DNA from: Desulfobacteraceae bacterium Eth-SRB2
Lineage (GTDB): Bacteria > Desulfobacterota > Desulfobacteria > Desulfobacterales > UBA11574
NCBI GenBank assembly: GCA_004193595.1
Contig: RPGQ01000015.1
Coordinates: forward strand, 62,001-126,000
Direction of reading: 5' to 3'
Length of the DNA: 64,000 bases
Numbering within the stretch: position 1 is the first letter of the stretch; each line of letters opens with the position of its first letter. Shown one piece after another: positions 1-64,000 of the stretch. The position numbers and the translations under genes were made by a program. The notes under the pieces are model-generated. The model did not search any database, was not told where the DNA came from, and saw only the letters and a program-made list of their open reading frames with translations.

Positions 1-1
1 C

Positions 2-613
<612 letters not shown>

Positions 614-723
614 AATGCCTTCACTGATAATTAACCGCTAATGGACATAAAATTTATTTTAAAATTCGTGTTTATTTGTGTTTATTCGTGGTGACATTTA
701 TTTTATATTTGGGAAATTAAAAA

Positions 724-1482
724 TTGGCAAATATGACCAAGAAACAATTCAAAAGGTACTGCGATATCGTTTACAATGAATCCGGTATCCATCTGACTGA
801 AGAAAAATGGCAATTGTTGAACGCCAGAATTGGGAAACGGATCAGAAAACTCGGCGTTCAGCCTGATAAATATCTTTCGATAATTGAGAAAGATCCTGAT
901 GAATTAAATAGTTTCCTAGATGCCGTCTCCACCAACCACACCTATTTTTTCAGAGAATCAAAAACTTTTAAGTTTTTAGATACAAGCTGCCGTAACATCT
1001 GGTGTGCGGCATCTTCCAGCGGAGAAGAAGCATATTCTTTGCTTATGTACAGTATAGAATTGGGATTCGAACCATCCATACTGGCAACAGATATTTCAGA
1101 TTCTTGTTTAGAAAAAGCCAGAAGGGCCATATATCCCAAAAAATCTTTATCAAATATACCCAACCATATGATAAGGCGTTATTTTCAAAAAGGGATGGCC
1201 AAATGGGGAGATTATGTGAGAGTTAAACAACATATCAGTAGAATGGTAAAATTCAGAAAGTTCAATCTCTTGAAAGATTCTCCTCCTTCAAAAATATTTG
1301 ATATCATATTCTGTAGAAATGTAATGATCTATTTTGATGTTCCTACCAAAGAAACTGTGATACATAAATTGTCCAAGGTTTTAAAGCCGGACGGTTATTT
1401 TATAATAGGCGGAGCGGAGAGTTTGAATGGTTTGAATCACTCTTTGAAATACATAGAACCGAGTGTCTACAAAAAATGCTAA
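724..1482 (+). CDS. cheR: CheR-type chemotaxis protein methyltransferase
   Basis: TNHTYFFRE, IWCAASSSGEEAYS, ILATDIS and DIIFCRNVMIYFD motifs; TTG start or ATG at 733. Confidence 0.9.
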   Translation: MANMTKKQFKRYCDIVYNESGIHLTEEKWQLLNARIGKRIRKLGVQPDKYLSIIEKDPDELNSFLDAVSTNHTYFFRESKTFKFLDTSCRNIWCAASSSGEEAYSLLMYSIELGFEPSILATDISDSCLEKARRAIYPKKSLSNIPNHMIRRYFQKGMAKWGDYVRVKQHISRMVKFRKFNLLKDSPPSKIFDIIFCRNVMIYFDVPTKETVIHKLSKVLKPDGYFIIGGAESLNGLNHSLKYIEPSVYKKC

Positions 1483-1497
1483 CCCTTTAAGCCAATG

Positions 1498-2313
1498 TTA
1501 AAATAAATCTGGTGGCCAAGTTTCCTTTTGCGTAATATCTAGAGTATTCTCATTCCGTTCCTTCCCGGAATCATTTTTCTCGTTTTCTTTTTTCACTGTT
1601 GATACTTGATTTGGGGTAGAAGATGGAAGGGCATCTTGAAGAATCTTCAACTCTCTTAACAGCAGACGATATTCGGAATCTCTCATTTCTTCCTCAGACT
1701 TCCCGATTTTCATGGTTAATTCTTCCAAAAGATTCCGAACCCTCTCCGCTCCTAAATAAACTGCGCTTTCTAATAATTCCAACAGATCTAATGATTTTCC
1801 TGCTTCAGTTTCTCCTTTGATCCGTTTTTCTAAAAAAGCGATCTTATCGTTTATCATAGACGCAAAAGTTCGGGCAATTTCTTGGTAGGTTTCCTCGTCT
1901 AAACCCAATTGAGATTTTATTTCATTTTTGTCCTTTAGAACCGGCTTCTCATGTTCCAAAGTTTCTCGAACTTTTGCCAGCAGATGTTCTTTTTTAAACG
2001 GTTTAATAATATAGTGTCTACATCCGGCATCCACCGCTTTTTTAACGGTCTCCATATCCGCCAAAGACGAACACATGATAATAGGAATGTTTTTCCACTC
2101 AGAGTGTTCTTTTATCTTTTCAAGAAATTCTAATCCGTCCATTTCCGGCATCAGAATGTCAGCGATGATAAGTCGGATTTGGGGTGTGGATGTGAGGTGT
2201 TCCAATGCCTCTTTTGCACTTTGTGCTAAAATGGTTTGATAAGAATTTTTTTGAAGATTAATCTCCAACACTTTGGCATTAATAGGGTTATCTTCCACAA
2301 TAAGAATACTCAT
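1498..2313 (-). CDS. Response regulator (REC domain) with C-terminal extension
   Basis: SILIVEDNPINAKVLE...LIIADILMPEMDG...IIKPFKKEHL receiver signature. Confidence 0.9.
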   Translation of the reverse strand: MSILIVEDNPINAKVLEINLQKNSYQTILAQSAKEALEHLTSTPQIRLIIADILMPEMDGLEFLEKIKEHSEWKNIPIIMCSSLADMETVKKAVDAGCRHYIIKPFKKEHLLAKVRETLEHEKPVLKDKNEIKSQLGLDEETYQEIARTFASMINDKIAFLEKRIKGETEAGKSLDLLELLESAVYLGAERVRNLLEELTMKIGKSEEEMRDSEYRLLLRELKILQDALPSSTPNQVSTVKKENEKNDSGKERNENTLDITQKETWPPDLF

Positions 2314-2436
2314 AAAATTTCTCCTGTTAAATTTTCAATTGGTGAGAAAAACTTCCTTTATTGTAAATCCAATCTTGATCTCTTCCCATTCATACCATTA
2401 CGTATCTTGTACCGGCTCTATATCACCGACTGTGGC

Positions 2437-4905
2437 TTATTCTTGCAGAGAAGAGTCTTGTTTTGCTATCAACTTCTCAAGCATATCAGAAAGCTCCTGC
2501 GGTTTGACCGGTTTTGAGAGGAGGTCGTCCATACCGGCTTTTAGACATTTTTCACGATCACCCTTCATGGCATGAGCTGTCATGGCGACGATCGGGATAC
2601 TGGATGTTTGTTGCTGGTTACTCGTTGCTGGTTGCTCGTTGCGTAATACTATTTGTTTTTCCTGCATTCTGTCTTCTTTCTTCTGTCTTCTATCCTCAAA
2701 TTTCCTGATTTCCCGTGTAGCTTCGTAACCATCCATCTCCGGCATCTGACAGTCCATCAACACAATATCGTAAGGGATCCTTTCCAGAGCTTTGACCGCT
2801 TCTTTGCCATTGGCAACAGCATCAGTACTATATCCAATTTTTTTCAATATATTCAGTACAACCTTTTGGTTGATAATATTGTCCTCAGCTAAAAGGACAC
2901 GAACCCTGTGCTTTTGATCCTCGGAGAGGGAATGACGCGTGACAAATTTCACAGGCCGTTCCTTTATCAGGATACGTTTCCCTTTAATATCCCGGGGAAC
3001 AGCAATCTTTTCTTCCCGGCCTTCAGACTGTTTTTCAAGAACCCCTGTAAACCAAAACTCGGAGCCCTTACCCTCCTCACTTTCCACCCCAATCTGACCG
3101 CCCATCATTTCCGCAAGCTGTTTTGAAATAGTCAGCCCCAAACCTGTTCCACCAAACTTACGGGTTGTTGAACCGTCTGCCTGGGAAAAGGCCTTGAAGA
3201 GCCGGTCCATATGATCCCGGGGAATACCTATCCCTGTGTCAGAAACGCTAAAGCGAATGGTGGCATGAGCTGTATCTTCATCTTCGAGAGAGACACGAAC
3301 AGACACTTCGCCTTTTTCTGTAAACTTGGTCGCGTTACCCACAAGATTGATCAGTATCTGGCGAAGCCGACCAGGATCTCCGCATAAAAGTGATGGGACC
3401 TCGGGGTGAACCATGGCCACATACTCCAGGCCCTTTTCATGGGCCTTCACGGCTACGAGATCGGTCACTTCGTCCATAGCTGCTCTTAAATCAAAATCGA
3501 TATTTTCAAGGTCAAATTTGCCGGCCTCGATTTTAGAATAATCGAGAATGTCGTTGATTATTGTTAGCAACGACTCTCCGCTGTTTCTAATGGTTTCCGT
3601 GTAGTCTCGTTGTTCGGCACTCAATTTGGTATCTAAAAGAATGCTCGTCATACCAATCACCCCGTTCATGGGCGTTCGGATCTCGTGACTCATATTGGCT
3701 AAAAACTCGCTTTTGGCCTTGTCGGCGACTTCGGCAACTTCCTTGGCTTTTTTAATATTGCGGTTAAGTTTCAGGATAACGAGTAAACATCCCGACAATA
3801 TGAGAAACAAACCAGATACAGCTAAAAACCAGCGCCAATACTGCCTGAAAACATCGGCCATGGTTATCTTCCCCAGATCCTTGTATGGCCCGATTTTCAG
3901 CTCTTTTAAGCATTCATGCACCGGTTGATAATTTAAAGGAATGGTCCAGCCATCACAACTTGCGGCTTTGACAGCCGGCGAGTTACCGGGCATATTGAGC
4001 AATGAGATCGTAACATGTTCAGCTAATTCATCGGACGTGTGTTTGACTTTTGCAATGGGCCATTCCGGATACTCACGGGTTGAGTGAAGGAAAGGCAAAT
4101 GCACCTTTCCTCCGCCGTGTTCGTGAAACACATGAAAGTTTTGAATACTGATTTCTCCTTCAGCCTGCATCCTCTCCAATGTATCGGTTCTTACGGTGCC
4201 GGCATCTATATTACCATCTCTGACTGCATAAACCACGGTATCGTGGGTACCCCCAAATTTTAACGCCTTAAAGTCGCGCCAGGGATCGATCCCATGCTCT
4301 TTCAGCTCCCTCCAGGCCACTTGCCATCCCCCAAGAGATGTCTCACTAACACCCATGAAGGTTTTCCCTTTAAGATCAATAAGATTTCTGATGTCGTCCC
4401 GGTTTGCCCTGTAGAAGATCACCCCGCCGAACTTGGTGTATGTACCGCCCAAGCGTCTGTTTTTCAAAGTTGCAATCCTGCTTGCACCGTACAGGTATTC
4501 CAATTCAACATATATAGAAGGGTTCGCTAAAATAAAATCCACTTTCCCTTTTTCAACAGCGGAATTAATCTTATCGAAACCAAGCGGTGCAATTACAAAG
4601 TTCCTGTTCGGGATGCTATTCGATAGATACTCTGCGGTAGGCATCCATTTTAAAAGACAATGTCCGCTCCCTCTTTTAGCCAATACGCCGATTTTCACAA
4701 AAGAATCATCTGCCAGGGAAACGCCTGGAGCCGCAAAATAAAAGAGAAGCGCTCCAAGAATTGCGGTTATCCATACTCGATTAATAATTTTAAGCATTTT
4801 CATCTGTTCCTTGCTTGCCACGTTCTGTAAGCAGAAATAATAACCATACAAAAAATATGCCTCAATCTTTCTATATTTTAGAAATATCAGCAATATTTGT
4901 GCCAA
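2437..4905 (-). CDS. Hybrid sensor histidine kinase with PhnD-like periplasmic binding domain, HisKA-HATPase and REC; real start probably at the ATG giving [11 protein letters not shown]
   Basis: N-terminal PhnD/phosphonate-binding-like region, [18 protein letters not shown]-box, [30 protein letters not shown]-terminal REC ([19 protein letters not shown]). Confidence 0.9.
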
Positions 4906-5168
4906 TTGACATGATCAGCATGGGATTAAACTCAATCGCCTAAATACAAAGAATATCGATAGGATACAAACAATATTAATAATGCAGTAGGACTTTGGAG
5001 ATAGGATGGAAAAATAAGGCGGATGAAAGAAAGGATCCTTGTTAATGTTTTGACATACATGATCAATAAATTGACGCTATTGGATCATTAGACATTTATA
5101 ATTGATCATTTGTCATTGGTCATTTGTTATTCATCATTCGTTATTCATCATTCATCACTTTTCACTGA

Positions 5169-5293
5169 CCCCCGATCTAATAATCAATAATCAATTGTTA
5201 ATTATTAATTGTTAATTGTTACCCATCACGCGGCGCAAGCGCCTGCGCTGCGCGTGATTATTAACCATTATTTATTCAACCCCGAACCTTGAA
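5169..5293. repeat. AT-rich intergenic element with 7-nt periodic array (AATAATC/AATTGTT units); copy 1, carries extra GC-rich palindrome
   Basis: Near-identical to 13441-13519 apart from two extra heptamers and a 28-nt insertion. Confidence 0.8.
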
Positions 5294-5417
5294 CATTTTT
5301 CACTTATCATTGAACATTTATCTTTTCAACTGCCTAAAATGCCTATTTTTTGAAATACTATTGACATAAAATGACATTTTTCTTGACAAATGCCATTTTT
5401 AATACCATATTTGCATT

Positions 5418-5696
5418 ATGAAGACTGTCACGCAAATTGATTCATCGGGACGTTTAGTAATCCCAAAAAAACTCCGCAAACTTTACGGACTTGAATCAGG
5501 CCAACGCGTTCGCCTAGTGCCTGGGGATAATGGTGTTACCCTGGTGCCCGAACGCCCCCGACGCCGTTTTATTAAACGCGGTCCAATTCTTACAATTGAT
5601 ACAGGCGCAGGGACCGCGCCGATAGATATCTTTGATGTATCGGCTTTACGTGAAAACCACTTGGTAGAGAAAAAAGATGAAAATCGGCATCGATAG
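5418..5696 (+). CDS. AbrB/MazE-family antitoxin-like DNA-binding protein
   Basis: MKTVTQIDSSGRLVIPKKLRKLYGLESGQRVRLVP SpoVT/AbrB fold; overlaps downstream PIN gene. Confidence 0.88.
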   Translation: MKTVTQIDSSGRLVIPKKLRKLYGLESGQRVRLVPGDNGVTLVPERPRRRFIKRGPILTIDTGAGTAPIDIFDVSALRENHLVEKKDENRHR

Positions 5697-6120
5697 CTGC
5701 ATTCTTGTTGCCGGAGTACATGCAAATCATCCCCTTCATGCGGTGGCTGCCGAGTGGCTTATTCGCAATATACCCTTGCACAAATTGATTGTTTCGCACC
5801 ATTCAATTCTTGAAGCTTATGCTGTCTTGACCCGTCTTCCAGGAAAGTTTCGAATAGACGGCATAGAAGCAAAGCAGCTGCTCGAATCCACAATTCGGCC
5901 CAATATGATAATTGCAAAATTCGATGCCTCTTCCATCTGGGATTATATTGCTTCTCTTGTCAATCAGCCTGCTACAGGAGGAAATTCGTATGACGCATTC
6001 ATTGCCGAAATTCTAAAAAACCATGGAGCCGATGCCATAGCTACTTTTAACACCAGACATTTTATTAAGTTTGCACCCCACTTATCTGTTATTGATCCGT
6101 CAAAACCGGCAGAAATCTAA
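5677..6120 (+). CDS. PIN-domain toxin (VapC-like ribonuclease)
   Basis: MKIGIDSCILVAG N-terminal acidic motif, YDAFIAEIL, ATFNTRHF; overlaps antitoxin gene. Confidence 0.86.
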   Translation: MKIGIDSCILVAGVHANHPLHAVAAEWLIRNIPLHKLIVSHHSILEAYAVLTRLPGKFRIDGIEAKQLLESTIRPNMIIAKFDASSIWDYIASLVNQPATGGNSYDAFIAEILKNHGADAIATFNTRHFIKFAPHLSVIDPSKPAEI

Positions 6121-6131
6121 AAAAAGCGTAA

Positions 6132-6362
6132 GCGTTCACGGGTTCAAAGGTTCAGGGGTTCAAGGTTCCATTTTCGTTCCCGGACTGCATTTGGAATGCG
6201 TATTTACGAGAAAAGCGTCAGTTTCGTCAGGCCTAATCCAAAATTTGAAGCCAAATTGGCAATTGCCTGGGAAAATGAACATTTGTAACGAGACTTCGGA
6301 TCTTCAATGCCTTCTTTGTCCTTAACCCTGAACCTCTGAACCCTGAACCCATAAACGGTTAC
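6132..6362. repeat. 231-bp intergenic repeat, copy 1
   Basis: Aligns end to end with 10106-10336; ends carry inverted GGTTCA / TGAACC 7-8-nt arrays. Confidence 0.9.
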
Positions 6363-6502
6363 AAAAAAGCTTTATGGATCAGGCCTTGAAAGCCTCGGGT
6401 CCCATATGCTCCATCAAAATGTTTTTACTTGAAAAAATCTGAATATCAAATATTTTGAATTTAGTATCATATTAGCTTCATGAAACAACGAGGCCAAATC
6501 AC

Positions 6503-6946
6503 GTGGGAACAAAATATAAGCTTTATATATTCATATTTGTTCTGATTTGTTGCAATCTTTTCCTCGCTTCACAAGTATTGCCGCAAAACAATCAAGATTC
6601 GCTTCTCACCAGGGATTCAAAAGAGCCGGCCCTGGATGATGCCGTAATATGTGAAGAAATAGAAGACCTTACACCAAAAAACCGGGCCGTTATTTTTTCC
6701 ATTAAAATCGGAAAAGTCTCCTGTTTTACATCATTCGACCCGGTACCCAAAGAAACTTTTGTCTACCACAAATGGTTTCACAAAGATAAACCGAGTACAA
6801 AAAAAAAGCTGACACTTCAGCCCCCCCGCTGGGCAACTTATAGCAGCATTCAGCTTCGAGAAACTGATAAAGGCCCCTGGCGAGTTGAAATCACCGATCA
6901 GAAAGAAAAAATTCTTCATACGCTAAGATTCACCATCACGGATTGA
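6503..6946 (+). CDS. DUF2914-like secreted protein
   Basis: Signal peptide; VYHKWFHKDKP...WATYSSIQLRETDKGPWRVEITD. Confidence 0.75.
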   Translation: MGTKYKLYIFIFVLICCNLFLASQVLPQNNQDSLLTRDSKEPALDDAVICEEIEDLTPKNRAVIFSIKIGKVSCFTSFDPVPKETFVYHKWFHKDKPSTKKKLTLQPPRWATYSSIQLRETDKGPWRVEITDQKEKILHTLRFTITD

Positions 6947-7111
6947 TTTAATTGGAACCAAGTTAAATAGGACGCAGATTTTCGCAGACCCGCCTGCCAT
7001 GCGAGGCACAAGCGGGCAGGTATACACAGATAATATTCTTATTTTGCAATTTAAAGATCTTGATAATCTGTGTTCATCTGTGTCCAAAAAAGGAAATTCC
7101 GAGACGTATTT

Positions 7112-8536
7112 ATGTACTTTTTTGAACACTTTCGATGGCAGGATCTCATCGATATCCTGTTAAACAGCTATATCCTGTTTCGCCTCTATGTCCTTTTCAG
7201 AGGGACCTATGTCTTCAGGGTGCTGACCGGTATTGCGCTCCTTTGGGTCTTTCAACGGATAGCTGTTTTTTTCGGACTAATTTTAACCAGCTGGGCCATG
7301 CAGGGAATTACCGCTGTTGCCGCCCTTATTATCATCATTATTTTCAGAAATGAAATCCGCGACGTTCTTCAGGCAAAAAATTTAAAGGCCATTCTCTGGG
7401 GATTCCCACAACAATCTGTTCAAACACCCATAGAAATTATCGTAGAGAGTGTCAACGCATTGTCTAACCAACATAGCGGGGCCTTGATTGTTTTTCCGGC
7501 AAAGGAAAATTTGCAGGATATAATGCAAAGCGGAATACCGTGGCGGGGATTGGTATCTAAACAAATGATTACAAGCATCTTCTGGCCTGACAATCCTGTT
7601 CACGATGGCGCCGCCATAATTCAGGGGAATCGGATAACCGAGGTGGGGGTTATTCTTCCCTTGTCACACAGAAACGACCTGCCGTCACATTTCGGTACGC
7701 GTCACCGGGCCGCACTCGGATTGTCCGAAGTTACAGATGCATTGGTTATCCTGGTATCCGAAGAAACCGGAAATGTACTTGTTGCAAAAAATTCCGAAAT
7801 TACGAATATTAATGACGATGCAAAACTAATAAAAGTATTGCAGGAACATATGGGTATAACTGAAGAAGAGCCGGCCAATCAGCGTAAAGAAAAATTTGAA
7901 ATCAGCATAGCGGCTCTGGTTTCCGTTTTGTTTATAACTGGTATGTGGTTCAGCGTCTCAAAAGGACTGGACACTCTAATTACCCTTGAGATCCCGGTGG
8001 AATACACGAAACATGATCCTGAATTTGAAATTGTAGACACATCTGTCAATACCGTCCAACTTCAACTGGGTGGATCCGGAGCTTTGATAAAATCTGTTCG
8101 ACCCGACCAGGTTCAGGTGCGCCTTGATCTTGGCAATGCGGTTATTGGCCGCAATATCTTTTCCATTACACAGGAAAACATTTCCCTGCCGCCGGGGATT
8201 TTTTTAAGCAAGATTTCTCCACCTGTGGTTGAAGTAACCCTGGACAAAACCATTACCAAGGAACTGCCGGTACAGGTTGATTGGGTTGGGAAATTACCTG
8301 AAAATACAATTCTTTCTCAATTAAAAATTGAACCTGAAAAGGTTGAAGTGATCGGCGGGAAACGCATTCTGGGAAATATCTCAACCCTGTACACGGAAAA
8401 AATTCCCCTGGATAATATTGATAGAACAGGAACCCTAACGGTTCGCCTGGCACTCAATCCTGCATCACTGAAAATTGCATCCGGATCAAAAGACAGAATA
8501 AAATTGACGTATGTGGTAAAAACAAGGGGAAATTAG
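7112..8536 (+). CDS. Fused CdaA-type diadenylate cyclase (DAC domain) plus YbbR/CdaR-like domain
   Basis: Three N-terminal TMs, DNPVHDGAAII (DGA) and GTRHRAALGLSE (RHR) DAC motifs, a further TM, then YbbR-like repeats; in-frame ATG at 7112. Confidence 0.88.
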   Translation: MYFFEHFRWQDLIDILLNSYILFRLYVLFRGTYVFRVLTGIALLWVFQRIAVFFGLILTSWAMQGITAVAALIIIIIFRNEIRDVLQAKNLKAILWGFPQQSVQTPIEIIVESVNALSNQHSGALIVFPAKENLQDIMQSGIPWRGLVSKQMITSIFWPDNPVHDGAAIIQGNRITEVGVILPLSHRNDLPSHFGTRHRAALGLSEVTDALVILVSEETGNVLVAKNSEITNINDDAKLIKVLQEHMGITEEEPANQRKEKFEISIAALVSVLFITGMWFSVSKGLDTLITLEIPVEYTKHDPEFEIVDTSVNTVQLQLGGSGALIKSVRPDQVQVRLDLGNAVIGRNIFSITQENISLPPGIFLSKISPPVVEVTLDKTITKELPVQVDWVGKLPENTILSQLKIEPEKVEVIGGKRILGNISTLYTEKIPLDNIDRTGTLTVRLALNPASLKIASGSKDRIKLTYVVKTRGN

Positions 8537-8750
8537 GCAGTTCGAGACCTTTGAAAAATGTCCAATTTTTCCTGCCCAGCCTGCCCAATGGAATTTATTT
8601 TTCTGTTTATTCCATCGGGGTTAAATCCGTATTTAATATTTAACCGGGGTTCAAGGCCATGGGCAATTCTTCAGGATAGCAGAATTGGACAGCTGTCAAG
8701 CTGCCCGCAAAGGCGAGGGGCATGGACGCCCCGAGTCAACGCGAAAATTT

Positions 8751-8778
8751 TAATCCGCCACCGAACTTTGGCGGATTA
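8751..8778. terminator. Probable bidirectional terminator hairpin
   Basis: Perfect 10-bp inverted repeat TAATCCGCCA/TGGCGGATTA, 8-nt loop, between convergent genes. Confidence 0.5.
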
Positions 8779-8901
8779 ACCACCCCGGTACGATCTGCCG
8801 GCCCTGTCCCGGTATTTTCACGGGGATCTACAGGGCCCCGATAACGGGATCTACGCGCTGCTTCGACAGGATGGATACAAATGCTGATTACCGCGGACGA
8901 T

Positions 8902-9516
8902 TCAGTCCCGGGTGAAAAGAAATTCCATGAACCCGAGGCGGCAGATAAACGACTTGGCCGGCTTTAAAGGAGTCATCATGGCCAAAATGTCTCTATTCTG
9001 CCGGCTGCGAATAGGAAGACGCAGATGGGGCTGAGACCTTAAACCAATCCTAAAGTTTTGTCCAACCACAAAGGAGTTCACCCCTAAACTTGCCGCCTGT
9101 TCGCCCAGAACCAGGACAACCGCCATTCCCCCGGGTTTTAACAGTGTGTGACACAGCTTAACCAACGCTCTTACCTCCCCGTCTTCCAGACGGTCGGCCA
9201 GTTCCCATATAAGGATTCCGTCAAAGCTTTCAGAAGGATAATCGAGTTCATGCCAGATTCGATCAACAGGCTCACCTTTGCCAAGGCACCTATCCAGCCG
9301 GATAAACATATCGCAGACATATAACTTTTTCACACGCCGGGCCAAAAACCTGATGTTCTCCTGGCAAACAGGCCCAAGGTCGAGCACCTGGGCGGATGGC
9401 CGGCCATCGAGACCTTTCATGAAAAGCTGCAGAGCATTGCTGGTATAGTCGACCGTCTTAAACCGGTGATCCGAATCCTGCCGCCGCCGATCCGAAGAAA
9501 AAACGAAAGTAGTCAA
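8902..9516 (-). CDS. Class I SAM-dependent methyltransferase-like protein
   Basis: VLDLGPVCQENIRFLARRVKKLYVCDMF, LKPGGMAVVLVLGE. Confidence 0.7.
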   Translation of the reverse strand: MTTFVFSSDRRRQDSDHRFKTVDYTSNALQLFMKGLDGRPSAQVLDLGPVCQENIRFLARRVKKLYVCDMFIRLDRCLGKGEPVDRIWHELDYPSESFDGILIWELADRLEDGEVRALVKLCHTLLKPGGMAVVLVLGEQAASLGVNSFVVGQNFRIGLRSQPHLRLPIRSRQNRDILAMMTPLKPAKSFICRLGFMEFLFTRD

Positions 9517-9519
9517 TTA

Positions 9520-10092
9520 TCAATTCCCCTTGCTGCTCTTTCCGGACAGGGTAAACGGTTCTTTCTCCGGTTTCGAAGCAGACTTCTCTTCCGGCTTGAC
9601 CACCGGAACGGGCTTCTTGTCCGCCTCGCGCTTCAGCTCTATGACCGCCTTGAGATAAGCCCCGTCTTCCACCGAAATAGTCTTTGACTTGATCTCACCG
9701 TTAAAATCAGCCTCCTTTGTAATCTTCACTTTGCCGGTGGCGTTAATATTGCCCACAAGTCTGCCGCTGATGGTCACGTTGGCGGCCTGTATCTCGGCTT
9801 CCACCTGACCTCTGGGCCCCACGGTTAAATGGTGAGCCGCCACTTCGATTCTCCCCTTGACCGATCCCTCAATAAACAGATCCTCCCTGCCCCGAATGGC
9901 GCCATCAATGGAAATCTTCTCACCGATAATAGTCCTTCCCTGCACCGGGCCTTGGATAATAGAAGGTTTGTTTTCGATATCAACCTTCTTGTCTTTTTTA
10001 AGCATGGGAACCCCCTTTTTAAAATATTTAACAATACTTTTTTTCATTAAATTTAAATTTTCTTCTTTCATATCTTTGGCCTTATTAAACAA
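9520..10092 (-). CDS. Bactofilin (polymer-forming cytoskeletal protein)
   Basis: IGEKISIDGAIRGREDLFIEGSVKGRIEVAAHHLTVGPRGQVEAEIQAANVTISGRLVGNI repeat pattern. Confidence 0.92.
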   Translation of the reverse strand: MFNKAKDMKEENLNLMKKSIVKYFKKGVPMLKKDKKVDIENKPSIIQGPVQGRTIIGEKISIDGAIRGREDLFIEGSVKGRIEVAAHHLTVGPRGQVEAEIQAANVTISGRLVGNINATGKVKITKEADFNGEIKSKTISVEDGAYLKAVIELKREADKKPVPVVKPEEKSASKPEKEPFTLSGKSSKGN

Positions 10093-10105
10093 ACTTTATT
10101 TGTAG

Positions 10106-10336
10106 GCGTTCACGGGTTCAAAGGTTCAGGGGTTCAAGGTTCCATTCTTATCCCCGGACTGAATTTGGGATGCGTATTTACGATAAAAGCGTCAGTTTCG
10201 TCAGGCCTAATCCAACATTTGAAGATAAATTGGCAATTACTTGGGAAAATTAACATTTGTAATTAGGACTTCGGATCTTCAATGCCTTCTTTGTCCTTAA
10301 CCCTGAACGTTGAACCCTGAACCTGTGAACGGTTAC
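10106..10336. repeat. 231-bp intergenic repeat, copy 2
   Basis: Same length and order of blocks as 6132-6362. Confidence 0.9.
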
Positions 10337-10455
10337 CTTTATTTCTTGATCTATCGAGTGAACGAAAAAACATCAGTATACCCCGGAAGATCTGTAGGGT
10401 AATAAGGGACTGCGACTAGTAGTATTAAGATTGTCATAAAAACATAAACAAGTTT

Positions 10456-10632
10456 GACGGTCTCGTAAAAAGTCCAACTTCTGCGTTGTGCTGCATTTCG
10501 CAATCATTCAACGTACGATAAGTACGCCTCATGATTACAAAATTTGCGACGCCTTTTTATCCCGCCTATGTTTGGCGGGGGAGTTTGATCTTTTTACGAA
10601 ACCGTCTAAATCGGACTTTTTACGAGTTCATC
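10456..10632. mobile_element. 177-bp MITE-like palindromic element, copy A
   Basis: ~19-bp TIRs (GACGGTCTCGTAAAAAGTC / GACTTTTTACGAGTTCATC), flanked by AAGTTT on both sides; homologous to 15745-15921. Confidence 0.75.
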
Positions 10633-10665
10633 AAGTTTAGCCTTTTTCCGAAATAATCTAATCGA

Positions 10666-11106
10666 TTACCTCCTTTTAATCCTATTAATCCTATCCCTCT
10701 GTTGTATTACGCGCCCCATCCATTTGGCATCGCAATCAAGATAGATTGCCGCCAGACGGTTAAATTCAGAAGCCTGTTCAATATTCCCTTTCATGAGCCA
10801 GGCCTCAGACAGATAATAATAGTTCTGTCCGTTTGCCGGATCCAGGTTAAGGGCTTGCTCATACATCCTTATTGCATGATCCGGCTTACCGCTTTCTAAA
10901 AACAGTCGTCCCTGATCGGTTAATTGCAAAGAGGCAATGGCGCGCGGGCTCGGCTTATCCGGAGTACTCCCGGTCTCCCCGATTTGCATATGCCGGTTCC
11001 AGCTCGTTTGCGTCGAAGTGGTTGAAGTAACCTGAGCACAGCCCAAGAGACCTAATCCAAGCCCCCCAATACAAAGTATGAGCAATGATTTAAAACGGTT
11101 TGACAA
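10666..11106 (-). CDS. TPR-repeat lipoprotein
   Basis: Lipobox-like LGLLGCAQ; GKPDHAIRMYEQALNLDPANGQNYYYLSEAW. Confidence 0.78.
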   Translation of the reverse strand: MSNRFKSLLILCIGGLGLGLLGCAQVTSTTSTQTSWNRHMQIGETGSTPDKPSPRAIASLQLTDQGRLFLESGKPDHAIRMYEQALNLDPANGQNYYYLSEAWLMKGNIEQASEFNRLAAIYLDCDAKWMGRVIQQRDRINRIKRR

Positions 11107-11143
11107 AATCTTAAACCCCTTTCATAAAGTGTCGCCGTCGAGC

Positions 11144-13414
11144 CTACCAGTGAATCGGACAATAGTCCGTAGGAACATTATCTGTCAAAAAATATTCTTC
11201 TACCGGGTGTGGGCATCTGTTTTCTTCGGCCAGTTGTCCGCTTTCGGAACAGACCGTCCGTTTAATTACTCCGGGAGGCACTTTAAACCAATTGCCTGAC
11301 ACAAACCGTGGCAAGGTGTTGATGAGTTCCGCCCAAATCGGCAAGGCGGCCCCGGCGCCGGAGGCATGAATGGAAGACCCGTCATCAAATCCCACCCATA
11401 CCAACGCAAGAATATCCGGTGTATACCCTACAAACCAGGCGTCTTTAAAATGATTTGTGGTACCGGTCTTGCCTCCAACCGGAAATAAAATTCCCATATC
11501 TTTTAAGGAGCGGGCGGTTCCCTCAAGGACGACACTCCGCAGCATAGAGCTTATTATAAAGGCTTTGGCAGGAGAGATTACCCGTTTGATACTCGCATGT
11601 CTTTGCTCAAGAACATTACCATTCTCGTCCAGGACCTCCTTCAAAGCCAATGGAAAAGATAATACACCATCTGCAGCAAAAGCACAATAAGCACGTGCCA
11701 AATTCAATGGGTTTACCTCGTATGCTCCAAGTGAAAGGGACGGGTAAGGATTAACAGGTATTGAAAAACCGAATAAGTTTGCCGTGGCGGCTATGTGATC
11801 AAGACCCACACGCATGGCCAAATCAACGGTCGCCAGATTGATCGATTTTGCCAGCGCACTTCTTACACTGATTTTTTCTTCCGGAACAGGCGCATAATTT
11901 TTCGGTTCCCAGATCGTTCCATCTATTTCATAGGTCTCAACCTTGTTGGACAGTATTGAGGCAGGAGTAAATTTATCCAATCCGCTAACATACACAAATG
12001 GCTTGAATGCACTTCCCGGCTGCCGCCGGGCCTGTGTAATTCGATTAAACTGGCTCACATTGTAATTGCGGCCCCCCACCATCGCCAGTATATACCCTGT
12101 CTTTGGCTGCATAACGATGACAGCACCCTGGAGTTTTTTTTGGGGATCTTGGCGATTTAATGTAAAATTCGATTTCTCTAACCGTAAGAGGCCGTTTTGC
12201 AGTGCTTTTTCCGCTGCCATCTGAACCTGTGTGTCCAGTGTCGTGTAAATGGAAAGTCCAAGACTCGACAGGTCCTGTGGAGAATAGAGCATTTTAAGCT
12301 GATAGGCCAGGTAGTCTATAAAATAAGGGGCCTTTTTACCGTATGACTCATAACCGACCGCCTTTACAGGGGAAAGCAAAGCGGTCCCTAGTTCTTCGTC
12401 GGAGATCCATCCTTTATCTTTCATGGCATAAAGCACTAGATTTCTCCTTTTCTTACAACGTGTTTTATCAATATAAGGAGAATAATAGTTGGGACCTCTA
12501 ATAAGGCAGGCTATTGTCGCACTTTCAATCAATGAAAGTTCTTCCACGGGTTTATCGAAGTAAAAAAAGGACGCTTCACCAATGCCGTTGATGGCTTCTG
12601 ACGCCTTCTGCCCCAGATAGATTTCATTCAGATAAATTTCCAGAATTTCATTCTTCTCATACATGATCTCCATGGTCAGAGATAGGAATAGTTCTTTGAG
12701 TTTACGGAAAAAGGTTCTCTCAGGGGTAAGAAAATAGTTTTTGGCCAGTTGCTGAGTGATTGTAGACCCGCCCTGACGTATGGAAACGTAGCGCAGATTA
12801 GTATAAAGCGCTCTCAATATTCCCAGGGGGTCAAGTCCCCTGTGCTGGTAAAACCGACTGTCCTCTGCAGCCAAAACCGCATATATGACATGCTGAGGAA
12901 CCTGATCCATGGAAACCAGCCGCCGCCGCTCTCGATCATGGCTGAAAAAGAGCATCACCTCTTCGGGCTCGAGTTCCAGAATCGGTATGGGTTTAAAATT
13001 ATTTATATTTATTATCGATTCTATGAGGTTCTCCACAAACTTTATTTTCACGCATATCCCTTCCCTGCGTAGAGAAGGTATCTCAAAATCATGGAGAAAA
13101 AGCTCGACCCAAGCGTCACGGGTTCGAAACTCTCCCTTGCTATGGGGTTCATGGAAAACTTTTCGGTATCCGAGACGATGAAGTTTTTCATAAAAAAGCA
13201 TTAGATTTATTTTTTGCCCCGGATATAGTATGGTGACATCGGAAAAAACCCTCGATGGTATACTCCATCGACGGCCGGAAAATCGTTTATCGATTTGAAA
13301 TGAAAGATACAGGCAGTAAAGCACCATACTTCCACCCACAATCAGAACCGCAGGCAAAAACCATTTAAGTAACCACTTTAATTTAATACTTATGGATCGT
13401 TTTTTATTTATCAT
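11144..13414 (-). CDS. mrcB: Penicillin-binding protein 1B-like bifunctional transglycosylase/transpeptidase
   Basis: AVLAAEDSRFYQHRGLDPLGILRA, GGSTITQQLAKN, SAFKPFVY, SINLATVDLAM, GKTGTTNHFKDAWFVGYTP. Confidence 0.93.
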   Translation of the reverse strand: MINKKRSISIKLKWLLKWFLPAVLIVGGSMVLYCLYLSFQIDKRFSGRRWSIPSRVFSDVTILYPGQKINLMLFYEKLHRLGYRKVFHEPHSKGEFRTRDAWVELFLHDFEIPSLRREGICVKIKFVENLIESIININNFKPIPILELEPEEVMLFFSHDRERRRLVSMDQVPQHVIYAVLAAEDSRFYQHRGLDPLGILRALYTNLRYVSIRQGGSTITQQLAKNYFLTPERTFFRKLKELFLSLTMEIMYEKNEILEIYLNEIYLGQKASEAINGIGEASFFYFDKPVEELSLIESATIACLIRGPNYYSPYIDKTRCKKRRNLVLYAMKDKGWISDEELGTALLSPVKAVGYESYGKKAPYFIDYLAYQLKMLYSPQDLSSLGLSIYTTLDTQVQMAAEKALQNGLLRLEKSNFTLNRQDPQKKLQGAVIVMQPKTGYILAMVGGRNYNVSQFNRITQARRQPGSAFKPFVYVSGLDKFTPASILSNKVETYEIDGTIWEPKNYAPVPEEKISVRSALAKSINLATVDLAMRVGLDHIAATANLFGFSIPVNPYPSLSLGAYEVNPLNLARAYCAFAADGVLSFPLALKEVLDENGNVLEQRHASIKRVISPAKAFIISSMLRSVVLEGTARSLKDMGILFPVGGKTGTTNHFKDAWFVGYTPDILALVWVGFDDGSSIHASGAGAALPIWAELINTLPRFVSGNWFKVPPGVIKRTVCSESGQLAEENRCPHPVEEYFLTDNVPTDYCPIHW

Positions 13415-13440
13415 TTAACCGTTTAACTACGAACTCTAAA

Positions 13441-13519
13441 CCCCGATCTAATAATCAATAATCAATTGTTAATTGTTACCCATTGATTATTAACCATTAT
13501 TTATTCAACCCCGAACCTC
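13441..13519. repeat. AT-rich intergenic element with 7-nt periodic array; copy 2 (no palindrome insertion)
   Basis: Matches 5169-5293. Confidence 0.8.
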
Positions 13520-13672
13520 TGAGCGGTTAACGTCTCGGAATTTCTACAACTTAATGAAAATATAAGATATTTTTTGAGGCTTGAACACTTGCCTCGAATA
13601 TGGAATAATGGAATACTGGAAGGTTGGTTTTAAAAGGATATTAGCCATTTTTAATTTTATCGTCAAAACAAA

Positions 13673-13776
13673 TTCGTGGGTATGCACTATACTCCCGACA
13701 CCACAACATGTAGCATTAAGAAATTAGGACAACCACAATATGCAGTAGTATTGGGAGTCAAGTGCATAGCCACAAA
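13673..13776. repeat. Imperfect inverted repeat (24-bp arms, 20/24 identity, 56-nt spacer)
   Basis: TTCGTGGGTATGCACTATACTCCC and GGGAGTCAAGTGCATAGCCACAAA. Confidence 0.7.
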
Positions 13777-14555
13777 CAAATTTTACCATTAACCCAATAT
13801 TGCATTATCATAGAACCCATTATTCCATTATTCCAGCATTCCAATTGGGGCGAAGCCCCTAACTTGATTTTTTAAGTATAAAGTATTTATGGTCAGTCCG
13901 GGATAGGGTTGTGGAATTCGCCTTGGGCGAGGATAGTTGAAAAGGATTCTTATTATATTTCTGTTAACACTTTTGCCTTCTATCTTTGCCACTTCTTCTT
14001 TGAGTGCCGCTGCGCCATTCAGAGCCACTGTAATCGGGGTCATCTTTCTTCCTCCGGTCATGCTCAACAAGAATATACCGTCTTTTACTTTTCCGTGACA
14101 CCTGTCTTTGCTTATTTATCGGGACCCTGAGCCAATTTGTTCGCCATCCCCCTTCCTTCGAAACCGGTTGATATGCAAGGTTTTGTTTTCATAAACATAC
14201 GAAGTCGTGTTTTTTCCCCTTTTTAACTGATTAAATTGTTGGGGCCCATTTTTTATGGTTTGGTAGAAAATCACAAAACTTCTTTTTTATATACCTGTTC
14301 TGTATTTGGTTTTAAATGTTTGGCGATAAGAAATGATTTTCTTTTCAGGTATTTTTTCGCAAACTTTGCAGGACGGAGCACAACGGAGCTAAGTTGCAGC
14401 ATCAGGTTTTTGTATAAACATCCTTATGAACAAACTTGAGTCTTTCTTTAAAAGATTCTTTAGTTTTATTTTTACGTGGGCTGAATTCTTTATTTTACAG
14501 TTTTTAATTTTTTCCAGGTTCTTGATTTTATATTACATCCTTTTACCTGCGCTGC

Positions 14556-14831
14556 TTATTTGTCCACCCTTTCTTTTAGTTCCTTGCCGAACTTGAAAAA
14601 TGGAAGTCTTTTTGGCTTAATCTCAACTTTTTCACCGGTTTTCGGATTCCTGCCGGTGTAAGCCTTATACTGTTTAACGTAAAATGAGCAAAAGCCGCGA
14701 ATTTCTACTCTGTCACCATTTGCCATGGCGTTTGCCATTTCATCAAAAACCAGATTCACAACCACTTCCGCCTCGTTTTTTGTTATCCCTGCCTCCTCCC
14801 TGAGAGCCTCAACAAGTTCCAATTTATTCAT
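14556..14831 (-). CDS. HU/IHF family DNA-binding protein
   Basis: MNKLELVEALREEAGITKNEAE...VEIRGFCSFYVKQYKAYTGRNPKTGEKVEIKPKRLPFFKFGKELKE. Confidence 0.95.
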   Translation of the reverse strand: MNKLELVEALREEAGITKNEAEVVVNLVFDEMANAMANGDRVEIRGFCSFYVKQYKAYTGRNPKTGEKVEIKPKRLPFFKFGKELKERVDK

Positions 14832-14863
14832 TTACAACCTCCAAATTTAATTATAAAACGTTT

Positions 14864-15526
14864 TTATAGCAAAGATGAACGTCGTCGCTGGCGTTTGGTA
14901 CTGAAACCGATTATGAAACCGAGTATGAGTACGCCTGCTCCGCTCAAAAACCATTTAATATTTTGATTCCAAAGAAGCTTCGTTAATTCATCTTCAAATT
15001 TTTCTGCTTTTTTTGTCTGTTCGGCAAGTTTTGAAGAAGATTCTTTAAATTTTGACTGAAGCTTCAAAAACTCTTTCGAGTCTCTTTCAAGAGCTTCATA
15101 ATCTTTACTGGTCTTTTGAAGTTTTTTCGTGGTCACGGTAAATTCCGTGTTTAACTTTTTATTTTCCGCCTTCAGCAAGCTGTTTTCCGCCTTCATTTTC
15201 AAGGCGTCAGCCATTAGGTCTTCGTGTTTGCTTTTCAGTATTTTCAGTTCAATATCGCTGGGTATTTCATCTGTAAGAAAACGGCTTATAACCCACCCTT
15301 CCTTTCCATTGTCCAGCCTGACCAGGGTCCACTCATCACCCAACTCGAGTACCTCAACCTTCTTACCGACACCGAGCATAGATATTATTTTTCGGTCATT
15401 CCCCGGTCCGGTCCTCAGTGTTATTTTCATATCATCGCTGATATACTTGCTCTCAGCCAAAACCGGCGTAGAAAATAAAATTAGGCACATTCCGATAATA
15501 CACAAACCTTTCATGATCGGCCTCAT
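14864..15526 (-). CDS. SH3-domain membrane protein (TIGR04211-like)
   Basis: Signal peptide, SH3b region (ITLRTGPGNDRKIISMLGVGKKVEVLE), coiled coil, C-terminal TM. Confidence 0.85.
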   Translation of the reverse strand: MRPIMKGLCIIGMCLILFSTPVLAESKYISDDMKITLRTGPGNDRKIISMLGVGKKVEVLELGDEWTLVRLDNGKEGWVISRFLTDEIPSDIELKILKSKHEDLMADALKMKAENSLLKAENKKLNTEFTVTTKKLQKTSKDYEALERDSKEFLKLQSKFKESSSKLAEQTKKAEKFEDELTKLLWNQNIKWFLSGAGVLILGFIIGFSTKRQRRRSSLL

Positions 15527-15744
15527 ATTTCCTTATTTGTAAATTTTGTGTTTTTTGTGGTAAAAAATTGCAAAAATTTAATTCCTGAAACCATAATATT
15601 TTCAAAAAGCTTAACGGGCCAAGGCTGATAATGAACCATAATCATGATTGAAAGTCAACCGCCATTTTTTAAATAATTAACCCAAATTACACCGTTTTCA
15701 GACAGTTATGAACACACTTCTGTAATGATGAGTCTCTTAAGATT

Positions 15745-15921
15745 GACGGCTTGGTAAAAAGTCCAATTTCTGCGTTTCGCTTCATTTCGTGTTCACTGCG
15801 GCGTACATAAGTACGCCTCATTCCACGAAATTCGCAACGCCTTTTTATACCGCCTATGTTTGGCGGGGGAGCTTGAACTTTTTACTTTGCCGTCTCAATT
15901 TTGACTTTTTACGAGTTCATC
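15745..15921. mobile_element. 177-bp MITE-like palindromic element, copy B
   Basis: Same length and termini as copy A; flanked by AAGATT on both sides. Confidence 0.75.
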
Positions 15922-16302
15922 AAGATTAATCTTTTTTTAAACTTCCCTTATTTTTCTTGATAGAATTTCCATTTTGACCCCAATATTCCGGCATTTCCGA
16001 TAAACTCGACAATCCCTCAATACATTTTATACCAGATTCTCAAACGAAATCAATACATTTTAGGCTTTCGTATCATTTTAGCTTTATTAAACAAAGAGAT
16101 ACAGCTTGACATAAACCATTTTTCATACCAAATAAAAGGGAGTTTAGACTGAACTGAGATGTCACAAGCAGTTTGCTATTAAAAGACTTTTTATTTCAAC
16201 AGATTGTAGAATTTTCGAGACGTTAAACAATGGAGTCGGGTCAATATGATTATTTAATACACCAGAACTTATTGAAAACTAAAATTTAAGAGACATAATG
16301 TT

Positions 16303-17475
16303 ATGCACGTTCAAACAGGTCTTGAAAGGTTTATCGAGTCACCTCCAAAATGGATGTCCGGAAAACGAATCGGCCTTCTATGCAATCCTGCTTCGGTTGA
16401 CAGAAACTTTTGCCATGCCCGCGAATTGATCAACAGGAAATTTCAGACCCGGCTAAAAGCGTTATTCTCACCCCAGCACGGATTTTTTGCTGAAAAACAG
16501 GACAATATGATCGAGTCGGAAGATATGTCTGATCCCATATTAAAAATCCCTGCTTTCAGTCTTTACGGTAAAACCCGCGTCCCTGATAAAAAGATGTTCG
16601 ATTATATCGACGTGCTTATCATCGATCTACAAGATGTGGGCACACGGGTTTACACCTTTATTTACACCATGTCCTATTGTCTTGAAGCTGCAAAAGAGTT
16701 GGGAAAAAAAGTTTTGGTCCTTGACCGGCCGAATCCTATATCCGGCAGCATCACGGAAGGAAACTGCTTGACTCCCGAATGCAGTTCATTTGTCGGAAGA
16801 TATCCCATCCCCATGCGCCACGGGCTTACCATCGGTGAGATTGCTCTTTTATTCAATAATGAGTACCGTATCGGCTGTGATCTCGAAGTTATCCCTATGA
16901 ACGGCTGGAACAGAAAGATGTTTTTCAATCATACAGGCCTTCCCTGGATCCCGCCCTCCCCCAACATTCCATCACCGGTATCGGCCATGGTGTATACCGG
17001 CCAGGTATTGTGGGAAGGAACCAATGTTTCTGAAGGCCGTGGAACCACCCGCCCCTTCGAAATCTTCGGCGCCCCGTTTATCAATACAAAGCTGTTGCTG
17101 TCACACCTGGGTAAAAACCGGTTGCCGGGTGCAACACTCAGACCGGTTGTATTTGAGCCGACGTCAAACAAATTCAAAGGGACGATATGCATAGGATTTC
17201 AGATACATGTAACAGACCCGTATGAGTTCAAACCATATATCACAACCCTAAAGCTGCTTCAGGCCGTTATTTTTCATCATAAAGATCAGTTCCGATGGAA
17301 GCTTCCACCTTATGAGTATGAATTTGAAAGACATCCCATCGATCTCATAATTGGTAACAAGAAAATACGACAGCGTATTGAACACCTTGATAAAATGGAT
17401 GATATAGAAAAATCCTGGATCGATGATCTTAATGGATTTATAGAAATAAGCCGGAAATTTCACCTTTACGATTGA
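16303..17475 (+). CDS. DUF1343/NamZ-like exo-beta-N-acetylmuramidase
   Basis: GKRIGLLCNPASVDRNF, LFSPQHGFFAEKQDNM, DVLIIDLQDVGTRVYTFIYTM, GRGTTRPFEIFGAPF. Confidence 0.9.
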   Translation: MHVQTGLERFIESPPKWMSGKRIGLLCNPASVDRNFCHARELINRKFQTRLKALFSPQHGFFAEKQDNMIESEDMSDPILKIPAFSLYGKTRVPDKKMFDYIDVLIIDLQDVGTRVYTFIYTMSYCLEAAKELGKKVLVLDRPNPISGSITEGNCLTPECSSFVGRYPIPMRHGLTIGEIALLFNNEYRIGCDLEVIPMNGWNRKMFFNHTGLPWIPPSPNIPSPVSAMVYTGQVLWEGTNVSEGRGTTRPFEIFGAPFINTKLLLSHLGKNRLPGATLRPVVFEPTSNKFKGTICIGFQIHVTDPYEFKPYITTLKLLQAVIFHHKDQFRWKLPPYEYEFERHPIDLIIGNKKIRQRIEHLDKMDDIEKSWIDDLNGFIEISRKFHLYD

Positions 17476-17478
17476 AAA

Positions 17479-18186
17479 ATGGCAGATGACAAAATAAACT
17501 GGAAGCGAATGCAGTTTAAAAAAAATAAAGTCTGGCTGGCCACAGACCGAGATCAAAGACCTGTTGTCAAAAACGGCAGGGTTTTGATCAAATACCAACT
17601 GGGTCAGGATTACGAGTACTGGGTCAACCCAAAAAATATCAAACCCATTGATTCGGTCGATTCCCAAACCAAAAGATCCAGAGATAAAAAATCGGCCGAA
17701 AAACCCCCGAAAAAACGGAAAACCCGGCCTAAAACAAAAGCCGAACTTCCGGATAGTGCCAAATACAAGGATTGCATCTGTATCTATACGGACGGGGCAT
17801 CTTCTGGAAATCCAGGTCCATCGGGAATAGGGATTGTACTTCGTTTTGGAAAACACGAAAAAGAGATATCAAAATATATCGGTATTGCCACCAACAACAT
17901 CGCAGAGCTTGAAGCAATCCGAACAGGCCTTCTGTCCATAAAAGATACCAGGCTTCCGGTACGCATTTTTACGGACAGCGGGTATGCATACGGGGTCCTG
18001 ACACTGGGTTGGAAAGCAAGAAAAAATCAGGATATCATAAAATCTATAAAAAATAATCTTTTAGAATTCAACGATCTGAAGTTTATAAAGGTTAAAGGGC
18101 ATGCCGGTCATGAGGGAAATGAAAGAGCAGATTTTCTGGCAACTTCGGCCATAAAAAAAGCTGGCGGTTCCCGAGAAGGACAATAA
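17479..18186 (+). CDS. RNase HI-like protein with N-terminal extension
   Basis: IYTDGASSGNPGPSGIGIVL, TNNIAELEAI, IFTDSGYAYGVL, KGHAGHEGNERADFLA. Confidence 0.92.
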   Translation: MADDKINWKRMQFKKNKVWLATDRDQRPVVKNGRVLIKYQLGQDYEYWVNPKNIKPIDSVDSQTKRSRDKKSAEKPPKKRKTRPKTKAELPDSAKYKDCICIYTDGASSGNPGPSGIGIVLRFGKHEKEISKYIGIATNNIAELEAIRTGLLSIKDTRLPVRIFTDSGYAYGVLTLGWKARKNQDIIKSIKNNLLEFNDLKFIKVKGHAGHEGNERADFLATSAIKKAGGSREGQ

Positions 18187-18274
18187 ACGCCTTGCATTAA
18201 TATGCAATGCGTTTATTTGCCTTCTCACATTTTATCACCAGACAAGTACCGTGCGGCTTAGAATCAGCTTTTTA

Positions 18275-18559
18275 TTATGCTTTTTCAGCCTTTAGAGTTT
18301 CGATCTCTTTTTTCAAGTCGTCAATTTCTTCTTTGTATTTTTCAGTATCTTCGGTTTCGATTGGAGTATCCACTGTTTTATCCTCTTTCTTCCAGGTATC
18401 CTTGAGTTCGTCAAAGCCCAGATAAAGAGCCAAACCACCGCCAAGCAGAAGCGTCACTGGGATAGCACCGGCTAAAAGCTGCAAAAATGGTTTCCACCAT
18501 ATGGACATACCAATGAGACCCACTACAGCTCCGACCGCCCCACCAATTAATGTTTTCAT
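18275..18559 (-). CDS. Small membrane protein with C-terminal coiled coil
   Basis: Two hydrophobic segments, Lys/Glu-rich tail; preceded by GGAGGAT. Confidence 0.65.
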   Translation of the reverse strand: MKTLIGGAVGAVVGLIGMSIWWKPFLQLLAGAIPVTLLLGGGLALYLGFDELKDTWKKEDKTVDTPIETEDTEKYKEEIDDLKKEIETLKAEKA

Positions 18560-18850
18560 AAAAAATCATCCTCCTCTAAATTTAATTAAAGTTATTTAAA
18601 AAAACTTTTCCCAAAAGAAGAATCTGCAAATTAGCACAACTTATTTTGTAACGCAAGCTTAATTTTTTAAATAAGAATCTTGATATTCTAATCAAAAACA
18701 ATCCTTAAGAAACAGCTTCGCAAAATATAACCATTTAAATTTACGATATATTAATTAAAAAATATACTTCTCCAAAGAAAAGATTGCAATCAAAATTTAT
18801 ATCTGTTAGTTGAAAATTTTTGTATGTAAAATTAAAATCGGATTGTAACA

Positions 18851-21484
18851 ATGTTAAAATGGACAAAATTACAACTTGAAAAATTTAAAACTAAATTTAA
18901 TAAAAAGAAAGATAATTTCTCGCCGAATAAACACAATCACTATTTTTTTCAACTGCCTGATAATATCGGTATGTTTTCAACCTTTATTCTTAAACTCTTC
19001 TTTTCCGGCATAAAGGTTACCAAGGAACAGACCCGTAATCTAAAAAAACTTCAAAAAGAGGGGGTTGTTATATATGTTACGAAACCCAAAAATTATTTTT
19101 TATACCTCTTTTATTACACCCGCTACAAGCAGGACGGTCTTCCATTTCCTCAGATAGGTTTTGACTATAACATAATTATATGGCAACCGGTATCCCGCTT
19201 TTTTAAAACCTTTTTTTCAACCCTTGATTACATCTTTCATAACCTGGCACTCCCTGACCCTTATGCAAGTGGATATATCAGGGATTCACTTACCAATGGC
19301 CAGTCTGCATTACTCTCTCTGGTTGAACAAAAAGGTTTTCATCGAAGATTTATTAAAGCAAAAAAAGATCCTGTTCAATATCTTATCGAAATGCAAAAAT
19401 CAATTGAGCGCCCGATTTTTCTTGTGCCTCAGCTTATGTTCTTTGACAAAAAGCCGGATCGATCTATGCCGAACATCATGGATATTCTATTGGGTACCAA
19501 AGAAAATCCCGGCAAAATAAGACGTCTGATGATACTGTTTAAAAATCCCGGCAAGGTTTTCGTAGAAATATCCCAACCGGTTAATCTAAAAAATTTTTTA
19601 GCGCTTGCGGAAAACCGGGAAAAAAGCATCGAATATCAGGCTCTCTCCTTAAGACGTAATCTCTTGAATCAAATCAATCGTCATCGCCAAAGTATCACGG
19701 GGCCGGTTTTGAAAACACGGCATGAAATGAAGGAAAATATCCTTACAAAAGAACGGCTTCAAACCTTCATGGAACATCATTCAAAAGCCCGCAATATCCC
19801 GATTCAAAAGGTACGAAAAAAAGCAAGTGATTCTCTTGATGAGATTGCCGCCAACTACAGTATGGTCATAATAAAATTGGCCTCGGTCCTGATAACCTGG
19901 GTCCTGAACACAATGTTTGAAGGGGTAACCATTGATAAAGACGGCCTCAACAGAATGAAAAGCATGTCCCAGAAGGGTCCTGTAATCCTCATTCCCTGCC
20001 ACAAAAGCCATATCGATTACCTGATATTATCGTATCTTTTGTATAATAACAATATGCCGTGTCCTCACGTTGCTGCCGGAAAAAATCTTTCTTTCTGGCC
20101 CATAGGTCCCCTATTCAGGGGCGGCGGCGCATTTTTCATAAGACGAACGTTTAGAGGAGCAGTCCTCTATTCAAAGGTTTTTGCAGAATATATTCATAAT
20201 CTGCTTGCAGAAGGTTTCAACATAGAATTCTTCATTGAAGGCGGTCGAAGCCGAACCGGAAAATTGATTTTGCCCAAGCTTGGACTCCTTTCGATCCTTC
20301 TCAATGCTTATAAAAACAGAGCGTGTGAAGATATGATATTCGCACCTATTTTTATAGGATATGACACGGTATTGGAGGAAAGCTCGTATCTTCATGAAAT
20401 TGAAGGAAAAGAGAAACAGCCTGAAAGTCTGGTGCAAGTCATTAAAGCACGAAAATTTTTAAAAAAAAGATATGGAAGAATCTATATTCAGTTTCATGAG
20501 CCGATTTCTTTAAAAGAACTTCTGTTGCAATACGGCACACCGATTCAAGATATGAGATCCAAAGAGTTTAACATTTTCTGTCGAAATCTGGGTCACCGGG
20601 TTATAAACGCCATTAACTTTGTTACTGTTGTTACGCCTCACGCCCTTGTTGCCGCTGCTCTCATGAACTGTTCAAAAAAAAGTTTTTCTTTTGATCACCT
20701 GATATCCCATGTTGAAACATACATGAACCTGCTGCTTTCACAAAAAGCCAGACTTGCCGATACACTTCTTCTCGATCATGTTCATACAGTGGAGCATGTA
20801 CTTGATACTTATGTCCAAAGAAAATTCATCGAACGTATCACAAAAGACAAGACGCCCGGTTATGCCGATGCGCTGTTAAAGGTAAACCAGAGTAAACGCC
20901 CAAACCTGGAATATTACAAAAACAACTGTATCGCCTTTTTTGTTCCGGCGGCAATTACCTCTCTTACAATCCTTGTTAAGGATGCTTTTTTGTTTTCGGC
21001 TTCCGATTTGCACGCCGACTACGAGTTCCTTCAATATTTCTTTAAATATGAATTCGCATATGATGTTGATAAAACTACGGAATACTTTGTTCGTAAAAAC
21101 ATAAAGGCGTTTATTGATGAAACCATTTTAATGCCTCATCCCACCTTGCCTGACACCTACAATTTGACCTCTTCCGGTTTTAGAAAATTGAGATTATTTT
21201 CAAGTTTTCTGAAAACCTATTTTGAATCCTACTGGATCGTATTAAATTTTTTCATGCAACACCCTTCAAACTCCATTAAGACAAAAGACCGAATAAAAAA
21301 AATTGAAACCATTGGAAATCGCATGTATAAAAAGAAGGAAATCGAACGAAAAGAAGCGCTTTCCATAGTCTACTACAATAATGGAATAGATTTTTTTACA
21401 ACCAACGGTGTAAAAGGTTCCGATAATAAGGACAGGATAGAATTCTATGCCAATGCAATCCAAAAATATTTGAATTATCTTTAA
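18851..21484 (+). CDS. plsB: PlsB-like glycerol-3-phosphate acyltransferase
   Basis: LIPCHKSHIDYLILSYLLY (HxxxxD), GGGAFFIRRTF, FFIEGGRSRTGKLILPKLGLL, FAPIFIGYD. Confidence 0.9.
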   Translation: MLKWTKLQLEKFKTKFNKKKDNFSPNKHNHYFFQLPDNIGMFSTFILKLFFSGIKVTKEQTRNLKKLQKEGVVIYVTKPKNYFLYLFYYTRYKQDGLPFPQIGFDYNIIIWQPVSRFFKTFFSTLDYIFHNLALPDPYASGYIRDSLTNGQSALLSLVEQKGFHRRFIKAKKDPVQYLIEMQKSIERPIFLVPQLMFFDKKPDRSMPNIMDILLGTKENPGKIRRLMILFKNPGKVFVEISQPVNLKNFLALAENREKSIEYQALSLRRNLLNQINRHRQSITGPVLKTRHEMKENILTKERLQTFMEHHSKARNIPIQKVRKKASDSLDEIAANYSMVIIKLASVLITWVLNTMFEGVTIDKDGLNRMKSMSQKGPVILIPCHKSHIDYLILSYLLYNNNMPCPHVAAGKNLSFWPIGPLFRGGGAFFIRRTFRGAVLYSKVFAEYIHNLLAEGFNIEFFIEGGRSRTGKLILPKLGLLSILLNAYKNRACEDMIFAPIFIGYDTVLEESSYLHEIEGKEKQPESLVQVIKARKFLKKRYGRIYIQFHEPISLKELLLQYGTPIQDMRSKEFNIFCRNLGHRVINAINFVTVVTPHALVAAALMNCSKKSFSFDHLISHVETYMNLLLSQKARLADTLLLDHVHTVEHVLDTYVQRKFIERITKDKTPGYADALLKVNQSKRPNLEYYKNNCIAFFVPAAITSLTILVKDAFLFSASDLHADYEFLQYFFKYEFAYDVDKTTEYFVRKNIKAFIDETILMPHPTLPDTYNLTSSGFRKLRLFSSFLKTYFESYWIVLNFFMQHPSNSIKTKDRIKKIETIGNRMYKKKEIERKEALSIVYYNNGIDFFTTNGVKGSDNKDRIEFYANAIQKYLNYL

Positions 21485-21630
21485 GTTAACCCAGATCAAC
21501 CGTAACCAAAAAAGATTTGCCACTAATGATAAATTTATTAATCTTTCTTGCTTGGTGTCTTCGTGGCTGAAAAAATAATGCCATAGAAAACAACTCAACC
21601 CTTTAATCACTAAACCACTCAATAATGTAA

Positions 21631-23343
21631 ATGAAAGCCTTAATACTTGCCGCAGGCTTTGGCACGCGTTTGCTTCCCTTTACGAAAAACACACCCAAAG
21701 CGCTTTTTCCGGTTGCAGGGCGTCCTCTGCTCCATATCATTATTTCAAGTCTGCAGAATGCAGGATGTAAAGCGGTCATCATCAACACCCATCATCTTTA
21801 TAAAAAGATAGATTCCTATCTGTTGCAACAAAAATATGCAATTCCTGTCATCACCCGCTATGAACCGAAAATCCTTGGTACAGGAGGAGCCATGAAAAAT
21901 GTTGCCGACTTCTGGGACGATCATCCCTTTATGGTCATAAACAGCGACATTTTTACCGATATAGATTTGAAAAAAGTGTATGTTTTTCACTTAAATCATG
22001 GTCATCCGGTCACACTGGTTCTTCATGACGACCCACAGTTTAACACCGTGCCGGTAAATAAGAACGGTTTTATTAAAGAGTTCCATGATTCGACACCCCT
22101 GCCCTCTCACTTAGTTTCAGTCTCGAATATTTATCGGCCTGAAAAAACCGAAAAACTTACTTTTACCGGTATACAGGTTCTGGATCCACAAGTTCTTGAA
22201 TTAATACCTGATAATATATTTTCAAGCAGTATCGATATATACCGGCAGCTGATATCAGAAAATAAAAAAGTGTGCGCTTTTATTGCAAAGGAATACCAAT
22301 GGAAAGATATCGGGTCCCCGGAAAGGTACAACCAGGTGGTTTTCGAACAGATGGCGCCTGAAGCTTTCAAACAAGCTTTCTCCAGTTGGGCGGACAAAAA
22401 GATCTTCCGTGCCAAGCTCAAAGGTGATGGGTCCGACAGAAACTGGTACCGACTAATCTCGGGAAACCGGTCACTGGTCATGGCAGATCACAACATCAGA
22501 AAAGACCCATCAACCAGTGAAGTGGACTCATTTGTTGCCATCGGCCGTCATCTGCATGATAAGGATGTACCGGTACCGAAAATATATCTTCATGATACTT
22601 TTTCAGGCCTTGTATTCATGGAAGATTTAGGGGATGTAAATTTTCAAACCCTTGTTCTGAACACTCAAAAGCCGGAGGAGATCATCTCATACTACAAATC
22701 GGTCATAGGGCTTCTCGGAAAACTTTCCGTAACCGGTGCAAAGGGCTTTGATCCGGTCTGGACATATCAAACCTCACATTACAATCAGGATCTTATTCTC
22801 GAGAAAGAATGCCGGTACTTTGTCGATGCTTTTTTAAGGGAATACATTGGCATGAATATCTCCTTTAAAGATCTTGAAGATGAGTTCAAAACCCTTGCGG
22901 ACAAGGCTCTTGAATTTTCGGTCAACGGATTTATGCACCGGGACATGCAGTCACGAAACATCATGGTAAAAAATAATCGTTTTTATTTTATTGACTTTCA
23001 AGGGGGGCGGTTGGGGCCGGTCCAGTACGACCTTGCATCTTTGCTGATGGATCCCTATGTTGAGTTGTCTCCTTGGGTGCGGGATCAACTCCTTGAATTT
23101 TCTGGTAAAACGCTTCCATCCCTTCTGAACATGGATCCGGATAACTTTCTTACCTGTTATAAATATTGTTCTATAACAAGAAACCTTCAAATACTGGGGG
23201 CCTTCGCTTATCTTAGCCGCATCAAAGGAAAAAGATACTTTGAAAAATATATCCCTAATGCTATAAAAACATTAAAGTATAATCTTTCGGTTCTTGAAAA
23301 CACGGAATTTGCTGATCTGAAATCAGTTGTTGAAAAAATTTAA
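21631..23343 (+). CDS. Fused sugar-1-phosphate nucleotidyltransferase (MurU-like) and aminoglycoside-phosphotransferase-like sugar kinase (AmgK-like)
   Basis: N-term MKALILAAGFGTRLLPFTKNTPKALFPVAGRP; C-term LVFMEDLGDVNF, FMHRDMQSRNIMVKNNRFYFIDFQGGRLGPVQYDLASLL. Confidence 0.85.
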   Translation: MKALILAAGFGTRLLPFTKNTPKALFPVAGRPLLHIIISSLQNAGCKAVIINTHHLYKKIDSYLLQQKYAIPVITRYEPKILGTGGAMKNVADFWDDHPFMVINSDIFTDIDLKKVYVFHLNHGHPVTLVLHDDPQFNTVPVNKNGFIKEFHDSTPLPSHLVSVSNIYRPEKTEKLTFTGIQVLDPQVLELIPDNIFSSSIDIYRQLISENKKVCAFIAKEYQWKDIGSPERYNQVVFEQMAPEAFKQAFSSWADKKIFRAKLKGDGSDRNWYRLISGNRSLVMADHNIRKDPSTSEVDSFVAIGRHLHDKDVPVPKIYLHDTFSGLVFMEDLGDVNFQTLVLNTQKPEEIISYYKSVIGLLGKLSVTGAKGFDPVWTYQTSHYNQDLILEKECRYFVDAFLREYIGMNISFKDLEDEFKTLADKALEFSVNGFMHRDMQSRNIMVKNNRFYFIDFQGGRLGPVQYDLASLLMDPYVELSPWVRDQLLEFSGKTLPSLLNMDPDNFLTCYKYCSITRNLQILGAFAYLSRIKGKRYFEKYIPNAIKTLKYNLSVLENTEFADLKSVVEKI

Positions 23344-23488
23344 TGAATCAACATCGTATTTCTGTTATAGTTTTTGCACAAAATAAATTTAGGCGCTTCG
23401 CCCCGCCTGAAGTAAAGATCCGGGTCCAGAGGGCCCGGCTTTGATTATCCCCAGAGGGGATTTAGTTTGACGGCATTTAACGATTTAC

Positions 23489-23625
23489 GGAGTACTGGAG
23501 TATTGGAGTGGTGGAGTAATGGAAGAAACCCCTTTTTTCATCGCTCTCAGAAAACAAATCCCTGGAGAAAATCTGAAAATTTAAAGCTCTTTTTTTAAAT
23601 CAACACTCCAATACTCCATTACTCC
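23489..23625. repeat. Intergenic inverted repeat with 8-nt periodic GGAGTAnT arms
   Basis: GGAGTACTGGAGTATTGGAGTG vs CACTCCAATACTCCATTACTCC, 21/22 complementary. Confidence 0.75.
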
Positions 23626-23778
23626 GGTTGATTTATACGGGCAGAGCCATTGATCTCTGACTCCCGCAATGCGGGACAGGCTTGGCCCTGAGGACCAGGA
23701 TTTTTAGAACCCAATAAACAATCTATCATTAAAAGGCTGTTGATTTTAATTCCAAAACCTAACAATAGGAGGTGCCAA

Positions 23779-24612
23779 ATGAATCATATAAAAATTATGG
23801 TAAACGGATTGCCCGGGAATATGGCTTCCAACGTCGCCCGACATGCACTTGCCCACAGCCGGTTTGAACTGATTCCACAATCGTTGACCGGACCTGAAAT
23901 TACCAAAACCCAGACCATCATAAATTCTGTTTCTTTTAGCCTCATTCAGCCGAAAGACAGGGATCAGGCCGTCTCGGCCATTAAAGAAAAGGAAGGCCCC
24001 TTTTTTAATGTGGACTTTTCTCTTCCTCCGGCAGTAAACGGTAATGCCGAATTTTACTGCAAACACGATCTTTCCTTTGTCATGGGAACAACCGGCGGCG
24101 ACCGACAACTCCTTGAAGATACGGTAATGGCTTCTTCCATTTCTGCGGTAATCGCACCCAATATGGCCAAACAGATCGTCGGCTTTCAGGCCATGATGGA
24201 ATATGCCGCTAAAACATTCCCGGATCTTTTTAAAGGATATTCTCTTGAAATCAAAGAAAGCCATCAGAAAGGAAAGGCCGACACCAGCGGAACCGCCAAG
24301 GCAATGGTACGCTATTTCAACAGCCTGGGCTTATCTTTTTCCGAAGAGAACATTACCAAAGAACGTGATCCCGAGACCCAGAAAAATGTTCTGGGTATAC
24401 CCGAAGAATACCTGTCAGGACATGGATGGCACACGTACAGCCTTGACTCAAACGACAAGACGGTCCACTTTGAATTCACACACAATGTCAACGGCCGGGA
24501 TGTATATGCCATGGGAACCCTTGATGCGCTGATTTATCTGGATAAAAAGATAAAACAAGGATCTAAAGGAAAAGTCTTTTCCATGATTGATGTGCTAAAA
24601 GGCGGTGCATAA
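23779..24612 (+). CDS. dapB: 4-hydroxy-tetrahydrodipicolinate reductase-like protein
   Basis: VMGTTGGD, IAPNMAKQIVGF, EIKESHQKGKADTSGTAKA; AGGAGG before ATG at 23779. Confidence 0.85.
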   Translation: MNHIKIMVNGLPGNMASNVARHALAHSRFELIPQSLTGPEITKTQTIINSVSFSLIQPKDRDQAVSAIKEKEGPFFNVDFSLPPAVNGNAEFYCKHDLSFVMGTTGGDRQLLEDTVMASSISAVIAPNMAKQIVGFQAMMEYAAKTFPDLFKGYSLEIKESHQKGKADTSGTAKAMVRYFNSLGLSFSEENITKERDPETQKNVLGIPEEYLSGHGWHTYSLDSNDKTVHFEFTHNVNGRDVYAMGTLDALIYLDKKIKQGSKGKVFSMIDVLKGGA

Positions 24613-24792
24613 ATGTCATTTTGAAAGGACCTGAACCCAGGATTTCTCACAACTCTGATTCGTTCATCTGCAAGTTGGGTGAAAGAAAATCCCGCATATT
24701 CTTTTTAGATTTTTCCTATAATGTAATATAAAAGTAATAATCGGTTTGCGATTTCGAAAAACAAATCATCAATTTCTTTAAAATGCTCCAAG

Positions 24793-24871
24793 GAGAAGTC
24801 TTTTGTTCTTCAGAGTGCCGGCGATGATATCCACAAATCGTCGATTTGTGGATCGACACTAGCTAAAAAGC
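24793..24871. repeat. ~80-bp hairpin-containing repeat, copy 1
   Basis: GTGCCGGCGATGATATCCACAAATCGTCGATTTGTGGAT...CACTAGCTAAAAAGC; related to 63243-63321. Confidence 0.7.
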
Positions 24872-24942
24872 ATGATTGCTTGGTGTTTCTCACTGTACCT
24901 AGAACAAGTACAAATCCTATATTGTACGTAAAGGAAATTTAG

Positions 24943-27900
24943 ATGAAGGAATATTGGATAAATTTTAGAGTACGTTTACTTCTAATCTGCCTTTTTTTTG
25001 TTATGTTATCGGCAGTTGGACACAGTGCCGAAAAGAAACAGATTCTTATTCTAAACTCCTATCATAAGGGCTATTCATGGACTGACGGCTTAGTCAAAGG
25101 CATAGAAAAGACCCTCACAGAAAATATAGAAAACTTTGAAATCCTTATAGAATATATGGATACAAAGAGGATTAACACAGATGAATATAAAGAGGCGTTT
25201 TTCCGACTAATGAAAATGAAATATACTAAAATTAATTTGGATATCATTATCGTCTCGGATGACAACGCCTTCGGTTTTGCCGTGAAGTATCATAGCCGCC
25301 TGTTTGGTAATACACCGATTGTATTTGTGGGTGTTAATCATTTTATCCCCTCAATGATTGACGGACATGAGGAACAAATAACCGGGATAGTGCAGGATGC
25401 GAACATCCCTGCCACATTAAACACAGCATTAAAACTTCATCCTAACACCACGCAGGTTGCAGTTATATGTGATGCCACCACAACGGGTCAGGCATATATC
25501 GGACAAGCCTCTGCAACTGAATCTCAATTTGAAACTCTGAAATTCATATATTTGGATGGCACTGAATTGTCAACTTCAGAAATGTTGGCCCGGCTTAGCA
25601 GCCTTCCCGATAACAGCATTGCTTTATTGTGTATATGGCTGAAGGACAAGAATGGTGTTTTCGTGCCATGGGAAAGAGGATACCCTGATATTTCAAAAAA
25701 TTCACCGGTCCCTCTGTATGGTATTCTTGATTCAATGCTTCAATATGGAATCCTTGGTGGTAAAGTGCAATCAGGAAAGCACCATGGTGCGAAGGCAGCT
25801 AAAATTGCTCTGAAACTCTTGGAAGGCAAAAAAGTTACAGATTTACCTGTGAGGCTGGAAAGCCCGAATACATATATGTTTAATTATAAGCAATTACAAA
25901 GATGGAACATTCCAAAGACTGCTTTACCCCAAGGAAGTATCCTTTTCAACCAACCCCAATCTGTATATTATCAATACAAAAATATTGTTTGGGGCATAAT
26001 CGGAACCTTTGCATTCTTGATTGTTGTGATTATGGTCCTTGGCAGTAATATTATTCGCCGTAAGTCGGCGGAAGAGAATCTGCGGGAAAGTGAGCAGTTA
26101 TACAGATTATTAGTAGAAAATCTCCCAAGTACTGTTTTCAGAGGATATAAGGACTGGTCCATCGAATTTTTTGATAATAAGATTGAGATATTCACTGGCT
26201 ATAATATTGATGAATTTAATTCAGGGAGAATGAAATGGATTGATATTATTGTTGAGGAAGATATTGACTCTACAAAGCTAAGCTTTATCCAGGCCTTGAA
26301 AACAAACAAATCATACATTAGGGAATATAGGATCAAATCCAATGTTGAGAGCATCCATTGGATACAAGAAAGAGGACAAATAGTTTGTGACAAGAACGGT
26401 GGAATTGAATATGTGAATGGAGTCTTTTTTGATGTTACAGATCGCAAAGAGGCAGAGGACGCGCTGCGGGAGAGCGAAGAACGATTCAAAGACATAGCCG
26501 ACTTGCTGCCTCAGCCAGTCTGGGAAACGGATTTAGAGGGAAACTTCACATACGCCAACCGGGCAGGTTATGAAGGTTTTGGCTATACACCCAAAGACCT
26601 TGAACAAGGAGTGTCCGTAGCAGACGTCATTATTCCCAAAGATAGAGAAAGGGGGATTGCGAACTTCGGCAAGACGCTTCGAGGGATAGAGTATGAAAAT
26701 CATGAATACACTTGTTTAACAAAAGACGGCAGGAAGTTTCCCGCTTTGATATACAACGCCCCCATTATAAAAGACGGTGAACCATCCGGGGTAAGGGGAG
26801 TTACATTGGACATCACCGACCTCAAGAAGGTGGAGGTAGAGCTGCAAAGGTCGGAAATTCGTTATCGAACCCTCTATCGGGAATCATTGCAGAGAGAACA
26901 ATTATACGAATCTCTTCTTAAATCGGCCCCTGACGCCGTAGCCATCTATAACCTTAATGGCGAGACAACTTATGTCAATCCGGCCTTTACCCAAATCTTT
27001 GGTTTCACCCTGAAAGATATCAAAGGAAAAAAGGTTCCTTTTGTGCCTGAAAGCGAAATGGAAAAGACCATTGCCGGTATTAAACAGGTTCTTGAAGGAG
27101 AATCTGTTACCGGTTTTGAAACCAAGAGACGGACTAAAGACGGCAGGGTTTTGGATATAACCCTTAGTTCCGCCTGTTATGATGATCATGAGGGCCATAG
27201 AGCAGGAATCGTCGTATTTCTGCGGGATGTAACCCAAGCCAAGCAAACCGAGAGACAGCTCCAACAAGTTCAAAAAATGGAATCCATCGGCACACTCGCA
27301 GGCGGCATTGCCCATGATTTCAACAACATGCTGGGAATAATAGTGGGTAATACTGAACTGGCAATGGATGATGTTCCGGAATGGAATCCGGCAAGGAACA
27401 ATTTGGAAGAGATTCGTACTGCCGGCATGCGCGCCAGAGATATGGTCAAGCGAATCCTGGCCTTCAGCCGCCAAAGCCCACAGGAAATGAAACCGGTTAG
27501 AATTAGCCCGATTATCAAAAAATCTCTCAAGTTATTGCGATCTTCAATTCCAACGACCATCGAAATTCACCAGAATATTTCAAGCGAGTCAGATACCGTC
27601 CGAGCAAATCCGACACAAATAAATCAGGTCCTCATAAATCTTTGCACCAATGCCGCCCATGCCATGGGAGAAAAAGCGGGGGTCTTGGAGGTTGGCCTTG
27701 AACATATTGAATTAGATGAAGATTCTGCAATTCATTATTATGACTTATCCTCTGGGAAATATGTAAGACTGACCGTAAGTGACACAGGGAATGCTATTGA
27801 ACCCAAGATCTTGGAACGCATATTCGACCCATATTTTACCACTAAAAAAGTAGGTGAAGGTTCAGGGATGGGGCTTTCTGTGGTCCACGGCATAGTCAAA

Positions 27901-28401
27901 CGCCATGGTGGTGGTATCTCGGTAATTAGTGAACCAGGAAAAGGAACTATCTTTCATGTACTTTTTCCCTACATTGAAGATGAGCCGGAACCGGAAGTTG
28001 AGAGTGCGGTTGAAATTCCCAGGGGCAAAGAAAAAATACTTCTTGTAGACGATGAAAAGGCCATGGTCGATGCAATTCAACCCATGATAGAACGCCTGGG
28101 TTATAAAGTGACTGCAAGAACGAGCAGCATTGAAGCCCTGGAGGCCTTTCGTGCAAATCCAGATAGATTCGATCTGGTCATTACCGATTTTACCATGCCC
28201 AATATGACAGGCATGGAACTGGCTAAAGAGCTTTTAAAATTACGGTCTGATATACCTATAATTCTCTGTACCGGGTATAGTGAACATATAAATGAAGATA
28301 AAGCCAAAGGATATGGAATCCGTGCTTTTCTTATGAAGCCCGTTGTTTTGGGTGAAATCGCAAACACGATCCGAAATCATGTGTCCGGATCATCGCATTA
28401 G
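24943..28401 (+). CDS. Hybrid histidine kinase with periplasmic ABC substrate-binding-like sensor, PAS repeats, HisKA-HATPase, REC
   Basis: Signal peptide; KKQILILNSYHKGYSWTDGLVKGIEKTL; PAS motifs; GTLAGGIAHDFNNMLGII; GSGMGLSVVHGIVKRHGG; LLVDDEKAM...ITDFTMPNMTG. Confidence 0.9.
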   Translation: MKEYWINFRVRLLLICLFFVMLSAVGHSAEKKQILILNSYHKGYSWTDGLVKGIEKTLTENIENFEILIEYMDTKRINTDEYKEAFFRLMKMKYTKINLDIIIVSDDNAFGFAVKYHSRLFGNTPIVFVGVNHFIPSMIDGHEEQITGIVQDANIPATLNTALKLHPNTTQVAVICDATTTGQAYIGQASATESQFETLKFIYLDGTELSTSEMLARLSSLPDNSIALLCIWLKDKNGVFVPWERGYPDISKNSPVPLYGILDSMLQYGILGGKVQSGKHHGAKAAKIALKLLEGKKVTDLPVRLESPNTYMFNYKQLQRWNIPKTALPQGSILFNQPQSVYYQYKNIVWGIIGTFAFLIVVIMVLGSNIIRRKSAEENLRESEQLYRLLVENLPSTVFRGYKDWSIEFFDNKIEIFTGYNIDEFNSGRMKWIDIIVEEDIDSTKLSFIQALKTNKSYIREYRIKSNVESIHWIQERGQIVCDKNGGIEYVNGVFFDVTDRKEAEDALRESEERFKDIADLLPQPVWETDLEGNFTYANRAGYEGFGYTPKDLEQGVSVADVIIPKDRERGIANFGKTLRGIEYENHEYTCLTKDGRKFPALIYNAPIIKDGEPSGVRGVTLDITDLKKVEVELQRSEIRYRTLYRESLQREQLYESLLKSAPDAVAIYNLNGETTYVNPAFTQIFGFTLKDIKGKKVPFVPESEMEKTIAGIKQVLEGESVTGFETKRRTKDGRVLDITLSSACYDDHEGHRAGIVVFLRDVTQAKQTERQLQQVQKMESIGTLAGGIAHDFNNMLGIIVGNTELAMDDVPEWNPARNNLEEIRTAGMRARDMVKRILAFSRQSPQEMKPVRISPIIKKSLKLLRSSIPTTIEIHQNISSESDTVRANPTQINQVLINLCTNAAHAMGEKAGVLEVGLEHIELDEDSAIHYYDLSSGKYVRLTVSDTGNAIEPKILERIFDPYFTTKKVGEGSGMGLSVVHGIVKRHGGGISVISEPGKGTIFHVLFPYIEDEPEPEVESAVEIPRGKEKILLVDDEKAMVDAIQPMIERLGYKVTARTSSIEALEAFRANPDRFDLVITDFTMPNMTGMELAKELLKLRSDIPIILCTGYSEHINEDKAKGYGIRAFLMKPVVLGEIANTIRNHVSGSSH

Positions 28402-28516
28402 TATTCCCGATTTCGAACCCTATCCACAATATTCATTGTATCCCGCCGACATTTCTATGGCAGCCATATCTTTGGGACCACCCATCGCTTTTTTATATTA
28501 CCGTGAAAAGTCATTC

Positions 28517-31147
28517 CTATAAACGACTTCCCACCACCTCATAAACCTTTTCAAGAGCCCGATCCAGATTTTCCGGTTGGGTTCCGCCGGCCTGTGCCAT
28601 ATCCGGCCTGCCCCCGCCGCCGCCGCCCACAACGGATGCGACCTCCTTAACAATTTTCCCAGCATGAAATCGGTCGGTTAAATCTTTGGTAACCACAACG
28701 ATCAAAAGCGCTTTGGAATCGGCAGAGCTACCGAGAACAACGATACCGGTTTTTATCTTCTCTTTAAACCTGTCCGCCAAATCTCTCAATTCAGCCGGCG
28801 TGCCGGCAGTGACCTTTTTAGCCAGTACTTTGATATCGTTAATGGATTTAATATCTTTCTCGGTCCAGTCTGCCGACCGCATCGCAATATTTGCTTTTAA
28901 TTGTTCCAGTTCTTTTTCCAGGGATTTCTGAACAGACAATATTTTCTTAATTCTCCCGGGAACCGCTTCAGGATTTTCTTTAAGCAACCTGGCGGAGTCA
29001 TTTATAATCTTTGAGTCTTTTTGAATATATTCGACGGCGGCCGCGCCGGTCAGCGCCTCAATACGCCGTATCCCTGAAGCCACACTCGATTCCCCGGTAA
29101 TTTTAAATAAGCCGATGTTACCGGTCATATCCGTATGTGTCCCGCCGCAAAGCTCTTTGCTGAAGTCGTTCATGGAAATGACCCTGACACGGTCACCGTA
29201 TTTTTCCTCAAAGAGCGCTGTGGCATCTGTTTTGAACGCTTCTTCCGCATCCATCTCAACCATCCGGACAGGTATATTTTGACGTATCTTTTGGTTCACC
29301 AGGGTTTCAATTTTATCTAAAGTTTCCGGATCGGTTTGGGAGAAATGGGTAAAATCGAAACGGAGTCTGTCCGGCGCCACCAGGGAACCGGCCTGTTTGA
29401 CATGATCACCCAGTATTTTTCGCAGGGCAAAATGAAGTATATGGGTGCCCGTGTGATTGCATCTTGTAGCATCACGCTGAGACTTATCAACGGTAAGGGT
29501 TACGATTTCCCCTTTTTCAATACGTCCTGAAATGATTTTACCTTTGTGGATAATAAGACCCGTGGGATCCTTGATGGTGTCTGAAATTTCCATATCAAGA
29601 TCATTACCGGTAATCTTTCCGGTATCCCCGGCCTGCCCACCGGCTTCACCATAAAAAGGCGTGACTTCCACCACCACCTCAACCGTTTGACCTTTAGCCG
29701 CCGACCGAGTCTCCCGGCCGTCCTCTACCAGTACCAGCACCTTTGACTCACAGGATATCTTATCGTAACCCACAAACTCCGGCATTACGCCTGCGGCCGA
29801 GAGGTTTTTATAAGCATCACTGATTTCAGCAAATGTGGCCACGGATCTCGACCGTTTACGCTGCGCTTCCATATATTCTTCAAAACCTTCCATATCCAGT
29901 GACAATTCTTCATCTCTAACCACATCTTGGACAATATCAACCGGAAATCCAAACGTGTCATAAAGCTTAAATATTAAATCACCCGACACTCGGGTTTGAC
30001 CTTTGGCCTTTAGATCGGCAAGACCGTCGTTTAAAATTTTAAGCCCATGATCCAGTGTTTCTGAAAATCGGATTTCTTCGTTTTTAATGACATTGGTGAT
30101 AAAAGCCGCAGCCTCGGAAAGATCGGGATATTCGGGTTTCATGATATCAAAAACGACACGGGCAGTTTCATGAAGAAAGGGACGTGTCAGGCCGATATTA
30201 CGCCCGTATCGGATCGCTCTTCGCATAATACGGCGCAGCACATATCCTCTGCCTTCATTGGAAGGAAGGACTCCGTCACCAATTAAAAATGCCGCGGCCC
30301 TGCTGTGATCGGCAATGACTTTCATAGCCACATCCGCTTCACGAGACTCTCCAATCCGCTTTTCAGAAAGATCCTCCACCTTGTTCATGACCGGCAGAAT
30401 CAGATCGATCTCATAATTTGTCGGCACATCCTGTATGATGGAAACCAGTCTTTCCAGCCCAAGCCCGGTATCAATGCTCGGTTTTGGAAGGGGGGTCAGC
30501 TTGCCGGAAACATCCCGGTCGAACTGCATGAAAACCAGATTCCATATCTCCAAGAAACGATCACAATCACATCCCACCTTGCAATCCGGCTTTCCGCAGC
30601 CAAATTCCTCTCCCCGGTCCATATGAATTTCACTGCAGGGACCGCACGGACCCGTATCCCCCATGGCCCAGAAGTTGTCCTCTTCGCCGAACCTTAAAAT
30701 CCGGTTTTCCGGCACACCGATATTTCTGTTCCAAAGTTTATGGGCTTCATCGTCATCAAGATAAATCGAAACCCATAGCTTGTCTTCCGGCAGTCCATAA
30801 CCATTGGTCAACAGATCCCAGCCGAAATCTATGGCCTTTTCCTTGAAATAATCTCCGAATGAAAAGTTACCCAACATCTCGAAAAATGTATGGTGCCTTG
30901 CCGTATAACCGACATTTTCCAGATCGTTATGCTTTCCTCCGGCCCGCACGCATTTTTGGGAGGTTACCGCCCTTTCATAGCCTCTCTTTTCCTCTCCAAG
31001 AAAAGCGCGCTTAAATTGGACCATACCTGCATTGACAAATAGCAAAGTCGGGTCATCGGAAGGAACAAGAGATGAGCTTCTTACAATCCGGTGATTATGT
31101 TTTTCAAAATAATCAAGAAATTTCCTGCGAATTTCATTTCCTGTCAT
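28517..31147 (-). CDS. alaS: Alanyl-tRNA synthetase
   Basis: RRKFLDYFEKHNHRIVRSSSLVPSDDPTLLFVNAGMVQFK; TGPCGPCSEIH; HTGTHILHFALR; ELCGGTHTDMTG. Confidence 0.97.
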   Translation of the reverse strand: MTGNEIRRKFLDYFEKHNHRIVRSSSLVPSDDPTLLFVNAGMVQFKRAFLGEEKRGYERAVTSQKCVRAGGKHNDLENVGYTARHHTFFEMLGNFSFGDYFKEKAIDFGWDLLTNGYGLPEDKLWVSIYLDDDEAHKLWNRNIGVPENRILRFGEEDNFWAMGDTGPCGPCSEIHMDRGEEFGCGKPDCKVGCDCDRFLEIWNLVFMQFDRDVSGKLTPLPKPSIDTGLGLERLVSIIQDVPTNYEIDLILPVMNKVEDLSEKRIGESREADVAMKVIADHSRAAAFLIGDGVLPSNEGRGYVLRRIMRRAIRYGRNIGLTRPFLHETARVVFDIMKPEYPDLSEAAAFITNVIKNEEIRFSETLDHGLKILNDGLADLKAKGQTRVSGDLIFKLYDTFGFPVDIVQDVVRDEELSLDMEGFEEYMEAQRKRSRSVATFAEISDAYKNLSAAGVMPEFVGYDKISCESKVLVLVEDGRETRSAAKGQTVEVVVEVTPFYGEAGGQAGDTGKITGNDLDMEISDTIKDPTGLIIHKGKIISGRIEKGEIVTLTVDKSQRDATRCNHTGTHILHFALRKILGDHVKQAGSLVAPDRLRFDFTHFSQTDPETLDKIETLVNQKIRQNIPVRMVEMDAEEAFKTDATALFEEKYGDRVRVISMNDFSKELCGGTHTDMTGNIGLFKITGESSVASGIRRIEALTGAAAVEYIQKDSKIINDSARLLKENPEAVPGRIKKILSVQKSLEKELEQLKANIAMRSADWTEKDIKSINDIKVLAKKVTAGTPAELRDLADRFKEKIKTGIVVLGSSADSKALLIVVVTKDLTDRFHAGKIVKEVASVVGGGGGGRPDMAQAGGTQPENLDRALEKVYEVVGSRL

Positions 31148-31160
31148 AAATCACTCCATT

Positions 31161-32210
31161 TTAGGCTTGAGGGGTTTTCGGTGATGAATCATCCCGAGCC
31201 TCTTTATTCTTGTCTTTTGAAAAGCCCAAAGCTTCTTTGGTTCTTATTAATGCTGAATTGTAAATATCCGGATTATTATCTAAAAATTTTTTTACGTTTT
31301 GGCGTCCCTGTCCGATTCGCTCCCCATCATATGAATACCAGGAACCGCTTTTATCTATAACTCCGGCGGCCACGCCTGTGTCGATAAGATCGCCGAATTG
31401 TGATATGCCGTGACCGTACATGATATCGAATTCAGCATCAGTAAACGGCGGCGCCATCTTGTTTTTAACAACGCGCACTCGGGTCCGGTTCCCTACAACC
31501 TCCTGCCCATCCTTGATCTGTCCGATCCGCCGGATATCGAGCCGGACTGAAGAATAGAACTTCAGCGCATTGCCTCCGGTTGTGGTTTCGGGATTGCCGA
31601 ATACCACGCCGATTTTCATACGGATCTGGTTAATGAAAATAACCGACGTCATTGTTTTGCTGATGGTGCCGGTTAGCTTTCTCAGTGCCTGGGACATGAG
31701 CCTGGCCTGAAGTCCCATGTGGGAATCTCCCATCTCTCCTTCTATTTCCGCCCTTGGAACCAGTGCGGCAACCGAGTCTATTACAACAATATCTATTGCA
31801 CCGCTTCTGACCAGCATATCCGTAATTTCCAGAGCCTGTTCCCCGGTATCCGGCTGAGCCACCAGAAGTTCGTCACAATTAACACCGAGCTTTTTTGCAT
31901 ACGAAATATCCAGAGCATGCTCTGCATCAACAAATGCCACAATGCCGCCCTGTTTCTGAGCCTCGGAAACCGCATGCAGTGCAAGGGTGGTTTTCCCTGA
32001 AGATTCCGGACCGAAAATTTCAATAACCCTTCCTCTCGGGAGTCCCCCAACACCCAATGCTTTATCAAGAGCAAGGGAGCCGGTTGATATCACCGGCACA
32101 TCGACAATAGGGCTACCCCCCAGTTTCATTATAGACCCTTTGCCAAACTGTCGTTCTATCTGCATCATGGCGGTTTCCACCGCTTTTTCCTTGTCCGGAG
32201 ATATGCTCAT
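31161..32210 (-). CDS. recA: Recombinase A
   Basis: [85 protein letters not shown]. Confidence 0.98.
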
Positions 32211-32276
32211 GATCTCCTCCTTATCGACCGATATATGGTAGTCAATTTAATTTTTCCATACATAATTTATCTGTAT

Positions 32277-32858
32277 TTATAAAGTCGAAACCATCAAATG
32301 TGCCTCTGAAAGTTTCGTATAAACAGCTCCTTTGGGTTTCAGTTCACTTTCAAACAAAATGATCCTGTCGGCAAAAAAATGTTCGGATTCAAATTTAGTA
32401 AATTCTTTCAATACGTCATGTAATCTTTTTGGATCGATTTTATCCTTTATCCTTCCCAGCGTAAGATGACCTTTAAACGGTCTCTTCTCTTTTGGGAAAC
32501 CCATTGTCTCTAATGTTTTATCCAGCGTTTTTTGCAGTTCGGTTAGCAAATCGAGTTGTTTTGAAATACCCAACCATAACACACGGGGCCGTTTTATACT
32601 CGGGAAAACACCGATTCCTTTTACCGAAAGCGATATGGAATGATAGCCTGTAACCGATTCAGAAATAGCCTTTGCGACTTTTTCCGTATCTGCCTTTTTG
32701 ATGTCGCCTAAAAATTTTAAGGTAAGATGAATGTTTTCCGAACGGACCCATCGGATCTTAAGCCCATAAGATTTTATTTTTTCCTGAACCTTGCCGATAG
32801 TGTAAATTATTTTTTCCGGAAGCTCAATAGCTATAAACGTTCGTATGGTATTTGACAT
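32277..32858 (-). CDS. thpR: RNA 2',3'-cyclic phosphodiesterase (LigT/ThpR)
   Basis: RTFIAIELPEKI; IHLTLKFLGD and HLTLGRIKD HxTx motifs. Confidence 0.9.
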   Translation of the reverse strand: MSNTIRTFIAIELPEKIIYTIGKVQEKIKSYGLKIRWVRSENIHLTLKFLGDIKKADTEKVAKAISESVTGYHSISLSVKGIGVFPSIKRPRVLWLGISKQLDLLTELQKTLDKTLETMGFPKEKRPFKGHLTLGRIKDKIDPKRLHDVLKEFTKFESEHFFADRIILFESELKPKGAVYTKLSEAHLMVSTL

Positions 32859-33100
32859 AGGAAATTGAATATTTACAATTAAATATTGAATATTGCATCA
32901 GCCATTAGTTTTCATTTTAAATTGTAAGAACTAACTTCTCATCAAATTATGGAGGTCAATATCATCAATTAATACACCAGAACTTTTCGAAATGTCACGT
33001 AAAAATTCCTTAATTCTTCAATTTTCAATTGAAAATCTTCAATCAAATCATGTCTAAGAAATGAAACCGTAATTTTTTACAAAAAATACGAAATTCATTG

Positions 33101-34276
33101 CTAAGCGGGTAAGGTAAACTGCGGTTCCCCGATAAGGAATTTCCCTTCAAAAATCCACTTTTTCAACATTTCGGCAACTTCTCGTGCCCTTACCATACTC
33201 GATAGCGGAACCGCCGGTATTTTCCCGCCCCTGAATCCGATATGACCGCTTTTTAGTTCTGCGTAACTCACCTGGCCATAACTCTTTGAAATACCATTCG
33301 GGTAATCATGACCATAATCGACGATCTGGGTAAATAATTCCTCATCTGAAACCGCCGTATACTGAACAATCTCTTCGTTCAATATGGGTATGGGAATACC
33401 CAAGCCCACGGCAAGAGAACATCCATAGCCCTGAATACTGACTCCCATCAACCATTTGGGACTCATCTTTTTAAGATCTCCCATGACCCACAAAGTGCCT
33501 GCCGGACCCACGGGAATACCCTTTTTTGTTCTTTTTACCGAAGGGTTGTGCTGGGTGCCGTGCCAGGTGACATATCCTGTTGATCCACCCAGAAAAATAC
33601 GGGTACCCAGCCCGATTGTCTTATAATAAGGATCATTGAAAAGCGGGCTGAGCTGTCCGCTCGAGCAGTAATTTGCATTGGCTGCTTTGGGTTTCAATGT
33701 GCCCATGTATGTATAAACTGTTTTCTGGGTAAGATTTATGGCACAATTATAATTTTGATATCCGTTTCTGGGATTACATAAAGTGGCATGGGGAAGTTTG
33801 CGAAGTAAAATTTCCTTTTCGATCATCCGGCCTGGATAACAGTCTGTACCATAAGCTGTTGCCTTTAAATGCACTTTTTTCCCTGCCACTAGATCCTGAA
33901 TGACATGACCGCCGCCATATTTGAATTCACCGGGATAGACCTTGTTTAACGGATCGTCCTCACACGGCTCTGCGGCCCCGATATAGCAATCCACCGCGGC
34001 CACTCCCGCATATGCAGAAACATTGTTCAACCATACTTTGGCAGCTTTTATTGTAGGAACTGAATGTCCGAAATTAATAAACGCCCCGGATGAACACATG
34101 GGGGCAAAAGTGCCTGTAGTCACAACGTCTACACGCCTTGCAGCCTCAACAGGTCCTTCATCCCTAACGATATCGATGATCTCATCGGCGGTAACCACAA
34201 CAACTTCTCCGGACCTGATTCTTTTATTTATCTCCTGGTATGTCTTGTTTATTTTATATTTTTTCATTGCTGACAT
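33101..34276 (-). CDS. DUF39/COG1900 protein (L-aspartate semialdehyde sulfurtransferase-like)
   Basis: KTYQEINKRIRSGEVVVVTADEI; VVTTGTFAPMCSSGAFINFGHS; GGGHVIQDLVAGK; GGSTGYVTWHGTQHNP. Confidence 0.85.
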   Translation of the reverse strand: MSAMKKYKINKTYQEINKRIRSGEVVVVTADEIIDIVRDEGPVEAARRVDVVTTGTFAPMCSSGAFINFGHSVPTIKAAKVWLNNVSAYAGVAAVDCYIGAAEPCEDDPLNKVYPGEFKYGGGHVIQDLVAGKKVHLKATAYGTDCYPGRMIEKEILLRKLPHATLCNPRNGYQNYNCAINLTQKTVYTYMGTLKPKAANANYCSSGQLSPLFNDPYYKTIGLGTRIFLGGSTGYVTWHGTQHNPSVKRTKKGIPVGPAGTLWVMGDLKKMSPKWLMGVSIQGYGCSLAVGLGIPIPILNEEIVQYTAVSDEELFTQIVDYGHDYPNGISKSYGQVSYAELKSGHIGFRGGKIPAVPLSSMVRAREVAEMLKKWIFEGKFLIGEPQFTLPA

Positions 34277-34287
34277 ATGCCTTTAAC

Positions 34288-35664
34288 CTAATTATTAGAC
34301 TTTACCGTATTAATCTTGCCTGAGATATTGTTTTTTATCCAGGATCCATCCCACCATTCAACCGGATTGACAAAAGTGTTATGAACGAGCATTCCGAAAT
34401 GCAGATGATCTCCTCCTGCAAGTCCCGTAGTTCCGGTACGGCCTATTATCTTACCCTTGGACACCATCTGTTGCTTTTTTACATTAAAATCGCTTAAATG
34501 TGAATACATGCTAAACAGCCCAAAGCCATGGTCAATGATTACCGTTTTTCCGTAAATACCCATGGTCTCAGCAAAGGCAACCTTTCCGGTGTTGGATGCA
34601 GAAACCGGTGAGTGTGCAACCGAAGCCAAATCAACGCCCATATGGATCTGCCGGTCAATGATATGACCTTTATATCTATATCTACGATGGTCGGCAAAAC
34701 CGGCTTTTCTGGCTGACTTTGGGAGCCTTAGGAATGTACCTTTCCAGTATAACTTTTTATCAGTATTTTCAACGATACTTAATAATTGTTTATAGTTATC
34801 ATGACGAACTTCGTTGTTAACTTTAAGAAATTTCTCGACCAAAGGTGTCTTGGAATCGGGAGAAATATCAACATCAAATTCCGGCATCTTCCAGTTAAGA
34901 AACCTGTCGGAAATTTCGAGTAAATCCTTTTTAAAAACCTTTCCTTTAATATAATGAGGGAAACCCGCTCTGGAGCTGTTACCGGCAAAATCGGTTGCAT
35001 TAACAAAAATTTTGGTTCCCGGGCCCTGCTTATAATCAAGAGCAAAAAAGGCTATCGACATATTATCATCTTTGAAATATCCCGGATATCCCGGGAAAAA
35101 GTTTTTCCCCACAAAGACTCCGCTTTTTGGGCACTTTTCAGACACCCTGTAAATAACAAGACCTGCTCCCCCCTGGCTTACATTGTGGGCTCTGCTAAGG
35201 ATACCCACCTCAGGAGGCTTTGTATCTATTATCACATCCTTTTCCAAATAGGCTGTGTTTCCGTGTAACCATCTGCGCCATGAATAATCCCTTGCAACCA
35301 TACGCAAAATCGCTTTGCCGTCGGTTATTCCTATTTTCACCGGCTCAATCACGATTTTAAAAGACTCCCGGTGTATAATGCCGCCGCGGATAAGGCCTGC
35401 AAACGGCAAATCCTTTTCAAATAAAACAACCTCCTTGCCGTCTTTAACCAGTCCGATCCATATCCTTCGAACGCCGCTCTTTGCATCAGACACGGAAAGA
35501 GTAAGCTCCTGGGTCTTGCCGATGGATGGGGATGGAAGTTCCACCGTAATCGATGGTTTTTCTCCTTCGAGCCTTACCACCAATATCCAGGCAACCGGTA
35601 ATATAACAATAAAGCAAACCAGAACGATCAGCCGCGACTTAATGTTTTTCTTCTTATTTTTCAA
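34288..35664 (-). CDS. M23-family metallopeptidase
   Basis: RQIHMGVDLAS; IDHGFGLFSMYSHLS; GDHLHFGMLVHNTFVNPVEWWD. Confidence 0.88.
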   Translation of the reverse strand: MKNKKKNIKSRLIVLVCFIVILPVAWILVVRLEGEKPSITVELPSPSIGKTQELTLSVSDAKSGVRRIWIGLVKDGKEVVLFEKDLPFAGLIRGGIIHRESFKIVIEPVKIGITDGKAILRMVARDYSWRRWLHGNTAYLEKDVIIDTKPPEVGILSRAHNVSQGGAGLVIYRVSEKCPKSGVFVGKNFFPGYPGYFKDDNMSIAFFALDYKQGPGTKIFVNATDFAGNSSRAGFPHYIKGKVFKKDLLEISDRFLNWKMPEFDVDISPDSKTPLVEKFLKVNNEVRHDNYKQLLSIVENTDKKLYWKGTFLRLPKSARKAGFADHRRYRYKGHIIDRQIHMGVDLASVAHSPVSASNTGKVAFAETMGIYGKTVIIDHGFGLFSMYSHLSDFNVKKQQMVSKGKIIGRTGTTGLAGGDHLHFGMLVHNTFVNPVEWWDGSWIKNNISGKINTVKSNN

Positions 35665-35855
35665 TAGGTTACAATCCGCCTTCCTTGTTTTTTAAATTAG
35701 TGATATTAACAGCAAAAATATTGGTAATCAAGGACTGTTTTTCCTTTTTTCGTTTCTTGACTTTTAACCATGTGCAAGATAAAATTATTTCGGATGTTCA
35801 CAGGATAAATCAAATTGCCGACGCGGCCCAGGTATTATTTGAATAAGCTAAAAAT

Positions 35856-36308
35856 GTGATTCTTGACCTTGACGGCGTTCTCACCGACGATGGCATTATT
35901 TACAATGATAACGGGGTGGAGACCAAGATCTTTAATGTAAAGGATGGAGTCGGTATAAGACTCTTTATGAAAGCGGCGATCAACCTGTGTATCGCAACCG
36001 GCAGACCATCGAATGCTCTTTATAACCGCTGTAAGAATCTTGGCATTAAACATATTTTCGACGGTCTTGGTGATAAGGCCGCCACCCTCGATTTAATTTT
36101 AGACCGGATCGGTATATCGGCTGAACAAGTTGCATTGATGAAAAAGGTTGGGCTTTCCATTGCTCTAGCCGATGCTCATAAAACTGTACTTAAAAATGCC
36201 GATATGGTAACATTGGTAAAAGGCGGAAACGGGGCTGTGAGAGAAGCCTGTAAAACCATATCGAAAGCTCAAGGGCTTTGGGAAAACATTCTGGAGCGTT
36301 TTTTATAA
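35856..36308 (+). pseudogene. kdsC: KdsC-like HAD phosphatase, probably degenerate (lacks the GDD motif; 5' frame disrupted)
   Basis: ILDLDGVLTDD and CIATGRPS present, but EQVA joins directly to LMKKVGLSIALADA where family members have a GDD(x)xDL segment. Confidence 0.6.
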
Positions 36309-36892
36309 TGCCGTTTGTAAAGGACCATAACCACAAAAAACTAAAACTGATTCTACTCTCGGTCATTTTCGTTGGATTAGGCGTTACCCTGGCTGTTTTT
36401 ATAAGCCATCGACGTATGTTAGGAAAAGAGAAGAATATTGTTTCAGACATACGGAACAACGCAAACATTTCAATAGGCAAAGCTCATCAAACGGCGACCA
36501 GAAACGGAATAAAGGAATGGAATCTTGACGCAGCTTCAGTAAATTATATGGTTAAAAAAAACCAGGCAATTTTTCAGAATTTGTCCATTACGTTTTATCT
36601 TAAAAATAAAACCCAAGTTTACCTGACAGCGAATAAAGGAATTTTAAAAATAGATTCAAACGACATGGAAATTTTGGGCAATGTTGTGATAAAAAATTCA
36701 ACATACCGTTTAAAAACCGAAAATTTATTTTACAGGCACAACCAACGAATAATTTTCTCAAACGTTCCTGTTAAAGTATCCGGAGCCGCCTTTAATCTTG
36801 TTGCTAATTCTATGTCTTTGAATTTGAATACAAATAAAACCATGTTTGAAGGAAACGTACAAGGGACCCTGCGTGAGATCATTAGACTTTAA
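36308..36892 (+). CDS. lptC: LPS export periplasmic protein LptC
   Basis: Single N-term TM, LptC-like beta-jellyroll region, position upstream of lptA/lptB. Confidence 0.8.
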   Translation: MPFVKDHNHKKLKLILLSVIFVGLGVTLAVFISHRRMLGKEKNIVSDIRNNANISIGKAHQTATRNGIKEWNLDAASVNYMVKKNQAIFQNLSITFYLKNKTQVYLTANKGILKIDSNDMEILGNVVIKNSTYRLKTENLFYRHNQRIIFSNVPVKVSGAAFNLVANSMSLNLNTNKTMFEGNVQGTLREIIRL

Positions 36893-37457
36893 TAAAAATT
36901 TGTGCCGAATTTTTCTATTCTTTGCTGCAGCATTTATGCTCGTAGCCGGCCCTGTTGCACCCTCTTCAGGGTATGCTGACGAAAAACCGAGTGATACAGA
37001 TACGCATAATCTTGCAAAAGACCAGAAGATCCATATTACAGCTGATAAGCTGATCTCTGACAATGATGGTGATTATGCTGAATTTATTGGGAATGTAAGG
37101 GCAACCCAGGAGGACACCGTTATCACTGCGGACAGGCTCAAGATTTTTTTTAAAGCAAATGCGGGCCATAAGGACACCCCCGCCATTGGAGAGGAATCGA
37201 TTACCAAAATAGTTGCTGACGGGAACGTCAAAATAAATTTCGACAACAGGGTTGCAGTAACCCGGCAGGCCGTATACAATACACAAACTGGGGTTCTTGT
37301 TTTGTCGGGCAACAATTCAAGGATTGTCAGTGGTGACAATTCTATTTCCGGCGAAAAAATAACGATTTATAGAGCTACCGGACGCATTAATGTTGAAAGC
37401 GGCGGCGAGAAACGTGTTGAAGCTGTATTTTATTCAGGTGAAAAGGGTTTGAAATAA
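36846..37457 (+). CDS. lptA: LptA/OstA-like LPS transport periplasmic protein
   Basis: IHITADKLISDNDGDYAEFIGNVRATQEDTVITADRLKIFF; gene context. Confidence 0.88.
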   Translation: MKETYKGPCVRSLDFNKNLCRIFLFFAAAFMLVAGPVAPSSGYADEKPSDTDTHNLAKDQKIHITADKLISDNDGDYAEFIGNVRATQEDTVITADRLKIFFKANAGHKDTPAIGEESITKIVADGNVKINFDNRVAVTRQAVYNTQTGVLVLSGNNSRIVSGDNSISGEKITIYRATGRINVESGGEKRVEAVFYSGEKGLK

Positions 37458-38180
37458 TTGGCGACATTGTCTCTAAATAAGCTAGTCAAGAGTTATAGTG
37501 GAAGACCGGTTGTAAATTCCGTAAGTCTGAATATCGAGGACAGCAACGTTGTGGGTCTTCTCGGTCCAAACGGCGCAGGCAAAACCACGACTTTTTATAT
37601 GACAATTGGAATAATCAAGGCGGATAAAGGGCAAGTCTTACTAGATGATGAAGATATCACGAACTATCCCATGCACCTGAGAGCACGCAGGGGTGTGGGC
37701 TATCTTCCACAGGAAACTTCGATATTTAGGAAGCTGACTGTAAAACAAAATATCATGGCGATTCTTGAAATTCTGCCCATCTCTAAATCGGAGCAAAAAA
37801 AGCGGACAGATATGTTTCTTGATGAACTCGGAATAAAACATCTCGCAGAGCAAAAGGCAAGCCTGCTCTCCGGCGGGGAACGGCGGCGCCTTGAAATAGC
37901 GCGCTCACTTGCTACGAATCCGTCCTTTATTCTTCTTGATGAGCCCTTTGCGGGTATAGATCCTTTGGCTGTAATCGATATAAAAAAGATCATATGGCAT
38001 CTAAAAAAAAGAGGAATAGGCATTCTCATATCAGATCATAATGTAAGAGAAACACTTGAAGTTTGTGATAAAGCATATATATTAAATGACGGTAAAATAA
38101 TCGAATCCGGCTCACCGCAAAAGATTGCTTCAAGCGAAACCGCCCGCCGGATCTATTTAGGAGACGAGTTTAAATTATAA
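37458..38180 (+). CDS. lptB: LPS export ABC transporter ATP-binding protein
   Basis: VGLLGPNGAGKTTTFYM; GVGYLPQETSIFRKLTV; LSGGERRRLEIARSLA; FILLDEPFAGIDPLAV. Confidence 0.96.
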   Translation: MATLSLNKLVKSYSGRPVVNSVSLNIEDSNVVGLLGPNGAGKTTTFYMTIGIIKADKGQVLLDDEDITNYPMHLRARRGVGYLPQETSIFRKLTVKQNIMAILEILPISKSEQKKRTDMFLDELGIKHLAEQKASLLSGGERRRLEIARSLATNPSFILLDEPFAGIDPLAVIDIKKIIWHLKKRGIGILISDHNVRETLEVCDKAYILNDGKIIESGSPQKIASSETARRIYLGDEFKL

Positions 38181-38181
38181 A

Positions 38182-39618
38182 ATGGTGCTTGAATTACGAC
38201 AACAATTAAAATTAACTCAGCAGCTTATCATGACCCCCCAGCTGCAAATGGCTATCAAGCTTTTGCAGTTAACGCGGCTTGAGCTTTTAAACGCGGTTAA
38301 CCAGGAACTCGAAGAGAATCCCACGCTGGAAGAAGAAGTCCAGGAGATTAGTGTTGAAGAGCAGCTTGCTAAGGAGACTGAGGAAAAGGCTGCTGACCCG
38401 CCCGATGCAAAAGAGGTCACAATAGAAGAAAATATCCGCGATGATATGGACTGGAGCAATTATATTGATGAATACAGTTCATCGGGTAAGACACATTCCG
38501 AAACCGAAAAAAAGGAGTCGCCGAATTTCGAATCGTTTGTGGCACGAAAGGAATCTTTGCGCGAACATCTGCTTTGGCAGTTGTTGATGACATCACCCAC
38601 CGAAGACGAAGAGAAAATCGGAAGCATTATTGCCGGCAACCTTAATAGAGACGGTTATCTTGATGCCTCTGTTGAAGACATTGTCCGGATGAGCGGGATG
38701 TATCCTGAAAAGGTTGAAGAAATTCTATTGCTGATGCAAACATTTGATCCAATAGGGGTATGTGCAAGGGATCTCGGTGAATGTCTGCTTATTCAGGCAA
38801 GACATTTTGATCTTGACGCCACCCTGGTGACCCAAATCATTAAACAGCATCTCAATCACCTCGAAAATAAAAATTACAGGGCCATCGCCAAGTCTTTAAA
38901 AGCAAATATCGAAGATATTATTAGTGCCATCAATATTATCAAAGGCTTGGAGCCAAGGCCGGGACTGCCGTTCTCAGATGAAGAAGCCCAATATATTAAT
39001 CCCGATGTTTTTGTATACAAAGTTGAAAATGAGTTCATCATCTGGGTAAACGACGACGGTATGCCGAGACTGCATGTCAACAATTTTTATAAAAATGCAA
39101 TTAGGGACGACAAAAGGTTTTCAAACGAAGCAAAGGATTACGTACAGGAAAAGATACGTTCCGCAACATGGCTGATCCGGAGCATTCATCAACGTCAAAA
39201 AACCATCTACAGGGTAATGGAAAGTATATTGAAATTCCAGTTGGGTTTTTTTGAAAAGGGGATCTCATACTTGAAACCCATGGTGTTAAGAGATGTCGCA
39301 GAAGATATCGGGATGCACGAATCGACAATCAGCAGGGTTACAACCAATAAATATGCCCATACACCTCGGGGTATTTTTGAGTTGAAATATTTTTTTAACA
39401 GTTCTATTCACCGTTTCAATGGCGAAGCCATAGCTTCTGCCAGTGTCCAGGATAAGATAAGACAAATCATTGAAAGTGAAGATCCAAAAAGACCGTATAG
39501 CGATGATAAAATATCACAACTTTTAAAGGAGGAAAATATCAGTATCGCTCGCAGAACCGTAGCAAAGTATCGTGAGATAATGAGAGTACTTCCATCGAAC
39601 AAACGCAAACAATTCTAG
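38182..39618 (+). CDS. rpoN: RNA polymerase sigma-54 factor
   Basis: QQLKLTQQLIMTPQLQMAIKLLQL; HESTISRVTTNKYAHTPRGIFELKYFF; ARRTVAKYREIMRVLPSNKRKQF RpoN box region. Confidence 0.97.
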   Translation: MVLELRQQLKLTQQLIMTPQLQMAIKLLQLTRLELLNAVNQELEENPTLEEEVQEISVEEQLAKETEEKAADPPDAKEVTIEENIRDDMDWSNYIDEYSSSGKTHSETEKKESPNFESFVARKESLREHLLWQLLMTSPTEDEEKIGSIIAGNLNRDGYLDASVEDIVRMSGMYPEKVEEILLLMQTFDPIGVCARDLGECLLIQARHFDLDATLVTQIIKQHLNHLENKNYRAIAKSLKANIEDIISAINIIKGLEPRPGLPFSDEEAQYINPDVFVYKVENEFIIWVNDDGMPRLHVNNFYKNAIRDDKRFSNEAKDYVQEKIRSATWLIRSIHQRQKTIYRVMESILKFQLGFFEKGISYLKPMVLRDVAEDIGMHESTISRVTTNKYAHTPRGIFELKYFFNSSIHRFNGEAIASASVQDKIRQIIESEDPKRPYSDDKISQLLKEENISIARRTVAKYREIMRVLPSNKRKQF

Positions 39619-39631
39619 GGAGGTCTTAAGT

Positions 39632-40165
39632 ATGCAGACATCTGTAACCTTTAAGAATCTTGATCCTTCTGAAAATTTAAAATCGTACGTTGGCGACAAA
39701 CTTGATCGTTTTGATAAATATCTATATAACCCGGCGGAAGCAAACGTTGTACTTTCGGTTGAAAAGTTCCGCCATATGGCTGAAATCAATATAATCGGCG
39801 ACAGGCTCAACATATACGGTAAAGAAGTAACCGAAGACATGTATTCTGCCATTGACATGGTTCTTGACAAGATAGAAAAACAGATAAAAAAGAATAAAGA
39901 AAAAGTCAGAAAACACAGAAATGTGGCCAAAGCCAGAGCAAAAGATATTATTGCTGAAGACACATTACATTTGGATGAAGAAGCTACAGTAAAGATCAGG
40001 GTTAGTGGTATCGAATATAAACCCATGGATGTGGAAGAAGCAATCTTGCAGATGGACCTTGTGTCTAACAATTTTCTGGTGTTTACTAATGCCAGGACGG
40101 ATCAGGTAAACGTACTTTATCGGCGCAAGGACGGCGACTACGGCTTAATTCAGCCGAGAATCTAA
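39632..40165 (+). CDS. hpf: Ribosome hibernation promoting factor
   Basis: MQTSVTFKNLDPSENLKSYVGDKLDRFDKY; C-terminal MDVEEAILQMDLVSNNFLVFTNARTDQVNVLYRRKDGDYGLIQP. Confidence 0.93.
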   Translation: MQTSVTFKNLDPSENLKSYVGDKLDRFDKYLYNPAEANVVLSVEKFRHMAEINIIGDRLNIYGKEVTEDMYSAIDMVLDKIEKQIKKNKEKVRKHRNVAKARAKDIIAEDTLHLDEEATVKIRVSGIEYKPMDVEEAILQMDLVSNNFLVFTNARTDQVNVLYRRKDGDYGLIQPRI

Positions 40166-40314
40166 TTTATAATCAAGTCCGTTGGTTTGGCCCATCCTGC
40201 TATATAGCCGGGAAGTGTTGGGATACGGGTCTGATGACAATAATAGGTTGCCGTTAAAAAAATATATTTTAAGACGTTGTAAAATTTACAAGACGTTTGG
40301 ATAGTGAATATTAA

Positions 40315-40776
40315 ATGAAAATCCTTGATGTTTTACTAAAAGAAGCAATCCTTACTGATCTGAAATCAATAGATAAAAAAGGTGTTCTTGAAGAACTCGT
40401 AACCCCTGTAGCCCGTATTTCCGGCATGAATCATGAGTATCTTGTAAAAGTGCTAATGGAACGAGAACAACTCGGAAGTACCGGCATTGGTGAAGGAGTC
40501 GGAATTCCGCATGGCAAGGTAAAAGATCTTGAATCACTGGTACTCGGTTTTGGTCTGAGCCGGAAGGGAATCGATTTTGAATCCATGGACGGGCTTCCAA
40601 CCCATATCTTTTTCCTCCTTATAACCCCTGAAAATTCCACAGGTCTTCATTTAAAGCTGCTTGCTCGAATTTCAAGGATTTTAAAAAATGACCATTTCAG
40701 ACAAAAGCTGTTACATGCTCTTAGCAGAGATGAGATTTATTCCATTATTAAAAAAGAGGAGGAGGAAGAATTATAA
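40315..40776 (+). CDS. ptsN: PTS IIA-like nitrogen regulatory protein
   Basis: REQLGSTGIGEGVGIPHGKV; downstream of rpoN-hpf. Confidence 0.92.
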   Translation: MKILDVLLKEAILTDLKSIDKKGVLEELVTPVARISGMNHEYLVKVLMEREQLGSTGIGEGVGIPHGKVKDLESLVLGFGLSRKGIDFESMDGLPTHIFFLLITPENSTGLHLKLLARISRILKNDHFRQKLLHALSRDEIYSIIKKEEEEEL

Positions 40777-40795
40777 ACCCGAACGTTGATAAAAA

Positions 40796-41659
40796 GTGAA
40801 AAAGTTAAAAATAATCATCATTACAGGACATTCGGGTTCCGGGAAGAGTACTGCAATATCAGCATTTGAAGACGCAGGTTTCTATTGTGTCGACAACATG
40901 CCGGTAGCGCTTCTTCCCAAGTTTTTAGAACTGCCGATTGAAAGCGATTTCGAAATTGCGGGGCTGGCATTTGTGATGGATTTGCGCGAAAAAAGCTTTC
41001 TTTCTATGTATTCGTTAGTTTTTGATTCTTTAAAGAAAAAAGGATATCAATTCAAAATCCTTTTTTTAGAGGCTGACGAAGAAACTCTGCTTAAGCGTTA
41101 CAGCCAGACACGGAGACATCATCCCCTGTCTAAGGACAAAAGTCTTCTGGAAGGAATACGCATTGAACAGGAGCAGTTAAAAGACCTGAAAATTTCCGCC
41201 GATAAAATTATCGATACTTCCCGTTACAATGTCCATAACTTAAAGTCCGTAATCAATTATATCGCGCAACAAAGTAAAAGTTTTGCGCCCATGAAAATAA
41301 ACATTCTGTCGTTCGGTTTTAAATACGGCACCCCGCACGATGCCAGCCTGATTATGGATGTTCGGTTTCTTGCGAATCCATATTTTGTACCTGAACTTAA
41401 AGCATTAAACGGAAAAAGTGCGGACATTAAAAATTATGTCTTAAACAACGATGAGGCCCGCAGGTTTTTTAAAAAATATCTGGACCTGCTTGACTATTTA
41501 ATCCCGTTGTATGAAAAAGAGGGTAAATCTTATTTAACCATCGCAGTCGGATGCACCGGAGGCCGTCATCGCTCGGTAAGCATTACCGAAGCAATATTCG
41601 AACATATAAAAAAACCCGGAAGGCAAATCATAATCACACATCGTGACATCAATCTTTAG
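40796..41659 (+). CDS. rapZ: RNase adapter/nucleotide-binding protein RapZ (GTG start)
   Basis: IITGHSGSGKSTAISAFEDAGFYCVDNMP; FGFKYGTPHDASLIMDVRFLANPYF; AVGCTGGRHRSV. Confidence 0.95.
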   Translation: MKKLKIIIITGHSGSGKSTAISAFEDAGFYCVDNMPVALLPKFLELPIESDFEIAGLAFVMDLREKSFLSMYSLVFDSLKKKGYQFKILFLEADEETLLKRYSQTRRHHPLSKDKSLLEGIRIEQEQLKDLKISADKIIDTSRYNVHNLKSVINYIAQQSKSFAPMKINILSFGFKYGTPHDASLIMDVRFLANPYFVPELKALNGKSADIKNYVLNNDEARRFFKKYLDLLDYLIPLYEKEGKSYLTIAVGCTGGRHRSVSITEAIFEHIKKPGRQIIITHRDINL

Positions 41660-41677
41660 AAGGTTTGAAGGAGCATT

Positions 41678-42091
41678 ATGATAGGCATTGTTATTGTAAC
41701 ACACAGTCAGCTTGGAGATGCACTCATTGACGCTGCTGAATTCATTTTAGGAAATCGACCCGATACCATGGTACCGGTTTCCATAAATTTGAAAGAAAAT
41801 GTTGACAAACTGCGCAAGAAAATTGCCGAAGCCATTAAACAGGTGGATAATAAAAAAGGGGTGCTTATCCTTACAGATATGTTCGGTGGGACACCTTCAA
41901 ATTTAAGTTATTCATTCCTTGAAGAAGGAAAAGTGGAAGTCATATCCGGCGTTAATCTCCCTATTTTGATCAAGGCTGTGGATATTCAAAAAGATATGGA
42001 ACTCAGCGAACTCGCTCAACACCTTGAAGCTTTTGGGAAAAAGAGTATTTCGCTGGCAAGCGGGATTTTAAAAGGAAATAAACGGAAATAA
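41678..42091 (+). CDS. PTS mannose-family EIIA component
   Basis: GIVIVTHSQLGDALIDAAEFILG; VLILTDMFGGTPSNLS. Confidence 0.92.
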   Translation: MIGIVIVTHSQLGDALIDAAEFILGNRPDTMVPVSINLKENVDKLRKKIAEAIKQVDNKKGVLILTDMFGGTPSNLSYSFLEEGKVEVISGVNLPILIKAVDIQKDMELSELAQHLEAFGKKSISLASGILKGNKRK

Positions 42092-42123
42092 ACGGATACA
42101 ACGATAAACATAAAGGAGACATT

Positions 42124-43128
42124 ATGAGCATAAAAGTGGGTATAAACGGTTTCGGAAGGATAGGACGCCTGGTTTTCAGGGCTTTGATCGACCATGCTGA
42201 ACTGGAAACCGTCGGGATTAATGATCTCATGGATTCAGCCACAATGGCTCATCTTCTTAAATATGATTCCGTTCACGGCAAGCTTGATTTGGAAGTAACC
42301 GGCAAAGACGGTTCCATTGAAGTCGGCGGGAAATCCATTACCGTTACCTCCATTAAAGATCCGGATAGCCTTGAATGGAAAAACCTGGGCGTTGACATTG
42401 TTGCAGAATGCACCGGCCTTTTCAGAGACCATGAAAGCGCATCAAAACATCTTTCCGCCGGTGCACGAAAAGTCATAATATCCGCGCCTGCCCAAGAACC
42501 CGATGTTACCATCGTCATGGGGGTCAACTCAAACCAGTATGACCCCAGAAATCACCACATCATATCAAATGCATCCTGTACCACCAACTGTCTTGCACCC
42601 ATAGCCAAGGTACTCCTTGAAAACTTCGGAATCAGGAGTGGCCTGATGACAACCATACATTCTTACACAGGGGACCAGCGCCTCCTGGATTTTCCTCACA
42701 AAGATCTGAGAAGGGCCAGAGCGGCAGCAATGTCAATGATTCCCACGACCACAGGTGCAGCCAAGGCCGTTGCTTTGGTGCTGCCGGAGCTGTCCGGAAA
42801 GTTAAACGGGCTCGCCATTCGCGTCCCCACACCCAATGTATCTATTGTCGATTTTGTTGCAACTTTGGAAAAGTCAGGTATCACGGTCACGGATGTAAAC
42901 GCCGCCCTTAAAGAGGCTTCAGAAAAATCCCTTGCCGGCATTCTTGGATATAGCGATCTTCCACTGGTATCTGCTGATTATAATGGATCACCATTATCAT
43001 CTATTGTCGATGGGATGACCACCTACACCGTCGGCGACATGGTCAAAGTGCTGTCCTGGTACGATAATGAAACCGGATATTCAAACAGGATGGTTGATCT
43101 TGCAGCCATGATCGCTTCACAGTTATAG
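42124..43128 (+). CDS. gap: Glyceraldehyde-3-phosphate dehydrogenase
   Basis: KVGINGFGRIGRLVFRA; ISNASCTTNCLAPIAKVL; SWYDNETGYSNRMVDL. Confidence 0.97.
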   Translation: MSIKVGINGFGRIGRLVFRALIDHAELETVGINDLMDSATMAHLLKYDSVHGKLDLEVTGKDGSIEVGGKSITVTSIKDPDSLEWKNLGVDIVAECTGLFRDHESASKHLSAGARKVIISAPAQEPDVTIVMGVNSNQYDPRNHHIISNASCTTNCLAPIAKVLLENFGIRSGLMTTIHSYTGDQRLLDFPHKDLRRARAAAMSMIPTTTGAAKAVALVLPELSGKLNGLAIRVPTPNVSIVDFVATLEKSGITVTDVNAALKEASEKSLAGILGYSDLPLVSADYNGSPLSSIVDGMTTYTVGDMVKVLSWYDNETGYSNRMVDLAAMIASQL

Positions 43129-43235
43129 GTACAAATTGAAGATTTTCTATTGAAAATTGAAAATTAATAACGGCGTTCGACCCTTAAATAGTCAATCTTC
43201 AATATTCAATTTTCAATCTCAAAGGGGATGAATAG

Positions 43236-43997
43236 ATGAATAACCGCACACCACTTATCGCCGGAAACTGGAAAATGTTTAAAACCGGTATCGAGGCTGT
43301 TAAAACTGCCGCAAGGCTTGTAAAACTCGTGGCCGGAACCACGGATATCGACGTGATGATTGCGCCACCGTTTACAGCACTCGCACCGGTATCTGACATT
43401 GTCAGAGGGAGCTGTGTTTCGCTGGGCGCACAAAATCTATTTTGGGAAGCCCAAGGAGCCTTTACCGGCGAAATATCACCTGTCATGTTGGTATCGGCAG
43501 GATGCAAATATGTTATTATCGGCCATTCCGAACGTCGCCAATATTTCAACGAAACCGACGAGACCGTCAATAAAAGAATGCAGGCCGCCGTTAATAATGA
43601 TCTAATACCGGTGATGTGCGTTGGAGAATCCGAAAAAGAACGGGAATCAAAAGATACGTTTTCCATACTTGACAAACAGGTAAAAAAGGGGTTAGAGGGA
43701 TTTTCTTCGGATGATTTGGAAAGGCTGGTTATCGCATATGAACCGGTCTGGGCTATCGGAACCGGCAAAACCGCGACTTCCCATCAGGCTCAGGAGGTTC
43801 ATCAGTTTTTACGCTCTGTGCTTGAAAAAAATTTCGGGAATATGCTTGCCAAATCTATTAGAATACTGTATGGGGGCAGTGTTAAACCGAACAATATCGC
43901 AGAACTCATGACAATGCCTGATGTTGATGGAGCCCTTGTGGGCGGCGCAAGCCTCGATCCTGAGATATTCAGCAAAATCGTTCAGTTTAAAAAATAA
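43236..43997 (+). CDS. tpiA: Triosephosphate isomerase
   Basis: LIAGNWKMFKT; YVIIGHSERRQYF; VIAYEPVWAIGTGKTA; ILYGGSVKPNN; GALVGGASLD. Confidence 0.97.
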   Translation: MNNRTPLIAGNWKMFKTGIEAVKTAARLVKLVAGTTDIDVMIAPPFTALAPVSDIVRGSCVSLGAQNLFWEAQGAFTGEISPVMLVSAGCKYVIIGHSERRQYFNETDETVNKRMQAAVNNDLIPVMCVGESEKERESKDTFSILDKQVKKGLEGFSSDDLERLVIAYEPVWAIGTGKTATSHQAQEVHQFLRSVLEKNFGNMLAKSIRILYGGSVKPNNIAELMTMPDVDGALVGGASLDPEIFSKIVQFKK

Positions 43998-43999
43998 TT

Positions 44000-44359
44000 A
44001 TGACAATATTTCTAATAATAATTCATGCAATCGTCTGTATTGCCCTTATTTTGATCGTCCTTTTGCAGACCGGAAAAGGTGCTGACATGGGCGCTGCCTT
44101 TGGAGGAGGCGCAAGTCAAACTCTTTTCGGGAGCACAGGCAGCTCAACGTTTTTGGGCAAAATGACAACCGTAGCGGCTGTCGTTTTTATGATAACTTCT
44201 CTGGGGCTGGCTTATATGTCCGGTCATAAGATGAAAAATTCAATTATGACGGACCCAAAAGCGCCCATAGAGCAGAAGGCTGCACCGGCGGAGCCTGAAA
44301 AAAGCGCTCCATCTGAGCCGGAAACCACACCGCCTGCAAAACCTGCTCAGGCCCAATAA
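44000..44359 (+). CDS. secG: Preprotein translocase subunit SecG
   Basis: LILIVLLQTGKGADMGAAFGGGASQTLFGSTGSSTFLGKMT. Confidence 0.93.
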   Translation: MTIFLIIIHAIVCIALILIVLLQTGKGADMGAAFGGGASQTLFGSTGSSTFLGKMTTVAAVVFMITSLGLAYMSGHKMKNSIMTDPKAPIEQKAAPAEPEKSAPSEPETTPPAKPAQAQ

Positions 44360-44437
44360 GCTTTCAATAGCATTATTTTGCCAAACAGCTTTAAGCGGAT
44401 AAATACATGGCGGGTTTAGTTGACAATATTCAAATGT

Positions 44438-44523
44438 GCCGAAGTGGTGGAATTTGGTAGACACGCTATCTTGAGGGGGTAGTGGGTAACCCCGTGCCGG
44501 TTCAAGTCCGGCCTTCGGCACCA
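44438..44523 (+). tRNA. tRNA-Leu (anticodon GAG)
   Basis: 86 nt: acceptor GCCGAAG/CTTCGGC, discriminator A plus encoded CCA, CTATC-TTGAGGG-GGTAG anticodon arm, long variable arm, GGTTCAAGTCC T-loop. Confidence 0.95.
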
Positions 44524-45690
44524 TCACAAAGAATTGGCTGCAATCTTAACAGGTTGCGGCTTTTCTGTTTCTGTAGGGTGCGTATGGGGTGCGTTTGGGT
44601 GCTGAGAGTCTAACAGGTTGACATGCCTGTTCTCATCGGTGCTTATCCATGATCCGTAAACGTCACAAGTGATGCTGATGGAACTATGCCCTGCCTGTTG
44701 ACTGACATAATACGGCGACACTCCGGCGCTGAGAAGATGCGTACAAAAGGCATGCCTAAGCCCATGCAACTTGATTTTCTTAACTTTTGCCTTTTTTAAA
44801 ATACGGAAATATTCACGCCGTATAAAGTTTTGCTCCATGATCTTTCCGTTATTCTGATGCACAAGCTCTGACACTTCCTTGAATCGGCCTTTCAGTTGTG
44901 ATTTTAATACATCCATAAACTGATCTGACATTTCCACTTTTCGGCTTTTACCGTTCTTTGGCCGGGTAAATCGGCCCCGCCTGTAGGATCTTCTTATCCA
45001 GATGAACCCGTTTTCAAGGTCAACGTCTCCCCACTTTAAAGCCAAAAGCTCCCCTAACCTCATACCGGTTCGTGACGCCATAAGGAAAAATGAATAATAC
45101 TGTGGAAAGTCTGATTTACAGGTATCAAGAAACTGATCAAGCTCCTATGTTGTGAAAACATCTTTTTCCGAAACGGTCTTCTTTTTGGCACCGTTCTTAG
45201 GAAACAGTCTTTTTGTAATACCGGAAGTCGGATTTGTTTTGATTATTTCCTCATCAAGCGCATAGTTCAACACCCCGGATATAACATCCTTGATCAACAA
45301 AACTCTTTTTTGGGATAGACCGCCGCTGAATTTTGACAGCAAAAGATCCCGAATGTCTCCCCTGGTAATTGAGTCAATCTTTTCCTTTTTAAATGCCGGC
45401 AACACATGACTACGCAAAACACTCTCGTATTCATCAAAAGTTGATTCTCTGAGATTAATCTTAACATAACCCTCAAGCCACTTTTCAGAATATTCTTTAA
45501 AAATGGGGACCGGCTTTTTTTCTTCAAAACCAAACTCCCCGAGCTGAAGCTTTGCCTCGATCTTACTGGCCACTTCTTGTGCTGCCTTTTTAGATCCTAC
45601 CTTTCTGGATGTTCTTTGCCCGTTATGGGTTACGAATACCCACCATGGCTTCCCCTTACCTTTAGTTTTCTGTCTGACTTTGACACCCAT
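44524..45690 (-). pseudogene. int: Tyrosine recombinase/phage integrase interrupted by one in-frame TAG
   Basis: MGVKVRQKTKGKGKPWWVFV...VSEKDVFTT[TAG]ELDQFLDTC...SRTGMRLGELLALKWGD...LHGLRHAFCTHLL...GHSSISITCDVYGSW; both pieces in the same frame, stop at 45145-45147. Confidence 0.9.
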
Positions 45691-45826
45691 AGTTCCCCTT
45701 CAACTTTCCCCTATTGTATTTAACCCAGGAAGCCGGATAGGATTTCCGGTTTTCGCTGATCAGGCTATCCTGGGCTTTGGTTAATATTCAACGCGCATTC
45801 CCCGAGATCGTCGATTGTAGTGCCTC

Positions 45827-46663
45827 TCAGCGCTTAGTCCGTTTAAAATGCCTCATAGCTGCTCTCAACCTCTTCTCCATTTCAACACGATGGTTCAAAG
45901 AAACAGCATGGTGAGTGATATACCAGGTTAAGATGTTGAAAAATATCCAGAGATTTATAATCGGAAATCCATTATCGGTATAACCTTCTACTTTACGGGC
46001 CGTCCGCTCTTTAATTTCCTTTTTAGCCTTCTTGCCGAATTTCATGGTTCTCATAACATTGGAATAGCTTTTTTCAGTCAGCTTAAGCTCAGTCCATCTT
46101 TTCCATTGATTTGTTTGCAAATTGAACCGATTTAATGCAGTGGATACCTGCTTTTTGATGTCCATCTGTTCAAAATCGAAAACATGCCGTTTCCTGAAAT
46201 GAAGGTACTTCTCACCGACAACCAAGCCATTGGCACAAACAAATCTAAATGCTCCGATAAGTACGATAAAGGGCCATGTGATGTCATAGCTGTTGAACAA
46301 ATGGAGTTCAGGGTTAACCTTATCGCCCTTTTTTATTTCAACAGATTTTTTATAAAAGCGATAAGTTCTGCACATTCTACCGCCATCGTTATAAAACTCC
46401 GTGACGGTTTTATATTTGCCAAGTTCAAGATTCTCATCGATGGTGCTCTCAATCCGTTGAACCGCATCTTCATGCCGTATCAGCTTATAGTCCTTTGAGA
46501 CGATCGAGTACACTTTTCCAATTTCAGGATTTACGATCGCTTTATATTTATCTGCTCGCTGAAGATTTATTTCACCCCAAGAAACTGGAACCTCGCTCAC
46601 TTGTGGAAAGGGTGCTGCTGCTAAGATGCTTTTTTCTTGATCGTCAAAAAGTTCCATCTGCAT
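45827..46663 (-). CDS. DUF932-like phage/plasmid protein
   Basis: YSIVSKDYKLIRHEDAVQRIESTID; FVCANGLVVGEKYLHFRKRH. Confidence 0.7.
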   Translation of the reverse strand: MQMELFDDQEKSILAAAPFPQVSEVPVSWGEINLQRADKYKAIVNPEIGKVYSIVSKDYKLIRHEDAVQRIESTIDENLELGKYKTVTEFYNDGGRMCRTYRFYKKSVEIKKGDKVNPELHLFNSYDITWPFIVLIGAFRFVCANGLVVGEKYLHFRKRHVFDFEQMDIKKQVSTALNRFNLQTNQWKRWTELKLTEKSYSNVMRTMKFGKKAKKEIKERTARKVEGYTDNGFPIINLWIFFNILTWYITHHAVSLNHRVEMEKRLRAAMRHFKRTKR

Positions 46664-46696
46664 TTTATCCCCCTTTCAGATCCCATAAAAAACAAA

Positions 46697-46771
46697 AGCG
46701 CTTGAAGGTTTTCCCCGGCCCACAGTAATAAGCCGCCTATAACGTCACCGTTACAGGTTCCTTCAAGCGCT
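46697..46771. promoter_or_regulatory. Inverted repeat in divergent regulatory region between DUF932 gene and RHH gene
   Basis: Perfect 12-bp AGCGCTTGAAGG (46697-46708) / CCTTCAAGCGCT (46760-46771), with inner TAACG-TCAC-CGTTA. Confidence 0.55.
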
Positions 46772-46899
46772 ATGTTTAATTTAGTTTTCATTTTACTGTG
46801 GTTTTGGCTATATAATACTACATATACATATATATATCATTATAGCAAAAGTCAAGCTTTTTTATTGCAATATATCTTTATGTATTTTATTAAAGCTAC

Positions 46900-47052
46900 A
46901 TGAACAAAAAACAGGTTACATTTCGCATTGACCCGGCCATTATAAAGAAAATAAAATTTCTTGCCGTTGAACAAGATAGATCACTTACCGACCTTTTTTT
47001 AGAAGCAATTCAAGACCTTCTCAAAAAGTACGGGAAAAAGGGCAAGAGATAA
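46900..47052 (+). CDS. Small ribbon-helix-helix-like regulator (50 aa; below the ORF track cutoff)
   Basis: MNKKQVTFRIDPAIIKKIKFLAVEQDRSLTDLFLEAIQDLLKKYGKKGKR, read directly from the sequence. Confidence 0.72.
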   Translation: MNKKQVTFRIDPAIIKKIKFLAVEQDRSLTDLFLEAIQDLLKKYGKKGKR

Positions 47053-47065
47053 GGGCCCCCTTTAT

Positions 47066-47377
47066 ATGACAGAACCTGAAGAAATCACCCTTGGGGACCG
47101 GATAAAATTCGTACGTGGCTCACTTTCAAAAGTCGAATTTGCCAGAGCATTAGGCATTAACAGAAATACACTTCGGCGATGGGAAACCAATAAACTCTTA
47201 CCAAATTTTGAAAGACTTCAGAAAATCCACAAAACATTTAAGGTAAATATTAACTGGCTTCTGTCAGGCGAGGGCAAACCTTATCTCAAACGATTAAAGC
47301 ATCCACCAGATATTGAAAACAGGATTATCAAATTAGAGTCCAGAATAACGGCTTTGGAAAAGAAGGCCAAAAAATAA
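47066..47377 (+). CDS. Helix-turn-helix (Cro/CI-like) transcriptional regulator
   Basis: LGDRIKFVRGSLSKVEFARALGINRNTLRRWETNKLLPNFERLQKI. Confidence 0.85.
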   Translation: MTEPEEITLGDRIKFVRGSLSKVEFARALGINRNTLRRWETNKLLPNFERLQKIHKTFKVNINWLLSGEGKPYLKRLKHPPDIENRIIKLESRITALEKKAKK

Positions 47378-47641
47378 GCTTTAACCGAAAGATTGCCATG
47401 ACCTGAATATCAATATTTAATTCTTACAAAAGAATTGCATGATATCTGTAAGAAGATAGAATTTTGAATACTAGCAAGAAATATCAGGTTTTGAAAAGCC
47501 TGGTTTTTACGGGACACTCTCAATATATCACAACTTGACACCTTCTAAACAAATGGCAATATTCTCAATATAAATGCAGATTAGGTTGGATGCGTTTTGT
47601 AGGATAGCCACATATACCAGTGTGCGTTAGAAGGGACCTCA

Positions 47642-48598
47642 GTGTTTGAACCGAAAAAAACGACGTATGAAATAAACAAATCAAGGGCAATTCCCTCAGT
47701 TTCCTCATCAACTATGCAGAGTCATATTTGGATGATTGTCTTCTCACTAATTATCGCTGGCTCATTTCTTGTATCAGCATCCATTACTATCGGCATTGAT
47801 TCAACTGTATTGACCTTCTGGCGGTTCCTTACCGCGACGACAATTTTTGCACTGATGCTTCCCTTTGTAAATGGTTTCCAATTGCCTGGCTGGCGGGATT
47901 TGGGGCGATACAGCATTGTCGGCGGCAGCTATGGTTTGTTTTTCATATTGATGTTCCAGGCATTAAAAGACACCACCCCTCTGAACACCAGCACCATTTA
48001 CACAATCTTGCCACTATTGACAATGTTGCTGGGGCGTCTGTTAGGTGAAGCGTTACACGTTCGTCAAATGGGAATCCTGGCACTATCTATGGTGGCTACG
48101 ATTTGGGTGATCTTTCGTGGCGATTGGCATCAAATGATAGGTTTGCAGTTTTCTCAGGGAGATATAATTTTTTTTATAGGGACTGGCTGTCTGGCGGTCT
48201 ATATGCAATCTATGAAAAGGCTTCAGCGAAATGAATCCAAGATCTACTTCACCTTTTACAGCCTGCTGATAGCCACAGTGGCGTTGTTAGTCACCGTATT
48301 AGTGCGGACCGAGGCCCTGATTTTTCCCAGTATCCGTGTGTGGCTTGGGATTTTCTATTTGGCAGGTCCTTCAACGGCCGGCACTTTCTGGATTTTACAA
48401 TATACTGCACCCCGATTGGGTCCCAACCGCGTTGTGGCCTACACTTTTCTGACGCCTTCGGCTGTGGCGGGTCTGGAATGGGGATTGGGACTTTCGTCCC
48501 CCGAATGGTCATTGTTACCGGGTATTGGACTAACCCTGGCAGCCGTATGGTTACTTCAACTAGACGTAGTAACAAAAGACCGGCTTGAAAAGTTGTGA
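47642..48598 (+). CDS. EamA/DMT-superfamily transporter (GTG start or later ATG)
   Basis: Ten hydrophobic segments, WRFLTATTIFALMLP, TPLNTSTIYTILPLLTMLLGRLLGE. Confidence 0.83.
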   Translation: MFEPKKTTYEINKSRAIPSVSSSTMQSHIWMIVFSLIIAGSFLVSASITIGIDSTVLTFWRFLTATTIFALMLPFVNGFQLPGWRDLGRYSIVGGSYGLFFILMFQALKDTTPLNTSTIYTILPLLTMLLGRLLGEALHVRQMGILALSMVATIWVIFRGDWHQMIGLQFSQGDIIFFIGTGCLAVYMQSMKRLQRNESKIYFTFYSLLIATVALLVTVLVRTEALIFPSIRVWLGIFYLAGPSTAGTFWILQYTAPRLGPNRVVAYTFLTPSAVAGLEWGLGLSSPEWSLLPGIGLTLAAVWLLQLDVVTKDRLEKL

Positions 48599-49039
48599 TA
48601 TTTTGGATATCTGTAATCAAGCTCAGCTTGTGGTAATCTCAATCTTTCTGCCTATAAATGGGTTCAGAGTTTGTGATATCGAAATCCGTGCGTCTTTTGG
48701 CTGATTTTTTTGCATTTTTGTAAAAAATACGATATATGCAATTTAAGTCGAGTTGCTTTGACCTGTGCTTTTGGCAAGTTATGTTGTTAGTTTAATTATG
48801 TTGTGAGAATTTAATTCTCTTCATATAGTTCTTCTTATCTTATTCTTAATAAAAATTAAAAAATTGTAATAGTTTTTGTGTAATCTACCCCACAATTACA
48901 TAGTTTTTCCTTTTAATTTTCAGACCTATTTTTCACCTAATTTGCATAACCATTTGAGAACACTATATAACTCCAAACCCATCTAAATTTGCATGATTTT
49001 TGCATATAAGGTATATTAATTTAATTTTGTGTTTATCTG

Positions 49040-49115
49040 TCCCAAAAAAAGCCAAACCCCGAGAAATCGGGTGGCGCAAAGTTACGGGTCCAGGTTTAAC
49101 AGGCCGGTTTTCATC
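49040..49115 (+). promoter_or_regulatory. GEMM-like cyclic dinucleotide riboswitch candidate in leader of PEP-CTERM gene
   Basis: GCCAAACC-CCGAGAAATCGG-GTGGCGCAAAGTTACGGGTCC...AACAGGCCGGTT resembles the GEMM-I core (CAAACC, GNRA-type hairpin, CGCAAAG, CGGG, GCCGG). Confidence 0.68.
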
Positions 49116-49164
49116 AAAATGAAAGGTCGTTTGGATTTTTTTTAGTTTAGAAGGAGCAAATTCA

Positions 49165-49563
49165 ATGAAGAAATTATTAGGATTCTTTTGTGTGATATTG
49201 TTGTTTTTTGTTGTAGACGTATCCGCAGGAACAATTGATTTTACAGATTTGAATTACAGTGAGTATAGTTTTGAAGCAAATGGACACGGAGGCGGTTTTA
49301 CTGGTGGTGGACCGCCATTCGGTGGTGGACCGCCAAACTTTATCGGAGGTGGTGGACCGCCATTCGGTGGTGGACCGCCAAACTTTATCGGAGGTGGTGG
49401 ACCGCCATTCGGTGGTGGACCGCCAAACTTTATCGGAGGTGGTGGACCGCCATTCGGTGGTGGTGGACATGGAACTCACGCACCCGAACCAGCCACCATA
49501 TTCCTATTAGGTTCTGGTTTATTTGGTCTTGCTGTTATTGGACGAAAAAGGTTTAAGAAATAG
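49165..49563 (+). CDS. PEP-CTERM sorting-signal protein with Gly/Pro-rich tandem repeats
   Basis: Signal peptide; GGGGPPFGGGPPNFI repeats; C-terminal APEPATIFLLGSGLFGLAVIGRKRFKK. Confidence 0.9.
   Translation: MKKLLGFFCVILLFFVVDVSAGTIDFTDLNYSEYSFEANGHGGGFTGGGPPFGGGPPNFIGGGGPPFGGGPPNFIGGGGPPFGGGPPNFIGGGGPPFGGGGHGTHAPEPATIFLLGSGLFGLAVIGRKRFKK
49303..49466 (+). repeat. 45-bp tandem repeat within PEP-CTERM gene (three full units plus partials)
   Basis: GGAGGTGGTGGACCGCCATTCGGTGGTGGACCGCCAAACTTTATC identical units. Confidence 0.92.
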
Positions 49564-49578
49564 TTGGGCTTGAGCTAC

Positions 49579-49722
49579 ATGTTGCCCGATAAAGGGGGAA
49601 GACGTTCAGGCGTTGAAAGGCGTCAATTCTCATATACTCAACATATTCCTGAACAAAGGTCTGGTAAAGATAGAAGAAGCGGAAACGATATAAGACTAAA
49701 ACCAAGAACATCAAAATCATAA
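49579..49722 (+). CDS. 47-aa RRSGxxRRQ/RSGKDRRSG-motif small protein
   Basis: MLPDKGGRRSGVERRQFSYTQHIPEQRSGKDRRSGNDIRLKPRTSKS read directly. Confidence 0.6.
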   Translation: MLPDKGGRRSGVERRQFSYTQHIPEQRSGKDRRSGNDIRLKPRTSKS

Positions 49723-50005
49723 AAACATTTCAACAGGCAGGGTCATTTGGCTCTGCTTTTTCTATGTCCTGAACCTGTGATTTCTGCTATTTTTATGGAA
49801 GTATCAGGGGCTTAAAATATTTGGGATATCGTTTTTCAGAAAGGGCAAATCTTCAAAAAATGGGATGATTTTGAAGACAGTGAAAAACTTCGATTAGAAA
49901 TCATACTGGAAAAAGTTGAGAAGCTAGTATTAGAATCCGAGAAAATATTGCGGAAGGTGCCTGAGAATAAATTGTAGATAGTGCTATAATTGTTTTTTAA
50001 GTTCT

Positions 50006-50665
50006 ATGCTGATAAACAGAGCCATTTTATACCAGAAAAGACCTTATATCCCTTATGTTGCTCCCTTTGCCCTTTTTGCAATCTGCATCTATGTGGAGCT
50101 ACTCTTTAATATTTCCCAACGCATTATATATCCAATAAAAACCATTTTGACTGCTGCCGCCCTTATTTACTTTTGGAATACCTACAAACAAGAAATAAAA
50201 TTCTCATTTAGCTGGCTGACCGTTATATCCGGAGTTTTTGTCTTTTTTGTATGGGTGCTCCCTGAAGGGTTGTATCCTCAGATCGGACATTCAGAGTTTA
50301 ATCCTTATGAACAAGCAAGCGGCTATGATGTATATTTTTTTATTTCATTCAGGTTGATCGGTGCCACTTTGGTTGTTCCTTTAATGGAAGAGTTATTCTG
50401 GAGATCATTTGCCCTAAGATTTGTCATAAAAACTGACTTTAAATCCTTGCCACTTGGGCAGTTTTCATGGTTCTCTTTCATCTTTATTTCTGTTCTTTTT
50501 GGATTTGAACATCACCGCTGGCTTGTAGGAATTTTAGCAGGAATGGTCTATTCAGGACTTCTCTATCGAAGTAAAAATCTATTCGATCCCATCCTTTCCC
50601 ATGCAATAACAAACTTCTTGCTGGGCATTTATGTTGTCTCAACCCATCACTGGTCTTTCTGGTGA
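50006..50665 (+). CDS. CPBP/CAAX-type intramembrane protease, resembling the PEP-CTERM-associated TIGR03008 group
   Basis: VPLMEELFWRSFALRFVI, FGFEHHRWLVGILAG, DPILSHAITNFLLGIYV; 6-8 TMs. Confidence 0.82.
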   Translation: MLINRAILYQKRPYIPYVAPFALFAICIYVELLFNISQRIIYPIKTILTAAALIYFWNTYKQEIKFSFSWLTVISGVFVFFVWVLPEGLYPQIGHSEFNPYEQASGYDVYFFISFRLIGATLVVPLMEELFWRSFALRFVIKTDFKSLPLGQFSWFSFIFISVLFGFEHHRWLVGILAGMVYSGLLYRSKNLFDPILSHAITNFLLGIYVVSTHHWSFW

Positions 50666-50719
50666 ATGATCAGACTTGTCTATTCTGCTCTCACTAGTCG
50701 CATACTTTATCTGCTTTTT

Positions 50720-50815
50720 AGTATAAGAGGCATAACACCTACCATGCTCCTTTTATGTTCTGGGCTTTTAGGCTTTGGAGTATTTGGGTTAGGGGAACGT
50801 TCGTTCAGAGCGTGC
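50720..50815 (+). pseudogene. Degenerate PEP-CTERM tail remnant
   Basis: ITPTMLLLCSGLLGFGVFGLGERSFRA resembles EPTTMLLLGSGLLGLAGFGRRKFRK; no upstream body. Confidence 0.5.
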
Positions 50816-51516
50816 ATAAAATCTGACAGAATGAAGCATTTATCGATCTGTGTATAGCTGCAATAGAGCAGAAATCTGACCATTCAAAAATATCTTGTGC
50901 CCCATAGACATATCTGAAAAAAGGGCAAAGTGCGGATCACCAATTGAGAACACACGAGTTTGACTTATTTGAATCCGTGAGATACCTCCAACCGAGCTGT
51001 AAGAAACCCTGATTTCAGCTCGCTGCAATATATCTTTTCCCTGGCTAAAAACCGCAATGTTGTGTTTTTAGATATCAAGAAATGCCATTTTTCGGTTAGG
51101 CGTCCTACCCGCCGTAACAGGATGGCGTAACGTAACCCTTCCTTGGGGTTAACACACCATACTTGCTCACACTTCGGGCTGTGAGCTATTGCACCTCATA
51201 TTGAGATTCCAAAGATCATAAAAAGCTTACCTGAAAACAACCTAAAAAATAACCCTTTTCAAGAAAACATAGGCAAAGATACACGGACACCTGGTTTTAA
51301 ATTTAAATCCCTTCTGTGAGCTTCTGCAATCTTCTGTGAACTGTTCTAAGTCTTTTCTGTGTCAATCTATGGTGATGTATTTTAGCCCTCAGTCCCCTCA
51401 TTTGAAATATTAACCCGGTTGCCGCCATGCCGTCGCGCTAAAGTCCGTCATGAAAACGTGCGGCTTTGATTCTCTAAATGTCAGCCCATATCTAATATTC
51501 TTTTCCGTGATTTCAT

Positions 51517-52242
51517 TCATTGGAAATTGTTAACATATTCGTTTTCTTCCTTAATTCGTCTAAAGATATGGTCGCGCTCTTCCCATGCGGCCCGGTCAGC
51601 TCCGGTAAGACCTTTAAGCGAATCCTTTCTTAACGTCTTCCTCCTCGCTGTTGCAATTTCTTCAACAGGGATTTCCTGAAGTTTAAATCCACCAAGAATA
51701 TAACTCAAAGCGTGAAAGGCGTATAATTCATCGGGAGGAACACCCGGTTCGATTTGTCCAATTTGTTTTGCAAGGAGACTATCACGCGGAATCGCTAAAG
51801 CCCCCTCATTGCGCCACTGGCTAAATAGATTTAGACCATGCATGATATCATTTTGATAAAATGCGGGATAAAGCTTGACCCATGCGATTTTTTCCCTAAA
51901 AGCCTTACGAAGATCCATAAAAAAACTGTCTCTCAGATCGCCGGGTGCTGATCTTATCGGTTCCCCGGTATAAATTGTATGATAGAGGAACCTGCTTTCA
52001 TCGTTTTTTATTTTTTCAATTAGTGCCTCCCGCGAATGCTCCGCTTCTTCTTTCAAGAAAACAAGGCTTTCTTCACGTGTTCGCCCCAATAAAAGATAAT
52101 ACCCAGGCCGTCCTTTCAGAACATCAGGGACAATTACACCCCCCCGGATTTCCTGGCAAACAATAGGTTCTTTGTCCTCTATTTCACTTTCTTGGTGTGC
52201 GAGGTATCCATTTATTGACTTTTCTACATGACTGATTTTCAC
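51517..52242 (-). CDS. Phage-type hypothetical protein downstream of terminase
   Basis: Long ORF co-directional with terminase genes. Confidence 0.55.
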   Translation of the reverse strand: MKISHVEKSINGYLAHQESEIEDKEPIVCQEIRGGVIVPDVLKGRPGYYLLLGRTREESLVFLKEEAEHSREALIEKIKNDESRFLYHTIYTGEPIRSAPGDLRDSFFMDLRKAFREKIAWVKLYPAFYQNDIMHGLNLFSQWRNEGALAIPRDSLLAKQIGQIEPGVPPDELYAFHALSYILGGFKLQEIPVEEIATARRKTLRKDSLKGLTGADRAAWEERDHIFRRIKEENEYVNNFQ

Positions 52243-52254
52243 AGCATTATCTCC

Positions 52255-53843
52255 TTATGACGCGTATTCTGGAAACAAAAGATTTGGAGCGTTCTGTCTG
52301 GCCATTGCCTCATAGTTGAATGCATGCCGAAAATGATCCGCACCGAGTTTTACATAAACATAACGTTTTGAACCGGTCTTCTCGTCTTCTTCAAGCTTTT
52401 TTGCTACGTTGTGCATATGCTTTGCAAATTCACGGGTAATTTCACATTCTCTTGGCAGGATAATTGATTGATCCATTATCTCTTTGTGGCTTGCGTCCAG
52501 GCTTTCCGTGCGGTTGCATGAAACAATCAATTCTTTCTCATTCCAGGCATACGATCCCTTTTGATGAATGTTATAATAATTCAGATAAACTTTGCCTCTG
52601 TGTCTCTCAGCAAATGCCCTGGCATTCCGGGTTTCCGGTAAAGCGTCCACCACGCAGCGTGAAACGCTGAAATTTCGCATCAAACGGTCTAACTCTCAAT
52701 CCCTATAGACGCCTATGTGAACGATTTTACCGGCTTTCTGGCCGTGTTTTTTCCCAATCACAACATGAAGATCTTTTCCCTGGTCAACACCCATATAGCA
52801 GGGGCCTAAGTCCTGACTTTCAATGCCATGATCGGCGCATAGAGATAAGACTTCCTGAACACTCAAACGGTTTTCAGCTTCTACATAAGCATTTCCAATT
52901 TTCAAATTATAAAAGTCTGTAAGATTGTCGGTCGTTCTGAACTGGTGCAGGATATCTCCGGGCTCAACATAATGGCTGAATAATTGCGAGTAGTGATAAC
53001 CTCGTTTTTCTGTTATCGATGGTTTCTTGGCACCCATTGGCCAATTGAAGGATTAAGCTCCGAATGGCATTTCTGACAGGCCCGAATGACCTGACCATTA
53101 ACGATCTTAAGACAATCCGGGAAAGTATCTTCAAGGCATGTATATTCGTTGCATTTCTCACATTTTAAAAGCCAGTACCTTTGATCTGTCTCCTGGAAAG
53201 CAGCATCAATGCCGTAATCGGGCAATGTTGGATTAGACAGCTTTAGGATTTCCTTAAACTCACTGTGAGCCATGCGCTCCACAGCCATATCAACGGCATT
53301 TTGCGGCGCCTCATCCAATTCATCCATGATAATAAAATCCACAGGAATACTTTTAAGGCCCACCCGTGATTTCATGCCTCTTAAATAGAGAAAAGCGTTC
53401 CAGATCCGTTTTATGTTAGATGCATCGGTATCCTTCAGCCATTTGCCGATAGTGTCCGGGTTCTCATCAATTAAGGGGTCAATCCGGCCTTTTGAAAAGT
53501 CTGTCACATCGGATTTGCTCGGGAATAGATATAAAATACCTCGATAACCGCCGTACCTGGCGCCATAAGCGACTCGAAGCATTGCTTTTGAGGTAAGCCC
53601 CATCTGAGTAGCTTTCATTTCAACCTGGTGCGGATGGTTGTCTTGATAGGGTTCAAATAAATACTCATGCCGGTCATAGGTAAAGGGTTTACCGTCCAGG
53701 GTGATATCTTTTACCCATTCATGAAAAGGAATAGTATCTTTACCATTTCCTGTTCGCTGATCAATCGAAGTCAGCAGGAAATCGAATATTCCTTCGGCGC
53801 TGAAGCCTTTCCCGAATCCTGCGTTGACATTCCGGCGATTCAT
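52255..53843 (-). pseudogene. Phage terminase large subunit (GpA-like), disrupted by frameshift near 53025 and in-frame TGA near 52696
   Basis: ATQMGLTSKAMLRVAYGARYGG, VDFIIMDELDEAPQNAVDMA, CxxC...CxxC; continues as KKPSITEKRGYHYSQLF and CYMGVDQGKDLHVVIG, then VVDALPETRNARAFAERH. Confidence 0.82.
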
Positions 53844-54264
53844 TACCTATCTCCCCATCAATGATTTTTAAAATTGCGGTCATTTCGCTTATCTGAAACA
53901 ACTTATAACCGATGTCCGCCATGGCACTTATTAATTTGCGCATCTCAGCGGCAAACTTAAGTTTCTGGTCCTGCCATTGCCTATACTCTGAATCATTTTT
54001 AGGCGGAACGGTACTCTCTATCCAGTCAAGCTCAGACTTGGCCTTATCCGCTAAATATAAAAGATGCTCCGTTGCTGCATCCTTACGCTTTTCATAACGA
54101 GGCGCTGCGGAAACCGCTGCTTTCACAACTTCAAGATCCATTTCTTTCAATATTTTCGAAATTGTTCCTTTCCCGCAACCCAGCTCAGAAGCAATCTCGA
54201 CAACCTTTTTTCCTTCATCAAACAGCCCTTTAACCTTGATACGGTCTATTGTTTTTTGTGCCAT
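53761..54264 (-). CDS. Phage HTH/small-terminase-like protein
   Basis: KGLFDEGKKVVEIASELGCGKGTISKILKEMDLE; immediately upstream of and overlapping the large terminase. Confidence 0.65.
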   Translation of the reverse strand: MAQKTIDRIKVKGLFDEGKKVVEIASELGCGKGTISKILKEMDLEVVKAAVSAAPRYEKRKDAATEHLLYLADKAKSELDWIESTVPPKNDSEYRQWQDQKLKFAAEMRKLISAMADIGYKLFQISEMTAILKIIDGEIGNESPECQRRIRERLQRRRNIRFPADFD

Positions 54265-54405
54265 TTTCTATTGGAAACCTTTGGAAACTTTTACGGAAAC
54301 TGTTTCCTATTTTAAACCCCATATACACCCTGCGGAATCTATCCGCTTGAATATATAATATAATTAATCATTTATGATCATTACAATCAAAGGATCTCTT
54401 TGATT

Positions 54406-54669
54406 TCACCCTTTCAGGCTGTCCATAACCACATCCACAATGTTGTCAAGATCCTGGCTTCGGTTGACTCGGTACCGTTCAAGCCATGCGTCAAACTCGG
54501 ATCTCTTAACTAAAATCTTGCCTTTCAATTTGAAATGAGGCATCCCTGTTTTGACATAGTCCCGCAACGATCCCACACTAACAGCAGAATAAGCAGACAA
54601 CCCGCGAAGATCAAAAAACCGATCCTTTAAGGTTATGGTTTTCTCTGCAATGTTATCCGGGATCTGCAA
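54406..54669 (-). CDS. Excisionase/HTH-like DNA-binding protein
   Basis: LRGLSAYSAVSVGSLRDYVKTGMPHFKLKGKILVKRSEFDAWLERYR. Confidence 0.78.
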   Translation of the reverse strand: MQIPDNIAEKTITLKDRFFDLRGLSAYSAVSVGSLRDYVKTGMPHFKLKGKILVKRSEFDAWLERYRVNRSQDLDNIVDVVMDSLKG

Positions 54670-54801
54670 AACTTATAATCTCCGCTTTATCCAGTTTAAG
54701 GGGGGGGGCAGCACCCCTTACCGCTTCTGACGGAAGCCCCCCCATTTCCTAAGTACATAAGGATTCATACAAAAATCTTTGTCCAACGTCGGCGCTAAAA
54801 T

Positions 54802-55005
54802 TTATTCGTCCTCACCTTTACAAATTGCGTTTTCAATATTCTTTAGTGAATCTGAAAGCCGGCTTAAGAAAAATGCAATACTCATGTTGACCCTGTCTTC
54901 ATATTCCACAATTTTAGCAGGATTTTCTTTGTTAAATTCACTATAGAAATCGTTCATATCAGCTATGAAATCGCTAAATTTTCCGGTCAGGTCATAATCA
55001 ATCAT
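54802..55005 (-). CDS. Small hypothetical protein
   Basis: Co-directional 67-aa ORF in the phage block. Confidence 0.45.
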   Translation of the reverse strand: MIDYDLTGKFSDFIADMNDFYSEFNKENPAKIVEYEDRVNMSIAFFLSRLSDSLKNIENAICKGEDE

Positions 55006-55113
55006 GGGTGTTACGTTCTCCTTTCAAAAATTCAGGCCCCGCCACCTAAAAAATTTCCCGTCTCTGGGGCTCGGTCCAGAGGCACGCCACAATTTTTAAT
55101 TAACTCCTAAAAT

Positions 55114-55214
55114 CGGGTGCACTTAATGTGCTGAAACTTTTACTGCACCCGCAAGTGCACCCGAAATATTCTTTAATTTTAAATAGTTGTGCAGTTGGTG
55201 CACTTGGTGTACTT
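55114..55214. repeat. Iteron-like GGTGCACTT repeats including a perfect 12-bp inverted repeat
   Basis: TCGGGTGCACTT (55114-55125), AAGTGCACCCGA (55153-55164), GGTGCACTT-GGTGTACTT (55197-55214). Confidence 0.6.
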
Positions 55215-55379
55215 ATTTTAAGTGTATGTACGGGTAAAGTGAAAAAATGTAATTTTAATAGACTCATATTTTTCATTAATTTAAGGTATACAATAATTAT
55301 TATTGTAATTACAGTATGTTATAAATATTAAAATTTTATGACATGAAAATCTACCCGTAAGCCTATGCCCTATCTGTAC

Positions 55380-57657
55380 CTATGTGGGATCTATCCACAT
55401 TCCTCTTTGATCATTAAAAATTTGGCCCTGATCGTTATACAATTTGCCATTTTCGCACTTTCCCGCATACACCTTCTGATTTAGTGCACCTTCTGCACCC
55501 TGTGCACGTTTACAATCATTACAATTACTTATCGGGTGCACTTCTTTTTTTGTTTTTTCACCTTCTGCACCTTCTGCACCGCCGGGTGCACTTGGGAATT
55601 TATTTGTGCCCGAAGTGAACCCACAAGCGTACCCAGAATCTTTATTGATTTCAGAAGTTTGTGCAGAAGGTGCAGAAGGTGCACTTTTTTTGATGTAGCG
55701 TGCGGATAATTGCAAAAATAGCTTTGGATCAATTTCAAGATATGTCTGGCCATGTGAGCGTAGAGTTTTAAACCCCATACGCTTACATGCCTGGGTGACA
55801 GTCCGTTGTGCCCGGTGAAACTTCTCCGGGATATCCTCGTTTATCTTTTCGGTGATCGTTTTGGAGGGAAGTCTGCAATTTTCAATCTCATACTGCAGGT
55901 CTGTAATAACTTGTAGAATAGTAGCCTCCAGAGTATCTGATAAGGTTTCATAACGCTGATTTTCAATTTCGGAACACAGACTTAAAAAACGCTTCTCCTC
56001 ATTCGGTGCCACCATTAAAATGATCTGCCGTAAAGGGCGGAGGATGTCACCCAGGCGACCACGACACGGCTTTTTTGCTTCCGGGAGTTCAGTTCATGTG
56101 CCTGGCACGCCACGCCACAAGCCTTTCACGGAGCGGGAGAGCATCTTCCGGCTTGACATCATCTTCAAATTGCCGGTTGGATTCCGGCATGATGATTTGA
56201 ATCGCTCTGGTAGCAAGAATTTCAGAGACTTTTTCATTTGTGGCGATAACTGTCGGTCCATAAATGTCAAAATACACTGTGTCTTTATGCGGTCCAAGGT
56301 CGGGATGAAGCACCCGCGGAACAACAGCGCCTTGTTCGAATCTTTGTAACAGAATATCCTCGGTTCCTGTACGTTCGGCCTTCTTCCACAAATCCATAAC
56401 GTCGAAAAACATGGCCGATTTTAGGTTTTGCGCAACCCGGATGATATAGGGATCTCGTAATGATTCGACCGTCAAGCCTCGATATGCAATATTCATTAAT
56501 CCGTGACCAGTCCGGCTTTTGCCTCGCTCTGGGATTGCATAAAACCAAAGATAAGGCGAATATCCCGCCTTTTCGAAGATATATGAGTGAAAAGACCAGC
56601 AGGCTAACAAATGATAATAATCATCAGAGGGAAGTTCCGATATTTGTTTGAGGTAGGTAACAAGGTCATCATATAAACGCCGATCATTATCGGTTTTAAA
56701 ATATTCGGGAACCTTTTCAAGCCTTGGCAAATTCCATTTAAGCGCTTCACGTGGAGGCGGAAATAAATGGTCTTGTCCGTCTGGCCGAGGGAGTTTTGTG
56801 TCCTGGAATAGCTCGTTATTATCCAGAATCAGGAAGCAAATTAGACCATCTTTGTTAATTGCAAGATCGACCAGTTTTTCATGAACGGCTGTATAGTTCT
56901 GCTCCTTCTTCTCTTTTTCATCTGATTCTGCTTTGTCTTTTTTGGAAAGCCACTTTTGGTGCCACTTCTTAACTTTCTTAAAACCTTTATGGGACAGTGT
57001 TATGCGTTCACACTTTTGGAAATCTTCGACACTATACTTAAGCAGGAAGTCATCAAGACCGGTTTTATCCGTACCATTCATATTAGGTAAACAGATGATT
57101 GTAACCTCTGCGCCTCTGAGTTCTAATTCATAACAAAGAGCATACACAGCTTGCAAAAGATCAGGTTTGCTCCATACGTCCGAATCAGGAGTGAAATCAA
57201 CTGGACGACCAAACAGATTAATCATATCCAGATCCTTAATCGGCTTTCCGTCTTGTATCCAGGACCACAACCCACCGAGGCCGATATAATGCAATCCTTC
57301 CTGTAATGCCTTCAGACATTTTTTCTCACCCTCTGTGAACCCAAGTTTTATTGAGGGATCACCAAGAATTTCTTGAACAGCAGGCAGTATGTATAAATGG
57401 GATTTTGAGCCTTTCGGTTGCCCATATTTCATTGAGCCATCATTCGTCTTGACCGCCGGAAAAAACTTTACCCGGAAAAAACCATTGCCATACGGAAAAA
57501 TAAGTCCGGTAGTTTCAACGGGGAGGGAAAAACCAAATTTACAAACGAGATCCTGTGTCTGCATACTGTAAAGCCCGACATTTTTGGCGGTTTCTTCATT
57601 AATTGCGCTTAACTCTAGATCCTTTAGGTATTCATCAAATATTGTTTTTGCTTTCAT
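55380..57657 (-). pseudogene. DUF3854/primase-helicase-like phage protein split by a frameshift near 56085
   Basis: LGFTEGEKKCLKALQEG; DKTGLDDFLL; PERGKSRTGHGL; RLVAWRARHMN stops, while the shifted frame continues ELPEAKKPCRGRLGDILRPLRQIILMVAPNEEKRF. Confidence 0.72.
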
Positions 57658-57673
57658 CCCGATCCCTTTTGCC

Positions 57674-57868
57674 CTACTTCTCTGGATCAATACGCTTAGA
57701 ATCCATAAAATTTTCAAGATCGTTGATCCGATATCTGACCGCTCTCGATAGTTTCAAGTATGCAGGCCCCCTGTGTTGACATCGCCAATTTCTAAGCGTC
57801 TGCACCGCAACCCCTACCAATTGCGCGGCTTCATATTCGTTTATAGGTGGTTTCAAATTTTCTTTCAT
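57674..57868 (-). CDS. AlpA/MerR-like HTH DNA-binding protein
   Basis: INEYEAAQLVGVAVQTLRNWRCQHRGPAYLKLSRAVRYRINDLENFMDS. Confidence 0.85.
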   Translation of the reverse strand: MKENLKPPINEYEAAQLVGVAVQTLRNWRCQHRGPAYLKLSRAVRYRINDLENFMDSKRIDPEK

Positions 57869-58105
57869 TTTTTGTTTTCCCCCGAATTGTTGAATTGTTT
57901 TTTGAGTGCTCTCAATTTAACCCTTTAATATTGCTATGTAAATTCCATTGGATTAGAGAAGACAGTTTTCTTAAGTGTAGACGGGAGTTTTAAAACAAGC
58001 GTAAAGTCTTGATTGAGGGGGGTTTATGATGAGTAAAAAAATAAACTCCCACAAAAGATAAAGACGGGAGTTTAAACTAAAAGAAAAGGTTTTTTGATAA
58101 GGTTT

Positions 58106-58937
58106 TTAGTTTTTAGGTACCTCTATATTTAATTTTTTACAGAAGGCCAACTGTTCTTTTGTGTAATCCTTGCTTCTTATCCCCTTTAGATTTGCTTTAG
58201 GATTTGCTTCTTTAGCCGCTTCAGAAATCCATCCATGAACACATTTAGGTTTATATCTTCTACCAACTATTTTTTATATCGGGATGCATTTTCATATACT
58301 TGATATCTAAAGGAAACTGTTTCCATACCTCTTTTGCAATTTTTTGGACATTGAGTTTGTCTTCTTGATCTGGGCGAAGTTTTCTTTTTGGTTGGATCTG
58401 ATCAATTTTTTTTTGGTAGATAATCCAATATGACCCACCTGTCAATACGCCTTCAGGCAACTGGTCTTCAGACTCACTCTGTTTTAGGCAATACATCCAG
58501 TTTCGGAAATAATCGATACTCGGCGTTTTCCTGTAAACAGTCTTATAAAAACGCGAGTCAAAAAGCCGGTGATGCCCTTGATCTGCATATTGATCGGCAT
58601 GTTTAATTTCCTTTAAAGCGGTAATGAAAGGATCTTCGCCATCAATAGGGTAACTTTCAAGTGGTTCCAAACCAAATTCTTGACAGCCTATATCTACGGC
58701 GTCCGGGTCTTGAACACCTGAATACTCAAAAACCAAAGCATATTGCGTAATAGGACATTCCAAGGAATACCGAACAAGCAACTTTTCTTGATATTCAGAG
58801 TCGAGACTGTGCAAAGTTATTTTTTGGATTTGGATTACTGAATATTTTTCAGCCCATCTCTTGGCATAACGCTCCAACTGATTGAGGTTAAATTCTGGAA
58901 AATCATCGGGATTGTTTTTATGAGGTTGTTGTAACAT
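58106..58937 (-). pseudogene. Hypothetical accessory protein with 3' frameshift
   Basis: MHPDIKNSW stops at 58260, but the +1 frame continues RRYKPKCVHGWISEAAKEANPKANLKGIRSKDYTKEQLAFCKKLNIEVPKN to 58106. Confidence 0.5.
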
Positions 58938-58981
58938 ACGGCGCCTCCTGTAGCGGTAGGTCCTGGTTGAAGATCAGGGGG

Positions 58982-59006
58982 AAGACCGGCCAGGAAAACC
59001 GGTCTT
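58982..59006. terminator. Hairpin AAGACCGG/CCGGTCTT
   Basis: 8-bp inverted repeat followed by T-tract on + strand. Confidence 0.35.
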
Positions 59007-59363
59007 TTCGGCTCCGGTTGCCTATCCCCCGTATATTGTATATATTTTACTTATGGCCACAAAGTATGTCAACGCTTGTTGGTAATTTTCCAAGTGTATG
59101 TTCAATTTGCGGAGAATGAACGAAAATACTCGATATCACAAATCCTGAAGGCCTCTTTCAATTTTCATATAGATTGCAGATAGTACAGGTCTTGGATTGA
59201 TGATTCCAAAGCGTAATCTTAAAGATTTTATGGCTTTAATTTTTCAAGGCCGAAGGCAACAATATGCGCATTTGTTGATTACTGAAATCGTAACAAGCGG
59301 ACATAAAAATGAAAAGGCGGAGCCTATATCAAAGACCCTGCCTTTTACGAACAGGTTTACTCA

Positions 59364-61961
59364 TTACATTCCAGGCAGCGCATCCAACATCATATTATCA
59401 GACGAACCATTAAGCTGAAAACCGACCACTTCTCTACCCGATGAGTAACCAATGTAGGTGGCATTGCTCATATCCTGAGAAAACAGATTTGGCGCCACAT
59501 TCACTACTTTCTCATAAGCAGCGATATTGAGAGATTCAGTTCCGATTACATTGCCACTGTCGTTGTAAGCCGTCATTGTAACCGTAGCCTGAGCGTTCTC
59601 GATATTAACAAAGGCGATTCCTGTCCAGCCATTTTTTTCAGTTTTGGCAAAGACGCCATGATAGCCGCTAATGCCCACACCCGTATACCCCCCTAATTGG
59701 TTTCCGTCGTTGGTGCCGAACAGTTCAAACCCTGTAATCGGGCTTGAGGCGATGATTCTGAACCAAGCGGTTCCCTCGGGGAAATTTAAGTCACGAACCA
59801 CACCAATATATTTTTCTTGCCCGGCAAGGGGAATGGTTTGAGGTGTTAATGATGTGCCGTCTTCGCTGAAAGGGGTAATCGTGAGCGTACAGGATGTTGC
59901 AGAAGGATTATATGCAACAATGCCTGTCCACCAGGTTGAATCGCTTGCAATATGTGGGTAATAGATATGGGTTGTAGTTTCATCCTTTAAAAGGATACCG
60001 CTCAGATAATTATCTCCGCTGCTGTCGGAACTGCCAAATAATTCAAGGCCCACAATGCCGCTTCCATTTTTAATTACCGCAGAGTTAATATTTGGCTGCA
60101 GTTCACCACCAAATAAACTATTGATAGTGAACGCCTGATGTTCTTTAGCCGCGACAGTTATTGGTTTTGTCGTCCCGTTATCAAATTCAACGGTTAATTC
60201 TTTAGATGATGAAGTGGTGTTGAGAAGACTGATTCCGGTCCACCAATTTGTATTGGATGCGATGTGGGAAATGTAGATGTCACCAGCGTTGACATCTGAA
60301 ACGGCTGGAACAGCTACCCGATATTTTCCTTCAATATAAAACTTTGTATATCCACAGACATTTTCTGAATCTGACTCAAAAATAATATATTCAATACCAC
60401 TCGGATTGGGAAGCTCATCGCCAATAACAATCTGTCTTCTTGCATTGGCGGCTAAAATAACCGGTGTTGAAGAAACCTCCTGGCCTAAATCATTATAGGC
60501 TCTCAAATTACCACTCAGACTCTGTACAGCACTGGTATTGATAACACAGATTTCGGTTTCCCATGTGCTGTTACTGGCAATATGGGGGAAGTAGATTAGA
60601 AATGAAAGCGTTTCTTGGGTAACATATTCGTCAGCCCCCATATCATAGCCTGCACCCTGCGGCCGAGAATCACCATCATAATCAACAGCAGGCGCTCCAG
60701 CACTGGTTCCGGTGTCAACGGCAGAGCTGGTACTCAGGAGGTGAAAGTCAAAGTTGGCAGGGTCTACGAAAATCTCCGATATTTCGTGAACAACCACAGA
60801 GTGAGAATCTTGACCACTGTATGCCATCCATGAGCCGGATTCAACATCACTTAGGGAAAACTCATCCTCATATCCCACGGCAATCATCCGCGCGCCAGCG
60901 GCTATGTGAAACAGGTTGTAGTCCCCTTGATATTTGGATGTTCCCATTTGTTCGAAAGCCAATCCGATAGCGTCGCCACCGGCAAGAATACAGTTAACCA
61001 TATACAGGGAGTCAGCTGAGTTTTCCACCCAAACATTAAAGCTGCCAGCATTGATGAAGGTGCAATTTTGCAGCGTCGTCTTACCCGATTCCCCATCCCA
61101 GTCCAGTTCTACATTGGCGACGGAGGCGTTGTAGCCAATACAGTTGACCAGTCTCACATTGTCTTGCCAGATTTTGAAACCTGAGTTATGGCAGTCACGA
61201 GCAGAGCATCGGTTGAGCGTCGTGTTTGCAGAGCTGATGTCAAACCCATCGAATACATCATAGACTTCGCAGCGATTTAAGACAAAATTGTTCTGGGTAC
61301 CGTGACCCAGAGCAAAACCGTCCACGTTCTGAGTTTGATCTCGGCCAGTATGGGCAGCACAGTCGTTGAACGTACCATTATAGCAGTCTGCCCCACCTGC
61401 AGGCGATGCGTCGAAGCCGTAGAGGTCGAAGTGATGCATCTCCACTCGGTTCAGGACGAAATCATGAGTCCCATCCGCGCACCCGATTCCATAGGTGACA
61501 TGGTGAACCTCGCAGTCTGAGATTTCAAGATAACCGGCATTTACAACCCATATTCCGTTATCGTTCCAATTCCGCACTTCAAGGCCTTTAAGCTTGATGT
61601 AGGAGTGTTGGACTATGATTCCGTTGTTGCCAGTGGTGACGCCGGTTCCGTCGATAGCAGGCTTCTCCCCCGGATAGGCAGAAAAGGTTATATAACCCTC
61701 GATGGAGGTGCCACTACGTACGGTGAGGACTTGCTCGTTGTACGTCCCGGCTCTGATATACGTCATATCGCCAGGGAGCATCGTTTGGGCGGCATTATTG
61801 ATCGTTAGCCAAGGCAAATCTTGGGTCCCCGGATTAGCATCACTGGCGGAAGTATGATTATTGTCCACGTAATAAGTTGCTGCCAGGCATGTAGCGGATA
61901 CAAACGTAAAATAGCTAATTACAATGACTAAATAGGTTAGAAAGTACCTCACCTTTTTCAT
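59364..61961 (-). CDS. Secreted right-handed parallel beta-helix protein with four repeated C-terminal modules
   Basis: Start MKKVRYFLTYL with signal peptide; AATYYVDNNHTSASDANPGTQDLPWLTINNAAQTM; repeated HIASNSTWWTGI...GxELFGSSD modules; RBS-like GGAGGG. Confidence 0.85.
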   Translation of the reverse strand: MKKVRYFLTYLVIVISYFTFVSATCLAATYYVDNNHTSASDANPGTQDLPWLTINNAAQTMLPGDMTYIRAGTYNEQVLTVRSGTSIEGYITFSAYPGEKPAIDGTGVTTGNNGIIVQHSYIKLKGLEVRNWNDNGIWVVNAGYLEISDCEVHHVTYGIGCADGTHDFVLNRVEMHHFDLYGFDASPAGGADCYNGTFNDCAAHTGRDQTQNVDGFALGHGTQNNFVLNRCEVYDVFDGFDISSANTTLNRCSARDCHNSGFKIWQDNVRLVNCIGYNASVANVELDWDGESGKTTLQNCTFINAGSFNVWVENSADSLYMVNCILAGGDAIGLAFEQMGTSKYQGDYNLFHIAAGARMIAVGYEDEFSLSDVESGSWMAYSGQDSHSVVVHEISEIFVDPANFDFHLLSTSSAVDTGTSAGAPAVDYDGDSRPQGAGYDMGADEYVTQETLSFLIYFPHIASNSTWETEICVINTSAVQSLSGNLRAYNDLGQEVSSTPVILAANARRQIVIGDELPNPSGIEYIIFESDSENVCGYTKFYIEGKYRVAVPAVSDVNAGDIYISHIASNTNWWTGISLLNTTSSSKELTVEFDNGTTKPITVAAKEHQAFTINSLFGGELQPNINSAVIKNGSGIVGLELFGSSDSSGDNYLSGILLKDETTTHIYYPHIASDSTWWTGIVAYNPSATSCTLTITPFSEDGTSLTPQTIPLAGQEKYIGVVRDLNFPEGTAWFRIIASSPITGFELFGTNDGNQLGGYTGVGISGYHGVFAKTEKNGWTGIAFVNIENAQATVTMTAYNDSGNVIGTESLNIAAYEKVVNVAPNLFSQDMSNATYIGYSSGREVVGFQLNGSSDNMMLDALPGM

Positions 61962-62714
61962 TTTGCCCTCCACTAATTGATAAGATTTCCCTTTTTGAAA
62001 TTGGAATAATGGAAAATTTGAAATTTTATGCCAAAACCGGAAGAATCCCAATCTGAAGTAGGGCCGGATATCAGACAACAAAGAGACTTCTGAAACCCGT
62101 TACCGGAATTTTGTACCAGATGCCAGCCCGTATTGTCATTGATATGGTATATCCCAACAGTACTGTAATCATACTGTCAGGAACAGGGCATGCACATTTT
62201 GAGGGGTTTCTCCATGATAGTAACCTCCTGGAAAGAACTTGAACAGTTGAAGTAACAAATCATCATAAAGGAAGAAACAGATCAAGAATGAGATCAGCTA
62301 AACAATCAATTTTTCAAAATGCAAATAGAGTCGAAGCAGAGGATAGGTTCAAAAGGTGATACGTTAAAACCAATTATATTAAAACTTTAATAGTGTCAAC
62401 AAAATTAGAATTTTATAAATATATATCACTTTATAGTATTTATTTGCCCTATGAATCGGTAGAAAAGAGAGATACTATATCTTGGAATATCTTGCCAAAA
62501 GCACAGCATTATGCAGTAACATTTTTTGTACATATATCCTATTTTTTACAAAATTGCAAAAAAAGAAAAAGGGCCATGGTGGATACCACAACCCTTAATT
62601 TTGGGGTGCACATAGGGTGCATTTGACCTTTACGATTTATTATGATTTATTATGATTCATTAAACGCAAGCCCTCTATAACCACACAACTAATTGTTTTA
62701 ACTATATATTATAT

Positions 62715-62736
62715 TCAAATCCGGTCTTCGGCACCA
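62715..62736. other. attR: duplicated tRNA-Leu 3' end
   Basis: TCAAATCCGGTCTTCGGCACCA. Confidence 0.88.
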
Positions 62737-62889
62737 CAATTTATATATTAAAACAGGCGCTTAAAAGATACATTAAGTGCCTGTTTTGCGTATAAGATGT
62801 GTATCTGGGGTTTGTTATTTTTCGCTTCTTCCCTTATTTCACCAAATCCAATATCCCCTTCCCTCCTGCGGAAATATGGCGACCGAATT

Positions 62890-63244
62890 GTCATATCGAA
62901 AATTATGCTCAATTGACGGCTCAAGTTGTTCGACAGACCGAACCACCTGTAAGGATTGGTAAGAATGTCCCGGCCCAAAAAAAGTTGTATCTATTTTTGA
63001 ACCGCATACTGATATTATTCGCAAGGACAACCGTAATACGTTTTACGGACACAAGGTTTGCCTTACCGGAGAAGTTTCGAACCTGATATTGGACTGTCTG
63101 ATTCTTGAAGGTAATCCAGCCGATACCACCCTGGTTGAACCGGTGCTGGATCGAATGAAAGCCATTTACGACCGCTATCCGCTCAAAGCATCCTTTGACG
63201 GCGGATTTGCTTCCACTCATCCGATTCTCGAGAATAGCTACTGA
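62890..63244 (+). pseudogene. ISNCY-like transposase remnant with A-tract frameshift
   Basis: GKNVPAQKK then, in shifted frame, VVSIFEPHTDIIRKDNRNTFYGHKVCLTGEVSNLILDCLILEGNPADTTLVEPVLDRMKAIYDRYPLKASFDGGFAS. Confidence 0.7.
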
Positions 63245-63321
63245 GAAAAGTCTTTTTCTTTTCGGGGTGCCGGCGATGATACCCGTAAATCGTCGATTTA
63301 TGGATGGGCACTAATTAAAAG
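63243..63321. repeat. ~80-bp hairpin-containing repeat, copy 2
   Basis: GTGCCGGCGATGATACCCGTAAATCGTCGATTTATGGATGGGCACTAATTAAAAGC; related to 24793-24871. Confidence 0.7.
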
Positions 63322-63653
63322 CGTCGTCCTCCGCCCCCTCTTCCTCCGCCACCCCTTGATCCGCCACCCCTTGGTCCGCCAGGTCTTGCGCCACCTCGAC
63401 GGCCTTCAGGGCGAGGGCGGGCTTCACTGACATTAAGGCTCCGGCCTTTCAGATCTTTCCCATTCAAGCCTTGGATTGCAGACTCTGCTTCAGATTTAGC
63501 GGGCATCTCCACAAATCCAAATCCTTTTGATCTGCCAGTGTAATTGTCTTTTATAACCTTGACGGTATCGACCTCTCCAAAGACCTCAAAAGCCTCTTTT
63601 AAATTCTCTTCGGCCACCTCATACGATAGATTACCTACATAGATATTCAGCAA
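63315..63653 (-). CDS. RRM-type RNA-binding protein with Gly/Arg-rich tail
   Basis: LNIYVGNLSYEVAEENLKEAFEVFGEVDTVKVIKD; SKGFGFVEMP; GGGRGGGGRRF. Confidence 0.94.
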   Translation of the reverse strand: MLNIYVGNLSYEVAEENLKEAFEVFGEVDTVKVIKDNYTGRSKGFGFVEMPAKSEAESAIQGLNGKDLKGRSLNVSEARPRPEGRRGGARPGGPRGGGSRGGGGRGGGGRRF

Positions 63654-64000
63654 TTCCCGCTCATCACGTTATAAGTTCATTTGCCACCACATGTGGATAA
63701 ATTATGAATTTTATCACAACATGTTGTAATTAGTAATGAAGGTTTTTATATTTGGAAAGTATTGTTTAGAGGAAAAATGCACAAAAAATCATATCTTAAA
63801 TCAAGACAATCTGTTTTCAAACGCAAATGTCCCGTTCAGTAAATGGCCTAACTTTCTCATTGTGTAATTTCCTTTGGGTAGCTTTTTGATGTGCCTATTT
63901 AGGCGATAATACCTCTATGAGGTGTCATCATATAAGATGATCGGGGGTTGGAATTTGACGCCGTAGAGAATAGCGTGATAAAGCATTTGCATTGATTCAA

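Follow-up and report, generated by a model that had tools for sequence, protein, structure and literature searches.

The element described here lies within a 64-kb stretch of the genome of Desulfobacteraceae bacterium Eth-SRB2 (assembly GCA_004193595.1, contig RPGQ01000015.1, positions 62,001-126,000 of the forward strand), which is referred to as the window and in which all positions are numbered. Reading from a tRNA-Leu(GAG) gene, the order is integrase, a DUF932 protein, a small protein resembling ribbon-helix-helix (RHH) regulators, a cI-like repressor, a DMT transporter, a PEP-CTERM protein, a pepcterm_CAAX protein, a protein here called X and the large terminase subunit TerL, after which come a TerS-like protein, an HTH_17 protein, a small ORF, a 211-aa ORF, a DUF3854 protein, an AlpA/Xis-like protein, a 225-aa ORF, a beta-helix protein and finally attR (Table 1). 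Searches of the element with Pfam and PHROG matched no portal, capsid or tail family, in agreement with the initial annotation of this DNA, while the Pfam matches include no relaxase or type IV secretion genes and PADLOC gave no match to defence genes for the five element proteins tested. The primase and excisionase-like genes of that annotation were recovered as DUF3854 and HTH_17 matches, and its integrase adjoining attL was also found, albeit interrupted by a stop codon; what it had listed simply as a terminase is actually TerS together with a TerL broken into three pieces.

Table 1 Features of the element and its insertion site (window positions)
Feature	Position	Strand	Basis or remark
tRNA-Leu(GAG)	44438-44523	+	ARAGORN
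attL core (3' end of tRNA-Leu(GAG))	44501-44523	+	ARAGORN and pattern search
Tyrosine integrase, interrupted by in-frame TAG at 45145-45147	44524-45690	-	
Terminator-like hairpin just 3' of the tRNA, GCTGCAA..TTGCGGC-TTTTC	44535-44566	+	fold -21.9 kcal/mol over 77 nt
GGGTGC direct repeats (three), candidate integrase arm-type sites, attL side	44576-44602	+	
int-alpA RNA (RF02996)	45709-45775	-	ends ~19 nt before int start codon
DUF932 / phage-plasmid-like protein (TIGR03299-like)	45827-46663	-	
50-aa protein resembling RHH regulators	46900-47052	+	family assigned by eye
cI-like HTH repressor	47066-47377	+	
DMT (EamA) transporter, cargo	47642-48598	+	
Dispersed intergenic repeat	48642-48782	+	downstream edge of DMT block
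PEP-CTERM protein, Gly-rich, cargo	49165-49563	+	
CAAX protease-related protein, NCBIfam TIGR03008 (pepcterm_CAAX), cargo	50006-50665	+	
Protein X	51517-52242	-	preceded by TerL in satellites and in certain phages
TerL (GpA / phrog_675), pseudogene	52255-53843	-	
TerS-like HTH protein, candidate small terminase subunit	53761-54264	-	by position
HTH_17 protein	54406-54669	-	also upstream of TerL in L040, L125
211-aa protein	55380-56015	-	no family match
DUF3854 protein, primase-helicase-like	56089-57717	-	
AlpA/excisionase-like HTH_17 protein	57674-57868	-	
225-aa protein	58260-58937	-	homologues follow int-alpA RNA in G011 (L175), G061 (L176)
Second int-alpA RNA copy	58961-59032	-	ends 24 nt before the 225-aa gene
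Secreted beta-helix protein, cargo	59364-62081	-	
GGGTGC direct repeats, candidate arm-type sites, attR side	62604-62620	+	
attR core	62714-62736	+	pattern search

The att core is 23 nt long, TTCAAGTCCGGCCTTCGGCACCA at attL and TTCAAATCCGGTCTTCGGCACCA at attR being identical at 21 of the 23 positions; the initial annotation had correctly proposed a tRNA-Leu-anchored repeat bracketing 18.2 kb, but gave it as 22 nt with 20 matches. When the whole 5.26-Mb genome was searched for TTCAARTCCGGYCTTCGGCACCA with up to two mismatches, these two were the only matches (by our own estimate the chance expectation is about 4e-4), and the attR-like tail does not, as might have been the case, recur at many positions. 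Three congeners (G001, G002 and G006) have the same upstream genes and the same tRNA-Leu without the element, the tRNA gene being followed directly by CACAATTTATATATT...AGGCGCTTA...TAAGTGCCTGTTTT or a near variant, and in these empty sites the roughly 80 bp after the tRNA matches the window DNA beyond 62736 with 79-88% identity. Because tRNA-Leu is thus joined in the congeners to the flank that here follows 62736 (the comparison that had originally been suggested as a check), positions 44524-62736 are to be regarded as an insertion, and the alignments show an 18.2-kb element to have entered the tRNA-Leu gene site-specifically between matching att cores. Further support comes from a fourth congener, G003, in which a related integrase, 85% identical, lies at the same tRNA.

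The terminator-like hairpin belonging to the tRNA-Leu gene is displaced to about 62750-62790, beyond the attR core and within the ~80-bp match to the empty sites, and the hairpin that now follows the tRNA is supplied by the element, as is also the case for the G003 element; on insertion, these alignments show, what looks like the tRNA's own terminator is replaced with a different terminator-like hairpin. Forward-strand pairs of GGGTGC spaced 3-8 nt apart are confined, within the 64-kb window, to the neighbourhood of the att cores, and their presence on both att arms is consistent with their being arm sites of the integrase.

Two genes of the element are damaged. The integrase of G003 is intact, at 388 aa, and in the window copy the in-frame TAG should act as a stop, since no PylS scoring above the curated cut-off was found in the genome; readthrough with pyrrolysine was rejected for the same reason. 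TerL is disrupted by a frameshift near 53013-53037 and a TGA at 52696-52698, and is an intact single ORF in relatives. With both int and TerL broken, the window copy can probably move only with help in trans. The TerS candidate is homologous to proteins of L040 and L123, without any PHROG or Pfam family match. Homologues of the primase were not found in 59 related genomes, nor, with the patterns used, in the collections of genome and viral contigs.

Protein X, which is 38% identical to its counterpart in the related locus L052 (E 2e-33), is predicted to have an RNase H-like fold, in that its AlphaFold model (pLDDT 74, pTM 0.69) resembles both the nuclease domains of terminases and RuvC-like resolvases. 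An alignment of nine X sequences contains just four invariant residues (P39, P46, L74 and A178), and as none of these is acidic X probably lacks nuclease activity; we infer that it may instead be an accessory partner of the packaging motor. X sequences were too divergent for pattern searching of viral contigs.

The int-alpA RNA preceding the integrase scored 47.6 bits, above the gathering score of 35.8, and the same RNA is found upstream of the G003 integrase. In relatives it also lies before homologues of the 225-aa ORF, which led to the prediction of a second copy in the window; this was then found by a targeted search (33.5 bits, which falls short of the gathering score, with E 3.7e-4 for the 5.8 kb searched). 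Among 19 hits in related genomes, approximately 15 have an ORF beginning 12-38 nt on the 3' side of the RNA, as compared with 24% of random positions (the count omits L093, while L102, with a short TTG ORF, is weak and is not included among the 15). Because the hits mostly precede ORF starts at a short and similar distance, those before int and before the AlpA operon are apparent 5' leaders, and a leader fits the data better than does a free sRNA, although it is as an sRNA gene that Rfam lists RF02996, the motif matched by both window copies.

As for the cargo, the DMT (EamA), PEP-CTERM, CAAX protease (TIGR03008) and beta-helix genes reported in the initial annotation are all present, but its description of them as an exported-protein cargo set stands only in part, as their association appears to be partly coincidental. 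The block 47518-48643 around the DMT gene shares 99.7% identity over 1126 bp with contig 26 of G012, which belongs to another genus, whereas the tpiA-side housekeeping region of G012 is only 75% identical to the window genome; on this basis, and barring contamination of the MAGs, the block was recently transferred. The pepcterm_CAAX protein is 96% identical at the amino acid level to that of a G006 gene around which no element genes were seen (the block 49842-50864 as a whole is also 96% identical to the G006 locus), and it has orthologues with 79-82% protein identity in other genera, while several paralogues of the beta-helix protein, 70-90% identical over its C-terminal half, are encoded elsewhere in the genome; by these homologies both are host-lineage genes. 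Given two host-lineage genes and a third recently exchanged across genera, the cargo is real but mosaic, rather than a conserved exported-protein system. Integron cassettes were also considered, and were rejected: the dispersed repeat at 48642-48782 does lie at the edges of cargo blocks, but inspection by eye showed no ends resembling attC.

Using the first TerL piece as query, 15 IMG/VR contigs were found with 54-84% identity, and a search with a TerL alignment extended these to 46 viral contigs, to 8 other genomes among 390 of the class searched, and to 9 genome contigs, the matches including Desulfobacterales, Desulfobacteraceae and other deltaproteobacterial MAGs. They are of two kinds, namely portal-bearing phage contigs (L030, L032, L034, L036-L039, L132, L145 and L154), of which the full-size phages L036-L038, L145 and L154 contain the same TerL and X, and loci that have an integrase, TerL and X and are portal-free (L041, L052/L159, L056/L164, L161 and L163), to which L028 is similar, although its contig stops inside X. 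In a TerL tree the window sequence falls nearest the portal-free loci, with weak support, and phages and satellites do not form exclusive clades. Among the portal-free loci, L041 has a partial tRNA at one end followed by int, an HTH protein, DnaB, a TerS-like HTH protein, TerL and X within 8.3 kb, and L056/L164 spans about 10 kb from int to X, with host-like genes on the far side of int. L161 and L163 share with the window the order TerS-TerL-X-cargo-int-tRNA, with int in each case ending 32-40 bp away from a tRNA gene (tRNA-Ala and tRNA-Phe, respectively), and both have, between X and int, small genes comparable to the 50-aa RHH-like gene. The slot between X and int accepts cargo, to judge from these loci, and its content differs among relatives: L161 has three genes whose products begin, to judge by eye, like lipoproteins, and L163 a CAP12/Pycsar TIR protein and an HD protein. 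Such portal-free TerS-TerL-X and int loci in Desulfobacterales MAGs and IMG/VR contigs look like phage satellites, the absence of capsid genes being only partly demonstrated since most of the relatives are contig fragments; no att repeats were found at the ends of L028, L041, L052, L161, L163 or L164, where the contigs are short or their ends are missing.

Both ends could be seen only for L178 and L175, each of which carries TerS without a recognisable TerL and has no recognised capsid genes. L178 (in G365) comprises 11.5 kb between exact 23-bp repeats of a tRNA-Phe end at positions 224 and 11732, and contains a primase-helicase, TerS (phrog_51) and int. In L175 (in G011, from the same family as the present host) host-like DNA is followed by int, int-alpA RNA, a homologue of the 225-aa ORF, AlpA, the primase-helicase and TerS, TerL being reduced to a short ORF of which the first residues are TerL-like by eye; as the end of this unit runs after 12,597 bp into a second start, identical at 399/399 nt up to the end of the contig, it is evidently a tandem or circular form.

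It had been left open in the initial annotation whether this DNA represents a satellite, a decayed prophage or a phage-derived island, and the first of these is now the best supported, with decay added to it: the element is probably a phage satellite that inserted in tRNA-Leu(GAG) and is now decayed, its type being, by gene content, one that has its own terminase and no capsid, of which the window copy gained host genes and then decayed. That int and TerL are pseudogenes, that host-lineage genes now occupy the place of structural genes, and that portal-bearing phages of 51-63 kb have this TerL and X too could also be explained by an ordinary temperate phage having lost its portal, capsid and tail genes after integration, with the early and terminase genes decaying beside accreted host genes. 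This is nonetheless unlikely, as a one-off decayed prophage is disfavoured by relatives in which int, the replication genes, TerS-TerL and X all remain intact while capsid genes are lacking; the portal-free layout recurs with intact TerL, X and int in L056, L161, L163, L041 and L052, and complete related units of 11.5-12.6 kb are without recognised capsid genes.

A more remote alternative, to which we would give very little weight, is a tRNA-anchored genomic island of tycheposon-like character, spread mainly by its integrase for the sake of the cargo and retaining the terminase as a fossil of its phage origin. Relatives with different cargo still keep their replication, regulatory and packaging genes, which speaks against such an island, even if the non-phage cargo, the near-identity of the DMT gene across genera and the broken TerL would all suit it; moreover, the cargo need not travel with the element, since cargo blocks occur outside such elements in other genomes.

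If the element is taken to be a satellite, a possible life cycle can be put together, in which helper use, packaging and control by RNA are what we infer from gene content. Infection by a helper phage would switch on the int and AlpA operons, each behind its int-alpA RNA leader; Int and AlpA would then excise the element, the primase-helicase would replicate it, TerS-TerL-X would dock on the helper portal and so direct satellite DNA into helper heads, and the packaged DNA would finally integrate at a tRNA of the next host. The positions of the two leaders are consistent with their coupling excision to replication, which would give the RNA a testable role. More broadly, it may be, though we put this forward tentatively and as something short of an even prospect, that there exists in Desulfobacterota a family of capsid-less satellites having their own TerS, TerL and X (with its RNase H fold lacking conserved acidic residues), with int and AlpA-replication operons co-controlled by a shared int-alpA leader, so that an orphan RNA family acquires a role in satellite induction, and with cargo shuttled through the X-int slot.

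A search of the literature revealed no paper on phage satellites in Desulfobacter. P4-like satellites have psu, delta or sid-type genes and the alpha primase, none of which gave a Pfam or PHROG match in the window element. Tycheposons, described in marine picocyanobacteria, combine a tRNA-targeted tyrosine integrase, exchangeable cargo and links to phage packaging, all of which the present element shares, although the two have been compared by description only. They have been named among proposed satellite families (PMC11389934). In Vibrionaceae, PICMI are inserted beside fis, the text of the paper making no mention of a terminase (PMC10803314); these resemble the window element in their core of int, AlpA and primase and in having no capsid remodelling, whereas the latter lies in tRNA-Leu, is larger, and has TerS-TerL.

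Features of phage satellites in general that are found here include att repeats and the element's own integrase (broken in the window copy), with genes for regulation and replication present and virion structural genes not found. As usually defined, Gram-negative PICI consist of int, an AlpA-type regulator, a replication gene and TerS in 10-15 kb, without capsid genes; having no TerL of their own, they redirect the large terminase of the helper. The window element likewise has int, AlpA, a replication protein and TerS (the last by position and homology to L040/L123) and no capsid genes, but differs in possessing TerL, broken here and intact in relatives, with an adjacent RNase H-fold protein, and in that no capsid-remodelling gene was recognised in it. 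Both terminase subunits are encoded by cf-PICI, as they are here, whereas capsid, portal and head-tail or connector genes were not found in the window element. Known satellites mostly either borrow the large terminase of the helper or bring a whole head module, and a satellite that supplies the complete motor yet lacks a head would, if the present reading is right, represent an intermediate strategy.

At 99.7% identity, the DMT transporter block matches a contig of G012, a genome of another genus in which the housekeeping genes reach just 75% identity, so that either a recent transfer or contamination of the metagenome-assembled genome would seem to be indicated. A dispersed intergenic repeat (about 80-140 bp; core TTTTTGCAWTTTTGTAAVAAATANGATATATG, end near GGCAAG) is present in six copies in the Eth-SRB2 genome, with further copies in G012, G017 and the congener G006; it adjoins the DMT block in the window and the CAAX block in G006. 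The C-terminal half of the beta-helix protein (approximately residues 490-905) finds 70-90% matches in several other large Eth-SRB2 proteins, encoded on contigs 1, 36 and 60.

Features in the window and in related loci
Feature	Location	Strand	Remark
DMT transporter block	47518-48643
Repeat, copy 1	48642-48782	+	borders DMT block
Repeat, copy 2	62487-62564	-
Beta-helix protein gene	59364-62081		C-terminal half common to other proteins of genome
Satellite in G011 (same family)	L175 6661-19656		12,597 bp
CAP12/Pycsar TIR effector and HD-domain protein	L163 5007-8159		X-int cargo slot of related satellite
int-alpA RNA-int separation in G003	L021 1477-2660		two inserted genes

The L175 unit continues at its end into a second, identical start, which may reflect either a tandem copy or a circular form. 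The effector and HD-domain protein of L163 are candidate defence cargo. In the window the int-alpA RNA lies immediately upstream of int, whereas in the congener G003 a pair of inserted genes, coding for proteins of 179 and 118 aa, lies between them.
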